Below, piece by piece: positions 1-39,588 of a DNA stretch of 39,588 nt. The stretch is from positions 1 to 39,588 of IMG/VR virus record IMGVR_UViG_3300032236_001549. One strand, given 5' to 3'. Under the pieces are notes generated by a model. That model worked only from the letters and a program-made list of their open reading frames with translations, was not told where the DNA came from and made no database searches. The position numbers were made by a program, and so were the translations under genes. This DNA comes from a virus. Every line of letters starts with the position of its first letter. Positions within the stretch are counted from its first letter, which is position 1.

Positions 1-174
1 ATAACAATCAATGACACCACCATTCAATTTCAATAGTGTATTACCATTATTATCATATACTATCATATGTTCATCATATACACCATGTAAATCAGAACAT
101 TCACCACAACCCCATGAAATAGTGGCATTATACTTTGCAAGTAGTGCCTTTAATTCAGTTTGAAATTCAGTCAT
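1..174 (-). CDS. Small phage protein, 3' end outside window
   Basis: The start codon is at 174 and the reading frame runs off the left edge, so at least 58 residues are present and the C-terminus is missing. It begins MTEFQTELKALLAKYNATIS. The first 18 residues resemble the protein at 814-996 (a Leu-rich helix ending in KYN), so the two are probably paralogues. It contains a CGEC pair near residue 23-26 that could bind metal. The ATG overlaps the upstream stop as TAATG. Function unknown. Confidence 0.75.
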   Translation of the reverse strand, partial: MTEFQTELKALLAKYNATISWGCGECSDLHGVYDEHMIVYDNNGNTLLKLNGGVIDCY

Positions 175-329
175 TATTCATCTCCATAAAATATATCATC
201 ATGATACTCAATTTGTTCGTCTTTCTTTTCTTTCCAATCAAGATACGATTCTTGTAAATATAACCATTGTTCAGAATCCAATTGAATACCGGCATCTTCA
301 ATAATATGGACCAATTCATTCCATTTCAT
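174..329 (-). CDS. Small acidic hypothetical protein
   Basis: A 51-residue frame beginning MKWNELVHIIEDAGIQL, rich in Glu, Asp, Trp and Tyr, without membrane segments. Its stop shares a base with the next gene's start (TAATG), and it sits in a run of equally small leftward genes, which supports it being real. No family recognised. Confidence 0.7.
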   Translation of the reverse strand: MKWNELVHIIEDAGIQLDSEQWLYLQESYLDWKEKKDEQIEYHDDIFYGDE

Positions 330-331
330 TA

Positions 332-487
332 TTAAATCTCTTTTAGTCCATCAACTACTCTGCCCATAAGGCACAAATCACTATCACCACCATTATCGTT
401 AATATAAGATTCTGCCATATTATAACTGAATGGTCCTGCGTGATACTCATAATTATCTTTTGTGATATACTTAACAATATAATACAT
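332..487 (-). CDS. Small hypothetical protein
   Basis: A 51-residue frame beginning MYYIVKYITKDNYEYHAGPF. The pattern of a beta strand, then 'GPF', then an Ala-rich helix resembles the small protein at 30907-31071 in the right arm (…FAGPYFTVEQA…). They may be distant paralogues of a short phage accessory family. Function unknown. Confidence 0.7.
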   Translation of the reverse strand: MYYIVKYITKDNYEYHAGPFSYNMAESYINDNGGDSDLCLMGRVVDGLKEI

Positions 488-662
488 TATTATTTTCATT
501 ATTCATCTCCAATATCAAATTGACACCATCATTATAACCATTATTATAACCTTCATCATAACCTTCTGAATAAGATTCTGATTCACGATCATCGATCCAA
601 TTATAGAATTCCTCATAGGATACATTACCCTTAATCAATTCAGAATAGAATTCAAATTTCAT
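471..662 (-). CDS. Small Tyr/Asn/Gly-repeat hypothetical protein
   Basis: A 63-residue frame with a low-complexity stretch of alternating GY, D/N and E residues at about 31-47 (SEGYDEGYNNGYNDG). The start at 662 overlaps the upstream stop as TAATG, which fixes it. The 3' end overlaps the next gene by 17 bases, more than usual here. Function unknown. Confidence 0.65.
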   Translation of the reverse strand: MKFEFYSELIKGNVSYEEFYNWIDDRESESYSEGYDEGYNNGYNDGVNLILEMNNENNNVLYC

Positions 663-814
663 TATACCATACTCCCATCAACCATTACTAACTTTTCGGA
701 GACATGAACTAATTGTTTCGCCAATTTAACCGCATCTTCAAAAGTATCAGCAACAATAGGTTTGGTATATACATTCCCATTAACCATATTCTCAATAGTG
801 CAATAATAAGTCAT
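662..814 (-). CDS. Small hypothetical protein
   Basis: A 50-residue frame beginning MTYYCTIENMVNGNVYTKP with a central amphipathic helix (DTFEDAVKLAKQLV). Both ends join their neighbours by TAATG overlaps, as in the rest of the operon. No family recognised. Confidence 0.7.
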   Translation of the reverse strand: MTYYCTIENMVNGNVYTKPIVADTFEDAVKLAKQLVHVSEKLVMVDGSMV

Positions 815-996
815 TATTTACTATCTCCATTCATATAACGGGTATTCCAGTCAATATCGATACGGCGAAGAGAGGTATTATACCGAAAGAAATTGATTTC
901 AGCATCTCCATCACGGTCGCTTTCAATACTCATTTCCACATTATACTTGCGGAGAAGTTCCTTTAATTCATTCTTAAATTCTGCTTCGGTATTCAT
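814..996 (-). CDS. Small hypothetical protein, paralogue of the gene at 1-174
   Basis: 60 residues, beginning MNTEAEFKNELKELLRKYNV. The N-terminal helix and KYN turn match the protein at the left edge of the window, suggesting gene duplication. The remainder is charged and soluble. Function unknown. Confidence 0.75.
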   Translation of the reverse strand: MNTEAEFKNELKELLRKYNVEMSIESDRDGDAEINFFRYNTSLRRIDIDWNTRYMNGDSK

Positions 997-1005
997 TATA
1001 TTATC

Positions 1006-1167
1006 CTATTCAAATGTATGGGTTCTTTCAAGAGATAATAGATTATCCAAATCATCCAGTCCAAAGGTATCTGCAAACATCCAGAATGCGTCAGATAATC
1101 CCTGTCCAAAACAAGTTTCGGTGCTACCATCTTCAAATGATAATCTAAACAAACCTAATGTATTCAT
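1006..1167 (-). CDS. Small hypothetical protein
   Basis: The start was placed at 1167 (MNTLGLFRLSFEDGSTETCF), where a GGAG ribosome-binding site lies 9 bases upstream. An in-frame ATG at 1203 is rejected because it lies inside a short duplicated DNA segment within the upstream gene. 53 residues, acidic, soluble. Function unknown. Confidence 0.65.
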   Translation of the reverse strand: MNTLGLFRLSFEDGSTETCFGQGLSDAFWMFADTFGLDDLDNLLSLERTHTFE

Positions 1168-1185
1168 TATACACCACTCCAATAA

Positions 1186-1220
1186 TTCTACTGATATAAC
1201 CATTCTTCTACTGATATAAC
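1186..1220. repeat. Direct repeat, 15 bases twice
   Basis: The 15-mer TTCTACTGATATAAC occurs at 1186-1200 and 1206-1220, a 20-base period. It lies across the 3' end of the gene at 1188-1361 and the upstream region of the next gene. It creates a decoy in-frame ATG for the latter and looks like a recent local duplication. Confidence 0.85.
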
Positions 1221-1361
1221 ATCATAAGGTTCGCCATCCATATATTCATGGAATAAACCCATTTCACCCCTTTCAAAATCACATTCAATAATGGTCTGCT
1301 CTACAGGAGCACAGATATCAGAATAATGGTCAATCACTTTAAACCTAATCAGATATTTCAT
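1188..1361 (-). CDS. Small hypothetical protein downstream of the tRNA
   Basis: The frame is open to 1433, but positions 1400-1487 form the tRNA-like gene. I therefore place the start at 1361 (MKYLIRFKVIDHYSD), giving 57 residues. It is the first protein gene after the promoter at 1508-1536 and the tRNA. Acidic and soluble, no family recognised. Confidence 0.65.
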   Translation of the reverse strand: MKYLIRFKVIDHYSDICAPVEQTIIECDFERGEMGLFHEYMDGEPYDVISVEEWLYQ

Positions 1362-1399
1362 TATACAATCCACAAAAGTAAAAACTTTTCTGTATAAGC

Positions 1400-1487
1400 T
1401 GGACTCCTTCGGAAGAATTGAACTTCGTGTCATCCATCCTGCTATTTAAAGACGCTGGTTTAGAAGACCAGTGCAGGGACGAAGGAG
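1400..1487 (-). tRNA. tRNA-Arg(UCU)-like gene with atypical D-arm region
   Basis: Read leftward, the ends pair as a 7-bp acceptor (CTCCTTC with GAAGGAG), followed by T and an encoded CCA. A T-loop TTCAATT with a mostly paired stem lies at about 1411-1427. A 5-bp stem CTGGT/ACCAG closes the loop CTTCTAA with anticodon TCT (1462-1464), identical to the usual tRNA-Arg(UCU) loop. Only nine bases separate acceptor and anticodon stem, too few for a D arm, while about 27 bases lie between anticodon stem and T arm. CCTGC (before) can pair with GCAGG (after). It may be a reduced tRNA, a degenerate one, or a tRNA mimic. Confidence 0.6.
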
Positions 1488-1507
1488 TGTAATCTTTAAT
1501 TTCAAAT

Positions 1508-1536
1508 ATTATATACTAATTCAGTTTCTATGTCAA
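1508..1536 (-). promoter_or_regulatory. Consensus sigma70 promoter for the tRNA operon
   Basis: On the minus strand TTGACA (1531-1536) and TATAAT (1508-1513) are separated by exactly 17 bases, a perfect match to the sigma70 consensus. Transcription should begin near 1501, about 14 bases before the tRNA 5' end. Confidence 0.9.
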
Positions 1537-1688
1537 ATCTTTTCTTCTAACTTATTGAGAAAAGAATTAAATTTCAATAGAAATTGCTCAACGGACAATT
1601 CTCCAAAAATCAATACTAAAAAAGAACTGACAAACAGAACGATAAAAGCAAGAATTCGTTTCAAAATTGCAAGCATAAAATTATACAT
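1533..1688 (-). CDS. Small membrane protein
   Basis: A 51-residue frame beginning MYNFMLAILKRILAFIVLF, with one strong transmembrane segment at about 5-29 and an amphipathic C-terminal helix. A GAGG ribosome-binding site lies 7 bases before the ATG. The promoter for the tRNA operon overlaps its last codon, so it ends the upstream operon. Function unknown. Confidence 0.7.
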   Translation of the reverse strand: MYNFMLAILKRILAFIVLFVSSFLVLIFGELSVEQFLLKFNSFLNKLEEKI

Positions 1689-1690
1689 AT

Positions 1691-2014
1691 TTACCTCTTT
1701 ACCATAGGATCAAGTAGATCGAACGTATCTAGCAGTTTACTATCAACAAGAATTTCTTCAATCTTATAACGCCAAACATCAAAACCACAATTCTGTAATT
1801 CTTTAATTAACAGAATCATCTTATTCTTCAGATCATTATAACTTCTATCATGTCCTGTCATGAAAGTATCGTTCTTTGAACGTTCTGGAGTATCTTCCTT
1901 ACGTCTTTGCATCAAAAGATTAGCGACCTTGAAATTATGCTTCTTAGCTATTTCTTCAACCAACACAAGATCATCATCAAATACAGGACTGATTGTTACA
2001 TGACATTCAAACAT
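1691..2014 (-). CDS. Conserved phage protein of unknown function
   Basis: 107 residues. An N-terminal 'FECHVTI' strand is followed by a helix, a 'KVANLLMQRRKEDTPERS' segment and a C-terminal 'GFDVWRYKIEEI'. I recognise the look of a protein family found in large phages and bacteria, but not its function. The His-x-Thr in the first strand resembles 2H phosphoesterases, though a clear second H-x-T is lacking. It starts inside the end of the upstream gene. Confidence 0.75.
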   Translation of the reverse strand: MFECHVTISPVFDDDLVLVEEIAKKHNFKVANLLMQRRKEDTPERSKNDTFMTGHDRSYNDLKNKMILLIKELQNCGFDVWRYKIEEILVDSKLLDTFDLLDPMVKR

Positions 2015-2174
2015 TATCAGGAATCCAAGTAATTGTCACTCGAAAAGTTCCTTCTCTAAGTCCATTTTTATCTCGTGGAATGTGTTCATCGTCCATACCA
2101 AATGATACATCATCCAGTAGATCATAAAGGGATTCATCAGAATAATCTTTTTCAAATACAGTTTTTTCTTTCAT
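2007..2174 (-). CDS. Small hypothetical protein with a C-terminal FRVTITW strand
   Basis: The start was set at 2174 (MKEKTVFEKDYSDES) because it overlaps the upstream stop as ATGA; a longer frame to 2222 would run deep into the neighbour. 55 residues, acidic. The C-terminal 'REGTFRVTITWIPD' matches 'ARGRFRIMVTWVDTD' in the protein at 22810-23052, so these are paralogues 20 kb apart. Confidence 0.75.
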   Translation of the reverse strand: MKEKTVFEKDYSDESLYDLLDDVSFGMDDEHIPRDKNGLREGTFRVTITWIPDNV

Positions 2175-2380
2175 TTCAATTTCTCGATAATGTCCTGACC
2201 AAGTTCTCCCTTCTTGAAACAATAAATGCCATCAGAAGTCTTTTTACCATCAATGAAACCCTTTTGCAAGCATTTTGATTGGATTTCATGTGGAGATTCA
2301 AAAAGAGTACCAATAAAAGCACCTAAACAAAAAAGTAAAGTAAAAAATAAAACCACAAAGAATTTATCACTTTTACACAT
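2171..2380 (-). CDS. Small membrane protein with conserved Cys pair
   Basis: 69 residues. A hydrophobic segment at about 7-27 is followed by a short exported-looking domain 'CLQKGF…DGIYCFKKGELG'. The same plan (one transmembrane helix, Cys, Gly, then 'DG.IYC' and a Gly) occurs at 10675-10899, and more loosely at 13188-13385. The Cys pair could form a periplasmic disulfide. Function unknown. Confidence 0.75.
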   Translation of the reverse strand: MCKSDKFFVVLFFTLLFCLGAFIGTLFESPHEIQSKCLQKGFIDGKKTSDGIYCFKKGELGQDIIEKLK

Positions 2381-2669
2381 CGATCATTTCCACAGATTTC
2401 AGTTTTGTAGTTTCACCATCAAAAATCAATCGAACATTACGTTCACGAAACGGGCTTACAGTTAAACCGTCAAGAACATCTAAAAACAGATGATATTCCT
2501 TTACAATATCAGGCTTAGGTTCTGGTTTAATTCGATATTGATTATCATTTATGAAAGTTGGTTGATCACCGATGTCTAACCACCCATATTGCTTTGAATA
2601 TACTTGAATCGTAGTGCCTTCAGCCCAAGCATGGATGATATCTGCATGTTTATGTCTATTATTACTCAT
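2373..2669 (-). CDS. KH-x-AW-x-G phage family protein, copy 1
   Basis: 98 residues. The N-terminus 'HKHADIIHAWAEG…IQ…W…P.F…YRIKPE' is a family common in tailed phages, usually near 100 residues. Four copies are in this window (also 5546, 5964 and 32229). The C-terminal part ends in a 'LIFDGETTKLKSVEMI' strand pair shared with the copies at 5546 and 5964. Role unknown. Confidence 0.85.
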   Translation of the reverse strand: MSNNRHKHADIIHAWAEGTTIQVYSKQYGWLDIGDQPTFINDNQYRIKPEPKPDIVKEYHLFLDVLDGLTVSPFRERNVRLIFDGETTKLKSVEMIDV

Positions 2670-2992
2670 TTCTTTTTATCCGGGTATTTTGAATCGAGAA
2701 CTTCAATCGCAGATGCGGGAGAAGTACCAGCAGGAAGAAGTTGGATATTAGTGAATCCATTCTCCTCTGAAATCATCGAGTCTTCCATATCGATTGAACC
2801 ACGATATTTGTCATGTCCCTTTTTATTCACTAATTTCTTAGTAACTGGATCGATACTTCCCCACTGGACATAAGGCGACCCAATCGGCTCAACATAATAA
2901 GTTTTACCAGTACGAATAGACTTAACAATATACCGACCAGTTTCATCGGTATTTGTTAGAAACTTTTTTCGAAATTCAAGATTTTCACTCAT
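2666..2992 (-). CDS. Conserved phage hypothetical protein
   Basis: 108 residues, hydrophilic, with a central 'SRTGKTYYVEPIG'-like beta segment (about residues 23-38) and 'KGHDKYRGSID' around 78-88. The downstream ATG overlaps this stop as ATGA. I have seen similar proteins in large phages but know of no function. Confidence 0.75.
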   Translation of the reverse strand: MSENLEFRKKFLTNTDETGRYIVKSIRTGKTYYVEPIGSPYVQWGSIDPVTKKLVNKKGHDKYRGSIDMEDSMISEENGFTNIQLLPAGTSPASAIEVLDSKYPDKKK

Positions 2993-2995
2993 AAT

Positions 2996-3193
2996 TTACT
3001 CAGGCAATTCAAGGTAACACCAATGCGTTACTTCATTTCCACCAAACCAGCCAGCATTACTAACAAACTCATTATCATCTTCGTTGTATTTTCCAATCCA
3101 TGTTTGAGGACCAGTAGGGAAAATTCCTGGAGCATGATATAACACCCACTTGTCGGATTCTGGTTTCTTATCTTGTGTTGACACCCAATTCAT
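2996..3193 (-). CDS. DUF551-like protein
   Basis: 65 residues. It begins MNWVSTQDKKPES and ends 'VTHWCYLELPE', the start and end signature of the short DUF551 family widespread in enterobacterial phages (W-x-S…D-x-x-P at the N-terminus, THW…L-P at the end). No biochemical role is established. Confidence 0.85.
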   Translation of the reverse strand: MNWVSTQDKKPESDKWVLYHAPGIFPTGPQTWIGKYNEDDNEFVSNAGWFGGNEVTHWCYLELPE

Positions 3194-3202
3194 AATAATC
3201 TC

Positions 3203-3481
3203 CTACATTAAATTCAGATATCTGCCCCAGAAAGGATTGATGTAATCCCTTCCATGCATTCCTCTTCTAGCACAGCTACGAAGATCACCAATATCTTCAA
3301 TAAGATACTTTTCATCATAACGCATATGGGCATACCATTTGTCATCTTCTTTGGTAACATAAAGATGACTTTTTGCCTCAAGATGAAGATCAAAAATAAT
3401 TCTATCATAACTATCTTTAACTATAGTTATGGAAATATTAGCATCAAGAATTTCTTCAAGGAAATCTGGAATTTCAATCAT
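3203..3481 (-). CDS. Hypothetical protein
   Basis: The start was chosen at 3481 (MIEIPDFLEEILD), two bases after the upstream stop, rather than the in-frame codon at 3496. 92 residues, mixed alpha/beta, with a 'DLRSCARRGMHGRDYINPFWG' C-terminal region. No family recognised. Confidence 0.7.
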   Translation of the reverse strand: MIEIPDFLEEILDANISITIVKDSYDRIIFDLHLEAKSHLYVTKEDDKWYAHMRYDEKYLIEDIGDLRSCARRGMHGRDYINPFWGRYLNLM

Positions 3482-3482
3482 A

Positions 3483-3794
3483 TTATTTCTTACCAAATGG
3501 AAATTGAATCACATTATCAGATGGAATAATTTCTTCTTGAACTTCTTCCATTTCTATAATCACTTCAGTCGATTCTTCATCCTTTGTCAATGGTTTTGAC
3601 AATCTATTGTAAATTTCATTGTAGAACTTTACATTCATCTGAACAATTTCAGTCAACACTTTATCATCAAAAGGATGATCCTGAAGAACAGATAACATAT
3701 ATCCAGAAAGACCGAAGTATTCTTGGAGAAGAGTCAATGTCTCTACTGGTATAGAGACAAATGACCCCTTATCGGTTGTTAAGGTAAACTTCAT
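3483..3794 (-). CDS. Hypothetical protein coupled to the MoxR ATPase
   Basis: The start is at 3794 (MKFTLTTDKGS), overlapping the ATPase stop as TAATG. 103 residues: an N-terminal beta segment, a helical middle (VLTEIVQMNVKFYNEIYNRL) and an acidic tail ending 'NVIQFPFGKK'. Coupling to the ATPase suggests a related role, which is inference only. Confidence 0.75.
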   Translation of the reverse strand: MKFTLTTDKGSFVSIPVETLTLLQEYFGLSGYMLSVLQDHPFDDKVLTEIVQMNVKFYNEIYNRLSKPLTKDEESTEVIIEMEEVQEEIIPSDNVIQFPFGKK

Positions 3795-4663
3795 TACCAA
3801 GAAGGCTGACTATTTGGTTCAGCTACTGGATCTTGTGCTTCATTAGGATCAATACCCGCCGATAGCTTATTATAAAGATCCAAGAAAGCATCACGAACTT
3901 CACGATCAAATCGATTCAGACACAATTCGATGGCAGTAAGTTCATTTCCAAAGATTTGATATGCCTTTACGATATGAAGAAGTCTACGAATACTAATCAT
4001 TTCATCGACCGCATCATTACTAAAAGTCTTTGAAATGGATCGACGCCACTTGACAAGACGCTCAACCAATTCAGCATCATCGATATGATTTGTTAGAATC
4101 TTTACTTCAGTACGTTCAGTAGGTTCTTCTTGAACTACGGTGATAGGAAAACGTTCAAGGAACGCAGAATCAAGAATTTGCTCAAGATAACGACCTGAGT
4201 CACAACCCTTACCAAGACTATTAGCAGTAGCAATGATATTGAATCCTTCCTTTGGAACTACAACTTCTGAAGTGTGGGGATTGTACCATTCCTTCCCTTC
4301 AAGAATACCCATGAGACAAAGGATTGAATTAGGATTTACCTTGGAAATTTCATCCAAAAGCAAAACTGCACCTTCCTTCATTGCAGTAACAACAGGACCA
4401 TCGTTATATACAACATTACCATTGACTAGAGTTGGACCACCAAGAAGAGATACGGCATCAGTTTCTACTGAACAATTGTATCGAATCATATCACGACCAA
4501 GAATTCCACAGACATTCTCAACCATGGCGTTTTTACCAAGACCAGATTCGCCGGAAATGAATACGGGATAAAAGATCTTAGACTTAATGATATTCTTTAG
4601 CTGGGAATGAAAGCCATGTGGTACATAATTAGGATCAATGGCTGGAACAAGATTTTTACTCAT
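3794..4663 (-). CDS. MoxR-family AAA+ ATPase
   Basis: 289 residues, a usual length for MoxR proteins. Walker A is GESGLGKN at 38-45 (Asn where Thr/Ser is usual), Walker B VLLLDE at 100-105, sensor 1 Asn near 148 (ATAN), and a likely arginine finger in 'FLERFP' at 169-172. MoxR ATPases typically remodel partner proteins carrying a VWA domain, and a VWA protein is encoded at 23596-25761 in the opposite arm. The gene is first in an operon behind the promoter at 4697-4725. CobS-like is the nearest alternative subfamily. Confidence 0.9.
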   Translation of the reverse strand: MSKNLVPAIDPNYVPHGFHSQLKNIIKSKIFYPVFISGESGLGKNAMVENVCGILGRDMIRYNCSVETDAVSLLGGPTLVNGNVVYNDGPVVTAMKEGAVLLLDEISKVNPNSILCLMGILEGKEWYNPHTSEVVVPKEGFNIIATANSLGKGCDSGRYLEQILDSAFLERFPITVVQEEPTERTEVKILTNHIDDAELVERLVKWRRSISKTFSNDAVDEMISIRRLLHIVKAYQIFGNELTAIELCLNRFDREVRDAFLDLYNKLSAGIDPNEAQDPVAEPNSQPSW

Positions 4664-4696
4664 TATATTTAACTCACAAATTAGGTTAGAGACTAC

Positions 4697-4725
4697 ATTT
4701 TAAACTATTTAAATCTTAATGTCAA
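4697..4725 (-). promoter_or_regulatory. Sigma70 promoter for the MoxR operon
   Basis: TTGACA (4720-4725) and TAAAAT (4697-4702) on the minus strand are 17 bases apart. The -35 overlaps the stop of the gene at 4722-4964. The predicted transcript start near 4690 leaves a leader of about 27 bases. Confidence 0.88.
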
Positions 4726-4964
4726 CAAAAATTTACATCGATTGACTCAACTTCTCTTATGATGGTATATCTTGATTGGAAATTATAATATTCATCCCAT
4801 CCATTTAATCCATCAGATCCCATGTAAATCACTCTGTCAAGTTCATGCATTCCAACGCGAAATACCAATCTTTCAGTTTCATCACGTTTATCTTTACAGA
4901 GATACCAAATTCCTTTATCCATGTTGAAAAATGCATCAGTTTTATTATTCCAATTAATCTTCAT
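4722..4964 (-). CDS. Hypothetical protein
   Basis: 80 residues, beginning MKINWNNKTDAFFNMDKGIW, rich in Trp, Tyr and charged residues and probably a small beta-rich fold. Its start overlaps the kinase stop by 11 bases, so it ends the kinase transcription unit. Function unknown. Confidence 0.75.
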   Translation of the reverse strand: MKINWNNKTDAFFNMDKGIWYLCKDKRDETERLVFRVGMHELDRVIYMGSDGLNGWDEYYNFQSRYTIIREVESIDVNFC

Positions 4965-5370
4965 TTTTCAGATCCTCAAACAGTTCAGAAATATTATACT
5001 CAAATCTTTGTTCCATTTTACGCATGATATCTTCAGGAACACCATGAACACTTTCAAATTGATTCTGGATTAGAATAACAGTAGGAACAATATCATACTT
5101 CTTTGCAATATTAAAATAGGGTTTAAGTTCCCACTTAGTAGTAAAAGTATTTGAAACAATTACAGAATGTCCATTAGAAATCGATTCTTCTGTTTCTCTC
5201 TGACACCAAGCATGGGCTTCCTTGATCTTACTACCATCGAAGTTGTATTTTCCCTCATAATCAAGGAAAAACATGTCAGCTTCAAAATGATTACATTGAG
5301 GAAATAATCCAGCCAATGTACTTTTTCCAGATCCTGGAGTGCCTCTGATTAAAATAAGACTTGGTTTCAC
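4954..5370 (-). CDS. P-loop kinase (AAA_33, polynucleotide-kinase-like)
   Basis: 138 residues. The P-loop GTPGSGKST is at 10-18. A 'DMFFLDYEGKYNFD' segment follows, then 'IVSNTFTTKWEL', typical of the NEDD4-binding-protein-2-like/Pnkp kinase family, and 'HGVPEDIMRKMEQRFE' at the end. The start is a GTG at 5370 overlapping the upstream stop as GTGA; no ATG fits. In T4, Pnkp and Rnl1 repair cleaved tRNA. An RNA ligase is encoded 3 kb upstream in the same arm, so an RNA 5'-kinase role is plausible but unproven. It lacks a fused phosphatase. Confidence 0.85.
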   Translation of the reverse strand: MKPSLILIRGTPGSGKSTLAGLFPQCNHFEADMFFLDYEGKYNFDGSKIKEAHAWCQRETEESISNGHSVIVSNTFTTKWELKPYFNIAKKYDIVPTVILIQNQFESVHGVPEDIMRKMEQRFEYNISELFEDLKNED

Positions 5371-5546
5371 TTTTTCTTCTTCCGAATGCTTAGATTCGCA
5401 TTAAATAGAATTGCAATAAAGTAAAATAGAAATACTACAACAAATGTGCCCCAAATAGGACTCAGAACTAGAATCCAACTCCAATCGATTTGATTGGTCA
5501 GCTTCAATCCAATAAACAAAATAGTCAACATACTAAGAAATGGCAT
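5367..5546 (-). CDS. Small two-helix membrane protein
   Basis: 59 residues, beginning MPFLSMLTILFIGLKLTNQI. Two transmembrane segments (about 3-16 and 23-47) flank a 'IDWSWI' turn, and the tail is basic (RKKKK). I recognise this as a small membrane protein common in enterobacterial phages. It overlaps both neighbours by a few bases. Function unknown. Confidence 0.8.
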   Translation of the reverse strand: MPFLSMLTILFIGLKLTNQIDWSWILVLSPIWGTFVVVFLFYFIAILFNANLSIRKKKK

Positions 5547-5971
5547 TAGATTAGCTCCACACTAATTAGCTTTTTCGTATCAGCATCAAATGTATACTTT
5601 ACATTATTATCATGAATATCGTCTGTTCCTACATGATAATCATTCTTAAACTTAAATAGTTTAACGTAATCATAGATAGTTATTGTATTTTTTAGTTCAT
5701 CAAAAGATGAATCACAAATTTCACAACTCCAATCCCAACTGAACTTCAGAGTTTCAGGAACGAATTCATTATACGCTGCATTGTATTGCTTGTCAAATTT
5801 AGCAGCTTCAATCTTGTATTCTGGCTTTTCCCACTTGATTCTGTACTGTGCATCAGGACTAAAGTGAGGATTCCTATCTTCTACCCAGATACCAAGAGAA
5901 GTAATATAGGTTTCAACCTTATGTCCTTCTTTCCATGCCTTGATGATTTCAAAGTGCTTATGATTAGCCAT
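5546..5971 (-). CDS. KH-x-AW-x-G phage family protein, copy 2
   Basis: 141 residues. The N-terminus 'KHFEIIKAWKEG…W…P.F…YRIK' is the shared domain. A longer insert (about 55-115) contains a 'WSCEICDSS' Cys pair, and the end 'FDADTKKLISVELI' matches copies 1 and 3. It is tandem with copy 3, overlapping by 8 bases, so local duplication is likely. Confidence 0.85.
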   Translation of the reverse strand: MANHKHFEIIKAWKEGHKVETYITSLGIWVEDRNPHFSPDAQYRIKWEKPEYKIEAAKFDKQYNAAYNEFVPETLKFSWDWSCEICDSSFDELKNTITIYDYVKLFKFKNDYHVGTDDIHDNNVKYTFDADTKKLISVELI

Positions 5972-6254
5972 TTAGAACCTCTGCTGACTTTAGTAATCCT
6001 GTATCACCATCAAAGGTTAAAGTAAGATTAGGATATGTTGTTACACTATCAGCATACAGACTACCATAACTCATATAAACCTTATAAGACCTAACAACAT
6101 CAGGAGTCTTTTCTGGTTTAATTCGATATTCTGAATGAATACGGAATGTAGGATGTGGAATATCTACCCAATTCCCTTCCCAATCTTTTTCTTGGATTTG
6201 GCTTCCGCTTGCCCAGGCTACGATCTCATTGTAATGCTTATGTTTTTCAGTCAT
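5964..6254 (-). CDS. KH-x-AW-x-G phage family protein, copy 3
   Basis: 96 residues. 'KHKHYNEIVAWASGSQIQ…W…P.F…YRIKPEKTPDVV' aligns closely with copy 1 at 2373-2669, and so does the end 'LTFDGDTGLLKSAEVL'. It is directly upstream of copy 2. Function unknown. Confidence 0.85.
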   Translation of the reverse strand: MTEKHKHYNEIVAWASGSQIQEKDWEGNWVDIPHPTFRIHSEYRIKPEKTPDVVRSYKVYMSYGSLYADSVTTYPNLTLTFDGDTGLLKSAEVLNG

Positions 6255-6266
6255 AATTTTTTTCCT

Positions 6267-6842
6267 TTAGGTAATTTTTCTGTTGTGATGACAGGTTTTA
6301 GGTTCTTCGATCAATCTGTCATCAATAATGTTAATTAGGTCATTAATTAAATAAGGTGCAAAATCTGGAGAACCATCGATACCCACATCAAACCTTCTTA
6401 CTTCCAACTGTTCTGGGTTTTTACTGTGCAAATGACCATGAAAGTTGTAGCTACCATGATGCTGTCTATCCCATGTTAAAAATGGAAAATGACACATAAT
6501 AATATGCTTGTTATTATACTTCAATGTATACATATCTTTGATCCAAGCAAATTTCTGCTTGATATCAGCTGATTTAATCAGCTTCCTACAGTGATTTCCG
6601 GCTACTAGAAACTTTTGTCCCTGTAATCTATCGAGCATCCTACAAGTATCATAAGCACTCCCAAATGAAATATCTCCCAAAATATACGTGGAATCTTGAG
6701 CAGATATTTTAGTGTTCCAGTTCTGTACGATATTATAGTGCATCTCATCCAAATCCTTGAATGGTCTTGACTCAGGACAAAACTCAAGAATTCGTCGGTG
6801 AAAAAAGTGTAGATCGCTGGTAACAAAGATTCTGGGTTCCAT
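6267..6842 (-). CDS. Calcineurin-like metallophosphoesterase
   Basis: 191 residues with the metal-binding motifs in order: SDLH (Asp10, His12), GD at 56-57, GNH at 82-84 (GNHC rather than GNHD), Cys-His at 117-118 and GHLH at 136-139. Phage members of this family act on phosphomonoesters or diesters, and some on nucleic acids; the substrate here is unknown. It may work with the nearby kinase and RNA ligase. The N-terminal Met is two residues before the first strand, a natural start. Confidence 0.9.
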   Translation of the reverse strand: MEPRIFVTSDLHFFHRRILEFCPESRPFKDLDEMHYNIVQNWNTKISAQDSTYILGDISFGSAYDTCRMLDRLQGQKFLVAGNHCRKLIKSADIKQKFAWIKDMYTLKYNNKHIIMCHFPFLTWDRQHHGSYNFHGHLHSKNPEQLEVRRFDVGIDGSPDFAPYLINDLINIIDDRLIEEPKTCHHNRKIT

Positions 6843-6843
6843 A

Positions 6844-7104
6844 TTAATCTTGATTATTAACTACTTCATAAATTGTTGCAGTGATTTGCCTTGGAACTAC
6901 TTCACAGAACTCAGGTTCACTATAATCATAATCTGTATAATAACTTCCTGATCTATTCATGGTCATCTTATAGAACTTACCTTCATATTTAAAGATCGTT
7001 TCTTGAATAGCAAAATCTTTATACTCAGTGACCCAATCACCCTCTTCAATGATTTCTGCACCATCGAGTTCTTCAATACCATAACTACACAAATCTTCAA
7101 ACAT
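6844..7104 (-). CDS. Hypothetical protein
   Basis: The start was placed at 7104 (MFEDLCSYGIEELDG), just behind the upstream stop (TAA-A-ATG); a longer frame to 7164 would overlap the neighbour. 86 residues, acidic, with a Tyr-rich 'SGSYYTDYDYSEPEF' segment near residue 52-66. Function unknown. Confidence 0.75.
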   Translation of the reverse strand: MFEDLCSYGIEELDGAEIIEEGDWVTEYKDFAIQETIFKYEGKFYKMTMNRSGSYYTDYDYSEPEFCEVVPRQITATIYEVVNNQD

Positions 7105-7105
7105 T

Positions 7106-7288
7106 TTAATACTCATCATCGTACCCCACGATATCACAAATTTGTTCAATAAACTGACATGCATTCAGAATAACGTTATCATTCTGATATACTGCTTCTC
7201 CGCAATTAATGTTTTGATCTTCGATAAACTTTACACACACAGAATACAAAACTGCCATTTCCTTTACACTTGGTTCTCTGTCAATCAC
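7106..7288 (-). CDS. Conserved small phage protein with GTG start
   Basis: 60 residues. I choose the GTG at 7288, which overlaps the upstream stop as GTGA, over the ATG at 7321 deep inside the neighbour. The C-terminus 'AVYQNDNVILNACQFIEQIC' followed by 'DIVGY' is a phage family I recognise from other large phages. Function unknown. All-helical appearance. Confidence 0.75.
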   Translation of the reverse strand: MIDREPSVKEMAVLYSVCVKFIEDQNINCGEAVYQNDNVILNACQFIEQICDIVGYDDEY

Positions 7289-7464
7289 TTTCCACTTCCC
7301 TTTAGTGTTCCCTGTACACATTCAATAGACTTAACATCAGGATGCTTACCAATAACAGACACCGTTACACCCTTAGAGATTTCACATTCCTTTTGTGTCT
7401 TGAATACAGCAACCTTTGCGTCATCGGTTGTCGTAAATAATACAATCAATAGCCACCCAGTCAT
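7285..7464 (-). CDS. Small, possibly exported protein with Cys pair
   Basis: 59 residues, beginning MTGWLLIVLFTTTDDAKVAV. A short hydrophobic N-terminus is followed by a small domain with two Cys (about residues 27 and 50). This resembles the right-arm protein at 29495-29671 in layout. It is coupled downstream by GTGA. Function unknown. Confidence 0.65.
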   Translation of the reverse strand: MTGWLLIVLFTTTDDAKVAVFKTQKECEISKGVTVSVIGKHPDVKSIECVQGTLKGSGK

Positions 7465-7465
7465 A

Positions 7466-8164
7466 TTAACATCCCTCTAAAACTTCTGGAATGTAATCCA
7501 GATAATAATTACCATTCACTTTACGAAATGCAGCCGATTCATCATTAATAATCATATCTACGTCATGATGAGTGATTTCATAATCAATGAATCCGTACTC
7601 TTCATCATAAACCCTAAAGACATATCTAACGGGATCTGTTCCTAAACGAATAAGACAACCTTTTACACCATTAGCAGGAGCACAAGTATTCTCTTCAATG
7701 GGTCTTTCAGGATCACCCGGATCATCAAATTCCTGATTCTCATCAATGATCGTCAATTCACCATCAATGATTCGCATTACTACCCTAGAACCATTGGGGG
7801 ACGAAGATCTGGTATATGATCTTCCACCATCAATCATGACTCCATCTTTAACTCTGTAGTCATAGTGAAATCTGCTGTAGATTACAATTCCATCTTCAGT
7901 AGATACTCCATCGATATCAACTTCAGTTACAGAAATCCCATCTGATACTACATACTGATCATTTTTGAAATCATAGGAAAAAGCCATGTAATTACTTCCT
8001 TGTGGATGCTTTTCCTTAGAGTAAAAGATCAAAGAAGGAGAATCTCTCCAACGATTATTTACTTTAATTGAAGATTCACAGACAAATTTACAATTATACT
8101 TTTCTTCAAGGGCTTTAATATTAACATGTTCCCAATAGGAACTAACACTTAAATCGATCTTCAT
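7466..8164 (-). CDS. Hypothetical protein, beta-rich
   Basis: 232 residues without recognised motifs. The sequence alternates short strands and turns rich in Asp, Gly and Tyr, with a 'DPGDPERPIEENTCAPANG' loop near 147-165 and 'DYEITHHDVDMII' near 195-207. No signal peptide. It overlaps the tiny upstream gene as ATGA. Function unknown. Confidence 0.8.
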   Translation of the reverse strand: MKIDLSVSSYWEHVNIKALEEKYNCKFVCESSIKVNNRWRDSPSLIFYSKEKHPQGSNYMAFSYDFKNDQYVVSDGISVTEVDIDGVSTEDGIVIYSRFHYDYRVKDGVMIDGGRSYTRSSSPNGSRVVMRIIDGELTIIDENQEFDDPGDPERPIEENTCAPANGVKGCLIRLGTDPVRYVFRVYDEEYGFIDYEITHHDVDMIINDESAAFRKVNGNYYLDYIPEVLEGC

Positions 8165-8250
8165 AATTCACTTACCTTGTACCAATTAATACATTCTTTA
8201 TTATGGAACTCGAAACATTCCCAAGGCCCGAATATCACTTTACCAAACAT
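8161..8250 (-). CDS. Very small hypothetical protein
   Basis: 29 residues, MFGKVIFGPWECFEFHNKEC and nine more. Too short to judge by length. It fills the gap exactly, overlaps the next start as ATGA, and has an aromatic, Cys-containing composition unlike random frames. No strong ribosome-binding site is visible. Confidence 0.5.
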   Translation of the reverse strand: MFGKVIFGPWECFEFHNKECINWYKVSEL

Positions 8251-8470
8251 CATTATTATCGATGCTGTTAATATAATTCCTAAAAAGATCCCAAAAAGAA
8301 TGTCTTGATTCATATTTTCTAAACTCTGCATTAAATATAACTAGTAAGCCACGATAAAGTTCAATATGATTTTCTAGTTTTGCAAACTCTATCTTGATAG
8401 TAAGAAAATCGAATCTTTCTTCATATTCTGAAGGAATATCATATTTGATCTTGTTGAATTGCTTTTTCAT
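8240..8470 (-). CDS. Hypothetical protein
   Basis: 76 residues, beginning MKKQFNKIKYDIPSEYEERF, helical and charged. It begins 32 bases inside the 3' end of the RNA ligase gene, a longer overlap than usual here. Function unknown. Confidence 0.7.
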   Translation of the reverse strand: MKKQFNKIKYDIPSEYEERFDFLTIKIEFAKLENHIELYRGLLVIFNAEFRKYESRHSFWDLFRNYINSIDNNDVW

Positions 8471-9371
8471 CCAGATAGTTTCCTAGATAATTTCTTATCC
8501 ATTCTAACCTATCTTGTTCCTGAAGTAAAGTAAATTCTTCAACATTCATCTGAATATGATCAATTAATGGAAAATATTCTTCTGGATATGACTCTTTGAT
8601 GTTCTTGTTTAGTAATTTATCTGTATTATTACACCGAGCAAAGAACTTTTGGATCAGATAATAAGGACTCTTGATTTTTGTTGCTCTGTGGTCATCTGTG
8701 TATAGTACGTACCCTTCATGCCTACAATCCTTTATACGATCCTTCAATTCACCGAATCGCATTTTTTCTGGCTTTCCTACAGAATTACCATAGATGAAAT
8801 GATTGTATTCATGTACAGGAACTACATTAGTATTCCAGATATTTGCTCTAAAACCAAGAAAATAGGCTCCAACTTTTTCTGGAATAATGTGTGGATCACA
8901 AGGATGAACAATTTCATAGAGAAGAGTTGATCCACACTTTGCTAACATTTCTACCCTGGCTATCTGATCTTCAGTCAATGATTGATGAAGAATAACAGAT
9001 CCCATTGAGACAAAATCCGAATCAATTGATCCTGTAGTAGAAAAGAGTAACTTACCTTCATAATAACTAACAGATAACATGAACCCATTAACTTTACGAA
9101 TAGCAGTTACCATTTCATCCGCACCAATCCTAGGTGCTCTTGCTTCAATACCATAATTGTAGATTTTTCTGAAAGGATTAGCAATCAGATTATATTTTTC
9201 ATCAATGACCGCTCCTCTTGTATTCTCAATTATATCATTCCAAATCGAATCGAAAAAACAGCGATTTTTATACTTTAGAACAAAAACACCAGGAATAGAA
9301 GTTTCTTTCTTTGAAACTAACTTAGGATTAGATTCAACAAATTGCTTAACAGTTTCAGCATTAACGATCAT
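8439..9371 (-). CDS. RNA ligase, T4 Rnl1-like
   Basis: 310 residues. The nucleotidyltransferase motifs are visible: motif I K93-V-N-G with the probable adenylated lysine, 'TRGAVID' at 51-57 before it, 'LYEIVHP' (motif III region, about 151-157), E219-G-Y-V (motif IV) and K232-I-K-S-P (motif V). The family joins RNA 3'-OH and 5'-phosphate ends; T4 Rnl1 repairs host tRNA cut as an antiphage defence. The C-terminal domain (250-310) does not look like that of T4. The start at 9371 overlaps the upstream stop as ATGA. Confidence 0.9.
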   Translation of the reverse strand: MIVNAETVKQFVESNPKLVSKKETSIPGVFVLKYKNRCFFDSIWNDIIENTRGAVIDEKYNLIANPFRKIYNYGIEARAPRIGADEMVTAIRKVNGFMLSVSYYEGKLLFSTTGSIDSDFVSMGSVILHQSLTEDQIARVEMLAKCGSTLLYEIVHPCDPHIIPEKVGAYFLGFRANIWNTNVVPVHEYNHFIYGNSVGKPEKMRFGELKDRIKDCRHEGYVLYTDDHRATKIKSPYYLIQKFFARCNNTDKLLNKNIKESYPEEYFPLIDHIQMNVEEFTLLQEQDRLEWIRNYLGNYLDEKAIQQDQI

Positions 9372-9550
9372 GGCATGTATTTCAGGCAAAGAACTGCAAT
9401 AGAATAAAACATACAGATAAAAGAGGAAATCAAAAGGATTACTCCAATAATATCCGCTTTATTATGTTGATAAGAGCATGGACTTGATCCAAAAATATTA
9501 AGGATGAGAAATCCAATGACAAATAGACACAACCCAACAATGCTAATCAT
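9368..9550 (-). CDS. Small two-helix membrane protein
   Basis: 60 residues, beginning MISIVGLCLFVIGFLILNIF. Two transmembrane segments (about 1-20 and 34-55) are joined by a short polar loop with one Cys. The start at 9550 is preferred over 9565 because of the small overlap with the upstream stop. Function unknown. Confidence 0.75.
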   Translation of the reverse strand: MISIVGLCLFVIGFLILNIFGSSPCSYQHNKADIIGVILLISSFICMFYSIAVLCLKYMP

Positions 9551-10073
9551 GATAATAAACTCCACTATAACATAATTCTAGTTTAGAGATTGTTTTTTCC
9601 CATGAAGAATGATGAATAGCAATCCCACCTTTTACTCCCCATTCCTGACAGTTCACCAACGTATCATCGATCAAAAGTCTTCCTGGTCCAGCATAACTCT
9701 TCTTGAGTTTCTTTCCGGCAACAAAAATAGATGGAAAATGAATATCGTGCTTACGCAACCAATACATTTTCTGCTCAACCATCGTTTCAAAACAATCAAT
9801 ATAACCAACAGATCCTAAGATACTAATCGGTAATGTATGATGGAAAGCTAGAATATGATAAAGAAACTCAATACCTTCATACATATCAGGCATTGGACTA
9901 AGGTTTCTAAACTCTTGTCTTTCAATGAAATCAGAAAAGTTACTTCTATTGTATTCCTTTTCTTTGTTCTTTGAGGGATGATCTAATTCACTATAGAGTT
10001 CGCGATATCGTTCGTAAAACGAGGCAAGAACCCCATCTACATCCACAAAAATCTCTTCAACTTTTAATCTCAT
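9543..10073 (-). CDS. HAD-superfamily phosphatase (5'-nucleotidase-like)
   Basis: 176 residues from the start at 10073. The nucleophile motif EIFVDVDGVLASF has Asp11 and the acid/base Asp13; 'SILGSVG' supplies the Ser motif II, and 'RLLIDDTLVN' the paired acidic motif near residue 140. The fold and length fit phage 5'(3')-deoxyribonucleotidase-like HADs, which dephosphorylate nucleotides. A role as a separate 3'-phosphatase for RNA repair is an alternative. The start overlaps the upstream gene by 17 bases. Confidence 0.85.
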   Translation of the reverse strand: MRLKVEEIFVDVDGVLASFYERYRELYSELDHPSKNKEKEYNRSNFSDFIERQEFRNLSPMPDMYEGIEFLYHILAFHHTLPISILGSVGYIDCFETMVEQKMYWLRKHDIHFPSIFVAGKKLKKSYAGPGRLLIDDTLVNCQEWGVKGGIAIHHSSWEKTISKLELCYSGVYYHD

Positions 10074-10383
10074 TTTCAGAATCCAACATAGCTTTAGTAA
10101 AATCTTGAATCTTATTATACTCTGAAAGCTTTGCTGGGTCAATACTTTTATATGTTGTTACTGGAATGCATGGAACAAGATTCAGTCCATTATTATGAGC
10201 AGGATTTTCAATCTCACCATCAACAGTCCAACGATACATTGACTGGTGTCCATTAGGTAAGATTACATAACCGACAATTCGATACTTTTCTTCTCCAGTT
10301 AGGATAGTATATCCGAGTTTAAAGGTCCACCCACAAGCAGTTTTACAGGTTCCTCTTTGTTGCACATAATCAAAAATATTCAT
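10057..10383 (-). CDS. Conserved phage hypothetical protein
   Basis: The start was set at 10383 (MNIFDYVQQRGTCKT) directly after the upstream stop. 108 residues: an N-terminal beta domain ('YRIVGYVILPNGHQSMYRW' around 39-57, then 'TVDGEIENPAHNNGLNLV') with the look of a widespread phage family whose function is unknown, and a helical tail. Confidence 0.75.
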   Translation of the reverse strand: MNIFDYVQQRGTCKTACGWTFKLGYTILTGEEKYRIVGYVILPNGHQSMYRWTVDGEIENPAHNNGLNLVPCIPVTTYKSIDPAKLSEYNKIQDFTKAMLDSENEIKS

Positions 10384-10384
10384 T

Positions 10385-10636
10385 TCAAATCCCCGGATTA
10401 ACCAGAACATCAGGGTGTTCTTTTGGGTCTTTAACCGCGAACCCCCTGATATCTATTTGTTTCAAAATTCTTACTTGGTACTTTTTTCCTTGTTCAATCT
10501 GTTCCAACATAGAAAGATATTCCCATTGGTCTATATCTACCCAAGGAGTAAATCGAACACCATATTCATTTATCTCATCACTGAACCATCTTCCTTGGTA
10601 AACACATAATTCAACATCTGAAACGGATAGTCCCAA
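10385..10636 (-). CDS. Hypothetical protein with likely TTG start
   Basis: 83 residues. No ATG precedes the conserved-looking part; the best start is TTG at 10636 with AGG eight bases upstream. Trp and acidic residues are frequent ('YQGRWFSDEINEYG'). A TATAAT lies at 10650-10655 upstream but lacks a -35 partner. Function unknown. Confidence 0.65.
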   Translation of the reverse strand: MGLSVSDVELCVYQGRWFSDEINEYGVRFTPWVDIDQWEYLSMLEQIEQGKKYQVRILKQIDIRGFAVKDPKEHPDVLVNPGI

Positions 10637-10674
10637 TTCTTTTACCTAAATTATAGTATTTATTTTATAAAGCA

Positions 10675-10899
10675 CTACTTAATTCTAGTAACTTCAGTTT
10701 TACCAAATGCACCGGCTCGTGAACAGTAAATACTTCCATCAAGATACCATTCATATTCTTTATATCCATTCTCATTACACAATTTGTTTGCTTCATATGA
10801 TTTTGGTAGTGAACCTACTGCAAATAGGATCATTAAGATACCAATAAGACCAACTACAAACATCACAACATCAAAAAAATCAAACTTACTTTTAAGCAT
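10675..10899 (-). CDS. Small membrane protein with conserved Cys pair
   Basis: 74 residues. A transmembrane segment (about 9-28) is followed by 'LCNENGY…DGSIYCSRAGAFG'. The design matches the protein at 2171-2380, so they are paralogues; the Cys pair may form a disulfide outside the membrane. A GAGGA ribosome-binding site lies upstream. Function unknown. Confidence 0.8.
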   Translation of the reverse strand: MLKSKFDFFDVVMFVVGLIGILMILFAVGSLPKSYEANKLCNENGYKEYEWYLDGSIYCSRAGAFGKTEVTRIK

Positions 10900-10922
10900 T
10901 GTTAAGAATCCTCAATATAATA

Positions 10923-11039
10923 TTAATAACCTACTCTACTAATGTAAAGTGGGATAAATCCAAGTAGAAACCAACCAGTATAAATGTAAATTGTTAGTCC
11001 ACCGTTACACTGTTTTTTCCATTGCTTTTTGTAAATCAT
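10923..11039 (-). CDS. Very small membrane protein
   Basis: 38 residues, MIYKKQWKKQCNGGLTIYIY followed by a hydrophobic segment ending in SRVGY. A basic N-terminus plus one transmembrane helix. It fits exactly between its neighbours and is in the same orientation. Function unknown. Confidence 0.65.
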   Translation of the reverse strand: MIYKKQWKKQCNGGLTIYIYTGWFLLGFIPLYISRVGY

Positions 11040-11041
11040 AA

Positions 11042-11206
11042 TTAGTATTCAATGACTTCTTTAATGAAATTAACTACCCACTGAATAAAAAGAATCCAAG
11101 TGAGTAGTTTAATCGACTCCCACACTGAAATGCCAGACCATGTTATTACCCAACAGATTACAACATAACCTAGCAAATCAGTTACTCTAGAACCCCAATT
11201 TTTCAT
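11042..11206 (-). CDS. Small membrane protein
   Basis: 54 residues, beginning MKNWGSRVTDLLGYVVICWV. Two short hydrophobic segments (about 11-22 and 34-46) are separated by a Trp-containing polar turn. It follows the stop of the gene at 11209 by two bases. Function unknown. Confidence 0.7.
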   Translation of the reverse strand: MKNWGSRVTDLLGYVVICWVITWSGISVWESIKLLTWILFIQWVVNFIKEVIEY

Positions 11207-11208
11207 GA

Positions 11209-12114
11209 TCAAATATGACAATCAATAATAGAAATGCGAGTATCATCAGAAACTGAATCAATGATTGATTTCAATTCATCATCCCAAATGGATTGTTCTT
11301 TGTCTCCTGAAGACATTCCCCACCAACCCATAGATCCCTTTTCTCTCCACTCGCTATTAATAACAAATGCAAATGTACTAATTGCACTATTACGTGCCTT
11401 AGATACATATTCTTCTCGTGTCACAAGGAACTCATCAAACCCAACCCAACGATGCATCCCAGCTTCTGATAGCTCCTCTAGCGCACTTTGGTTATTGTAG
11501 AAATCCCTCGCTTCATCAATATTATCGATACGATCACGAACAGAGGCCCATGTCTCCCACGTAGCATTACCAACTACAGCATGGATTTCATCCCAACTAG
11601 TTCCTGCTTCAACTCCCGCATCATTACGCATACCTTCAAAATCAATATCACGCTTCAATGCTGAGTCACAGTAGTTAGATGCAATTTCTTCTCCAGCATT
11701 AGTCCAAGAACGCTCACCATGTTCACCAGTAGAGCCATCCTTCAACTTGAGAAATCCTGACCATCTGCCCCCAATTTGATACCAATCCCACTTAGAATCT
11801 CGATTAGTGCGATTTACAGCCTTAATCAATTTACCGTCCTTAACAATCGCATAACCATACTTGTGTTCATCTTCAATATCAACTTCAGATTCATCTTCTG
11901 CTTCAGAAAGTCCATGATATTCAAGTGCATACTCTAGGGCACTGACATCCTCATCTTCCTCAGGTTCAAAATTATTCATTGTGTCAATTACTTCATCAGT
12001 AATATCTTCATCAATGACATATTCATTATTGATTCCAGTACATTCGAATTCATGATAAGGAGCAAGTTGCTCCTCGACATTATCACCAAAAACCATTACT
12101 GCAAAGTGTGACAT
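11209..12114 (-). CDS. Conserved phage protein, MSHF family
   Basis: 301 residues. The start MSHFAVMVFGDNVEEQLAPY and the later 'WDWYQIGGRWSGFLKLKDG' are hallmarks of a protein family found in many unrelated phages of Gram-negative bacteria; its function is unknown. A very acidic region spans about 30-80. A second Trp/Gly-rich segment ('EKGSMGWWGMSSGDK') is near residue 258-272. It overlaps the next gene as TAATG or similar. Confidence 0.9.
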   Translation of the reverse strand: MSHFAVMVFGDNVEEQLAPYHEFECTGINNEYVIDEDITDEVIDTMNNFEPEEDEDVSALEYALEYHGLSEAEDESEVDIEDEHKYGYAIVKDGKLIKAVNRTNRDSKWDWYQIGGRWSGFLKLKDGSTGEHGERSWTNAGEEIASNYCDSALKRDIDFEGMRNDAGVEAGTSWDEIHAVVGNATWETWASVRDRIDNIDEARDFYNNQSALEELSEAGMHRWVGFDEFLVTREEYVSKARNSAISTFAFVINSEWREKGSMGWWGMSSGDKEQSIWDDELKSIIDSVSDDTRISIIDCHI

Positions 12115-12281
12115 TATGCTACATCCTTTAAAAATTGTTCAAATTCTTGTTCAGTTGAATAGTGTTGAATCACTCGTTTTAGGGAATTTATTAATTCTGA
12201 GTCTTCATCAAGATCAGCCTCAAATTCATATTGAAAAATAAGATCATCTCTAATAATTTTTGTACGTTCATCAATATCCAT
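12114..12281 (-). CDS. Small hypothetical protein
   Basis: The start at 12281 (MDIDERTKIIRDD) has a strong GGAGGAG ribosome-binding site; a longer frame to 12368 is rejected as overlapping the neighbour. 55 residues, helical, acidic. Function unknown. Confidence 0.75.
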   Translation of the reverse strand: MDIDERTKIIRDDLIFQYEFEADLDEDSELINSLKRVIQHYSTEQEFEQFLKDVA

Positions 12282-12282
12282 T

Positions 12283-12537
12283 TCACTCCTCCATCTGACT
12301 TTGTAAAAATAAATCTGCGGCAACCCAAGTACATAATCCATGTGCATCTGATGATGCCAAAGGTTCACCTACACCAAAATAACCAACCTCACCGTCAGGA
12401 TATCTCACCAAAACTAAAGCAGACATTTCATCAATGTATTGTTCATCTTGATAAATGTCTGCTATTTCCCTCAATCCTTTACAAAAAGGAGGTGGTTCTG
12501 GAAATTCCAATAATGTGAGATTTCCTTTAGACTTCAC
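12283..12537 (-). CDS. Small hypothetical protein with GTG start
   Basis: 84 residues if started at the GTG at 12537, which overlaps the upstream stop as GTGA, the same arrangement as at 5370 and 7288. It has a 'LLEFPEPPPF' N-terminus, then an alpha/beta core 'ALVLVRYPDGEVGYFGVGE' and a C-terminal helix. This resembles a small phage family of unknown function. An ATG at 12570 is the alternative start. Confidence 0.7.
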   Translation of the reverse strand: MKSKGNLTLLEFPEPPPFCKGLREIADIYQDEQYIDEMSALVLVRYPDGEVGYFGVGEPLASSDAHGLCTWVAADLFLQSQMEE

Positions 12538-12767
12538 CTTACACCATGAACTTGTGTATACTGACGGCAAATGGTTTCAAGTCCATTTGAATCAGGGGAA
12601 GTACAAGCAAACCGCGAATCAATGGTTACAGTCTTTGTACTATACGTGCTATAGATTTGATAAGCTGCATTAACAATAATGACTAGAGTACAAGAAAGAA
12701 TCAATGATCGCATTGCAACGCTTTCTTCAAACACAGAGAAAAACCCATTCCAAAAATGCTTACCCAT
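12534..12767 (-). CDS. Small single-pass membrane protein
   Basis: 77 residues from the start at 12767 (MGKHFWNGFFSVFEESVAMR), with GAGG upstream. The transmembrane segment spans about 20-38, followed by an exported-looking tail with two Cys ('RFACTSPDSNGLETICRQY'). This is the third type of Cys-pair tail in the arm. Function unknown. Confidence 0.75.
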   Translation of the reverse strand: MGKHFWNGFFSVFEESVAMRSLILSCTLVIIVNAAYQIYSTYSTKTVTIDSRFACTSPDSNGLETICRQYTQVHGVR

Positions 12768-12775
12768 GATAAACC

Positions 12776-13180
12776 TCAAATGTTAAAATAATTCACATCA
12801 ACGAGAACACGATCTATTGTACTTGAATCACTAGGATAAGTCAAGATAATTTCAACAATAACCAGATCTTTTTTCTTTGCTTCTTGAAGCATATTAGACG
12901 AACCTTTGCTCTTTCCGTCCCAGATAAGAACAAGACCATCAGCATATTCTGCCATCTGTTTATTTCTCATGGGTCCGGCACAACGTCCATATTTTTCCCA
13001 ATCTGCAGGAAAAAGTTTAACATCAATATCGTTATTAGAAGCAAACTCTTCACCAAGATTATCAACTCCCTTGGCTTTACCAGACACTATTTCTTTTATG
13101 TCATAAGGAAAGAGTTTAATCGCCTCAGAAACAACATTGTAATCTGTAATCGTTCTTGTTCCTGCGACAATGACCTTCAT
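12776..13180 (-). CDS. DUF2493 / YspA-like SLOG-family protein
   Basis: 134 residues, starting at 13180. 'KVIVAGTRTITDY' is the first strand and loop, 'IVSGKAKGVDNLGEEFA' the nucleotide-binding-type loop, 'PADWEKYGRCAGPMRNKQMAEYADGL…W' the family signature and 'KGSSNMLQEAKKKDL' the last helix. SLOG domains bind nucleotide-derived ligands or act on them; no specific role is known for the phage members. A second nucleotide-related protein is at 15034. Confidence 0.9.
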   Translation of the reverse strand: MKVIVAGTRTITDYNVVSEAIKLFPYDIKEIVSGKAKGVDNLGEEFASNNDIDVKLFPADWEKYGRCAGPMRNKQMAEYADGLVLIWDGKSKGSSNMLQEAKKKDLVIVEIILTYPSDSSTIDRVLVDVNYFNI

Positions 13181-13187
13181 TGGCTCA

Positions 13188-13385
13188 TCACTGAACTTCA
13201 GAAGACTCATCAATGACTCCAATCACCTTACAATGCTTATTTCTTGGAAGATCTTTTTCGCAATTCTCGATTGCCTTACGATAAAGGTTGGTTGGTGACG
13301 TTGAACTGGCTCCAATAACCAAAAGAATGACAACTACTCCTAACAGAATCCCTGTAAAAAATGCACCAGAATCATTATTATCCAT
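13188..13385 (-). CDS. Small membrane protein
   Basis: 65 residues. A transmembrane helix (about 8-27) is followed by 'AIENCEKDLPRNKHCKVIGV', a pattern I recognise from many phage membrane proteins. The Cys pair places it loosely with the genes at 2171 and 10675. Function unknown. Confidence 0.8.
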   Translation of the reverse strand: MDNNDSGAFFTGILLGVVVILLVIGASSTSPTNLYRKAIENCEKDLPRNKHCKVIGVIDESSEVQ

Positions 13386-13568
13386 TCACATATTCTCCGA
13401 TTTAAATTTTTCAAGTTGACTTTCAACATTCTTAAGAACAGTCAGAATATTAGTATATCCTTCTGGTTGTTCCTTTTCCATTTGTTCATTGAAGTCTTTG
13501 ACTCTTTTACTCAGGGTTTCAATATGCTCACTCATTTCTGGTGGTAGATTGTCGTTAATCGTGTTCAA
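13386..13568 (-). CDS. Small coiled-coil-like protein
   Basis: 60 residues, charged and helical, with heptad-like spacing of Leu/Ile/Val (IETLSKRVKDFNEQM, ILTVLKNVESQLEKF). It overlaps the upstream gene by 14 bases. Function unknown. Confidence 0.7.
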   Translation of the reverse strand: MNTINDNLPPEMSEHIETLSKRVKDFNEQMEKEQPEGYTNILTVLKNVESQLEKFKSENM

Positions 13569-13743
13569 CTGATAACTCCTTCATTCTTGATAAAAGTTTA
13601 TTTAAAGGTTCATGCATCATTACCCTACAACAACTAATGTATATTGGATTAAACATATTACCAGAATCAGATTCTTCTGTGTAATCAAGATATTTGGTAA
13701 AAAATTCATTAACCAATTTTTTTAATTCTTGTTCTTCAGTCAT
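13555..13743 (-). CDS. Small hypothetical protein
   Basis: The start is at 13743 (MTEEQELKKLVNEFF) with AAGGA upstream; the frame extends to 13797 but would overlap the next gene. 62 residues, helical, with two adjacent Cys (residues 34-35). Function unknown. Confidence 0.7.
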   Translation of the reverse strand: MTEEQELKKLVNEFFTKYLDYTEESDSGNMFNPIYISCCRVMMHEPLNKLLSRMKELSVEHD

Positions 13744-13756
13744 AACATATTCCTTA

Positions 13757-13924
13757 TCATGCATCTGGATAAACTCCAATAACACATGTATTATCACTTA
13801 TCACATAATACAACTGGATATTATCAAGTACCTGTCTAAATTCACCACTAAACTTGTCGAAGATCATGATTTCAGTATCTTCATCAAATTCAGATAAAAT
13901 TTCTTTAAATTCTTTTATGTTCAA
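13757..13924 (-). CDS. Small protein with TTG start, 'D-T-E-I-M-I-F' family
   Basis: 55 residues: start codon TTG, then NIKEFKEILSEFDEDTEIMI and on. No ATG is available in the right place; AGGA sits nine bases before the TTG. The pattern of an N-terminal helix, 'F-x-x-D-x-E-I' and a beta strand matches the small protein at 27177-27332. It is a common design in phage accessory proteins. Function unknown. Confidence 0.65.
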   Translation of the reverse strand: MNIKEFKEILSEFDEDTEIMIFDKFSGEFRQVLDNIQLYYVISDNTCVIGVYPDA

Positions 13925-14150
13925 AGTTTTTTTCCTTTAGTCTTTCCAAAGCCATAAATGCTTTATCTTCCATTTCTTGATCGTACCAAGAAATCCCACA
14001 TTTCATTGCTTCAATGAACCAATGTTCAATTTCTTCTACAATGTCAGATCTGTAATACTTTGTCTGTTGATGATAGAGTGGGATATATCCACAATGAAGT
14101 TTTCCTGAAGGTTCGACTTCAACGAAAACATTGACTGGTGCTTTGTTCAT
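13905..14150 (-). CDS. Hypothetical protein
   Basis: 81 residues, beginning MNKAPVNVFVEVEPSGKLHC. An N-terminal beta part is followed by a long helix (EEIEHWFIEAMKCGISWYD…FMALERLKEK). It is first in the operon behind the promoter at 14174-14202, with a TAGGAG ribosome-binding site. Function unknown. Confidence 0.75.
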   Translation of the reverse strand: MNKAPVNVFVEVEPSGKLHCGYIPLYHQQTKYYRSDIVEEIEHWFIEAMKCGISWYDQEMEDKAFMALERLKEKNFEHKRI

Positions 14151-14173
14151 AATATTCTCCTAAATTTTGAGGC

Positions 14174-14202
14174 ATTTTACATCAAAAAAGGATTTTAGTC
14201 AA
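14174..14202 (-). promoter_or_regulatory. Sigma70 promoter
   Basis: TTGACT (14197-14202) and TAAAAT (14174-14179) on the minus strand with a 17-base spacer. The -35 overlaps the end of the gene at 14195-14374. It should drive the gene at 13905-14150 and those downstream. Confidence 0.82.
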
Positions 14203-14374
14203 CCTTTAACACTTCTCTGGACTCTTCAATCACATTACGAACAGATCGACCATTGACTTTCAGATGATCTGTATATGCCTTATCGTATTGAACTCTTCCA
14301 GAACAACCATCATAAATTAAAAGATCACCAGATTTAACTTCTTCTTTATAATTTTTAAATGTTATCGTCTTCAT
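14195..14374 (-). CDS. Small hypothetical protein
   Basis: 59 residues from the start at 14374 (MKTITFKNYKEEVKSGD). The segment 'GDLLIYDGCSGRVQYDK' looks like a small beta-barrel. It overlaps the upstream gene's acidic tail by 20 bases. Function unknown. Confidence 0.7.
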   Translation of the reverse strand: MKTITFKNYKEEVKSGDLLIYDGCSGRVQYDKAYTDHLKVNGRSVRNVIEESREVLKVD

Positions 14375-14738
14375 CTTCAAATTCCTCAATATACTCGTAT
14401 ATGTAATCTGGAAAGTTGTAACCTTCTTCCTTTAACATATCTAGAGTATTTTTGATATCTTCCTTATTATTCAAGCAAAAAGATTGACCATCATATTTAA
14501 GACCAATGGGTTCATAGATTGCATGTTCTTTGATCCATTCATCTCTGGCATTTGACCAGTCTAACCATTCTTGTACATTACTCTCATTTAATTGCCAAAA
14601 AGGAAGAACTTTAGGGGCATTTTCTTCATTGACTATATGTCTTCCGGCCACATGGATAAAAAGATAATCTCCTTCGTAAACATACAAATTTGATGTTCTA
14701 TTATTTGGACAGATAGTTCCCCACCTACACCAACTCAT
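14355..14738 (-). CDS. Conserved phage hypothetical protein
   Basis: 127 residues, beginning MSWCRWGTICPNNRTSNLYV. The Cys/Trp-rich start leading to 'YEGDYLFIHVAGRHIV' is typical of a phage family encoded in many enterobacterial phages. The C-terminus is extremely acidic (EYIEEFEDEDD). The start at 14738 follows the upstream stop closely. Function unknown. Confidence 0.8.
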   Translation of the reverse strand: MSWCRWGTICPNNRTSNLYVYEGDYLFIHVAGRHIVNEENAPKVLPFWQLNESNVQEWLDWSNARDEWIKEHAIYEPIGLKYDGQSFCLNNKEDIKNTLDMLKEEGYNFPDYIYEYIEEFEDEDDNI

Positions 14739-14740
14739 AA

Positions 14741-15037
14741 TCAATCCTCATTTTCAATGTAATCGATTACGTTGATTCTGGCTAGTTTCTGTTCATCTGT
14801 CCAGTTCTTCAAATAATCATTTTCTTTATCAAACAACTTTAGATATTCTTCTTCAGTCACTTCAATGACATTAGCAATATCTTCACTAATATGATACTGA
14901 CTACCTTCAATGAATTCTGAATCATGTATTCTACAAACTACTTCATCCATTGCATGACCAGATTCCTTGGCTTTTACATAGTATGTATGACGAAACAGTG
15001 AAATTGTTTCAACTACATAGATTTTCTCGTCCATCAT
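14741..15037 (-). CDS. Hypothetical protein
   Basis: 98 residues. An N-terminal strand 'KIYVVETISLFRHTYYVKAK' is followed by a helix (SGHAMDEVVCRI) and a helical acidic tail. The small alpha/beta fold resembles other phage accessory proteins in which a 'tyyVkA' strand precedes a helix. Two adjacent ATGs (15037 and 15034) are possible starts. Confidence 0.75.
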   Translation of the reverse strand: MMDEKIYVVETISLFRHTYYVKAKESGHAMDEVVCRIHDSEFIEGSQYHISEDIANVIEVTEEEYLKLFDKENDYLKNWTDEQKLARINVIDYIENED

Positions 15038-15495
15038 TTACCTCTTAAAAATCTTTTCAATTCAGAAATCATATCATCGAGATTTTCATATACTGGAATA
15101 GCATACCTTTCACAGACAATATCAACATTGCCTTTACGATGAAATCCTTCTGGACAACAAACTAGAATATTCTTATGTTTATATAGTCCAAGTTCCAAAA
15201 GAGAAATAGGAGAAATGGTTCCAGGTTGCAAATACATTACAATAACATTTGCATGATCCAATGAATTCAATTCCCAATTTACTTGCTGGTAAAATTGAGG
15301 ATTAGTAATCTTCTGTTCCCAACTTGAATCCCAATCTCTTCTTCGTGGGTTAAGAATATCAATATCAAATTCTTCAAGTTCTTGAGTAATTAGAGTTTGC
15401 CAATCGTCGGCTTTCCCCATTTCAATAGATCCAGCAAGAAATACACTAAGTCGATTAGTTAGTTCATATTTTTCTGGTGCTGTATATACTTTCAT
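15034..15495 (-). CDS. Nucleoside 2-deoxyribosyltransferase-like protein
   Basis: 153 residues. 'VFLAGSIEMGKADDWQ' at 18-33, 'NPRRRDWDSSWEQKITNPQF' at 49-68, 'WELNSLDHANVIVMYLQPGT' at 74-93 and 'SPISLLELGLY' at 95-105 (probable catalytic Glu101) match the Nuc_deoxyri_tr2 family. Such enzymes cleave or exchange the glycosidic bond of deoxynucleosides; some relatives sense nucleotides. In a phage this could serve nucleotide salvage or modified-base metabolism, which is inference. Confidence 0.88.
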   Translation of the reverse strand: MKVYTAPEKYELTNRLSVFLAGSIEMGKADDWQTLITQELEEFDIDILNPRRRDWDSSWEQKITNPQFYQQVNWELNSLDHANVIVMYLQPGTISPISLLELGLYKHKNILVCCPEGFHRKGNVDIVCERYAIPVYENLDDMISELKRFLRGK

Positions 15496-15903
15496 TTACC
15501 TGATCCCATGATGATTTTCTGCGGTAACAATACCAATATAAAAAGCCCGAAGAACTGATTCTCCAATATAAGATTTTTCAATCTCATATTGTCTTTGTCT
15601 CTCTTCTTCTGTCATCGGCTTCCTTAATTCCGCTTCGGTCGGTTTGGTTGGACGAAGGTAGAGTGGTTCAAACTTTTCGCTTGGATATTCTTCTGGGTGG
15701 CGGGTCACAAATCCAATTTCTCCTCTCTTGTTACGACAAACCCACGCCACAGGCTCTGATTCTGACTCATGAAACAGGTAATGTTCAGCCTCCCTCATAA
15801 CATCGTTTAGGACTTTGACTTCTGGATCATTGTCATCCAAATTTATAGCTGTTACCCAGCAATAATGAATTTGCTTGAGCAGTTCTCGTTCTTTATTCAT
15901 CAT
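15496..15903 (-). CDS. Phage protein with EPVAW motif
   Basis: 135 residues, starting at 15903 or 15900 with a GGAGGGG ribosome-binding site. 'SEPVAWVCRNKRGEIGFVT' leading to 'FEPLYLRP' is a motif shared by many enterobacterial prophage and phage proteins. The C-terminal helix 'MTEEERQRQYEIEKSYIG' leads into an 'AFYIGIVTAENHHGI' end that recurs in the same setting. The DNA here is more GC-rich than the surroundings, suggesting acquisition from another phage. Function unknown. Confidence 0.82.
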   Translation of the reverse strand: MMNKERELLKQIHYCWVTAINLDDNDPEVKVLNDVMREAEHYLFHESESEPVAWVCRNKRGEIGFVTRHPEEYPSEKFEPLYLRPTKPTEAELRKPMTEEERQRQYEIEKSYIGESVLRAFYIGIVTAENHHGIR

Positions 15904-16015
15904 CCCCTCCTATCCCGTGGTATCGCTCTGCAAAAGTTTTAGCGGCTTCACCTGCTTTATCTTTTAAATCCCAAGCATCAAGCGCCCGTCTCAGCAGTTC
16001 GGTTGCGTTACTCAT
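15893..16015 (-). CDS. Small protein, MSNATELL family
   Basis: 40 residues, MSNATELLRRALDAWDLKDK and on, ending GIGGDDE. It resembles small enterobacterial phage proteins beginning 'ATELLRRALD'. Its start codon and leader lie within the 33-base repeat shared with 16333-16365. GC-richer than the rest of the arm. Confidence 0.75.
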   Translation of the reverse strand: MSNATELLRRALDAWDLKDKAGEAAKTFAERYHGIGGDDE

Positions 16016-16032
16016 GTTCACCTCTGGATTTG
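16000..16032. repeat. 33-base direct repeat, copy A
   Basis: Identical to 16333-16365, 333 bases away. On the minus strand it encodes the KSRGEHE end and stop of one TPGPW gene plus the ATG and first codons of the MSNAT gene. It is one boundary of a partial tandem duplication. Confidence 0.9.
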
Positions 16033-16310
16033 ACTAGGGCAGATTCGCATATATCAAAGTCCCACCCATAAGTTTGAATATGCTCTAGCGCCTTATAAAG
16101 ATCAGGCGCGGCAGCGATTAGGTTGATATTTGCTACTTTTTCTTGGTCAAACACCAAACCAGATTGCGTTCTATCTTCTGAATAAATGCGCTTGTAGGGG
16201 AATACAGAAATTTGATCTTCGCCAATCTGAATATGAAAGTTTGGAATTATTCCTTCCTGTTCAGTTGTGACGATCTTCCAAGGCCCCGGCGTTGCTTTTA
16301 ATTCACTCAT
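16008..16310 (-). CDS. TPGPW (Ea22/ead-like) protein, copy A
   Basis: 100 residues. 'ATPGPWKIV' at the N-terminus and 'VANINLIAAAPDLYKALEHI' near residue 58-77 identify the TPGPW family abundant in enterobacterial phages and prophages. The tail KSRGEHE is identical to that of copy B at 16341-16613. Function unknown, accessory. The stop codon lies within the next gene's start region. Confidence 0.9.
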   Translation of the reverse strand: MSELKATPGPWKIVTTEQEGIIPNFHIQIGEDQISVFPYKRIYSEDRTQSGLVFDQEKVANINLIAAAPDLYKALEHIQTYGWDFDICESALVKSRGEHE

Positions 16311-16348
16311 TCCATCCCCCTACCAATCTCAGCGGTTGCGTTACTCAT
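16307..16348 (-). pseudogene. Truncated remnant of the MSNAT gene
   Basis: A 13-codon frame, MSNATAEIGRGME, whose first five codons and ribosome-binding site are the same as the MSNAT gene at 15893-16015. It then runs straight into the start of TPGPW copy A. It is best explained as the second copy of the MSNAT gene, deleted during or after the tandem duplication. Confidence 0.75.
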
Positions 16349-16365
16349 GTTCACCTCTGGATTTG
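16333..16365. repeat. 33-base direct repeat, copy B
   Basis: Identical to 16000-16032. It covers the end of TPGPW copy B and the start of the MSNAT remnant. Confidence 0.9.
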
Positions 16366-16613
16366 GCCAAAATATCTAATATCACCTGATGCCATTCAAT
16401 CAAAACTCCTTGTGCTTCAATGTCAGTCGCTACCTGATCCAAAATTGTATAAAGCTCAGGTGCTGTTGCAATTAAATAAGAATCAACTTCTGTATCTACT
16501 TTGCAAATCCCTTCGATCTCCCACCATTGCACGAAATAATCATCGAATGGTCCTACATCATTGTTATATACAGGTTTAGGCCAAGGTCCTGGAGTGAATT
16601 TTTCTTTACTCAT
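16341..16613 (-). CDS. TPGPW (Ea22/ead-like) protein, copy B
   Basis: 90 residues from the start at 16613 (MSKEKFTPGPWPKPVYNNDV), which overlaps the upstream stop as ATGA. 'DSYLIATAPELYTILDQVA' matches the 'NLIAAAPDLYKALE' region of copy A, and the ending 'AKSRGEHE' is shared. Apart from the ends the copies have diverged, so the duplication is old or the ends have been homogenised by recombination. Confidence 0.9.
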   Translation of the reverse strand: MSKEKFTPGPWPKPVYNNDVGPFDDYFVQWWEIEGICKVDTEVDSYLIATAPELYTILDQVATDIEAQGVLIEWHQVILDILAKSRGEHE

Positions 16614-16738
16614 TTTTGACACCACGTAATAGGAGGTTTGTTTGGACCATAATACATGAAAAAGTTACCAATATCAAGAGAACCAAGAATGGCCATTAAT
16701 AGATATATTCCACCAATAACAGCTAATATGTTTTTCAT
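16610..16738 (-). CDS. Small membrane protein
   Basis: 42 residues, MKNILAVIGGIYLLMAILGS then DIGNFFMYYGP and a polar end. One transmembrane helix. This is a recognisable small phage membrane protein. It is first behind the promoter at 16771-16799, with a leader of about 26 bases. Confidence 0.75.
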   Translation of the reverse strand: MKNILAVIGGIYLLMAILGSLDIGNFFMYYGPNKPPITWCQK

Positions 16739-16770
16739 TATATTTGAGTCCATATTCAAAACTTGATATC

Positions 16771-16799
16771 ATTATATACTACCACAATGAAAAAGTAAA
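16771..16799 (-). promoter_or_regulatory. Promoter fused to the upstream terminator
   Basis: TTTACT (16794-16799) and TATAAT (16771-16776) on the minus strand with a 17-base spacer. The -35 overlaps the base of the terminator stem at 16798-16815. The same composite occurs at 18903-18947. Confidence 0.82.
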
Positions 16800-16815
16800 G
16801 GGGCCGAAGCCCCTT
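16798..16815 (-). terminator. UUCG-loop intrinsic terminator
   Basis: The minus strand reads AAGGGGC-TTCG-GCCCCTT followed by TACTTTTT. This is a 7-bp GC-rich stem with a stable UUCG loop and a downstream T run, four bases after the SPFH gene's stop. Confidence 0.9.
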
Positions 16816-16818
16816 CTT

Positions 16819-17604
16819 TCAATCGCCTACGTTGATCAGTCCCCTGAAATCGTATGGCAGCAATACTGTCTTAACTTTTCCTTCCTTAACTCCATCTGCG
16901 ATTTTGTCTAAAGCATTAACTTTGATGTAGTCAAGATTTGCCTTATTAGAAGAAAGCAATGTAAGTCTTTCATTTTCTTTTTTTGCCGTTTGTACTTCAT
17001 ATTCCTTAGTTTTTAGTACATTTTGACTAATAATTACAGCATTGGCAGAATCCATAATAGCCTGACTCAACTGAAGATTCTTGATAAACACTTGATGAAT
17101 GTCTACTGATTCAGACAATCCATCTTCTTTAAACATTGCCTCTGCCTGTGCCTTAATTTCATCACGAATCTTTTCACGATTCTGATTAGCATCAAGAGCA
17201 TCATATCGACTAAAAACATCAGTAGTAGCTGTCTTTACAACATTCTCAACATAAAATGCTAAAGGATAATAATCACCCGTTTCCTTATCGAGATAATCTC
17301 TGCCCTTATACTTAACAACAAGATCGCCAATACTAGAAGGATTGATACTATAATTGTATGAAATATCAAGATCATTTAAAGAAGACCTATCTTTGGTTTG
17401 AGGATGAAGATCATCTAGCTTCCAAGTGATTTCATTTGCGACATATGTTCGAACATCACCAATAATCGTTTGATGAAAACCAACACCCAATTCTTGGGGT
17501 TCGATTGTACCATTAAAGGTGGTACGGATACCAACGTGACCAGTTTCAATTTTCTGACAGGCTGTAAGTGCAAACATCATAAAAACAATAGACAAAAATT
17601 TCAT
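16819..17604 (-). CDS. SPFH/prohibitin-like lipoprotein
   Basis: 261 residues from the start at 17604, with GAGG upstream. A signal peptide ends in the lipobox LTAC with lipidated Cys16, then 'KIETGHVGIRTTFNGTIEP' begins the SPFH domain. The helical region at about 135-220 (NQNREKIRDEIKAQAEAMFK, AKKENERLTLL) fits the coiled-coil typical of the family. SPFH proteins assemble into membrane-bound oligomers and scaffold or inhibit proteases. The predicted location is the periplasmic face of a membrane. It is followed by a terminator, so it ends its operon. Confidence 0.88.
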   Translation of the reverse strand: MKFLSIVFMMFALTACQKIETGHVGIRTTFNGTIEPQELGVGFHQTIIGDVRTYVANEITWKLDDLHPQTKDRSSLNDLDISYNYSINPSSIGDLVVKYKGRDYLDKETGDYYPLAFYVENVVKTATTDVFSRYDALDANQNREKIRDEIKAQAEAMFKEDGLSESVDIHQVFIKNLQLSQAIMDSANAVIISQNVLKTKEYEVQTAKKENERLTLLSSNKANLDYIKVNALDKIADGVKEGKVKTVLLPYDFRGLINVGD

Positions 17605-17615
17605 AATAATATACC

Positions 17616-17963
17616 TCACTTTTTAAATTCTTCTACGGTTCCATTCTTGTAGAATACTCTACAATAAACATCACCTTCAGCATCACAGGACAGACCCCAA
17701 CGTTCATTTTTTAATTCTTCTGGTGAATGACCATAAATCATTGGAGTTTTAGTACCATCACTGTCATCCCAAACATCGTTCCAACGATCACCACAACAAG
17801 AGCAATCATATCCAGAGTCACAACCATTAAAATAGATTCCAAGATCTTCCGCTAAGATATTAGCGAATCTGTAATCATCGGCTTCAATGATAACATAATG
17901 ACAAACTTTATCATCAATATCAAATTTACCACCAGAATTATTCTGACTATATGTAAAAAACAT
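17616..17963 (-). CDS. Conserved phage protein, 'FFTYSQNNSGG' family
   Basis: 115 residues. It begins MFFTYSQNNSGGKFDID, contains 'CHYVIIEADDYRFANILAED' and a 'CDSGYDCSCCGDRW' cluster near 48-61 that may bind zinc. It belongs to a family widespread in large phages, without known function. It is followed after 11 bases by the SPFH gene. Confidence 0.87.
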   Translation of the reverse strand: MFFTYSQNNSGGKFDIDDKVCHYVIIEADDYRFANILAEDLGIYFNGCDSGYDCSCCGDRWNDVWDDSDGTKTPMIYGHSPEELKNERWGLSCDAEGDVYCRVFYKNGTVEEFKK

Positions 17964-17975
17964 AATTATTTTACC

Positions 17976-18155
17976 TTAATTCAAAAATACAACAATAAAA
18001 AACATCAACCCAAATGTCAATAGTCCTGATAGGAGACTAATACCAAGGACAGAAGCAATTCTCTTCCAATTATCCTTGTTAGACCAATCAGGAATATGCC
18101 AAAGAATAAGAAAGTTCGCAATAAAAACGAAAATTGGAAAAATAGCTAATCTCAT
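17976..18155 (-). CDS. Small two-helix membrane protein
   Basis: 59 residues from the start at 18155 (MRLAIFPIFVFIANFLILWH), right after the upstream stop. Two transmembrane segments (about 3-19 and 34-57) are separated by a polar 'PDWSNKDNWKR' loop. Function unknown. Confidence 0.75.
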   Translation of the reverse strand: MRLAIFPIFVFIANFLILWHIPDWSNKDNWKRIASVLGISLLSGLLTFGLMFFIVVFLN

Positions 18156-18156
18156 A

Positions 18157-18576
18157 TTATGCAATCGCAATAGGGTTGGGCCAGATCTCTTTAAATTTTT
18201 CAGTCAATACTTCAATAAGTTCTGGCTGACGACATTCATAGATATCAGGAACGCTAATAACATGAACAGGGACAGCATTCGCTTGTTCTGGAGAATCGTA
18301 TGCTTTGAGTAACAAATCTCTAACAATCAATTCTTGTATACCATCCATTACAACAATCTCATCTGCCCAGAATACCAACGCCTCATCAATAGGAATCAAA
18401 GCGTATTCTGGCGTACATCCCACAGCCCTTGTGTTAAATCCCCAAGGTTCATTACTAAGAATCCATGCCGATGTAGGACTCCTAAGCAAACCAGCAGAAC
18501 AACAACAAAGAACCCGTTTTCTTGGTCCCTGATACATGTTTCGGCTGTTTGCCATTCTATTTCTAAATGCACTCAT
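18157..18576 (-). CDS. Low-molecular-weight protein phosphatase-like protein
   Basis: 139 residues. 'RVLCCCSAGLLRSPTSAWIL' contains the C-x5-R-S loop (Cys26, Arg32, Ser33) of low-molecular-weight tyrosine phosphatases. 'GFNTRAVGCTPEYALIPI' and 'ADEIVVMDGIQELIV' follow the family pattern. I do not see the usual C-terminal Asp-Pro acid motif ('SVPDIY' may serve). Similar proteins are common in large phages; the substrate is unknown. Confidence 0.85.
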   Translation of the reverse strand: MSAFRNRMANSRNMYQGPRKRVLCCCSAGLLRSPTSAWILSNEPWGFNTRAVGCTPEYALIPIDEALVFWADEIVVMDGIQELIVRDLLLKAYDSPEQANAVPVHVISVPDIYECRQPELIEVLTEKFKEIWPNPIAIA

Positions 18577-18875
18577 TTTTCTTCCTCAATATTTACAATT
18601 TCAAAATGTTTAGCCAGAGGATGGTCTGATTCAATAATTTCATGCCAAGTAGCATCAACTGGAGGATTTTTATCGTATCTTACTCTTGATGAACTCATAC
18701 TTAAGACGAGTCCAATCAAGTCCACTAATTCTTCATTTGATACATTTTCTGGTTTGAATCGTATGAACCATGTTGGTTCTTTATATGAAGAATCTCGATT
18801 AAAGTCATCATAAGCCATCTTAATCAGATAAACAATACATCCAACAAAAACTATTCCCGCAATAATCGGTCCCAT
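18573..18875 (-). CDS. Single-pass membrane protein
   Basis: 100 residues. An N-terminal transmembrane helix (about 2-20) is followed by a soluble domain 'EPTWFIRFKPENVSNEELVD…'. It is first behind the promoter at 18903-18931 and overlaps the phosphatase gene as ATGA. Function unknown. Confidence 0.78.
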   Translation of the reverse strand: MGPIIAGIVFVGCIVYLIKMAYDDFNRDSSYKEPTWFIRFKPENVSNEELVDLIGLVLSMSSSRVRYDKNPPVDATWHEIIESDHPLAKHFEIVNIEEEK

Positions 18876-18902
18876 AAATCACCTATTAGATTACTTTAAT
18901 AT

Positions 18903-18931
18903 ATTATATTCTATTTGTAGACAAAAGTAAA
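18903..18931 (-). promoter_or_regulatory. Promoter fused to the upstream terminator
   Basis: TTTACT (18926-18931) and TATAAT (18903-18908) on the minus strand, spacer 17 bases, with the -35 against the terminator stem at 18930-18947. It drives the genes from 18875 leftward. Confidence 0.82.
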
Positions 18932-18947
18932 GGGGCCGAAGCCCCTT
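18930..18947 (-). terminator. UUCG-loop intrinsic terminator
   Basis: The same 18-base hairpin AAGGGGC-TTCG-GCCCCTT as at 16798-16815, two bases past the stop of the zinc-ribbon gene. The plus strand also carries T6 after the stem, so it could stop transcription both ways. Confidence 0.9.
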
Positions 18948-18949
18948 TT

Positions 18950-19780
18950 TTAGAAAACACTTAAACTGGTTCCACACTCAGTACAGAATTTCGATGTTGC
19001 TTTATTCTTCCGTCCACAAGTTTGACACTCAGGTTTGAACTTTGTGTCAATTGCTTTTGTCACTGGTTTATTATCTTCAGTCTCACCAAGAAGTTTCAAA
19101 ACGATTACATGAGTTTCCGATTCAAGAGGAAAACTAGAAACGGTTGAGAATTTCTGATTAGATTCAGAACCCGGAACAGTAATACCTGCATCATTTACAG
19201 ACTTAACGTCAGAAGAATTACTGTCAGCAAAACAACAATCTTGAGTTGCTACTGAAATATTATTTAAAGATACGCCTCGTAACATTCCAGTTGATGCTGA
19301 ACTAGCAGTGATTTGATATTGATCGTTGTCATATCCACTTGCTCCAGCACCATATGACCTTATTCCAGGACCATAAATCGGAGTATTGTTAGTGTATGAA
19401 TTCCAATTAGTTAGAACATAAGGCTGATAAACCTTTTCAAATTGGTAACTAACTCTAATCAAACCATCATCGACTTTAGTTCCTCTATGATTCTCAATAG
19501 AATCAGTCATCTGAACAAATCTGAACTTATTTCCTTTTTCTAGATTATTGTTCTTAATACTACGTTCAAGATCAATTTGTTCATTCGGATAGATTACCAA
19601 TCCACCCGGAACCATTTCTTCACCATCAATCGATACACGAACGATTGCTTTTACTGTATTAAGATTTTTGAGAACTATACTGTATTCTGAATTGAATGGA
19701 ATCAGAACAGTATCTTTGAACTCACGCAGAATTTTACCATTGCATTTAATAGATGCAACTAATTTTTGGTTATACACCAT
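18950..19780 (-). CDS. Conserved phage protein with C-terminal zinc ribbon
   Basis: 276 residues, beginning MVYNQKLVASIKCNGKILRE. An N-terminal beta-sandwich-like domain ('IPFNSEYSIVLKNLNTVKAI', 'VSIDGEEM') has the look of a family shared by many phages. A Ser/Gly/Asn-rich linker spans about 125-215. The end has a zinc ribbon with Cys252, Cys255, Cys266 and Cys269. It has its own candidate promoter, a TAGGAG ribosome-binding site and a strong terminator, suggesting separate high expression. Structural role possible, not shown. Confidence 0.85.
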   Translation of the reverse strand: MVYNQKLVASIKCNGKILREFKDTVLIPFNSEYSIVLKNLNTVKAIVRVSIDGEEMVPGGLVIYPNEQIDLERSIKNNNLEKGNKFRFVQMTDSIENHRGTKVDDGLIRVSYQFEKVYQPYVLTNWNSYTNNTPIYGPGIRSYGAGASGYDNDQYQITASSASTGMLRGVSLNNISVATQDCCFADSNSSDVKSVNDAGITVPGSESNQKFSTVSSFPLESETHVIVLKLLGETEDNKPVTKAIDTKFKPECQTCGRKNKATSKFCTECGTSLSVF

Positions 19781-19830
19781 GATTTACTCCTATTGTAACG
19801 GCACACTGACTAAATGCCCTTATTAAAGTC

Positions 19831-19859
19831 AGTTTAGTGATGGTTCAAAGTACCATCAA
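19831..19859 (-). promoter_or_regulatory. Candidate promoter for the zinc-ribbon gene
   Basis: TTGATG (19854-19859) and TAAACT (19831-19836) on the minus strand, spacer 17 bases. Each box is 4/6, weaker than others here. It overlaps a hairpin GATGGT/ACCATC (19838-19856) that follows the stop of the membrane protein gene and could be a weak terminator or operator. A second inverted repeat CTGACT/AGTCAG follows in the leader. Confidence 0.5.
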
Positions 19860-19861
19860 AC

Positions 19862-20266
19862 TTATTTATCTGGCTTATTTACCTTTTGATCGATTTTATC
19901 AAGATACTTTTCAACAATACTAACAGACTTACTAGCAATTTCTTTTGCTGTATCGGTTTTAGCAATCTCAATCAAACCAGTTCCCGCAATAATAAACTTA
20001 ACATCTTCTTTACTAGGAACAATAATAGTAAGAACACAAGCAAGTGCCACCCATCGACACTTCTTAATGATGATTAACCAATTTTTTTGGAGAATTTCAT
20101 CATGATCTTGGCTGTCTTTATCGTATCGTGGATCTGGTGTGCAAGAGAAATATCCAATAAGCGAAACAACAAAAGTGATAGTTCCAAAAATACCAATCAA
20201 AGTAGAGAAAAACAAAACTTGATCAAGTCTAGTAATCAAATAAAGAATGAACATATTATCAAACAT
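19862..20266 (-). CDS. Phage membrane protein
   Basis: 134 residues. Two transmembrane segments (about 17-40 and 68-84). The region after them, 'PSKEDVKFIIAGTGLIEIAK' and 'ASKSVSIVEKYLD', is typical of a membrane protein found in many enterobacterial phages. Function unknown. It overlaps the upstream gene by 8 bases. Confidence 0.8.
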   Translation of the reverse strand: MFDNMFILYLITRLDQVLFFSTLIGIFGTITFVVSLIGYFSCTPDPRYDKDSQDHDEILQKNWLIIIKKCRWVALACVLTIIVPSKEDVKFIIAGTGLIEIAKTDTAKEIASKSVSIVEKYLDKIDQKVNKPDK

Positions 20267-20642
20267 TGTTGTCTCCGTAGTAGTAGTTTTTAATTAAATT
20301 AAACTCATTCAAATCTAAATACATATCATAGCCGGAACCCTTGCTATAAGCCATATCAAGGAGTTTTCTCACTGTATCTTCATCTTTATCACTCATGTAA
20401 CATTCACAATGATACAGCCAACCGAGATCTGCATCTTCAGAATACAATTCATGATCTAGAAAATGGATAGTCGATTGCCTATCTCTCTCCCAATTTTGCT
20501 TCCAAAAAGAATATCCAGTAGTATAAGTTGAAAACAATTTAATCCATTTTTCTTTGTTTTTATTTCTTATACTATCTTTATCCTTTATATACCGCTCACA
20601 GGCAATTGCGACTAAAGCACAAGGATATAATTTAGATGCCAT
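20259..20642 (-). CDS. Hypothetical protein
   Basis: 127 residues from the start at 20642 (MASKLYPCALVAIACERYIK), helical, with Trp/Tyr-rich middle and a 'WLYHCECYMSDKDED' Cys pair. The longer frame to 20726 is rejected because it lies within the neighbouring gene. Function unknown. Confidence 0.75.
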   Translation of the reverse strand: MASKLYPCALVAIACERYIKDKDSIRNKNKEKWIKLFSTYTTGYSFWKQNWERDRQSTIHFLDHELYSEDADLGWLYHCECYMSDKDEDTVRKLLDMAYSKGSGYDMYLDLNEFNLIKNYYYGDNNV

Positions 20643-21366
20643 AATTATTTTCCATATATTTTTCAAAATGTTTAGGACTACAAAATTTAGAAATAGTAGC
20701 CATCTTATTACTAATAAACTTGCCACAACATAGACAACGTTTATATTCTTTCTTTTGAATTAAAGGTAAATCTGGTGGATGTTCGCCATCCATTTTAGCT
20801 GCTTCAATAATCAACCAATTGATAAAAGTCTCAATTGGAATATTCAAGACCTCAGATTGTCTAACCCCAAATGTTCCAGTAAATCTAATAAACTGTTCTA
20901 AAAGGTCTGAAGCATTAAGGAATTTATTAAAATCTCTAATGGTATTGGCTTTATATACTACCTTAGCATTACTATCATCTACCTGAACATTACCCTTATC
21001 ATCTAAGGATATAACAGTTCCATCTTTAGCGACAACTTTCCAACCTTCCTTCAGATTTAACTGATTCGTCTTAATGTCAACACCATATGTATCCATAATA
21101 TCGTTGACAATATCTTTCCAATCTGTTACTCCATAGTAAGCCATCATTTCTTGCATGATAGCTTTAAATGAGTTTTCATCTAAACTTGGTTGTTGAATAG
21201 CAAAAGTAGATAATACGCTATTAACACTTTGTGTTATATTTCCTTGATACGTATAGTAATTTGCTGAAGTCGATGTTGAATAATAAGAACCAGTCCCATT
21301 TGGTACTATAGAAGGATAAGTTACGACAGTCGAAGTTCCATTAGTAGTAAGCCATGCAACACTCAT
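20632..21366 (-). CDS. Conserved phage protein with C-terminal zinc finger
   Basis: 244 residues, beginning MSVAWLTTNGTSTVV, Ser/Thr/Tyr-rich at the N-terminus. 'LLEQFIRFTGTFGVRQSEVL' and 'FINWLIIEAAKMDGEHPPD' near 150-195 are strongly conserved in phage relatives. The C-terminus has Cys211, Cys214, Cys229 and His233 arranged as a zinc finger. It and the next two genes upstream occur together in other phages as I recall. Function unknown. Confidence 0.85.
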   Translation of the reverse strand: MSVAWLTTNGTSTVVTYPSIVPNGTGSYYSTSTSANYYTYQGNITQSVNSVLSTFAIQQPSLDENSFKAIMQEMMAYYGVTDWKDIVNDIMDTYGVDIKTNQLNLKEGWKVVAKDGTVISLDDKGNVQVDDSNAKVVYKANTIRDFNKFLNASDLLEQFIRFTGTFGVRQSEVLNIPIETFINWLIIEAAKMDGEHPPDLPLIQKKEYKRCLCCGKFISNKMATISKFCSPKHFEKYMENNYGI

Positions 21367-21368
21367 AA

Positions 21369-21704
21369 TCAGTTCCCAAAATTAAGCCAACGCTCCCTCA
21401 AAAATGCAGAGGTTGAAGCTGTTTGCATTTTTAGATTATTATCACTCCAAATACGTTCAGTTCTCGAAACCGTGTGATTATGGTTTCTTGTGTCCCAACG
21501 ATCACTAGTTACAACACCTTTTTCAATGACTCTACAATGTTGATGACCACAGATTGGACAAATAATCTCATGATTTCCATCAATGTCATAATCAATGCTT
21601 GCGATAAAGTTCTTACCACAATCATGACAATACATGGAAGTCTTTACAATTCCTACATTAATTTCAGCACCAGATGCAATCTGTTTGTCTCTAGCCAATG
21701 ACAT
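21369..21704 (-). CDS. Conserved phage zinc-ribbon protein
   Basis: 111 residues. Cys26-x2-Cys29 and Cys49-x2-Cys52 form a zinc ribbon ('MYCHDCGKNF', 'IICPICGHQHCRVIEKGVVT'), followed by 'SDRWDTR' and a helical 'STSAFLRERWLNFG' end. I recognise this as a conserved phage family of unknown role, neighbouring the gene at 20632 in other genomes. Confidence 0.85.
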   Translation of the reverse strand: MSLARDKQIASGAEINVGIVKTSMYCHDCGKNFIASIDYDIDGNHEIICPICGHQHCRVIEKGVVTSDRWDTRNHNHTVSRTERIWSDNNLKMQTASTSAFLRERWLNFGN

Positions 21705-21705
21705 T

Positions 21706-22521
21706 TTACTTCCTCAATTCATCAATAGCTGCCTGAAATGCATTCAAGATACGATTAGAAGTCTTACCTTTCTTAACAGTTTCAGTCAAATGATCATACT
21801 TGTCTGGATTAAATTCTTCCATCTTCAATCGAAGTGACTTAGCAACTTTACTTGCAGCACTCAACTGATCATCAGCAGAAGCATAATGGATTCCATCTCT
21901 TGCTCCTTTCTTAATAATACGATCCCAAGGGAATGCTGTTTTATCATGCCAAACCCACTTTACACTATCTTTCTTATCAGGATTCCAAGAGAATTGCTCC
22001 TTGAATCCCTTCTCAGGCATCGCATCACGATATTCTACAATAGGATCACTACTCAAGTCAAACATCATGTAAATGACACGACCACCTTCTGTAGACTGAA
22101 CCAAAATCAATGAACCATCATCGTGTTCAGCCCAACAATTACTACACAATTCATCGTTGTTAATAGCCTTGTGTCCTGGAACATCATTCGTACTCATATC
22201 AACCTCTAATAATTCATAATATTTGTGAAACCAATCTATTGTATCTGAATAAATGTGTAACTCATCTAATGGAAGATCGGTGTTATATCTGTATTCTGCA
22301 ATTTTATAATAAGCATAATACACTCTATCATTCTTTATGTAAAGAACTTTAATCCAAGTGTTAGGCTTATTTTTAACAAAATAAATTCCATTAATAATGA
22401 TTTCTGGATCTTTTGATACAAATCCTTTCTCAACAGATTCAATGATTTTAATAACAATGAACCATAATATTGCACAGATCAGAAATGTAACTGGAACAAT
22501 GTAAGATTCAATGTTTTCCAT
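21706..22521 (-). CDS. Fusion: membrane domain plus conserved phage domain
   Basis: 271 residues. Residues 1-108 are a transmembrane segment (about 8-26) and a beta domain ('INGIYFVKNKPNTWIKVLYI'), similar in plan to the next gene upstream. Residues 109-271 ('PGHKAINNDELCSNCWAEHD', 'YRDAMPEKGFKEQFSW', 'WHDKTAFPWDRIIKKGARDG') match a separate conserved phage protein. At the joint, codon 109 is an ATG (22197) preceded by GAGG six bases upstream, the expected native start of the second protein. Both a full-length fusion and an internally started 163-residue product are plausible. Function unknown. Confidence 0.82.
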   Translation of the reverse strand: MENIESYIVPVTFLICAILWFIVIKIIESVEKGFVSKDPEIIINGIYFVKNKPNTWIKVLYIKNDRVYYAYYKIAEYRYNTDLPLDELHIYSDTIDWFHKYYELLEVDMSTNDVPGHKAINNDELCSNCWAEHDDGSLILVQSTEGGRVIYMMFDLSSDPIVEYRDAMPEKGFKEQFSWNPDKKDSVKWVWHDKTAFPWDRIIKKGARDGIHYASADDQLSAASKVAKSLRLKMEEFNPDKYDHLTETVKKGKTSNRILNAFQAAIDELRK

Positions 22522-22813
22522 TATACTTGGTTCTCTTGTAACAAGTCAAGAACAAATCATAGTCGGAAGACATATCATGATTGATCTCCTGGCCATTGAT
22601 AGAAAGCATTGTGTAATATACTTTTCCAAAATCTTTTCCAGTCACTTTTACTATAGAAGAGGTTTCTCTATAATCAAATCCGTAATAAGATCCAATCTTT
22701 GGCTGTTTCAAAATATAATAACGAACCCAGTTACCGAAAAGTAACCAAAACGTAGCCAAAGAAGAAACAACTATAATCAAAGTAAAAACAACATCAGCAT
22801 TTTGACAATTCAT
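22508..22813 (-). CDS. Single-pass membrane protein
   Basis: 101 residues from the start at 22813 (MNCQNADVVFTLIIVVSSLA), overlapping the upstream stop as ATGA. A transmembrane helix (about 8-28) is followed by a beta domain ('IVKVTGKDFGKVYYTMLSI') that parallels residues 35-100 of the fusion protein next door, suggesting duplication. Function unknown. Confidence 0.78.
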   Translation of the reverse strand: MNCQNADVVFTLIIVVSSLATFWLLFGNWVRYYILKQPKIGSYYGFDYRETSSIVKVTGKDFGKVYYTMLSINGQEINHDMSSDYDLFLTCYKRTKYNGKH

Positions 22814-23052
22814 TTTATCTCCCAAAAATCTGTATCAACCCAAGTCACCATAATCCTAAATCTCCCTCTTGCCATCCCATCATCTTCTGGAAGAGATGCA
22901 AACTTTTCATTTTTTACTGACAATCTCTCTTCAATCTCAGCAAAGACTTCCTTAGTGAAGTTATCATTCATTAAGTCTTCACCATGGAAAGATCTGTCAT
23001 AGAAAAACTTATCTAGATGATAATACATCAAAGAGTTATGATCTTTTTCCAT
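22810..23052 (-). CDS. Hypothetical protein, possibly leaderless mRNA
   Basis: 80 residues. The C-terminal 'ARGRFRIMVTWVDTD' is paralogous to the end of the protein at 2007-2174. The start at 23052 lies only 7 bases after a -10 box, so the transcript may begin at or near the ATG. An alternative start is Met9 at 23028 (MYYHLDKFF), though no good ribosome-binding site precedes it. Function unknown. Confidence 0.75.
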   Translation of the reverse strand: MEKDHNSLMYYHLDKFFYDRSFHGEDLMNDNFTKEVFAEIEERLSVKNEKFASLPEDDGMARGRFRIMVTWVDTDFWEIK

Positions 23053-23058
23053 AATTTT

Positions 23059-23087
23059 ATTTTATACCATTAAGTAAAATTTGTCAA
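23059..23087 (-). promoter_or_regulatory. Sigma70 promoter abutting a start codon
   Basis: TTGACA (23082-23087) and TAAAAT (23059-23064) on the minus strand, spacer 17 bases. The -35 overlaps the stop codon of the cupin gene. The -10 ends six bases before the ATG at 23050-23052. Confidence 0.85.
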
Positions 23088-23413
23088 ATGAAAGTTGCTT
23101 TCCAGTCTTCATTGTCTGAGAAAAACCTCATTACTTTCAAAGGTTTATCTGAATCATACGAAAATGAGTGAATGACATTTGATTCGATTTCGATGTAAGT
23201 TCCTTTCTTACAGACAACATCTTCACCATAGATTGTAAAGACTGCTTCTCCTTCCAGAAACAACCGTGACTCAATTCCTGAATGATAATGACTCTTTAGA
23301 TTAAAGGGCTTTGTGGCCTCAAAGATATCATGGTTATCGTAACTCTGGAACACTTCAAGAATGAAGTCTTCAATGTTCTCTGGTTCAATCTGTAGTAGTG
23401 TATATGCTTTCAT
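23084..23413 (-). CDS. Acireductone-dioxygenase-like cupin
   Basis: 109 residues. The metal-binding set of acireductone dioxygenase is present: His42-x-His44-x3-Glu48-x-Arg50 and His82. The flanks 'LFLEGEAVFTIYGEDV' and 'KVMRFFSDNEDWKATFI' also follow that family (its 'MRLF…WI' end). True acireductone dioxygenases, of the methionine salvage pathway, are about 180 residues, so this is a trimmed single-cupin version. Enzyme activity is possible but unproven; sugar or ligand binding is an alternative. Confidence 0.8.
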   Translation of the reverse strand: MKAYTLLQIEPENIEDFILEVFQSYDNHDIFEATKPFNLKSHYHSGIESRLFLEGEAVFTIYGEDVVCKKGTYIEIESNVIHSFSYDSDKPLKVMRFFSDNEDWKATFI

Positions 23414-23437
23414 ATTTCTCTGTATATATTCTATAAT

Positions 23438-23466
23438 ACTCTATATATTCTTAAGTGTATCATCAA
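23438..23466 (-). promoter_or_regulatory. Weak candidate promoter for the cupin gene
   Basis: TTGATG (23461-23466) and TAGAGT (23438-23443), spacer 17 bases, minus strand. Both boxes are 4/6. The spacing agrees with the other promoters of this genome but the match is weak. Confidence 0.35.
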
Positions 23467-23535
23467 GGGGGTACATACTTAGTGTCTCAAAGAGTCAAGT
23501 GAAAGTCAAGAACTTTTTTTGAAAAAATAAATTGT
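23467..23535. promoter_or_regulatory. Divergent control region with AGTCAAG repeats
   Basis: This is the centre of the 180-base gap between the two arms. It contains a run of five G at 23467-23471, a pair of AGTCAAG motifs 11 bases apart (about 23491-23510) and T/A homopolymer tracts. The repeats could be an operator, or -35-like TTGACT boxes on the minus strand. No gene is visible in the gap. Confidence 0.45.
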
Positions 23536-23564
23536 TTGACTTTTTTGTTTTGATAGTGCATAAT
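23536..23564 (+). promoter_or_regulatory. Sigma70 promoter of the rightward arm
   Basis: TTGACT (23536-23541) and CATAAT (23559-23564) with a 17-base spacer. The -10 contains the ATG at 23563, so that codon cannot be the start of the following gene; the message must begin near 23571. Confidence 0.85.
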
Positions 23565-23595
23565 GAACAAAATCCAAACCAAAGAGGAATTTAAA

Positions 23596-25761
23596 ATGGC
23601 ATTAAGTGAGAGTAAAAAGATCCTTGCGGCTCTTATAAGCAAAGAACAGATCATTGTAGAAGAGAGAAAGACAGACAAAAATGAAGCGTTCTTTGATCTT
23701 AAGAATAGGCTTCTCGTGATTCCTAAGTTCAATGATGACGTATCCGAAGATGTTACCGATCTTATCATTGGTCATGAAGTGTCTCATTGTCTGTGCACTC
23801 CTCAGGATGAATGGGAAGATGCCATCATGGAAAAGAAGATCAATAAAACGATCCTCAATGTCATTGAAGATAAACGTGTAGATGATTACATTAAGAGGAA
23901 GTATCCAGGATTTAGATCGATTTTTAATCGTGGTTACAAAGAATTGATGAAGATGGATTTCTTTGGTCTATCTGACATTGATATCGATGAACTTAACTTG
24001 GCTGATAAGATCAACCTTTATACTAAGGTAGGTTATATTCCTGGAATTGAATTCGATGCAGAAGAGAAGAAGATTCTTGAAATGGTTGAAAATGTCAATA
24101 GTTTCGATGAAGTTATTAAGGCTTCGGAAGAACTTCAGAGTCATATGCGTAAGGTTTTCTCTCGAAAGTTCAAGACCAACAAGGATGACCTTCTTGAATA
24201 CTATTATGAAGGACATGACGCAACTTATGGTAAATCTGGTGGTGTTTCTTCTGGATATGCTCCCATCATTAATAATCCTCTTCCTCTTCCGGGTGAACCA
24301 CAACCAGAAGTAGAAGAAAATGATATTCTTCAAGATTACACTAAATCTGATGAATATAGTGAAGATGACATGGATCGGATTTATGATGATGCAGAACAAA
24401 ATTATCTGAATTCAAAAACAGATATCAATATGAAGGAAAATCAATCTACTCTATATGACAATTACGCCATTACGAGTATGTACGTTGATATTCCTGATAT
24501 TGATATGAATAGATTCATTGTTGATCATAAGGAAATCTATAATAAGATTAGTATGGATTGTCCAGAATTGATCGAGAACAATATTCATAATAATGAATTC
24601 GCTACCTTTAAGATCGATAATGATTCGGCCATTAATTATCTTCTGAAGGAATTTCGACTCAAGAAGAATGCTTCTCTTCGTAAGAAGGCTCAAGTAAGTA
24701 AGACTGGTGAGATTAGTCCTAATAAGTTGTATTCTTATAAGTTCAATGATGATATCTTCATGAAGAAGGTTAAGGTTCCTAATGAACAAAGTCATGCTAT
24801 GCTTTTCTTTTTGGATTGGTCTAGTTCAATGCAAAAGTATATCAATGGGACTATTAAGCAATTGCTTGCTCTTGTGATGTTCTGTAAGAAACAAAACATT
24901 CCATTTGAAGTCTATGCTTTCTCTAGTAATGATTTTTATGTAGATGATGTTTATGGTGATTACTCTTATTTTAATCATCCTAAAAAGAAGGAATATAATA
25001 CGAGAGAAATGATCCTAGATCCTTTTAATCTGTTTAATCTACTATCTTCGCGAATGACTAATAGTGAATTTAACAGAGCAGCAAATATTCTATTGAAGTA
25101 CAGACATTATAGTTTTTATAATGGTGAATCTTATATTTGTAATGTACCAAGGTGGTTTAGACTAGGTTACACTCCTCTCAATCATTCTATCATTGCATCT
25201 AGACAATTGACGGAACAATTTAAGAGGAAAACGGGTGCAGATATCATTAATAACATTTTCTTGACTGATGGTGAATCACATTCTATTCAGTTTAGATATG
25301 ATGATTTGCATTATGATAATCTAAATTCATTTGACTTCAATATTTACATCAGAGATAAAAAGCGTGGTTTCACTAAGAAGATCATTAAAGGAAATGGAAT
25401 CAGTGAAACAAATGGATGCCTAGATTTGGCTAAAGAACAATCTGATGTTCGCATCATGGGCATTCGTATGATCGACAAAAAGGAACTTAAGTTTAAAGCA
25501 TACGATCTTTTTGGTCATTATGATCATAATGATATCTGGAAGAAAATGACGCATGAGAATGCTGTAAAGATTGGTAATAATTCCTATGATGAGTTCTATA
25601 TTATTCGACCAACAGATGATTCATCTTATAATGAAGAGTCTGATTATAAACTTCCTGAGAAGTTGACTACATCTTCTATTGCCAAGGCATTTAGTAAAGC
25701 CGTAAGTAATAAGATCCAAAATAAGGTCATTCTTAATAAGTTTATTGAATTTATTAGCTGA
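23596..25761 (+). CDS. Metallopeptidase-VWA protein (CobT-like)
   Basis: 721 residues from the ATG at 23596, with an AGAGGA ribosome-binding site. An in-frame ATG at 23563 lies inside the promoter -10 and is excluded. HEVSH at 60-64 is an HExxH zinc site, with 'NVIEDKRVDDYI' after it as a possible third-ligand helix. A charged linker region covers about 190-320. A VWA domain has the MIDAS motif Asp407-W-S-S-S411 and Thr557-Asp558 ('LTDGES'). MoxR-type ATPases often act with such VWA proteins; the MoxR gene is at 3794-4663. Cellular target unknown. Confidence 0.87.
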   Translation: MALSESKKILAALISKEQIIVEERKTDKNEAFFDLKNRLLVIPKFNDDVSEDVTDLIIGHEVSHCLCTPQDEWEDAIMEKKINKTILNVIEDKRVDDYIKRKYPGFRSIFNRGYKELMKMDFFGLSDIDIDELNLADKINLYTKVGYIPGIEFDAEEKKILEMVENVNSFDEVIKASEELQSHMRKVFSRKFKTNKDDLLEYYYEGHDATYGKSGGVSSGYAPIINNPLPLPGEPQPEVEENDILQDYTKSDEYSEDDMDRIYDDAEQNYLNSKTDINMKENQSTLYDNYAITSMYVDIPDIDMNRFIVDHKEIYNKISMDCPELIENNIHNNEFATFKIDNDSAINYLLKEFRLKKNASLRKKAQVSKTGEISPNKLYSYKFNDDIFMKKVKVPNEQSHAMLFFLDWSSSMQKYINGTIKQLLALVMFCKKQNIPFEVYAFSSNDFYVDDVYGDYSYFNHPKKKEYNTREMILDPFNLFNLLSSRMTNSEFNRAANILLKYRHYSFYNGESYICNVPRWFRLGYTPLNHSIIASRQLTEQFKRKTGADIINNIFLTDGESHSIQFRYDDLHYDNLNSFDFNIYIRDKKRGFTKKIIKGNGISETNGCLDLAKEQSDVRIMGIRMIDKKELKFKAYDLFGHYDHNDIWKKMTHENAVKIGNNSYDEFYIIRPTDDSSYNEESDYKLPEKLTTSSIAKAFSKAVSNKIQNKVILNKFIEFIS

Positions 25762-25768
25762 GGTTAAA

Positions 25769-26332
25769 ATGTTAGCATTCGATATAGAAAGTTTGGGACA
25801 TAATGAGAATTCGATTGTTTTGAGTATGGCATTTACATACTTTGAAACTGATGGAGAATATACCATTGATGATCTGAGAGCTAACACCTGCTTCGTCAAG
25901 TTCGATATCAAAGAGCAAAAAGAGAAAGGACGTACAGTTGATACAGATACAGTTGCTTGGTGGAAAAAGCAATGTGAAATCGTACAAAAGAAATCATTGT
26001 TTCCTTCAAGGAATGATGTTTCTGTATTAGAAGGATTGTCAATTGCTCGTAAATTTATCGAAGATAAGACTGGTGGTAAAGAAGAATACATTTTCGTTAG
26101 AGGAAATCTTGATAATTTTCTTATCGATAATCTCTGTACTCAATTTGGTGTTCCCCTTTTGTTTAATTTTTGGCAAGTCCTTGATTTCAGGACAGCAATC
26201 ATTATGACAAAGGAAACATCTACCAAGAATGGTTATTGCCCATTTCCTGGAAGTGATGATCCAACTCTTATAAAGCATTGTCCAGAGAATGATAACATCA
26301 TAGAAGTGATGCAGCTTTTGTATGGCAAATGA
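25769..26332 (+). CDS. DexA-like 3'-5' exonuclease
   Basis: 187 residues from the ATG at 25769, with TGAGGT upstream that overlaps the previous stop; the frame opens earlier at 25745 without a signal. Asp5-x-Glu7 ('FDIESLG'), 'VDTDTVAWWKKQ' at 57-68, 'RGNLDNFLIDNL' with Asp115 and 'VLDFRTAI' with Asp139 are the DEDDh pattern of the family that includes T4 exonuclease A (DexA) and Rv2179c. A late His/Asp pair is in 'KHCPENDNI'. It probably trims single-stranded DNA or RNA ends. Confidence 0.85.
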   Translation: MLAFDIESLGHNENSIVLSMAFTYFETDGEYTIDDLRANTCFVKFDIKEQKEKGRTVDTDTVAWWKKQCEIVQKKSLFPSRNDVSVLEGLSIARKFIEDKTGGKEEYIFVRGNLDNFLIDNLCTQFGVPLLFNFWQVLDFRTAIIMTKETSTKNGYCPFPGSDDPTLIKHCPENDNIIEVMQLLYGK

Positions 26333-26333
26333 T

Positions 26334-26362
26334 TTGACAAATCTATCTAAGTAGAGTAAAAT
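26334..26362 (+). promoter_or_regulatory. Sigma70 promoter for the lipoprotein gene
   Basis: TTGACA (26334-26339) and TAAAAT (26357-26362) with a 17-base spacer, the same as the boxes at 4697-4725 and 23059-23087. It lies just after the exonuclease stop. Confidence 0.88.
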
Positions 26363-26385
26363 GTCCCCATCAACGGAGAAAAACT

Positions 26386-26700
26386 ATGAAAGTTTTATTT
26401 TTTGCTCTACTTTTATCTCTTAGTGGATGTACAGTATATCAGATGAAAGGTCAACCTATGGCAGTTGCTGAACCTATGGCTATGGGATATGGTGGCTATG
26501 GTTATCCTATGATGGGATTTGGTGGCTATGGGTTTGGTTATGGAGGTTGGGGTAGTGGTTTAGGAATCAACATCAATAAAACTTCAGTCAATAATTATTC
26601 ACCAACAGTAACAAATGTAAATAGAGGAGCAAACGTGGCTAGACCAATGGCTGCTCCAATGATGAGAAGTCCTAGTATGGGAATGGGTTTTAGAAGGTAA
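26386..26700 (+). CDS. Gly/Met-rich lipoprotein
   Basis: 104 residues. The signal peptide MKVLFFALLLSLSGC ends with lipobox LSGC (Cys15). The mature part is a repeat of Gly, Tyr and Met (GYGGYGYPMMGFGGYGFGYG) and ends with Met/Pro/Arg-rich sequence. Similar glycine-rich lipoproteins occur in phages and bacteria. Expected in the cell envelope; perhaps a surface or exclusion role, which is speculation. It has its own promoter and a GGAG ribosome-binding site. Confidence 0.85.
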   Translation: MKVLFFALLLSLSGCTVYQMKGQPMAVAEPMAMGYGGYGYPMMGFGGYGFGYGGWGSGLGININKTSVNNYSPTVTNVNRGANVARPMAAPMMRSPSMGMGFRR

Positions 26701-26704
26701 AAAT

Positions 26705-27013
26705 ATGTGTAAGTTTGTAGTTTTGTACGGTAAGAACACTATTCCAGGTCTTTCTGGAACCAGTTATGAGATTTATGATTTGGTTACATTTGATCCTAAG
26801 AAGGATATCGAAAACCAAATGCGTAAGTACGTGTTTAAGGAATTTCATAAGAGGGGAAAGAACCCTTGGAAGCTACGTAAAGAAGTATTCTGTAGACGCA
26901 GACATATCTTCTTTGGTGATGGTAGAATCTTTGCTGAAAGAACAAAGATTTTCGATCATGAAAATACCAATGAGTTTTTTTGTTTTGTTCCTAAAGAGTG
27001 CTTTGAGTTTTAA
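26705..27013 (+). CDS. Basic hypothetical protein
   Basis: 102 residues, beginning MCKFVVLYGKNTIPGLSGTS. The centre (about 55-72) is rich in Lys and Arg (HKRGKNPWKLRKEVFCRRR), which could bind nucleic acid. No family recognised. Confidence 0.75.
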   Translation: MCKFVVLYGKNTIPGLSGTSYEIYDLVTFDPKKDIENQMRKYVFKEFHKRGKNPWKLRKEVFCRRRHIFFGDGRIFAERTKIFDHENTNEFFCFVPKECFEF

Positions 27014-27016
27014 GTT

Positions 27017-27163
27017 ATGATTATTTTTATTGTTATTTTTACTTTCTATATTGGTTACTGTACTCGCGAACTTCGTGATGAGATGGGATTTATTCCTTGG
27101 AGTCTGTGGCTGTTGGTGTTTTCTGTGTTTGTGTTTATGATTCTGAGTTACATGGGTTTCTAA
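27017..27163 (+). CDS. Small two-helix membrane protein
   Basis: 48 residues, MIIFIVIFTFYIGYCTRELR then a Trp-rich second hydrophobic segment ending in SYMGF. Helices at about 1-14 and 27-46 with a charged turn. It follows its neighbour by three bases. Function unknown. Confidence 0.75.
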   Translation: MIIFIVIFTFYIGYCTRELRDEMGFIPWSLWLLVFSVFVFMILSYMGF

Positions 27164-27176
27164 GTGGAGAAGTAAG

Positions 27177-27332
27177 ATGAACGTAGCGCAACTTATTGAT
27201 ATTCTTGAACAATTTCCAATGGATATGGAAATCATTGTATATGACGAATATAGGACTATGTATGGTGAACCAGATATAACCGAAGTTGGTCCATTTGCGT
27301 CTGGAAAGTTGTCTGTACATTTGATGAATTGA
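27177..27332 (+). CDS. Small protein, 'LI-x-x-L-x-x-FP' family
   Basis: 51 residues, MNVAQLIDILEQFPMDMEII and on. An N-terminal helix, 'F-P-x-D-x-E-I', then strand 'VYDEY' is a common phage accessory design, shared with 13757-13924 and less closely with 38985-39326. A GGAG lies before the start. Function unknown. Confidence 0.75.
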   Translation: MNVAQLIDILEQFPMDMEIIVYDEYRTMYGEPDITEVGPFASGKLSVHLMN

Positions 27333-27349
27333 AGAAACATATTCATATT

Positions 27350-27439
27350 ATGAAACTATTTAATCCTTCATATAAAGTTGAAGCCGTGGAAGAAATCATA
27401 GAACAAAAAATGAGAATTGATATTGATGGTGAATTATAA
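27350..27439 (+). CDS. Very small hypothetical protein
   Basis: 29 residues, MKLFNPSYKVEAVEEIIEQK and nine more. The stop overlaps the next ATG (TAATG), consistent with a real coupled gene, but its length alone gives no support. Confidence 0.5.
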   Translation: MKLFNPSYKVEAVEEIIEQKMRIDIDGEL

Positions 27440-27549
27440 TGGATAAAGAAGAACTATTTGATTTTATTATATTCATTTTTGTTACATTGGGACTAACCCA
27501 ATTGGTTGATATTATCATATGGCTTTTTGAACACATAAGAGTAGTATGA
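27439..27549 (+). CDS. Very small membrane protein
   Basis: 36 residues, MDKEELFDFIIFIFVTLGLT followed by QLVDIIIWLFEHIRVV. One or two short hydrophobic helices. Joined to both neighbours by overlaps (TAATG before, ATGA-type after). Function unknown. Confidence 0.6.
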   Translation: MDKEELFDFIIFIFVTLGLTQLVDIIIWLFEHIRVV

Positions 27550-27761
27550 TGACTTGGGATGAGTTTTGTGATATTCTTCAGGAACCTATTGAAGGTAAAC
27601 ATAATCTTAGTACAGAAATGGCTAGACTAGTAACATTCAGTTATGCCTTGTCTACTGTTGTAACTGAATTAACAAAAGAAAATGAAGAGTTGAAGAACAG
27701 ATTATTTAAATTAGAAGATTATGTAGTCGAACAATTACATCATAAGGCAGAAAATGAATAA
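27546..27761 (+). CDS. Small helical protein
   Basis: 71 residues, beginning MMTWDEFCDILQEPIEGKHN. The C-terminal half (LTKENEELKNRLFKLEDYVV) has leucine heptads and probably forms a coiled coil. The start may also be the second ATG at 27549. Function unknown. Confidence 0.72.
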   Translation: MMTWDEFCDILQEPIEGKHNLSTEMARLVTFSYALSTVVTELTKENEELKNRLFKLEDYVVEQLHHKAENE

Positions 27762-27924
27762 AGAAAGTATTACTATTGTCCTAAAAGGACTTCCAGATGA
27801 ATACACAAAGTCTGTATTTGAATTTGTCAGTGACATTTTAGATTATTCGAGTGATAGACAATTCACTATTACTCAATCATATGATAAAAATGATACGTAT
27901 AAAATCAAAGTGAGATTAAAATAA
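27754..27924 (+). CDS. Small hypothetical protein
   Basis: 56 residues, MNKESITIVLKGLPDEYTKS and on: strand, helix, strand with a charged end. The start overlaps the upstream gene by 8 bases and the stop joins the next ATG as TAATG. Function unknown. Confidence 0.7.
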   Translation: MNKESITIVLKGLPDEYTKSVFEFVSDILDYSSDRQFTITQSYDKNDTYKIKVRLK

Positions 27925-28268
27925 TGTCAGATAAAAAATACACCGAAGAAGATATTCTAGAGTTTGCTAAGATCATTTCAAGTGCATATAACATTCCTCT
28001 CAAATACATTCTGAATCGTGTCCCAAATAATAAACCTTTTAAAATGAATGAGAATGTGTTACAATTAGCTGAAGAGGCTGGTTTCTGTTTTTGGGGCGAT
28101 GAATCTTGGAGGCCGAATGGAGCAATCATCGATTGGTCAACGGATTACGATCAAACCCTAGCAGATTACACGAAACTTATCATTAAGAAGTGTCTAGAAT
28201 TAATGGATGACACTAGTTACCTTGATGTTGCAGAAGGTAATATTAAGGAATATTTTGGAATTGAATAA
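27924..28268 (+). CDS. FGIE-tail family protein, copy 1
   Basis: 114 residues. Region 'EEAGFCFWGDESWRPNGAII' is distinctive. The C-terminal 'LIIKKCLELM…EGNIKEYFGIE' aligns with the ends of the proteins at 29050 and 29671. The last codons and overlap (GGAATTGAATAATG) belong to a repeated gene-junction sequence. Function unknown. Confidence 0.8.
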   Translation: MSDKKYTEEDILEFAKIISSAYNIPLKYILNRVPNNKPFKMNENVLQLAEEAGFCFWGDESWRPNGAIIDWSTDYDQTLADYTKLIIKKCLELMDDTSYLDVAEGNIKEYFGIE

Positions 28269-28426
28269 TGGAAAGAGCAACTGAACTAGAGTATCTACGT
28301 TGGTTCTATTGTAATGCTGATTTTGGACCAGCTGATAGTGACGTTCGTTACTATTTGAATAAGCGGTTTGTGGAACAGAAAGATAAACTGTTGCCCGAAG
28401 GTTACGGAGAAGAAGACGAGTGTTAA
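28268..28426 (+). CDS. Conserved small phage protein, 'LEYLRWFY' family
   Basis: 52 residues, MERATELEYLRWFYCNADFG then PADSDVRYYLNKRF and 'LLPEGYG'. This is a small protein conserved in many phages and prophages, usually called hypothetical. It overlaps the next gene's GTG start by 7 bases. Confidence 0.82.
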   Translation: MERATELEYLRWFYCNADFGPADSDVRYYLNKRFVEQKDKLLPEGYGEEDEC

Positions 28427-28656
28427 AACTTACCGAAGTTCAAAAGAAAGCAATTAAGATGACCGTAAAGGATATCTCTAAAATGGTACTTGTTTATATA
28501 GTTATTCTTATTATTACAACGAGTATTGGTTTTTTCGCATTCAATCACCCCATTTTCTTCTTTGGGTTAATTTCGGTCGGAATAGTTTTTTTAGCAATAT
28601 TTAATCTATATCAAGATAATTTAAGCAAAATCTGTAATAAACAAAGAAGAAATTAG
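28420..28656 (+). CDS. Two-helix membrane protein with GTG start
   Basis: 78 residues if started at the GTG at 28420, with GGAG about 14 bases upstream in the previous gene. Transmembrane segments are at about 21-41 and 44-63, with polar ends. An internal ATG at codon 14 is an alternative. Function unknown. Confidence 0.7.
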   Translation: MLKLTEVQKKAIKMTVKDISKMVLVYIVILIITTSIGFFAFNHPIFFFGLISVGIVFLAIFNLYQDNLSKICNKQRRN

Positions 28657-28660
28657 AATA

Positions 28661-29053
28661 ATGAAAACTAAACTGATTACTGCTGAAGAAGCGAGAGAAA
28701 TGCGATCAATGGATATGGTTCATTTTCTTAATAATGATATGGAAAAATATATCAAGTATATCAATAAAAAGATTAGAGAAGAAACAAAGAACGGAATGTT
28801 TGGATTTGAGTTATGGTATACTCATTATGTTTCAACTTCACCTGATCCAGTAATTTCAGAATTATCAGAACAAAAGATGATGATGCTAATCAGTCTTCTG
28901 GAAGAAAATGGTTATAGGGCATATCTGGATCGCGGTAAGAGACTTTGCGTATGGTGGAATAAGAAAGAAGAACCAAAACCATCAGAGTTTGAAGTTGTTC
29001 AACATGAACTGACGTTTAAGGAACCTTGGTATTGTTTCTGGAGAAAGTCATGA
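28661..29053 (+). CDS. Conserved phage hypothetical protein
   Basis: 130 residues, beginning MKTKLITAEEAREMRSMDMV. A helical first half is followed by 'MMMLISLLEENGYRAYLDRG', a pattern common in phage proteins of this size, and a 'LCVWWNKKEE' strand. The next start overlaps its stop as ATGA. Function unknown. Confidence 0.78.
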   Translation: MKTKLITAEEAREMRSMDMVHFLNNDMEKYIKYINKKIREETKNGMFGFELWYTHYVSTSPDPVISELSEQKMMMLISLLEENGYRAYLDRGKRLCVWWNKKEEPKPSEFEVVQHELTFKEPWYCFWRKS

Positions 29054-29265
29054 ACGAAATAATTGAACAGCTTGCAGAACGTGCTGATCTTTATGCAGAT
29101 GGTTATCTACAATCAAAAGGCGAATATCATCCAGATTGGCATACTGTAAGAGATAATAAGTTTGCCGAGTTGATTGTTCGGGAATGTGCTGTTATCGTAG
29201 GCTCAATGGAAGAATCACATCAAGACATTGCTATCGTAATCAAAGAACATTTTGGTATTGAATAA
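29050..29265 (+). CDS. FGIE-tail family protein, copy 2
   Basis: 71 residues from the ATG at 29050. 'NKFAELIVRECAVIVGSMEE' and 'IKEHFGIE' are the family signature in short form, widespread in phages of enterobacteria. The frame extends to 29026 but that start lies within the neighbour. The 23 bases at its 3' end are identical to those at 29941-29963. Confidence 0.83.
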   Translation: MNEIIEQLAERADLYADGYLQSKGEYHPDWHTVRDNKFAELIVRECAVIVGSMEESHQDIAIVIKEHFGIE

Positions 29266-29495
29266 TGAACAATGAAGAAATTAAGAAAGTATTTCAAAAG
29301 CAAGTGGAATTAAATTCTAAAGAAGGAATTGATAATCCAATGCTATTTTACGTTATTAAGGATGATCGAATGGATGTAAAGCGGGTCATGTTTAATGAAT
29401 TAGAAACCCTCATTCCTTCGTTGAATGGATTTGAGATAGAAGAAGGCAAAGAACATATGATTACACCTATATTCAAAAGAATTGGTATTAAATAA
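29265..29495 (+). CDS. Hypothetical protein
   Basis: 76 residues, beginning MNNEEIKKVFQKQVELNSKE, a helix followed by beta strands and a polar end. It ends IKRIGIK and joins the next ATG by TAATG, echoing the FGIE junctions. Function unknown. Confidence 0.72.
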   Translation: MNNEEIKKVFQKQVELNSKEGIDNPMLFYVIKDDRMDVKRVMFNELETLIPSLNGFEIEEGKEHMITPIFKRIGIK

Positions 29496-29671
29496 TGACT
29501 ACATACGTACTAATCTTATACCTAACGACTGGATGGGGTAATGCTTCAAACGGTGGCCCAACGGTGATCGATGGATTTACTACTTTAGAAAAGTGTGAGT
29601 TCGCAAACAAAATCATAAAGACAAAGGTACAAAAGTACGATTGGGGACAATGTATTAAGGTGGAAAAATAA
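29495..29671 (+). CDS. Small, possibly exported protein with Cys pair
   Basis: 58 residues, MTTYVLILYLTTGWGNASNG and on. A hydrophobic N-terminus is followed by 'TTLEKCEFANKIIKTKVQKY' and 'GQCIKVEK', a two-Cys layout like the protein at 7285-7464. Both neighbours are joined by TAATG. Function unknown. Confidence 0.7.
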   Translation: MTTYVLILYLTTGWGNASNGGPTVIDGFTTLEKCEFANKIIKTKVQKYDWGQCIKVEK

Positions 29672-29958
29672 TGTACAATGAAGTTTTGAGTCTTAGAATT
29701 CAAAAGATTATGGATCGTATGTATGATCCTGATGGAGAATTATTTGAAGAAATCTGGGAAGAGCTTCAACCATATAATACATTTTCTGAAGTAGAACTGG
29801 ATCTTTTTGTTGAATTGATTGTTAGAGAATGTATTAAATTAGTAGAACCAATTGATGAACATAGAGAAGCATCTCAATGTTATTTGGGTGGATCGGAAGG
29901 TGTTCAATTACTTGATGCTACAGTAGATGATATTAAGAAACATTTTGGTATTGAATAA
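29671..29958 (+). CDS. FGIE-tail family protein, copy 3
   Basis: 95 residues. 'DLFVELIVRECIKLVEPIDE' and the end 'DIKKHFGIE' define the family. A 'CYLGGSEGVQLLDA' insert separates the two parts. The last 18 bases and overlap into the next ATG repeat those of copy 2 exactly. Confidence 0.83.
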   Translation: MYNEVLSLRIQKIMDRMYDPDGELFEEIWEELQPYNTFSEVELDLFVELIVRECIKLVEPIDEHREASQCYLGGSEGVQLLDATVDDIKKHFGIE

Positions 29959-29987
29959 TGAACGAAAGAAATAATGGTGTTGAATAA
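29958..29987 (+). pseudogene. Nine-codon remnant of a FGIE-type gene end
   Basis: The frame MNERNNGVE begins at the copy 3 junction and ends in GGTGTTGAATAATGAAC, a near copy of the junction. It is best read as what is left of a deleted FGIE-family gene between two recombining junctions; a functional nonapeptide is unlikely. Confidence 0.55.
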
Positions 29988-30070
29988 TGAACGATTTACT
30001 AATTATTCTTGGAAGTGTTCTAATTTCTGGTATACTCATAAGTTTTATTCACTTTACAATGAGAAAATGA
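29987..30070 (+). CDS. Very small membrane protein
   Basis: 27 residues, MNDLLIILGSVLISGILISF and seven more, essentially a single transmembrane helix with a basic end. Bounded precisely by the upstream junction and the next start. Support is modest because of its size. Confidence 0.55.
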   Translation: MNDLLIILGSVLISGILISFIHFTMRK

Positions 30071-30073
30071 ATA

Positions 30074-30283
30074 ATGACTAATATATTTGATGTTGAAGAA
30101 TTTTTAGTATCAAAAGGGGTTGACAAGACATACATTGATATTGCCAGCGAAGATACGTTGTACGTTGATGATGATGTACCTTTGGGTACTTTTGGTAGAA
30201 CTATAGAATATTTCAATCGTAATATAACAATAACCTGTGTTACTGGATTAGAATATAGATGGAAAGTTAGTGTGGAGGATTGA
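30074..30283 (+). CDS. Small hypothetical protein
   Basis: 69 residues, beginning MTNIFDVEEFLVSKGVDKTY, beta-rich and acidic, with 'DDDVPLGTFGRTIEYFNRNI' in the middle. It ends two bases before the next start. Function unknown. Confidence 0.72.
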   Translation: MTNIFDVEEFLVSKGVDKTYIDIASEDTLYVDDDVPLGTFGRTIEYFNRNITITCVTGLEYRWKVSVED

Positions 30284-30284
30284 A

Positions 30285-30536
30285 ATGGAAAATGAAATTA
30301 GTGATTTTTGGTCAAAATTAAAAAGTGATTTTTATTTAACTGATGATGGATTTTATTTTGATAATGGACATTATTGGTTGAAATATAATGATGGGTGGTA
30401 TATACATGAACCCCCCGACCCATCAAAATTAATCGGTGAATTACAACCAATACCTAAAGAGTGGATAATAGATATAGGAATTGGATTGCGGTCCCCCTCA
30501 AAATATATGATTCGGGTGTGTACTAGTTTGAGGTAA
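30285..30536 (+). CDS. Hypothetical protein
   Basis: 83 residues from the ATG at 30285, which has GGAGG eight bases upstream; a GTG at 30270 is rejected. Aromatic and acidic first half, then 'HEPPDPSKLIGELQPIPKEW'. A C6 run and CCCCC locally break the AT-rich pattern. Function unknown. Confidence 0.65.
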   Translation: MENEISDFWSKLKSDFYLTDDGFYFDNGHYWLKYNDGWYIHEPPDPSKLIGELQPIPKEWIIDIGIGLRSPSKYMIRVCTSLR

Positions 30537-30561
30537 ATTGTGGATATTTTTTGTTGTTTTA

Positions 30562-30575
30562 GGTTGAATAATGAA
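30562..30575 (+). repeat. Orphan gene-junction sequence
   Basis: GGTTGAATAATGAA lacks any coding frame in front of it, but matches the FGIE-stop-ATG junction seen at 28252-28270, 29248-29270 and 29941-29963. It places a start codon for the following gene. Confidence 0.6.
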
Positions 30576-30885
30576 TGAAAGAATCAAGGAACTAGCATTG
30601 ATATGTAAATTTGATGTTGATCAAATTCTTGCAGAAGTTTTATGTCCACAAGACGAAGACTTGGATGAAATCCATGAAAAATGGAACCAACTACCTAAAG
30701 AAACAAGGTCTTTTATACATTCTTTATTGGAAGAAAGACAAGAAAAGTTTGCTGAATTGATTATTAAACGATGTTGTGATATAATTGAAACGTATCCTAT
30801 TCCAGATTATAGCAACAGGCCACCACCCAGAGTAAGGATTCTTAATGAGTTTGAAATGTATGATTTTTTGGTAAAAAATGATTAA
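30571..30885 (+). CDS. FGIE-family relative without the tail
   Basis: 104 residues, beginning MNERIKELALICKFDVDQIL. 'REEK…KFAELIIKRCCDIIE' matches 'KFAELIVRECAVIV' of the FGIE family, but the protein then ends differently ('RVRILNEFEMYDFLVKND'). A junction-like remnant with the missing ending follows at 30894-30911. Confidence 0.75.
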   Translation: MNERIKELALICKFDVDQILAEVLCPQDEDLDEIHEKWNQLPKETRSFIHSLLEERQEKFAELIIKRCCDIIETYPIPDYSNRPPPRVRILNEFEMYDFLVKND

Positions 30886-30893
30886 TAAATGAA

Positions 30894-30911
30894 TTGGGAT
30901 TGAATAATGAA
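30894..30911 (+). repeat. Orphan gene-junction sequence
   Basis: TTGGGATTGAATAATGAA follows a stop codon and codes for nothing itself, but read in frame gives the '…GIE-stop' ending of the FGIE family and supplies the next gene's ATG. It is probably a relic of a replaced or truncated gene end. Confidence 0.6.
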
Positions 30912-31071
30912 ACTTAAAATGTATTTCTTAGTGCTAGGTGATGAAGTTTTCGCTGGGCCATATTTCACGGTTGAGCAAGCAGTAACTGCAAAGTCAAATT
31001 TTTATGCTCCCCTTAGAGGTTTATTGAAAGTGATGAGAATGGATGGAGTATTCAATCTCGTTGAGGTGTAA
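30907..31071 (+). CDS. Small hypothetical protein
   Basis: 54 residues, MKLKMYFLVLGDEVFAGPYF and on. Strand, 'AGPYFTVEQA' and helix resemble the left-arm protein at 332-487. The start codon is provided by the junction repeat. Function unknown. Confidence 0.7.
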   Translation: MKLKMYFLVLGDEVFAGPYFTVEQAVTAKSNFYAPLRGLLKVMRMDGVFNLVEV

Positions 31072-31073
31072 CA

Positions 31074-31454
31074 ATGAATAGAAAAGATGTATTAGAAATG
31101 TTAGGGAAATACTTTGTACACACCCCTCTAACACATTACCTAACTTTCGCTGTCATCATGCCATCATTTGATGATGTTAAAGTTATACGAAAAGAATTCC
31201 AAGATTTAATAGATACTATCCCTCCTTGGTTAGGAGTCCATGAATCAGTAACTCATAGTAACATTAGAGAATTTAAATGGAACTATGGTAAAATCTTGTT
31301 TATTAATAAAGAACTATTTTTGAGAGGCTATTCACTAACTCGTATATACAGAAGTAGTAGAGTCCCTAATAAAGATGAACAAAATGAATATTTACTTCCT
31401 TGTCTAAGTGGATGTAAACGTGAGTTGTTAGTTGATTTTGATGATGAACAGTGA
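31074..31454 (+). CDS. Hypothetical protein, remotely terminase-like
   Basis: 126 residues. The segment 'WNYGKILFINKELFLRGYSL' followed by 'TRIYRS' resembles the strand-turn-strand after the Walker A region of phage P-loop ATPases such as large terminases ('…I.F….LRG.S…I…'). No Walker motif is present, so an active ATPase is excluded. It may be a domain relic or a small protein with a similar core. Function unknown. Confidence 0.65.
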   Translation: MNRKDVLEMLGKYFVHTPLTHYLTFAVIMPSFDDVKVIRKEFQDLIDTIPPWLGVHESVTHSNIREFKWNYGKILFINKELFLRGYSLTRIYRSSRVPNKDEQNEYLLPCLSGCKRELLVDFDDEQ

Positions 31455-31629
31455 TACAATTAAACCTTTCTACCCTCATTATAGTAGATCACCCAACAAA
31501 GTCATAGAATACTTTGAAGAGGAGTTCGATGATGGTGTTGGTCATGTTGCAACACTAAGAAAAGTAAAGTATTTTGATTCAAAGAAAAAGAAAGAAGTTA
31601 TAACTGTTGCACAAGTGATATGGAAGTGA
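31441..31629 (+). CDS. Small hypothetical protein
   Basis: 62 residues from the ATG at 31441 (or 31444), overlapping the previous gene by 14 bases; an upstream TTG is rejected. 'NKVIEYFEEEFDDGVGHVAT' then Lys-rich 'FDSKKKKEVI' and strand 'TVAQVIWK'. Function unknown. Confidence 0.7.
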   Translation: MMNSDTIKPFYPHYSRSPNKVIEYFEEEFDDGVGHVATLRKVKYFDSKKKKEVITVAQVIWK

Positions 31630-31633
31630 TATA

Positions 31634-31900
31634 ATGAATTTAAAAGAAGTATGGAATATACAATATCCATCGGAAGATTATATACCACAAACATTCTTAT
31701 TGTGGTATATAGCAAAAAAAGAAGATAAATTATCAATAATGAAATGGGCCGTACTCAGAGAAAACGCTGATGAAACTATTAACGAAATAGAATCATTTCA
31801 TGAGTTTAATAGATGGTGTACTGAACATGATCTTAAAGAAGCAATGAAAGCTTTGGCGCGTTGGAGTTATAATAGTAGATGGGGTCGGGGAATGATATGA
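31634..31900 (+). CDS. Hypothetical protein
   Basis: 88 residues, beginning MNLKEVWNIQYPSEDYIPQT, helical, with several Trp and an Arg-rich end (RWSYNSRWGRGMI). It overlaps the next gene as ATGA. Function unknown. Confidence 0.72.
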   Translation: MNLKEVWNIQYPSEDYIPQTFLLWYIAKKEDKLSIMKWAVLRENADETINEIESFHEFNRWCTEHDLKEAMKALARWSYNSRWGRGMI

Positions 31901-32229
31901 AAAAGTTCAAATACTATAAAGAAGGTTTCGTTTATGGGAACAGTAAAGAAGAAGTAAGAGGCATTCTTCTTGGTGATGAAGATGGATCATTAGATATCTA
32001 TGAAGAATTTGAAGGGCTGGAAAGATGGGATTATAATATTCCAAATGATAAACAGAAATATGTAAAGATTACTTCTATTACCGTTCCTACAGAATATGAT
32101 AAGGAACAGCTATTGATGGCTTTTGAGTATATTCATAACCTTAGAGATATTGATACGGATTATCATGCCGTAAATACTTTTTGTCATTTCTATGCATATC
32201 CAGAAAAAATTATTGTTGAGGGTGAATAA
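31897..32229 (+). CDS. Hypothetical protein
   Basis: 110 residues from the ATG at 31897, overlapping the upstream stop as ATGA. An alpha/beta arrangement (MKKFKYYKEGFVYGNSKEEV, ILLGDEDGSLDIYEEF) has the look of a small sensory or binding fold. It ends in TAATG. Function unknown. Confidence 0.73.
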   Translation: MKKFKYYKEGFVYGNSKEEVRGILLGDEDGSLDIYEEFEGLERWDYNIPNDKQKYVKITSITVPTEYDKEQLLMAFEYIHNLRDIDTDYHAVNTFCHFYAYPEKIIVEGE

Positions 32230-32672
32230 TGGCTAAACATAAAAATTATGAAGTTATCATGGCATATTCTAATGGTGAAAATATCCAAAATAGAAATTCC
32301 TATGATAGTAAATGGATAGATTACAAACTTGATTATTTTCCAGATTTTAATAGTGATTTTTATGATTGGCGGGTAAGGCCAAACTATGATGAAATTGTTG
32401 ATAGAGTTCTAAGAAGTTTGGATTTTGATACTATTAATACAGTAGTTCGCGCTCTGGACATTAAATGGTATAATGAAGATTGGGGAACTTTTACTCCATC
32501 TGTAATTGATCTTTTGAATGAAGCAAGAAATTTGTGTATTAAGCAATTAGAATCTCAATCTGATGGAATTTCTTATGGTAGGCTTTTTTCAGCAAGTGTA
32601 CAGAATGATATTCTTAGTATTACTTTTGTTACTCCCTTTAAATACAATTCATCAATAAAAATTAAGCAATGA
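32229..32672 (+). CDS. KH-x-AW-x-G family protein, copy 4 (diverged)
   Basis: 147 residues. The N-terminus 'AKHKNYEVIMAYSNGENIQ…W.DY…F…YDWRVRP' is the same domain as copies 1-3 in the left arm, but with Tyr for the conserved Trp and 'WRVRP' for 'YRIKP'. The remainder is a different, helical domain. Function unknown. Confidence 0.8.
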   Translation: MAKHKNYEVIMAYSNGENIQNRNSYDSKWIDYKLDYFPDFNSDFYDWRVRPNYDEIVDRVLRSLDFDTINTVVRALDIKWYNEDWGTFTPSVIDLLNEARNLCIKQLESQSDGISYGRLFSASVQNDILSITFVTPFKYNSSIKIKQ

Positions 32673-32836
32673 ATACATTTTTCAGACACATAGGTTGGAT
32701 CATTCAATATGGCGAATGGTCATATGGATGGGAAGATTACAAGAATAAACCAAGGTTTGGCTTTCATTATGTTTATTATGATGGTCATGCTTTGAGTTTT
32801 CATTTCTTTAAATTTTGGCTAATGGTTGAATACTGA
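32669..32836 (+). CDS. Small aromatic-rich hypothetical protein
   Basis: 55 residues, MNTFFRHIGWIIQYGEWSYG and on, unusually rich in Trp, Tyr, Phe and His (YYDGHALSFHFFKFW). Overlaps before and after are ATGA and TGATG. Function unknown. Confidence 0.7.
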   Translation: MNTFFRHIGWIIQYGEWSYGWEDYKNKPRFGFHYVYYDGHALSFHFFKFWLMVEY

Positions 32837-33090
32837 TGATTGCAGAAGCATTTAGTGAAAAAAGCGAAAAGTTAACTGAAGATTTTTCTATGATTAATTT
32901 TCATTGGGTTGAAAGTGAAAAATCAACATCCAAATTCTATTTTGTGAATATGGATACTGGTAAGATTTACGGTCATGTTATTCAAGAATATGATGTTTGG
33001 AATGCTAATTTCAATTTCACAAATTTAGGTAGATACATTAGCAGAAAGGATGCTCAACTTGCCGTGGTGGAAGCCTCTGTTAAAAAATAA
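32836..33090 (+). CDS. Hypothetical protein
   Basis: 84 residues. 'FHWVESEKSTSKFYFVNMDT' then 'GKIYGHVIQEYDVWNANF' and 'GRYISRKDAQLAVVEA' outline a small beta-sheet with a terminal helix, a common shape among phage accessory proteins. Function unknown. Confidence 0.74.
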   Translation: MIAEAFSEKSEKLTEDFSMINFHWVESEKSTSKFYFVNMDTGKIYGHVIQEYDVWNANFNFTNLGRYISRKDAQLAVVEASVKK

Positions 33091-33096
33091 ATAATA

Positions 33097-33124
33097 GTAG
33101 AATCACATAAAGGGAGGATTCTGC
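33097..33124 (+). promoter_or_regulatory. Hairpin presenting the ribosome-binding site
   Basis: An 8-base inverted repeat (GTAGAATC with GATTCTGC, one G-U pair) ends immediately before the ATG at 33125. The Shine-Dalgarno GGGAGG lies in the loop and the first stem base. In the RNA it may modulate access to the start codon. Confidence 0.5.
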
Positions 33125-33319
33125 ATGTTTATTTCAATCGAAATCATTTATTTTATTGTAACTTTGATTTGTGGCGTTTTATATGGAATGTATTGCTATA
33201 AATCTGGTCTAAGAGCTGGTGCTGAAAATACCTTAGACTTTTTAGAAGAGATCAATTATATTAGAATAGATGATGAAGGTGAAGTACGCAGAGTTAAAGA
33301 TAGAGAGTTTAAGAAATAA
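33125..33319 (+). CDS. Small single-pass membrane protein
   Basis: 64 residues. One transmembrane helix (about 4-25), then 'YKSGLRAGAENTLDFLEEIN' followed by a charged tail. The 'GxRAGAENTLDxLE' segment recurs in phage membrane proteins. A strong GGGAGG precedes the start, within the hairpin. Function unknown. Confidence 0.8.
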   Translation: MFISIEIIYFIVTLICGVLYGMYCYKSGLRAGAENTLDFLEEINYIRIDDEGEVRRVKDREFKK

Positions 33320-33329
33320 TAGGTAGATT

Positions 33330-33932
33330 ATGTTTGTTTATATTGGTCCCTATAGATCATTCATTGGTCCGTATCAGATTGCTGACTTTCTTGAGAACTT
33401 TTGTGTTCTTGAGCGTGATCGTGACGCTATTGGGAATTGGTTGAGCAAAACTTGGGTTAACACTTTTTCTCAATGGATTGATCGTACTTTTGGTCGTACT
33501 ATTCTAATTAAAGCCCATAGATATGATTCTTGGAGTGCTGATACAACCATTGCGATGATGGCTCTTCCAGTTCTTAAACAATTGAGAGAAACTAAACAGG
33601 GATCTGGATTTGTTGAGGATGAAGATGTTCCTGAAGAGCTGAGATCAACTAATGCTCCTCCCAAGGAACATGATTATGATACTGATGAAAACTTTCACAA
33701 AAGATATGAATGGGTACTTAATGAAGTAATCTGGGCATTTGAACAGATTGTAAAGGACAATGACGATCAATTCTGGATAGAACATCCAGAAATTGATTTT
33801 GATGCCGAAGGTAATCATTTAGTTTGGAAGAAAGAAGGAAAGTGTGATTGGGAAGGAAGAAAGGCGTACTATGAAAGAATTGATAATGGTACTAGACTTT
33901 TTGGCCTGTATATGAGGACGTTTTGGAACTGA
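33330..33932 (+). CDS. Conserved phage protein of about 200 residues
   Basis: 200 residues. It begins 'MFVYIGPYRSFIGPYQIADF', then 'IKAHRYDSWSADTTIAMMAL' at about 60-79, 'FVEDEDVPEELRSTNAPP' at about 96-113, 'YEWVLNEVIWAFEQIV' and 'RIDNGTRLFGLYMRTFW' at the end. These blocks are highly conserved across many tailed phages, but the function is unknown. It lies just before the baseplate genes along with the next gene. Confidence 0.88.
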   Translation: MFVYIGPYRSFIGPYQIADFLENFCVLERDRDAIGNWLSKTWVNTFSQWIDRTFGRTILIKAHRYDSWSADTTIAMMALPVLKQLRETKQGSGFVEDEDVPEELRSTNAPPKEHDYDTDENFHKRYEWVLNEVIWAFEQIVKDNDDQFWIEHPEIDFDAEGNHLVWKKEGKCDWEGRKAYYERIDNGTRLFGLYMRTFWN

Positions 33933-33933
33933 T

Positions 33934-34347
33934 ATGACTTTATTATCGCATTTTACTAGAGAGTTAAAACTAGCAGGATTATATGATACAACACAAAAGG
34001 ATATTCATGTAATTACTGAATTGGCAAAATTGATAGATTCTCAGGATTTAACTGAGTATGACCTTCTTAAAGTGAGATTGATTCTTGAAAAACTACTTAA
34101 GAAAGAACCATTAACTCCATTAACAGGTGATGAAGATGAATGGATTTCCGATGACGAAACGTGGGATGTAAATCTTCGTTGTCCAAGAGTTTTCAGAGAA
34201 AAGTCTACTGGAAATTGTTATAACATTCATGGAAAAATGTTTATTTCGATAGACGATCAAGGAAGGCAGAATGTTACAAGTAACGTAGATTCTCATGTAT
34301 TAGTCACTTTTCCTTATACGCCAATCACTGAGTATATAAATACTTAA
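33934..34347 (+). CDS. Conserved phage hypothetical protein
   Basis: 137 residues, beginning MTLLSHFTRELKLAGLYD. 'LLKKEPLTPLTGDEDEWISD' and 'LRCPRVFREKSTGNCYNIHG' are signature blocks of a family that occurs in many phages, often next to the previous gene. Function unknown. Confidence 0.85.
   Translation: MTLLSHFTRELKLAGLYDTTQKDIHVITELAKLIDSQDLTEYDLLKVRLILEKLLKKEPLTPLTGDEDEWISDDETWDVNLRCPRVFREKSTGNCYNIHGKMFISIDDQGRQNVTSNVDSHVLVTFPYTPITEYINT
34335..34342 (+). promoter_or_regulatory. Possible T4-type late promoter
   Basis: TATAAATA matches the T4 late promoter consensus exactly. It is 19 bases before the ATG of the first baseplate gene, a suitable distance. In a genome this AT-rich the octamer will also occur by chance, so only its position argues for it. 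Confidence 0.4.
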
Positions 34348-34360
34348 ATTTGAGTGTATA

Positions 34361-34675
34361 ATGGCTACAAATTTGTATGGTGCATTTGTTTGGTGGACTG
34401 GATCTGTTGTTAATAGGGTTGATCCACTTGGATTAGGAAGATTGCAGATTCGTATTTTCGGGTATTTTGATGACATACCAGATGAGGATTTACCATGGAG
34501 TATGGTAATGTATCCTATCAATGGTTCAATGTCATTCTCTGCACCAAAACAAGGAACTTGGGTTATTGGATTTTTTGCTGACAGAGAAAACGCCCAATTC
34601 CCCATTGCGCTTGGAGTTATTCCGGGTCTTGTTGACAATTCCGACTACGCAAAATACCTAAAGAGTGGTAAGTAA
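34361..34675 (+). CDS. Baseplate spike N-terminal OB-fold protein (T4 gp5 type)
   Basis: 104 residues. 'FVWWTGSVVNRVDPLGLGRL' then 'QIRIFGYF', 'LPWSMVMYPINGSMSF' and 'GTWVIGFFADRENAQFPIAL' with 'GVIPG' match the OB-fold at the N-terminus of T4 gp5 and related tail-spike hubs. T4 gp5 also has a lysozyme domain and a beta-helix; here the OB-fold stands alone and the beta-helix is encoded two genes later. Probably joins the spike to the tail-tube hub. Confidence 0.85.
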   Translation: MATNLYGAFVWWTGSVVNRVDPLGLGRLQIRIFGYFDDIPDEDLPWSMVMYPINGSMSFSAPKQGTWVIGFFADRENAQFPIALGVIPGLVDNSDYAKYLKSGK

Positions 34676-36099
34676 TGGCTAATACCACTAACATAACTAT
34701 CAATACAGAAACCATTAATGCTGCCATATCTGGCGATTTTACTGGCATAATCAATACAAATTCCATAGTTACTCCTAGTCAATATTGGGTCAATCTAGCA
34801 AATGTTGCAGTTGCTGGTGTTGATATCATAGAAAGAACTCCTCCCGCTGATCCTTATTCTGGACCATTTGATTTTGCTGGATTTGGTTTTGGACTACCTT
34901 CAACACCAAGAACTGCGAGAGGTGTTGTCGAAGGGACAGTTATTGCGCAGACAAATTTAAGTTTAAGTCATGGTTGTATGATTTTTGCTGATTTTGGTGC
35001 ATTACTTGGAGGAGGATTAACAGCTGAAATTCAGGCATTATTAAGACTTCCACCTGCAAGAATTCAAATGTCAGCGCAGTTAAGACTACAATTTTCTGCG
35101 ATAATACAAGAATTAAGAACAGCAATTGATGCAATATTAGAAGCCGTAGGAATTGATCCTACTGGAATCATTTCTTATGCGTTTTCTCAGGCAAAAGCAA
35201 TATTAAGAATGGTTAATTATTGGCTAAAAGATATTAAGCAATTAATATCTGACGTACAGTCAATAATCATGTTCGTTAATCAATTATTTGGTATTATTCA
35301 ATATCTTTTGAGTCTTCCCGCTCAACTACTGGCTATTGTTCAAGGTTGTATTTCTGGTTTCTTGGGATCTGTTATGTCAATAACTAAATCCTTTGAAAAT
35401 ATTCCAGCAACAATGACAAATCAGGTCAATGGGGCTTTTAATGGAATTACTAATTTTGCAAGTACGTCATTAACGACCATCACTAATAAAGCGAATACTT
35501 ACAAGCAAAAAAACCCACAATATCAAAATATTAGTGCTGGAACAATAACCACGCAACAAATTCAAACTTTGATTGCTAATGTTGCTACAACAGATGCTAA
35601 TGTATATTCTGGTGCAGCTAATACTACGTCAAGTAATACTGTAGTACAACAATCACAGAATCCAATCCCTTATGTTACTAACCAGTTATTTAAATCTACT
35701 AGAAAATATACTATTGTAGCTGGAACTATAAGTTATGATACCATTTATGCTAATACCATTTATGCTAATACCATTACCTGTAATAATATTTTAGTTAATC
35801 AAAACGCTACTATAGACATTGCTTCATTTAATGTTTTATATGCCAACACATTAACATCTATATCTACAGCTTCTGTTCCTACTGTTAGTGGAGCCGGTGT
35901 TAGTAAACCAGTTGCATATCCTAGTTCTTTAGGAAATAATATAGCATATGGAACAATTTATGCGGACATAATTACTGCTAATAATATTGTTTGTGATAAT
36001 CTGACTTGTAATAATAGTATTGGTGTATTTAATAGTGCCAATGTCAGATCTGTTTCTTCTGTAAGTTTAACCGCAAATACGACAATTATAATTCCATGA
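34675..36099 (+). CDS. Baseplate-module protein with C-terminal repeats
   Basis: 474 residues. A beta-rich N-terminus (1-110) is followed by a long helical, partly hydrophobic middle (about 120-270, including 'LLSLPAQLLAIVQGCISGFL'). The Thr/Asn-rich C-terminus has beta-helix-like repeats 'TIYAN-TIYAN-TITCNN' and 'TIYADIITANNIVCDN'. It lies between two spike genes in an ATGA/TAATG chain, so a structural baseplate role is likely. No specific T4 counterpart recognised. Confidence 0.75.
   Translation: MANTTNITINTETINAAISGDFTGIINTNSIVTPSQYWVNLANVAVAGVDIIERTPPADPYSGPFDFAGFGFGLPSTPRTARGVVEGTVIAQTNLSLSHGCMIFADFGALLGGGLTAEIQALLRLPPARIQMSAQLRLQFSAIIQELRTAIDAILEAVGIDPTGIISYAFSQAKAILRMVNYWLKDIKQLISDVQSIIMFVNQLFGIIQYLLSLPAQLLAIVQGCISGFLGSVMSITKSFENIPATMTNQVNGAFNGITNFASTSLTTITNKANTYKQKNPQYQNISAGTITTQQIQTLIANVATTDANVYSGAANTTSSNTVVQQSQNPIPYVTNQLFKSTRKYTIVAGTISYDTIYANTIYANTITCNNILVNQNATIDIASFNVLYANTLTSISTASVPTVSGAGVSKPVAYPSSLGNNIAYGTIYADIITANNIVCDNLTCNNSIGVFNSANVRSVSSVSLTANTTIIIP
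35741..35770 (+). repeat. Tandem 15-base repeat in the spike-module gene
   Basis: CCATTTATGCTAATA occurs twice without a gap (35741-35755, 35756-35770), encoding NTIYA repeats of the C-terminal region. Copy number could vary by slippage. Confidence 0.85.
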
Positions 36100-36968
36100 C
36101 AATAGCAAAGCCAGCGTGGTATAATGGTTTTATTCAACCTGAAAGTCCCGCAACTACTTCTGCAAATTCTGCTCCAATATATCCTTATAATAATGTTTTG
36201 ATTCATGATGAATCTGGTAATATAATTGAAACAGATTCAACGCCAGATAGAGAAAGAATTAGAATTTCTCATAGGACTGGTACATTTATTGAAATGATGC
36301 CAAATTCTGATGAAGTTCATAAAGTTTATGGTAACAATTACGTTATAACAATAAAAGATAACAATGTGTTAGTTCAGGGTAATTGTAATATAACAATTGA
36401 AAGTGACTGTAATATTGAAATTTTTGGTGATAAAACTGAATTGATTCATGGAAATTATGAACTTCATGTTAAAGGCTCATTAAGTCAAACTGTTGACGGA
36501 ATCGGAAGCATCTTATCACAACAAGATATGGTTATTGGTGGTGGTGGGTTAGCAGATGGTTCAATTAGAATGAAAACTGGGGATCATCTTTATCTTGAAG
36601 GAGATTTGACTATTGGTGGAGAATTTACTGCCAAAAAGATTACATCAGAAACCAGAATTGATGCCGGTTATGGAGTAAGTGCTGGGACTGGTGGGTTTAC
36701 AACAATGTCTGGTGGATTGTTTATTGGAGTTCCAGGATTTGGAATTCCAGATCCTACTGGAGAAATGAGAGATATTCCAAACCCAATAGGGAATATGATT
36801 GTCTGTAATGGTCCTATTACAGCTATAGGGGAATTGGGAATTGTATCAGCAGATATGGCTGTGGTTTCCGTTTTAGGATTGTTGGCTGTTAATGATTTGA
36901 TTTATAATGTCCATTTCCATCCTTGTTTAGTTGGTCCAACAGGTCCACCAGTCATACAGATGCCATAA
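36096..36968 (+). CDS. Baseplate spike beta-helix protein (gp5 C-terminal/VgrG-like)
   Basis: 290 residues. The region 'NNYVITIKDNNVLVQGNCNI' to 'DCNIEIFGDKTELIHGNYEL' at about 80-130 has the alternating pattern of the triple-stranded beta-helix of T4 gp5 and VgrG spikes. The N-terminus has 'ILIHDESGN…ETDSTPDRERIRISHRTG', typical for the strand before that helix. The tail ends 'HFHPCLVGPTGPP', like other phage spike ends. It starts overlapping the previous stop as ATGA and should assemble as a trimer. Confidence 0.82.
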   Translation: MTIAKPAWYNGFIQPESPATTSANSAPIYPYNNVLIHDESGNIIETDSTPDRERIRISHRTGTFIEMMPNSDEVHKVYGNNYVITIKDNNVLVQGNCNITIESDCNIEIFGDKTELIHGNYELHVKGSLSQTVDGIGSILSQQDMVIGGGGLADGSIRMKTGDHLYLEGDLTIGGEFTAKKITSETRIDAGYGVSAGTGGFTTMSGGLFIGVPGFGIPDPTGEMRDIPNPIGNMIVCNGPITAIGELGIVSADMAVVSVLGLLAVNDLIYNVHFHPCLVGPTGPPVIQMP

Positions 36969-36971
36969 GTC

Positions 36972-37000
36972 TTGACTTCTCCACTAAAATAGATTAAACT
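36972..37000 (+). promoter_or_regulatory. Sigma70 promoter for the helicase gene
   Basis: TTGACT (36972-36977) and TAAACT (36995-37000) with a 17-base spacer, starting just after the spike gene's stop. It gives a leader of roughly 20 bases to the ATG at 37026. Confidence 0.8.
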
Positions 37001-37025
37001 ATGTCTATATTAAGTGGAGAAATCG

Positions 37026-38525
37026 ATGAAACCCTCAATCTATCAAGAAGCAATCTTTGATTTTGTAAAGAACGGAAGCGGTTCAGCAGTTGTAGAAGCG
37101 GTTGCAGGATCTGGCAAAACGACTACGGTTCTTGCTTCGTTGAAGTTGATTCCTAAAAATCAATCCGTTCTTCTTTTGGCTTTTAACAAGTCAATTGCGG
37201 ATGAACTCAAGAAAAAAGCACCAGAACACGTTGATGTAAAAACCTTTAACGGATATGGTCATCGTATTCTTTGTCAGCAATTTGGCAAAATCAATCTTGA
37301 AGCTAACAAAATGCGTAAAATTGTTAGAGAAGTCATGGATGGATATGATTACGGCGAATTTGGCGAACACGTTCTTGCTCTTGTAAATTATGCCAAAAGA
37401 ATGGGTATTTTGCCTGATGGAATTCGTGGAATGTCATTGCTTCCAGATACTGACGAAACTTGGAACAATCTGATCGATAGATTTGGAATTGCCATTAGAA
37501 GTTCAGATAGACACATGGCAATCAATTATGCCAAACAGTGTATTGTTAAATCATTGAACATGGTGACAACACAGAACATCGTAGACTTTGATGATCAGAT
37601 TTATATTCCAATTGTGAAATCTTTTACTGGAGATACTTACGATTGGGTATTTGTTGATGAAGCTCAGGATATGTCTTTGATTAGGTCTGCAATGGTTAAA
37701 ATGGCGGTAAAACCTAATGGTAGAGTCATTGCTGTTGGAGACATTTCTCAGGCTATCTATGGCTTCACTGGAGCAGATTCAGAATCTCTTAATAACTTTA
37801 AGAAAGATTTCAATGCGATTTCACTTCCTCTTTCGATCAGCTATCGTTGTGCAAAGAAAGTAGTTGCTGAAGCAAAAAGAATTGTTCCTCATATTGAAGC
37901 ATTTGAATCTGCTCCTGATGGTGAAATCAAAAGGTTTGAAGATAAATTCAGCTTGACTGATTTCAAAGGTGGTGATATGATTCTTTGTAGAAGAAATGCT
38001 CCTGTAGTATCATTGGCCTTTAAGTTGATTAAAGCTGGAATTCCTGCCAAAATCCTTGGTCGAGACATTAGTACAGGTCTAATTAAATTGATCGAAAGTC
38101 TAAAACCAAAGGGAATTCATGGGTCACATGGTCTAGTCGAAAAACTGAGTGCATGGAGACTCAAGGAAGTTAATAAATGGAATAATGAAGATCGTCCAGA
38201 TATGGTTGAAATGATTAATGATAAGAATGGTTGCATACTTGCCATAATCAATAAATCAACAGTTAACACTGTTCCTGATTTGATTCGTGATATCGAATCT
38301 TTGTTCAGTGATGATGTTAATAATACTCGTTCTGTTATTCTTTGTTCCATTCATAAGGCAAAGGGACTTGAGGCTGAAACTGTATATTTTCTTGATCGGG
38401 ATTTGATTCCATCAAAATTTGCAAGACAGAGTTGGGAATTTGAACAAGAAAATAATCTGATTTATGTTGGTGTAACAAGGGCAAAGCATAATCTGAATTA
38501 CATTTATTCAGATAGAATTATTTAA
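37026..38525 (+). CDS. UvrD/Rep-like superfamily 1 DNA helicase
   Basis: 499 residues from the ATG at 37026, with a GGAG ribosome-binding site; a GTG at 37014 is rejected because the GGAG lies at it. Walker A AVAGSGKT at 25-32, motif Ia 'LLAFNKSIADELKKK', Walker B VFVDEAQD at 208-215, motif III 'VIAVGDISQAIYGFTGAD', 'ISYRC', 'SIHKAKGLEAETV' and 'LIYVGVTRAKHNL' (motif VI). This is the full SF1A set in a compact protein; large insertion domains of UvrD are short. It likely unwinds DNA in replication or repair. Independent promoter. Confidence 0.93.
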   Translation: MKPSIYQEAIFDFVKNGSGSAVVEAVAGSGKTTTVLASLKLIPKNQSVLLLAFNKSIADELKKKAPEHVDVKTFNGYGHRILCQQFGKINLEANKMRKIVREVMDGYDYGEFGEHVLALVNYAKRMGILPDGIRGMSLLPDTDETWNNLIDRFGIAIRSSDRHMAINYAKQCIVKSLNMVTTQNIVDFDDQIYIPIVKSFTGDTYDWVFVDEAQDMSLIRSAMVKMAVKPNGRVIAVGDISQAIYGFTGADSESLNNFKKDFNAISLPLSISYRCAKKVVAEAKRIVPHIEAFESAPDGEIKRFEDKFSLTDFKGGDMILCRRNAPVVSLAFKLIKAGIPAKILGRDISTGLIKLIESLKPKGIHGSHGLVEKLSAWRLKEVNKWNNEDRPDMVEMINDKNGCILAIINKSTVNTVPDLIRDIESLFSDDVNNTRSVILCSIHKAKGLEAETVYFLDRDLIPSKFARQSWEFEQENNLIYVGVTRAKHNLNYIYSDRII

Positions 38526-38539
38526 TTTAGGATGGCAAA

Positions 38540-38980
38540 ATGAAACACTTTGATTATTATGAAGAACTGGCTTGGAAAAGTTTTGGTCTTGATCGTAGTT
38601 TTGGAAAGAAATGTCCTCCGATTGTAACTGGATATTATGCGTACAAAAATGGCGAATGTAGAAAGTATACAGATAAAGCATCTGCACTGAAGTTCACATA
38701 TAATATTGAAGAATACCCTGCAAATAAAAAAGAACTTGATGCTTGGCATCAGACAATTCGTGATGTAGAATTAAGGGCCTTTGATCTTTGGATCGAGGAT
38801 TTACATAATGAATACTGTATTTCTGATGAAGTTTTCAATATTTGCTACAGAAAAGCGTATGAAGATGGCCACGCATACGGATATGATGAAGTCCGTTGTA
38901 AGATGGATTCGTATGTAGATTTTGCTGTGGATATCATGGCTCTGAATGAAGAAATGTTTAGCAAAATGAATAGAGAATGA
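38540..38980 (+). CDS. Conserved phage hypothetical protein
   Basis: 146 residues, beginning MKHFDYYEELAWKSFGLDRS. 'KKCPPIVTGYYAYKNGECRK' and 'AYEDGHAYGYDEVRCKM' are recognisable blocks of a family found in T4-like and other large phages. Mainly helical. A GGATGG precedes the start. Function unknown. Confidence 0.85.
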   Translation: MKHFDYYEELAWKSFGLDRSFGKKCPPIVTGYYAYKNGECRKYTDKASALKFTYNIEEYPANKKELDAWHQTIRDVELRAFDLWIEDLHNEYCISDEVFNICYRKAYEDGHAYGYDEVRCKMDSYVDFAVDIMALNEEMFSKMNRE

Positions 38981-38984
38981 CAAA

Positions 38985-39326
38985 ATGACTATAATTCAAC
39001 TAAAAAACTTCCTCAATAGATTTTCTGATGACAAAATCTGTCTTTATGGTTTCTCATCACCCCATTCTTACCGTGGTTATTACGATCAAGCAGCTGTAGT
39101 ACCAACACAAAATGTAACAATTGCCGAAATGAAGTCTACTCTGGATAAACTTCTGACTGATACTTTTGAAGGTTGGAAAGGTGGTGAATACAAGTATGAT
39201 GAAGATACCGAAATTCATTTTTCACATATTGGTAGTTCTGAAGATCTGGGCGAAGAAATGATTGCAATCATTTTGTCTGTGGCTGGATTTACTTTTGATC
39301 TGCCAATTCTGAACTCTGATAGCTGA
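38985..39326 (+). CDS. Conserved phage hypothetical protein
   Basis: 113 residues. 'IYGFSSPHSYRGYYDQAAVV'-type block at about 20-39, 'DTFEGWKGGEYKYDEDTEIH' at about 60-79 and a helical end with 'LGEEMIAIIL' mark a family common in enterobacterial phages. The N-terminal helix 'QLKNFLNRFSDDK' is like that of the genes at 27177 and 13757. Function unknown. Confidence 0.85.
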   Translation: MTIIQLKNFLNRFSDDKICLYGFSSPHSYRGYYDQAAVVPTQNVTIAEMKSTLDKLLTDTFEGWKGGEYKYDEDTEIHFSHIGSSEDLGEEMIAIILSVAGFTFDLPILNSDS

Positions 39327-39374
39327 ACACTCAACACCCCCAACCCATTCTGATATCTGCTCCGCATCTATCAC

Positions 39375-39403
39375 TTGCTTTTTGCCCCAATCTCTCTTAT
39401 ACT
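39375..39403 (+). promoter_or_regulatory. Sigma70 promoter for the last gene
   Basis: TTGCTT (39375-39380) and TATACT (39398-39403) with a 17-base spacer, inside a C-rich leader with almost no G. Transcription should start near 39410, about 34 bases before the ATG. Confidence 0.75.
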
Positions 39404-39443
39404 ACCCTCTCACTTCACAACGTATCCACACGAGAGAAACCAA

Positions 39444-39588
39444 ATGACTGCATCCGCTAACGCTCCCGCATCCATCCTTACCACCACTTCAAACCCACAA
39501 CTGCAAACTTTCCTCAATGCTGCACACCAAACTTTTCCTGATCTGTCAACCACCATCTCCAACAAACAGATCAAACAGATCATGCAGC
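39444..39588 (+). CDS. Start of a gene with unusual composition (partial)
   Basis: 48 codons are visible before the window ends: MTASANAPASILTTTSNPQL and on, to '…SNKQIKQIMQ'. Codon choice (ACC, ATC, AAC, TCC, CTG, CAG) differs sharply from the AT-ending codons of all other genes here and matches codons preferred in highly expressed enterobacterial genes. The ribosome-binding site (GAGAGAAA) is moderate. It may be an abundant structural or other protein, or recently acquired. Not recognised. Confidence 0.7.
   Translation, partial: MTASANAPASILTTTSNPQLQTFLNAAHQTFPDLSTTISNKQIKQIMQ

Follow-up and report, generated by a model that had tools for sequence, protein, structure and literature searches.

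The window analysed here (the whole stretch of 39,588 nucleotides of the IMG/VR virus record IMGVR_UViG_3300032236_001549) carries on its minus strand, from 1487 to 1400, a tRNA-Arg(UCU)-like gene of 88 nt with an encoded CCA, laid out as CTCCTTC-GTCCCTGCA-CTGGTCTTCTAAACCAG-CGTCTTTAAATAGCAGGATGGATGACA-CGAAGTTCAATTCTTCC-GAAGGAG-T-CCA (Table 1). A preliminary description of the locus had listed an acceptor stem, CCA, a T-loop and a UCU anticodon loop, all of which are present on that strand, and the nine bases that it had counted between acceptor and anticodon stem are indeed found there (GTCCCTGCA), while 27 bases follow the anticodon arm. Among the features of a functional elongator tRNA, the gene has a 7-bp acceptor with 3' CCA, a 7-nt anticodon loop with U33 and a purine at position 37 on a 5-bp stem, and a T arm with a TTCRA loop; a D-arm hairpin between acceptor and anticodon stem is lacking, only the 9 nt lying there. 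The discriminator is U, as in 15 of 31 sequences of the window's structural type (type I, see below); the usual discriminator of tRNA-Arg is A or G.

Table 1. Coordinates of the predicted permuted tRNA gene, its parts and the upstream promoter-like sequence in the window.
Feature	Position	Strand	Basis
Sigma70-type promoter, TTGACA-17 nt-TATAAT	1508..1536	-	12/12 consensus match only
Whole permuted tRNA-Arg(UCU)	1400..1487	-	only R1 covariance-model match in window
Acceptor 5' strand CTCCTTC + G8 (pairs with C65)	1480..1487	-	predicted fold, type I alignment
D-helix strand CCTGC (nt 22-25 equivalent), directly before anticodon arm	1473..1477	-	covariation
Anticodon arm CTGGT-CTTCTAA-ACCAG, 5-bp stem	1455..1471	-	sequence and type I alignment
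Anticodon TCT, in loop CTTCTAA	1464-1462	-	
V-helix 5' strand GTC (partner GAC, 1431-1429)	1451..1453	-	crosses D helix (pseudoknot)
D-helix partner GCAGG (nt 10-13 equivalent), after anticodon arm	1438..1442	-	fold and covariation
Displaced D-loop GGA (G18 G19 A20 equivalents)	1433..1435	-	relatives' alignment
V-helix 3' strand GAC	1429..1431	-	fixed-register pair counts
T arm, 4-bp stem GAAG/CTTC	1411..1427	-	sequence and type I alignment
T-loop TTCAATT	1422-1416	-	
C65	1411	-	
Acceptor 3' strand GAAGGAG, discriminator T, CCA (CCA at 1402-1400)	1400..1410	-	

The predicted fold (z -2.4) consists of a long acceptor stem, a 5-bp CCTGC/GCAGG helix enclosing the anticodon arm, and a T arm, with the acceptor, D, anticodon and 4-bp T helices fully paired. 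The first strand of the D helix precedes the anticodon arm, while the second strand and the GGA 'D-loop' come after it. In a canonical tRNA, nucleotides 8-9 are followed by the 5' strand of the D-stem (10-13), the D-loop (14-21), the 3' strand of the D-stem (22-25), nucleotide 26, the anticodon arm, the variable region and the T arm. Expressed in this numbering, the canonical order 8-9, 10-21, 22-43, 49 becomes 8-9, 22-43, 10-21, 49, which, as read from the predicted fold, is a non-circular permutation. Because the D helix uses a strand lying after the anticodon arm, we file the gene as a variant and not as an ordinary tRNA. The pairing of GCAGG with CCTGC that had been proposed for the excess sequence of the variable region was a correct reading and is central to the molecule; this predicted helix also covaries among relatives. 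The claim that the gene leaves no room for a D arm stands only in part, since no hairpin occupies the nine bases, yet the gene retains, in rewired form, both a D helix and a D-loop containing GG.

ARAGORN reported no tRNA in the window, and at the Rfam gathering threshold nothing matched the window gene. The best sub-threshold Rfam match was tRNA-Sec (RF01852), a reading that we rejected on its score (28.9 bits against a cut-off of 47) and on the anticodon, which is UCU and not UCA. A scanner for the layout motif gave exactly one match in the window; applied to 300 dinucleotide shuffles, it gave none. A check by covariance model, suggested in the preliminary description, came out in favour of the gene: model R1, built from 23 type I relatives with the window left out, scores it at 87.7 bits (E 1e-26), the sole match in the window. 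On control phage records the strong R1 matches score 85-96 bits and the next ones about 19-26 bits, the latter presumably being canonical tRNAs. ARAGORN calls overlap only 4 of the 127 permuted genes listed, with other or undefined anticodons, and the Rfam tRNA model RF00005 catches some genes of the second structural type (type II) weakly, at about 30-42 bits, and, in the 13 loci tested, none of the type I genes.

The first search for relatives combined in one pattern a CCA, a UCU anticodon loop and an unusually long distance from that loop to a T-loop, and was followed by a structural scanner; two anticodon-free patterns (the displaced D-loop GTAAYTGGA and a window-like form) and a further search allowing other bases at position 20 were also used. 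Removal of duplicates left at least 127 clear permuted genes, 32 of type I and 95 of type II. A stricter type II set that includes the position-20 search and cultured-phage loci holds at least 122, and the relatives overall exceed 150, in two structural types. Matches to an exact anticodon-arm search were discarded, being mostly canonical tRNA-Arg or unrelated DNA. No copy of the permuted tRNA turned up in thirteen viral records in which the window's helicase gene is also present, and the nearby AAA ATPase of the window, used as query, yielded no relatives.

Covariation and pair counts throughout refer to sequences, shared ancestry included, and not to independent events; counted in this way, 95.1% of cells in the type I alignment (23 sequences, window left out) are paired compared with 68.6% after shuffling, and the covariation score is 0.752 compared with 0.205 for shuffled alignments (0/500) and 0.08-0.15 for slid controls. 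Two-sided changes occur in 22 of the 25 pairs of this alignment. The type I D helix, 5-6 bp long, has 94.8% of its cells paired and two-sided changes in four of five pairs, and the anticodon and T arms are both paired in 100% of cells. Two D-helix pairs of type II are Watson-Crick in 95/95 and 94/95 of the sequences listed, the second of them occurring as C-G, G-C, U-A and A-U; the third pair is often mismatched. Altogether 234 of 285 type II D-helix pairs are formed among the matches listed, against a shuffled maximum of 173. The displaced block of type II reads XXX-T-A-A-Y-T-G-G-A, corresponding to A14 R15 Y16 Y17 G18 G19 A20, and both Gs of the displaced D-loop are invariant or nearly so in the relatives' alignment. 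These alignments indicate that the homologues keep the permuted structure by compensatory changes. Scrambled homologues had been named beforehand as the outcome that would speak against the gene, and the opposite was found.

Of the 32 type I sequences, 31 form a pair between positions 8 and 65 (G-C in the window) and 3 form 49:65, and the division between acceptor and T stems is therefore 8/4 and not 7/5 in the window and in type I, whereas the type II branch is 7/5 with U8. Type I accordingly has the 8-bp acceptor and 4-bp T stem that define 8/4 tRNAs, and the window lacks their canonical D-arm. The first and last bases of the type I post-anticodon region form a short V helix, which crosses the D helix and so makes a pseudoknot. 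Its central pair is Watson-Crick in 32/32 type I sequences, with four pair types, when counted in a fixed register; the helix as a whole has moderate support (69.6% of cells paired in the type I alignment) and weak support when scored by longest pairing. Type II does not have it as a general feature. Among the type II matches listed, the Levitt pair 15:48 is A-U in 114 cases, G-C in 6 and other in 2, shared ancestry included and with few G15-C48 cases; because it covaries there, the usual L-shaped core is probably kept. In the window's type I no such pair was assignable. In known tRNA structures 26:44 is stacked on 10:25, nucleotide 9 lies near 23, and 21 lies near 8, 14 and 48. The new junctions 44 to 10, 9 to 22 and 21 to 49 join positions that are close in space, so the L shape could be retained.

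The anticodon-free search returned type II anticodons that are almost only those of Arg (UCU, ACG, UCG, GCG, CCU, CCG) and Ile (UAU, GAU) among the matches listed. The window-like pattern gave UCU in 25 of 27 matches, the other two being chance matches; type I exceptions to UCU are one CCU gene in Aeromonas phage AhSzw-1 and one Tyr-like gene. The latter (L157 4779-4870, minus strand) is permuted, resembles type I, has the anticodon GUA and lacks the usual GG in its displaced D-loop, and a type II-like permuted candidate with the same Tyr anticodon and a long variable part lies at L335 3109-3206. Among the type II matches listed, all 104 Arg genes carry A at base 20 and 17 of 18 Ile genes carry U, figures partly shaped by the patterns themselves, as the D-loop pattern required A20 and the window-like pattern GGA. 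UCU loci recovered with a pattern free of any base-20 constraint have A20 in 32 of 34 cases among the matches listed, and among 31 type I sequences with UCU, 29 have A at this position. In E. coli, A20 together with C35 is the classical ArgRS identity. CCA is encoded in 100 of the 127 permuted genes listed, and two loci (L116 and L144) each hold several isoacceptors of one amino acid.

Permuted genes often lie among ordinary tRNA genes, also in tRNA arrays of cultured phages of E. coli, Acinetobacter, Vibrio, Xanthomonas and Microbacterium: 80 of the 127 listed have a canonical neighbour on their own strand at a distance of at most 500 nt, in many cases of 2-10 nt, and in loci with at least eight canonical tRNAs only 5 of 54 permuted Arg genes repeat a canonical tRNA-Arg anticodon. 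Unannotated copies occur in many cultured phages, namely Mesorhizobium phage Cp1R7A-A1, Xanthomonas phage XacN1, Caulobacter phage CcrColossus, Microbacterium phage Zooman (two), Stenotrophomonas phage RAS14, Rhizobium phage RHph_I1_18, Escherichia phage Av-05, Salmonella phage Arash, Acinetobacter phages KARL-1 and ME3, Aeromonas phage AhSzw-1 (two in tandem) and Salicola phage SCTP-2. Unannotated copies are also found in Vibrio phages ValDsh2 and D383, among others, the ValDsh2 record being without any annotation. In Acinetobacter phage AM101 the place of the permuted tRNA is annotated as an antisense hypothetical protein, and the 'tRNA-Leu(taa)' of Escherichia phage 121Q is a misread permuted tRNA-Arg(UCU) (KM507819.1 73585-73666; L443 1989-2070). 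A type II copy with a single mismatch in the acceptor occurs in Escherichia phage A5-4, whose host is K-12 MG1655, and T4 and KVP40 gave no match to the type I model. The paper on XacN1 counted 56 tRNA genes using tRNAscan-SE 1.3.1 (PMC5852040). Other structured RNAs were seen in the same surroundings: a class A bacterial RNase P RNA (Rfam 146.8 bits) at L241 5521-5849, minus strand, on a viral contig that also holds three permuted tRNA-Arg genes; a GOLLD RNA (177 bits) at L302 3456-3885, in a tRNA array where a type I permuted tRNA lies about 1.8 kb away; and a group I intron at L286 2556-2760, near a further permuted gene of type I.

The permuted tRNAs are likely restricted to viruses. The strict type II UCU pattern, which fits 16 sequences of a partial viral set, was found on 2 contigs in a set of 84,980 cellular genomes, and both contigs look phage-like by gene content as judged by eye. 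The 121Q copy had no match in 5,426 E. coli genomes, and model R1, in a run without positive control, none in 46 genomes of one phylum.

The perfect promoter reported directly upstream of the gene is there (TTGACA-17-TATAAT, 12/12, 1536-1508) and ends about 20 nt before the tRNA 5' end. Two such 12/12 sigma70-like promoters lie in the first 20 kb of the window, and promoter-like sites overall are no commoner than in shuffles (99 vs 89.5, sd 8.8); transcription of the tRNA from its own promoter is suggested by this match, and only suggested. The second 12/12 site is at 5768-5796 on the minus strand. The phage is AT-rich (34% GC), and AGA is the commonest Arg codon of the window (222/467). An RNA ligase 1-like gene (phrog_562) is present at 8439-9389, minus strand, which we take to be of the kind used by T4 for tRNA repair.

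We consider that the window gene is a phage elongator tRNA-Arg(UCU) representing a natural non-circular permutation of the cloverleaf, with a probability of roughly 0.83 judged from the sequence comparisons, and that the permuted genes in general are most likely working elongator tRNAs. The U discriminator and the lack of a copy in the thirteen records with the helicase gene weigh against this reading. Transcription of the window tRNA would start at the promoter upstream of it, and the RNA would be processed by RNase P and folded into a normal L shape; host ArgRS could then charge it via A20 and the anticodon, and the charged tRNA would decode AGA/AGG during infection.

Three other readings had been offered in the preliminary description, and none of them is favoured by the comparisons. 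That the RNA serves, as a decoy or sponge, to divert host nucleases or modification enzymes that act on tRNA, with the permuted fold kept but no role in translation, would agree with the tRNA-cleaving defences that phages face (PMC12851939) and with the RNA ligase 1-like gene of the window. We nevertheless think it unlikely, since decoding better fits the several isoacceptors of one amino acid in single loci, the match of A20 and U20 to Arg and Ile anticodons, the frequently encoded CCA and the few duplicates of canonical anticodons. A D-armless tRNA resembling metazoan mitochondrial tRNA-Ser, in which the GCAGG pairing is incidental, would account for the mere nine bases before the anticodon arm; this we rejected as highly improbable, as it is already contradicted by the covariation of the D helix in type I and type II alike, and the GG of the D-loop and, in type II, the 15:48 pair are retained. 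A degenerating pseudogene or a chance match might explain why ARAGORN, and Rfam at threshold, miss the gene, but the fully paired helices, the conserved family with its compensatory changes and the absence of matches in 300 shuffles led us to reject both, leaving them a negligible probability.

Another alternative is that only the gene is permuted and that cutting and re-ligation bring its transcript back into canonical order. Such a return of the RNA to the standard order is known for some permuted tRNA genes (Soma 2014, as summarised in PMC10085705), but in those cases the transcript is circularised and then cut, whereas here the mature acceptor and its CCA already arise from the two gene ends, and swapping an internal block would require several cuts and ligations. 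The D-helix, V-helix and Levitt covariation is moreover found within the permuted order, and we regard such processing as very unlikely.

If the reading as permuted elongator tRNAs is true, the tRNA fold tolerates backbone rewiring in nature, and phage tRNA repertoires are undercounted, above all for Arg and Ile, which affects the codon-supply and tRNA-defence arguments resting on them. It is also possible, though we hold it doubtful, that these genes constitute a widespread and previously undescribed class of working phage tRNAs whose core is topologically permuted and, in the window's type, pseudoknotted. Evasion of host enzymes that read the normal D-arm/anticodon domain, such as tRNA-cleaving defences, would then be the reason why the class is retained, mainly for Arg and Ile. 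To our knowledge, all tRNAs are taken to follow the cloverleaf order. No earlier description of such permuted tRNAs was found in open-access papers, preprints being outside the scope, and the words 'permut-' and 'phage' are absent from the text of a 2020 review of non-canonical tRNA structures (PMC7609411).

The permuted tRNA-Arg(UCU) shares with canonical tRNA-Arg(UCU), for example that of phage T4, the acceptor and CCA, the anticodon arm, the T arm, the D-loop GGA and the occurrence in phage gene arrays, and differs from it in the permuted strand order of D-arm and anticodon-arm. Like the 8/4 tRNAs and allo-tRNAs, type I splits the 12-bp acceptor branch 8/4; those described by Mukai and Soell reportedly have the normal D-arm order and are said to be for Ser, His, Cys or Sec, not Arg. 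The TYMV 3' end and the bacterial Y RNA are likewise tRNA-like folds with altered backbone order; they are mimics, without an isoacceptor anticodon series, mature tRNA ends or a location in tRNA arrays. In the ARTEMIS comparisons the TYMV tRNA-like structure is a non-circular and the Y RNA a circular match to tRNA (PMC11472068). D-armless mitochondrial tRNAs (PMC7609411) also have no D-arm hairpin between acceptor and anticodon stem, but they are without a D helix, whereas here one is predicted to be made by another strand order. Circularly permuted tRNA genes, as far as the summary of Soma 2014 in PMC10085705 goes, likewise depart from the cloverleaf in gene order, but their RNA is circularised and cut back to the standard order, while in the present case the mature RNA, too, is predicted to have a different order. 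In the non-circularly permuted hammerhead ribozymes (PMC10085705), internal segments are likewise naturally reordered with the fold kept, the one being a ribozyme and the other a tRNA. Before these hammerheads no non-circular permutations were known in natural RNAs according to Eckert et al. 2023 (PMC10085705), and the permuted tRNA, if true, would stand beside them as another natural case.
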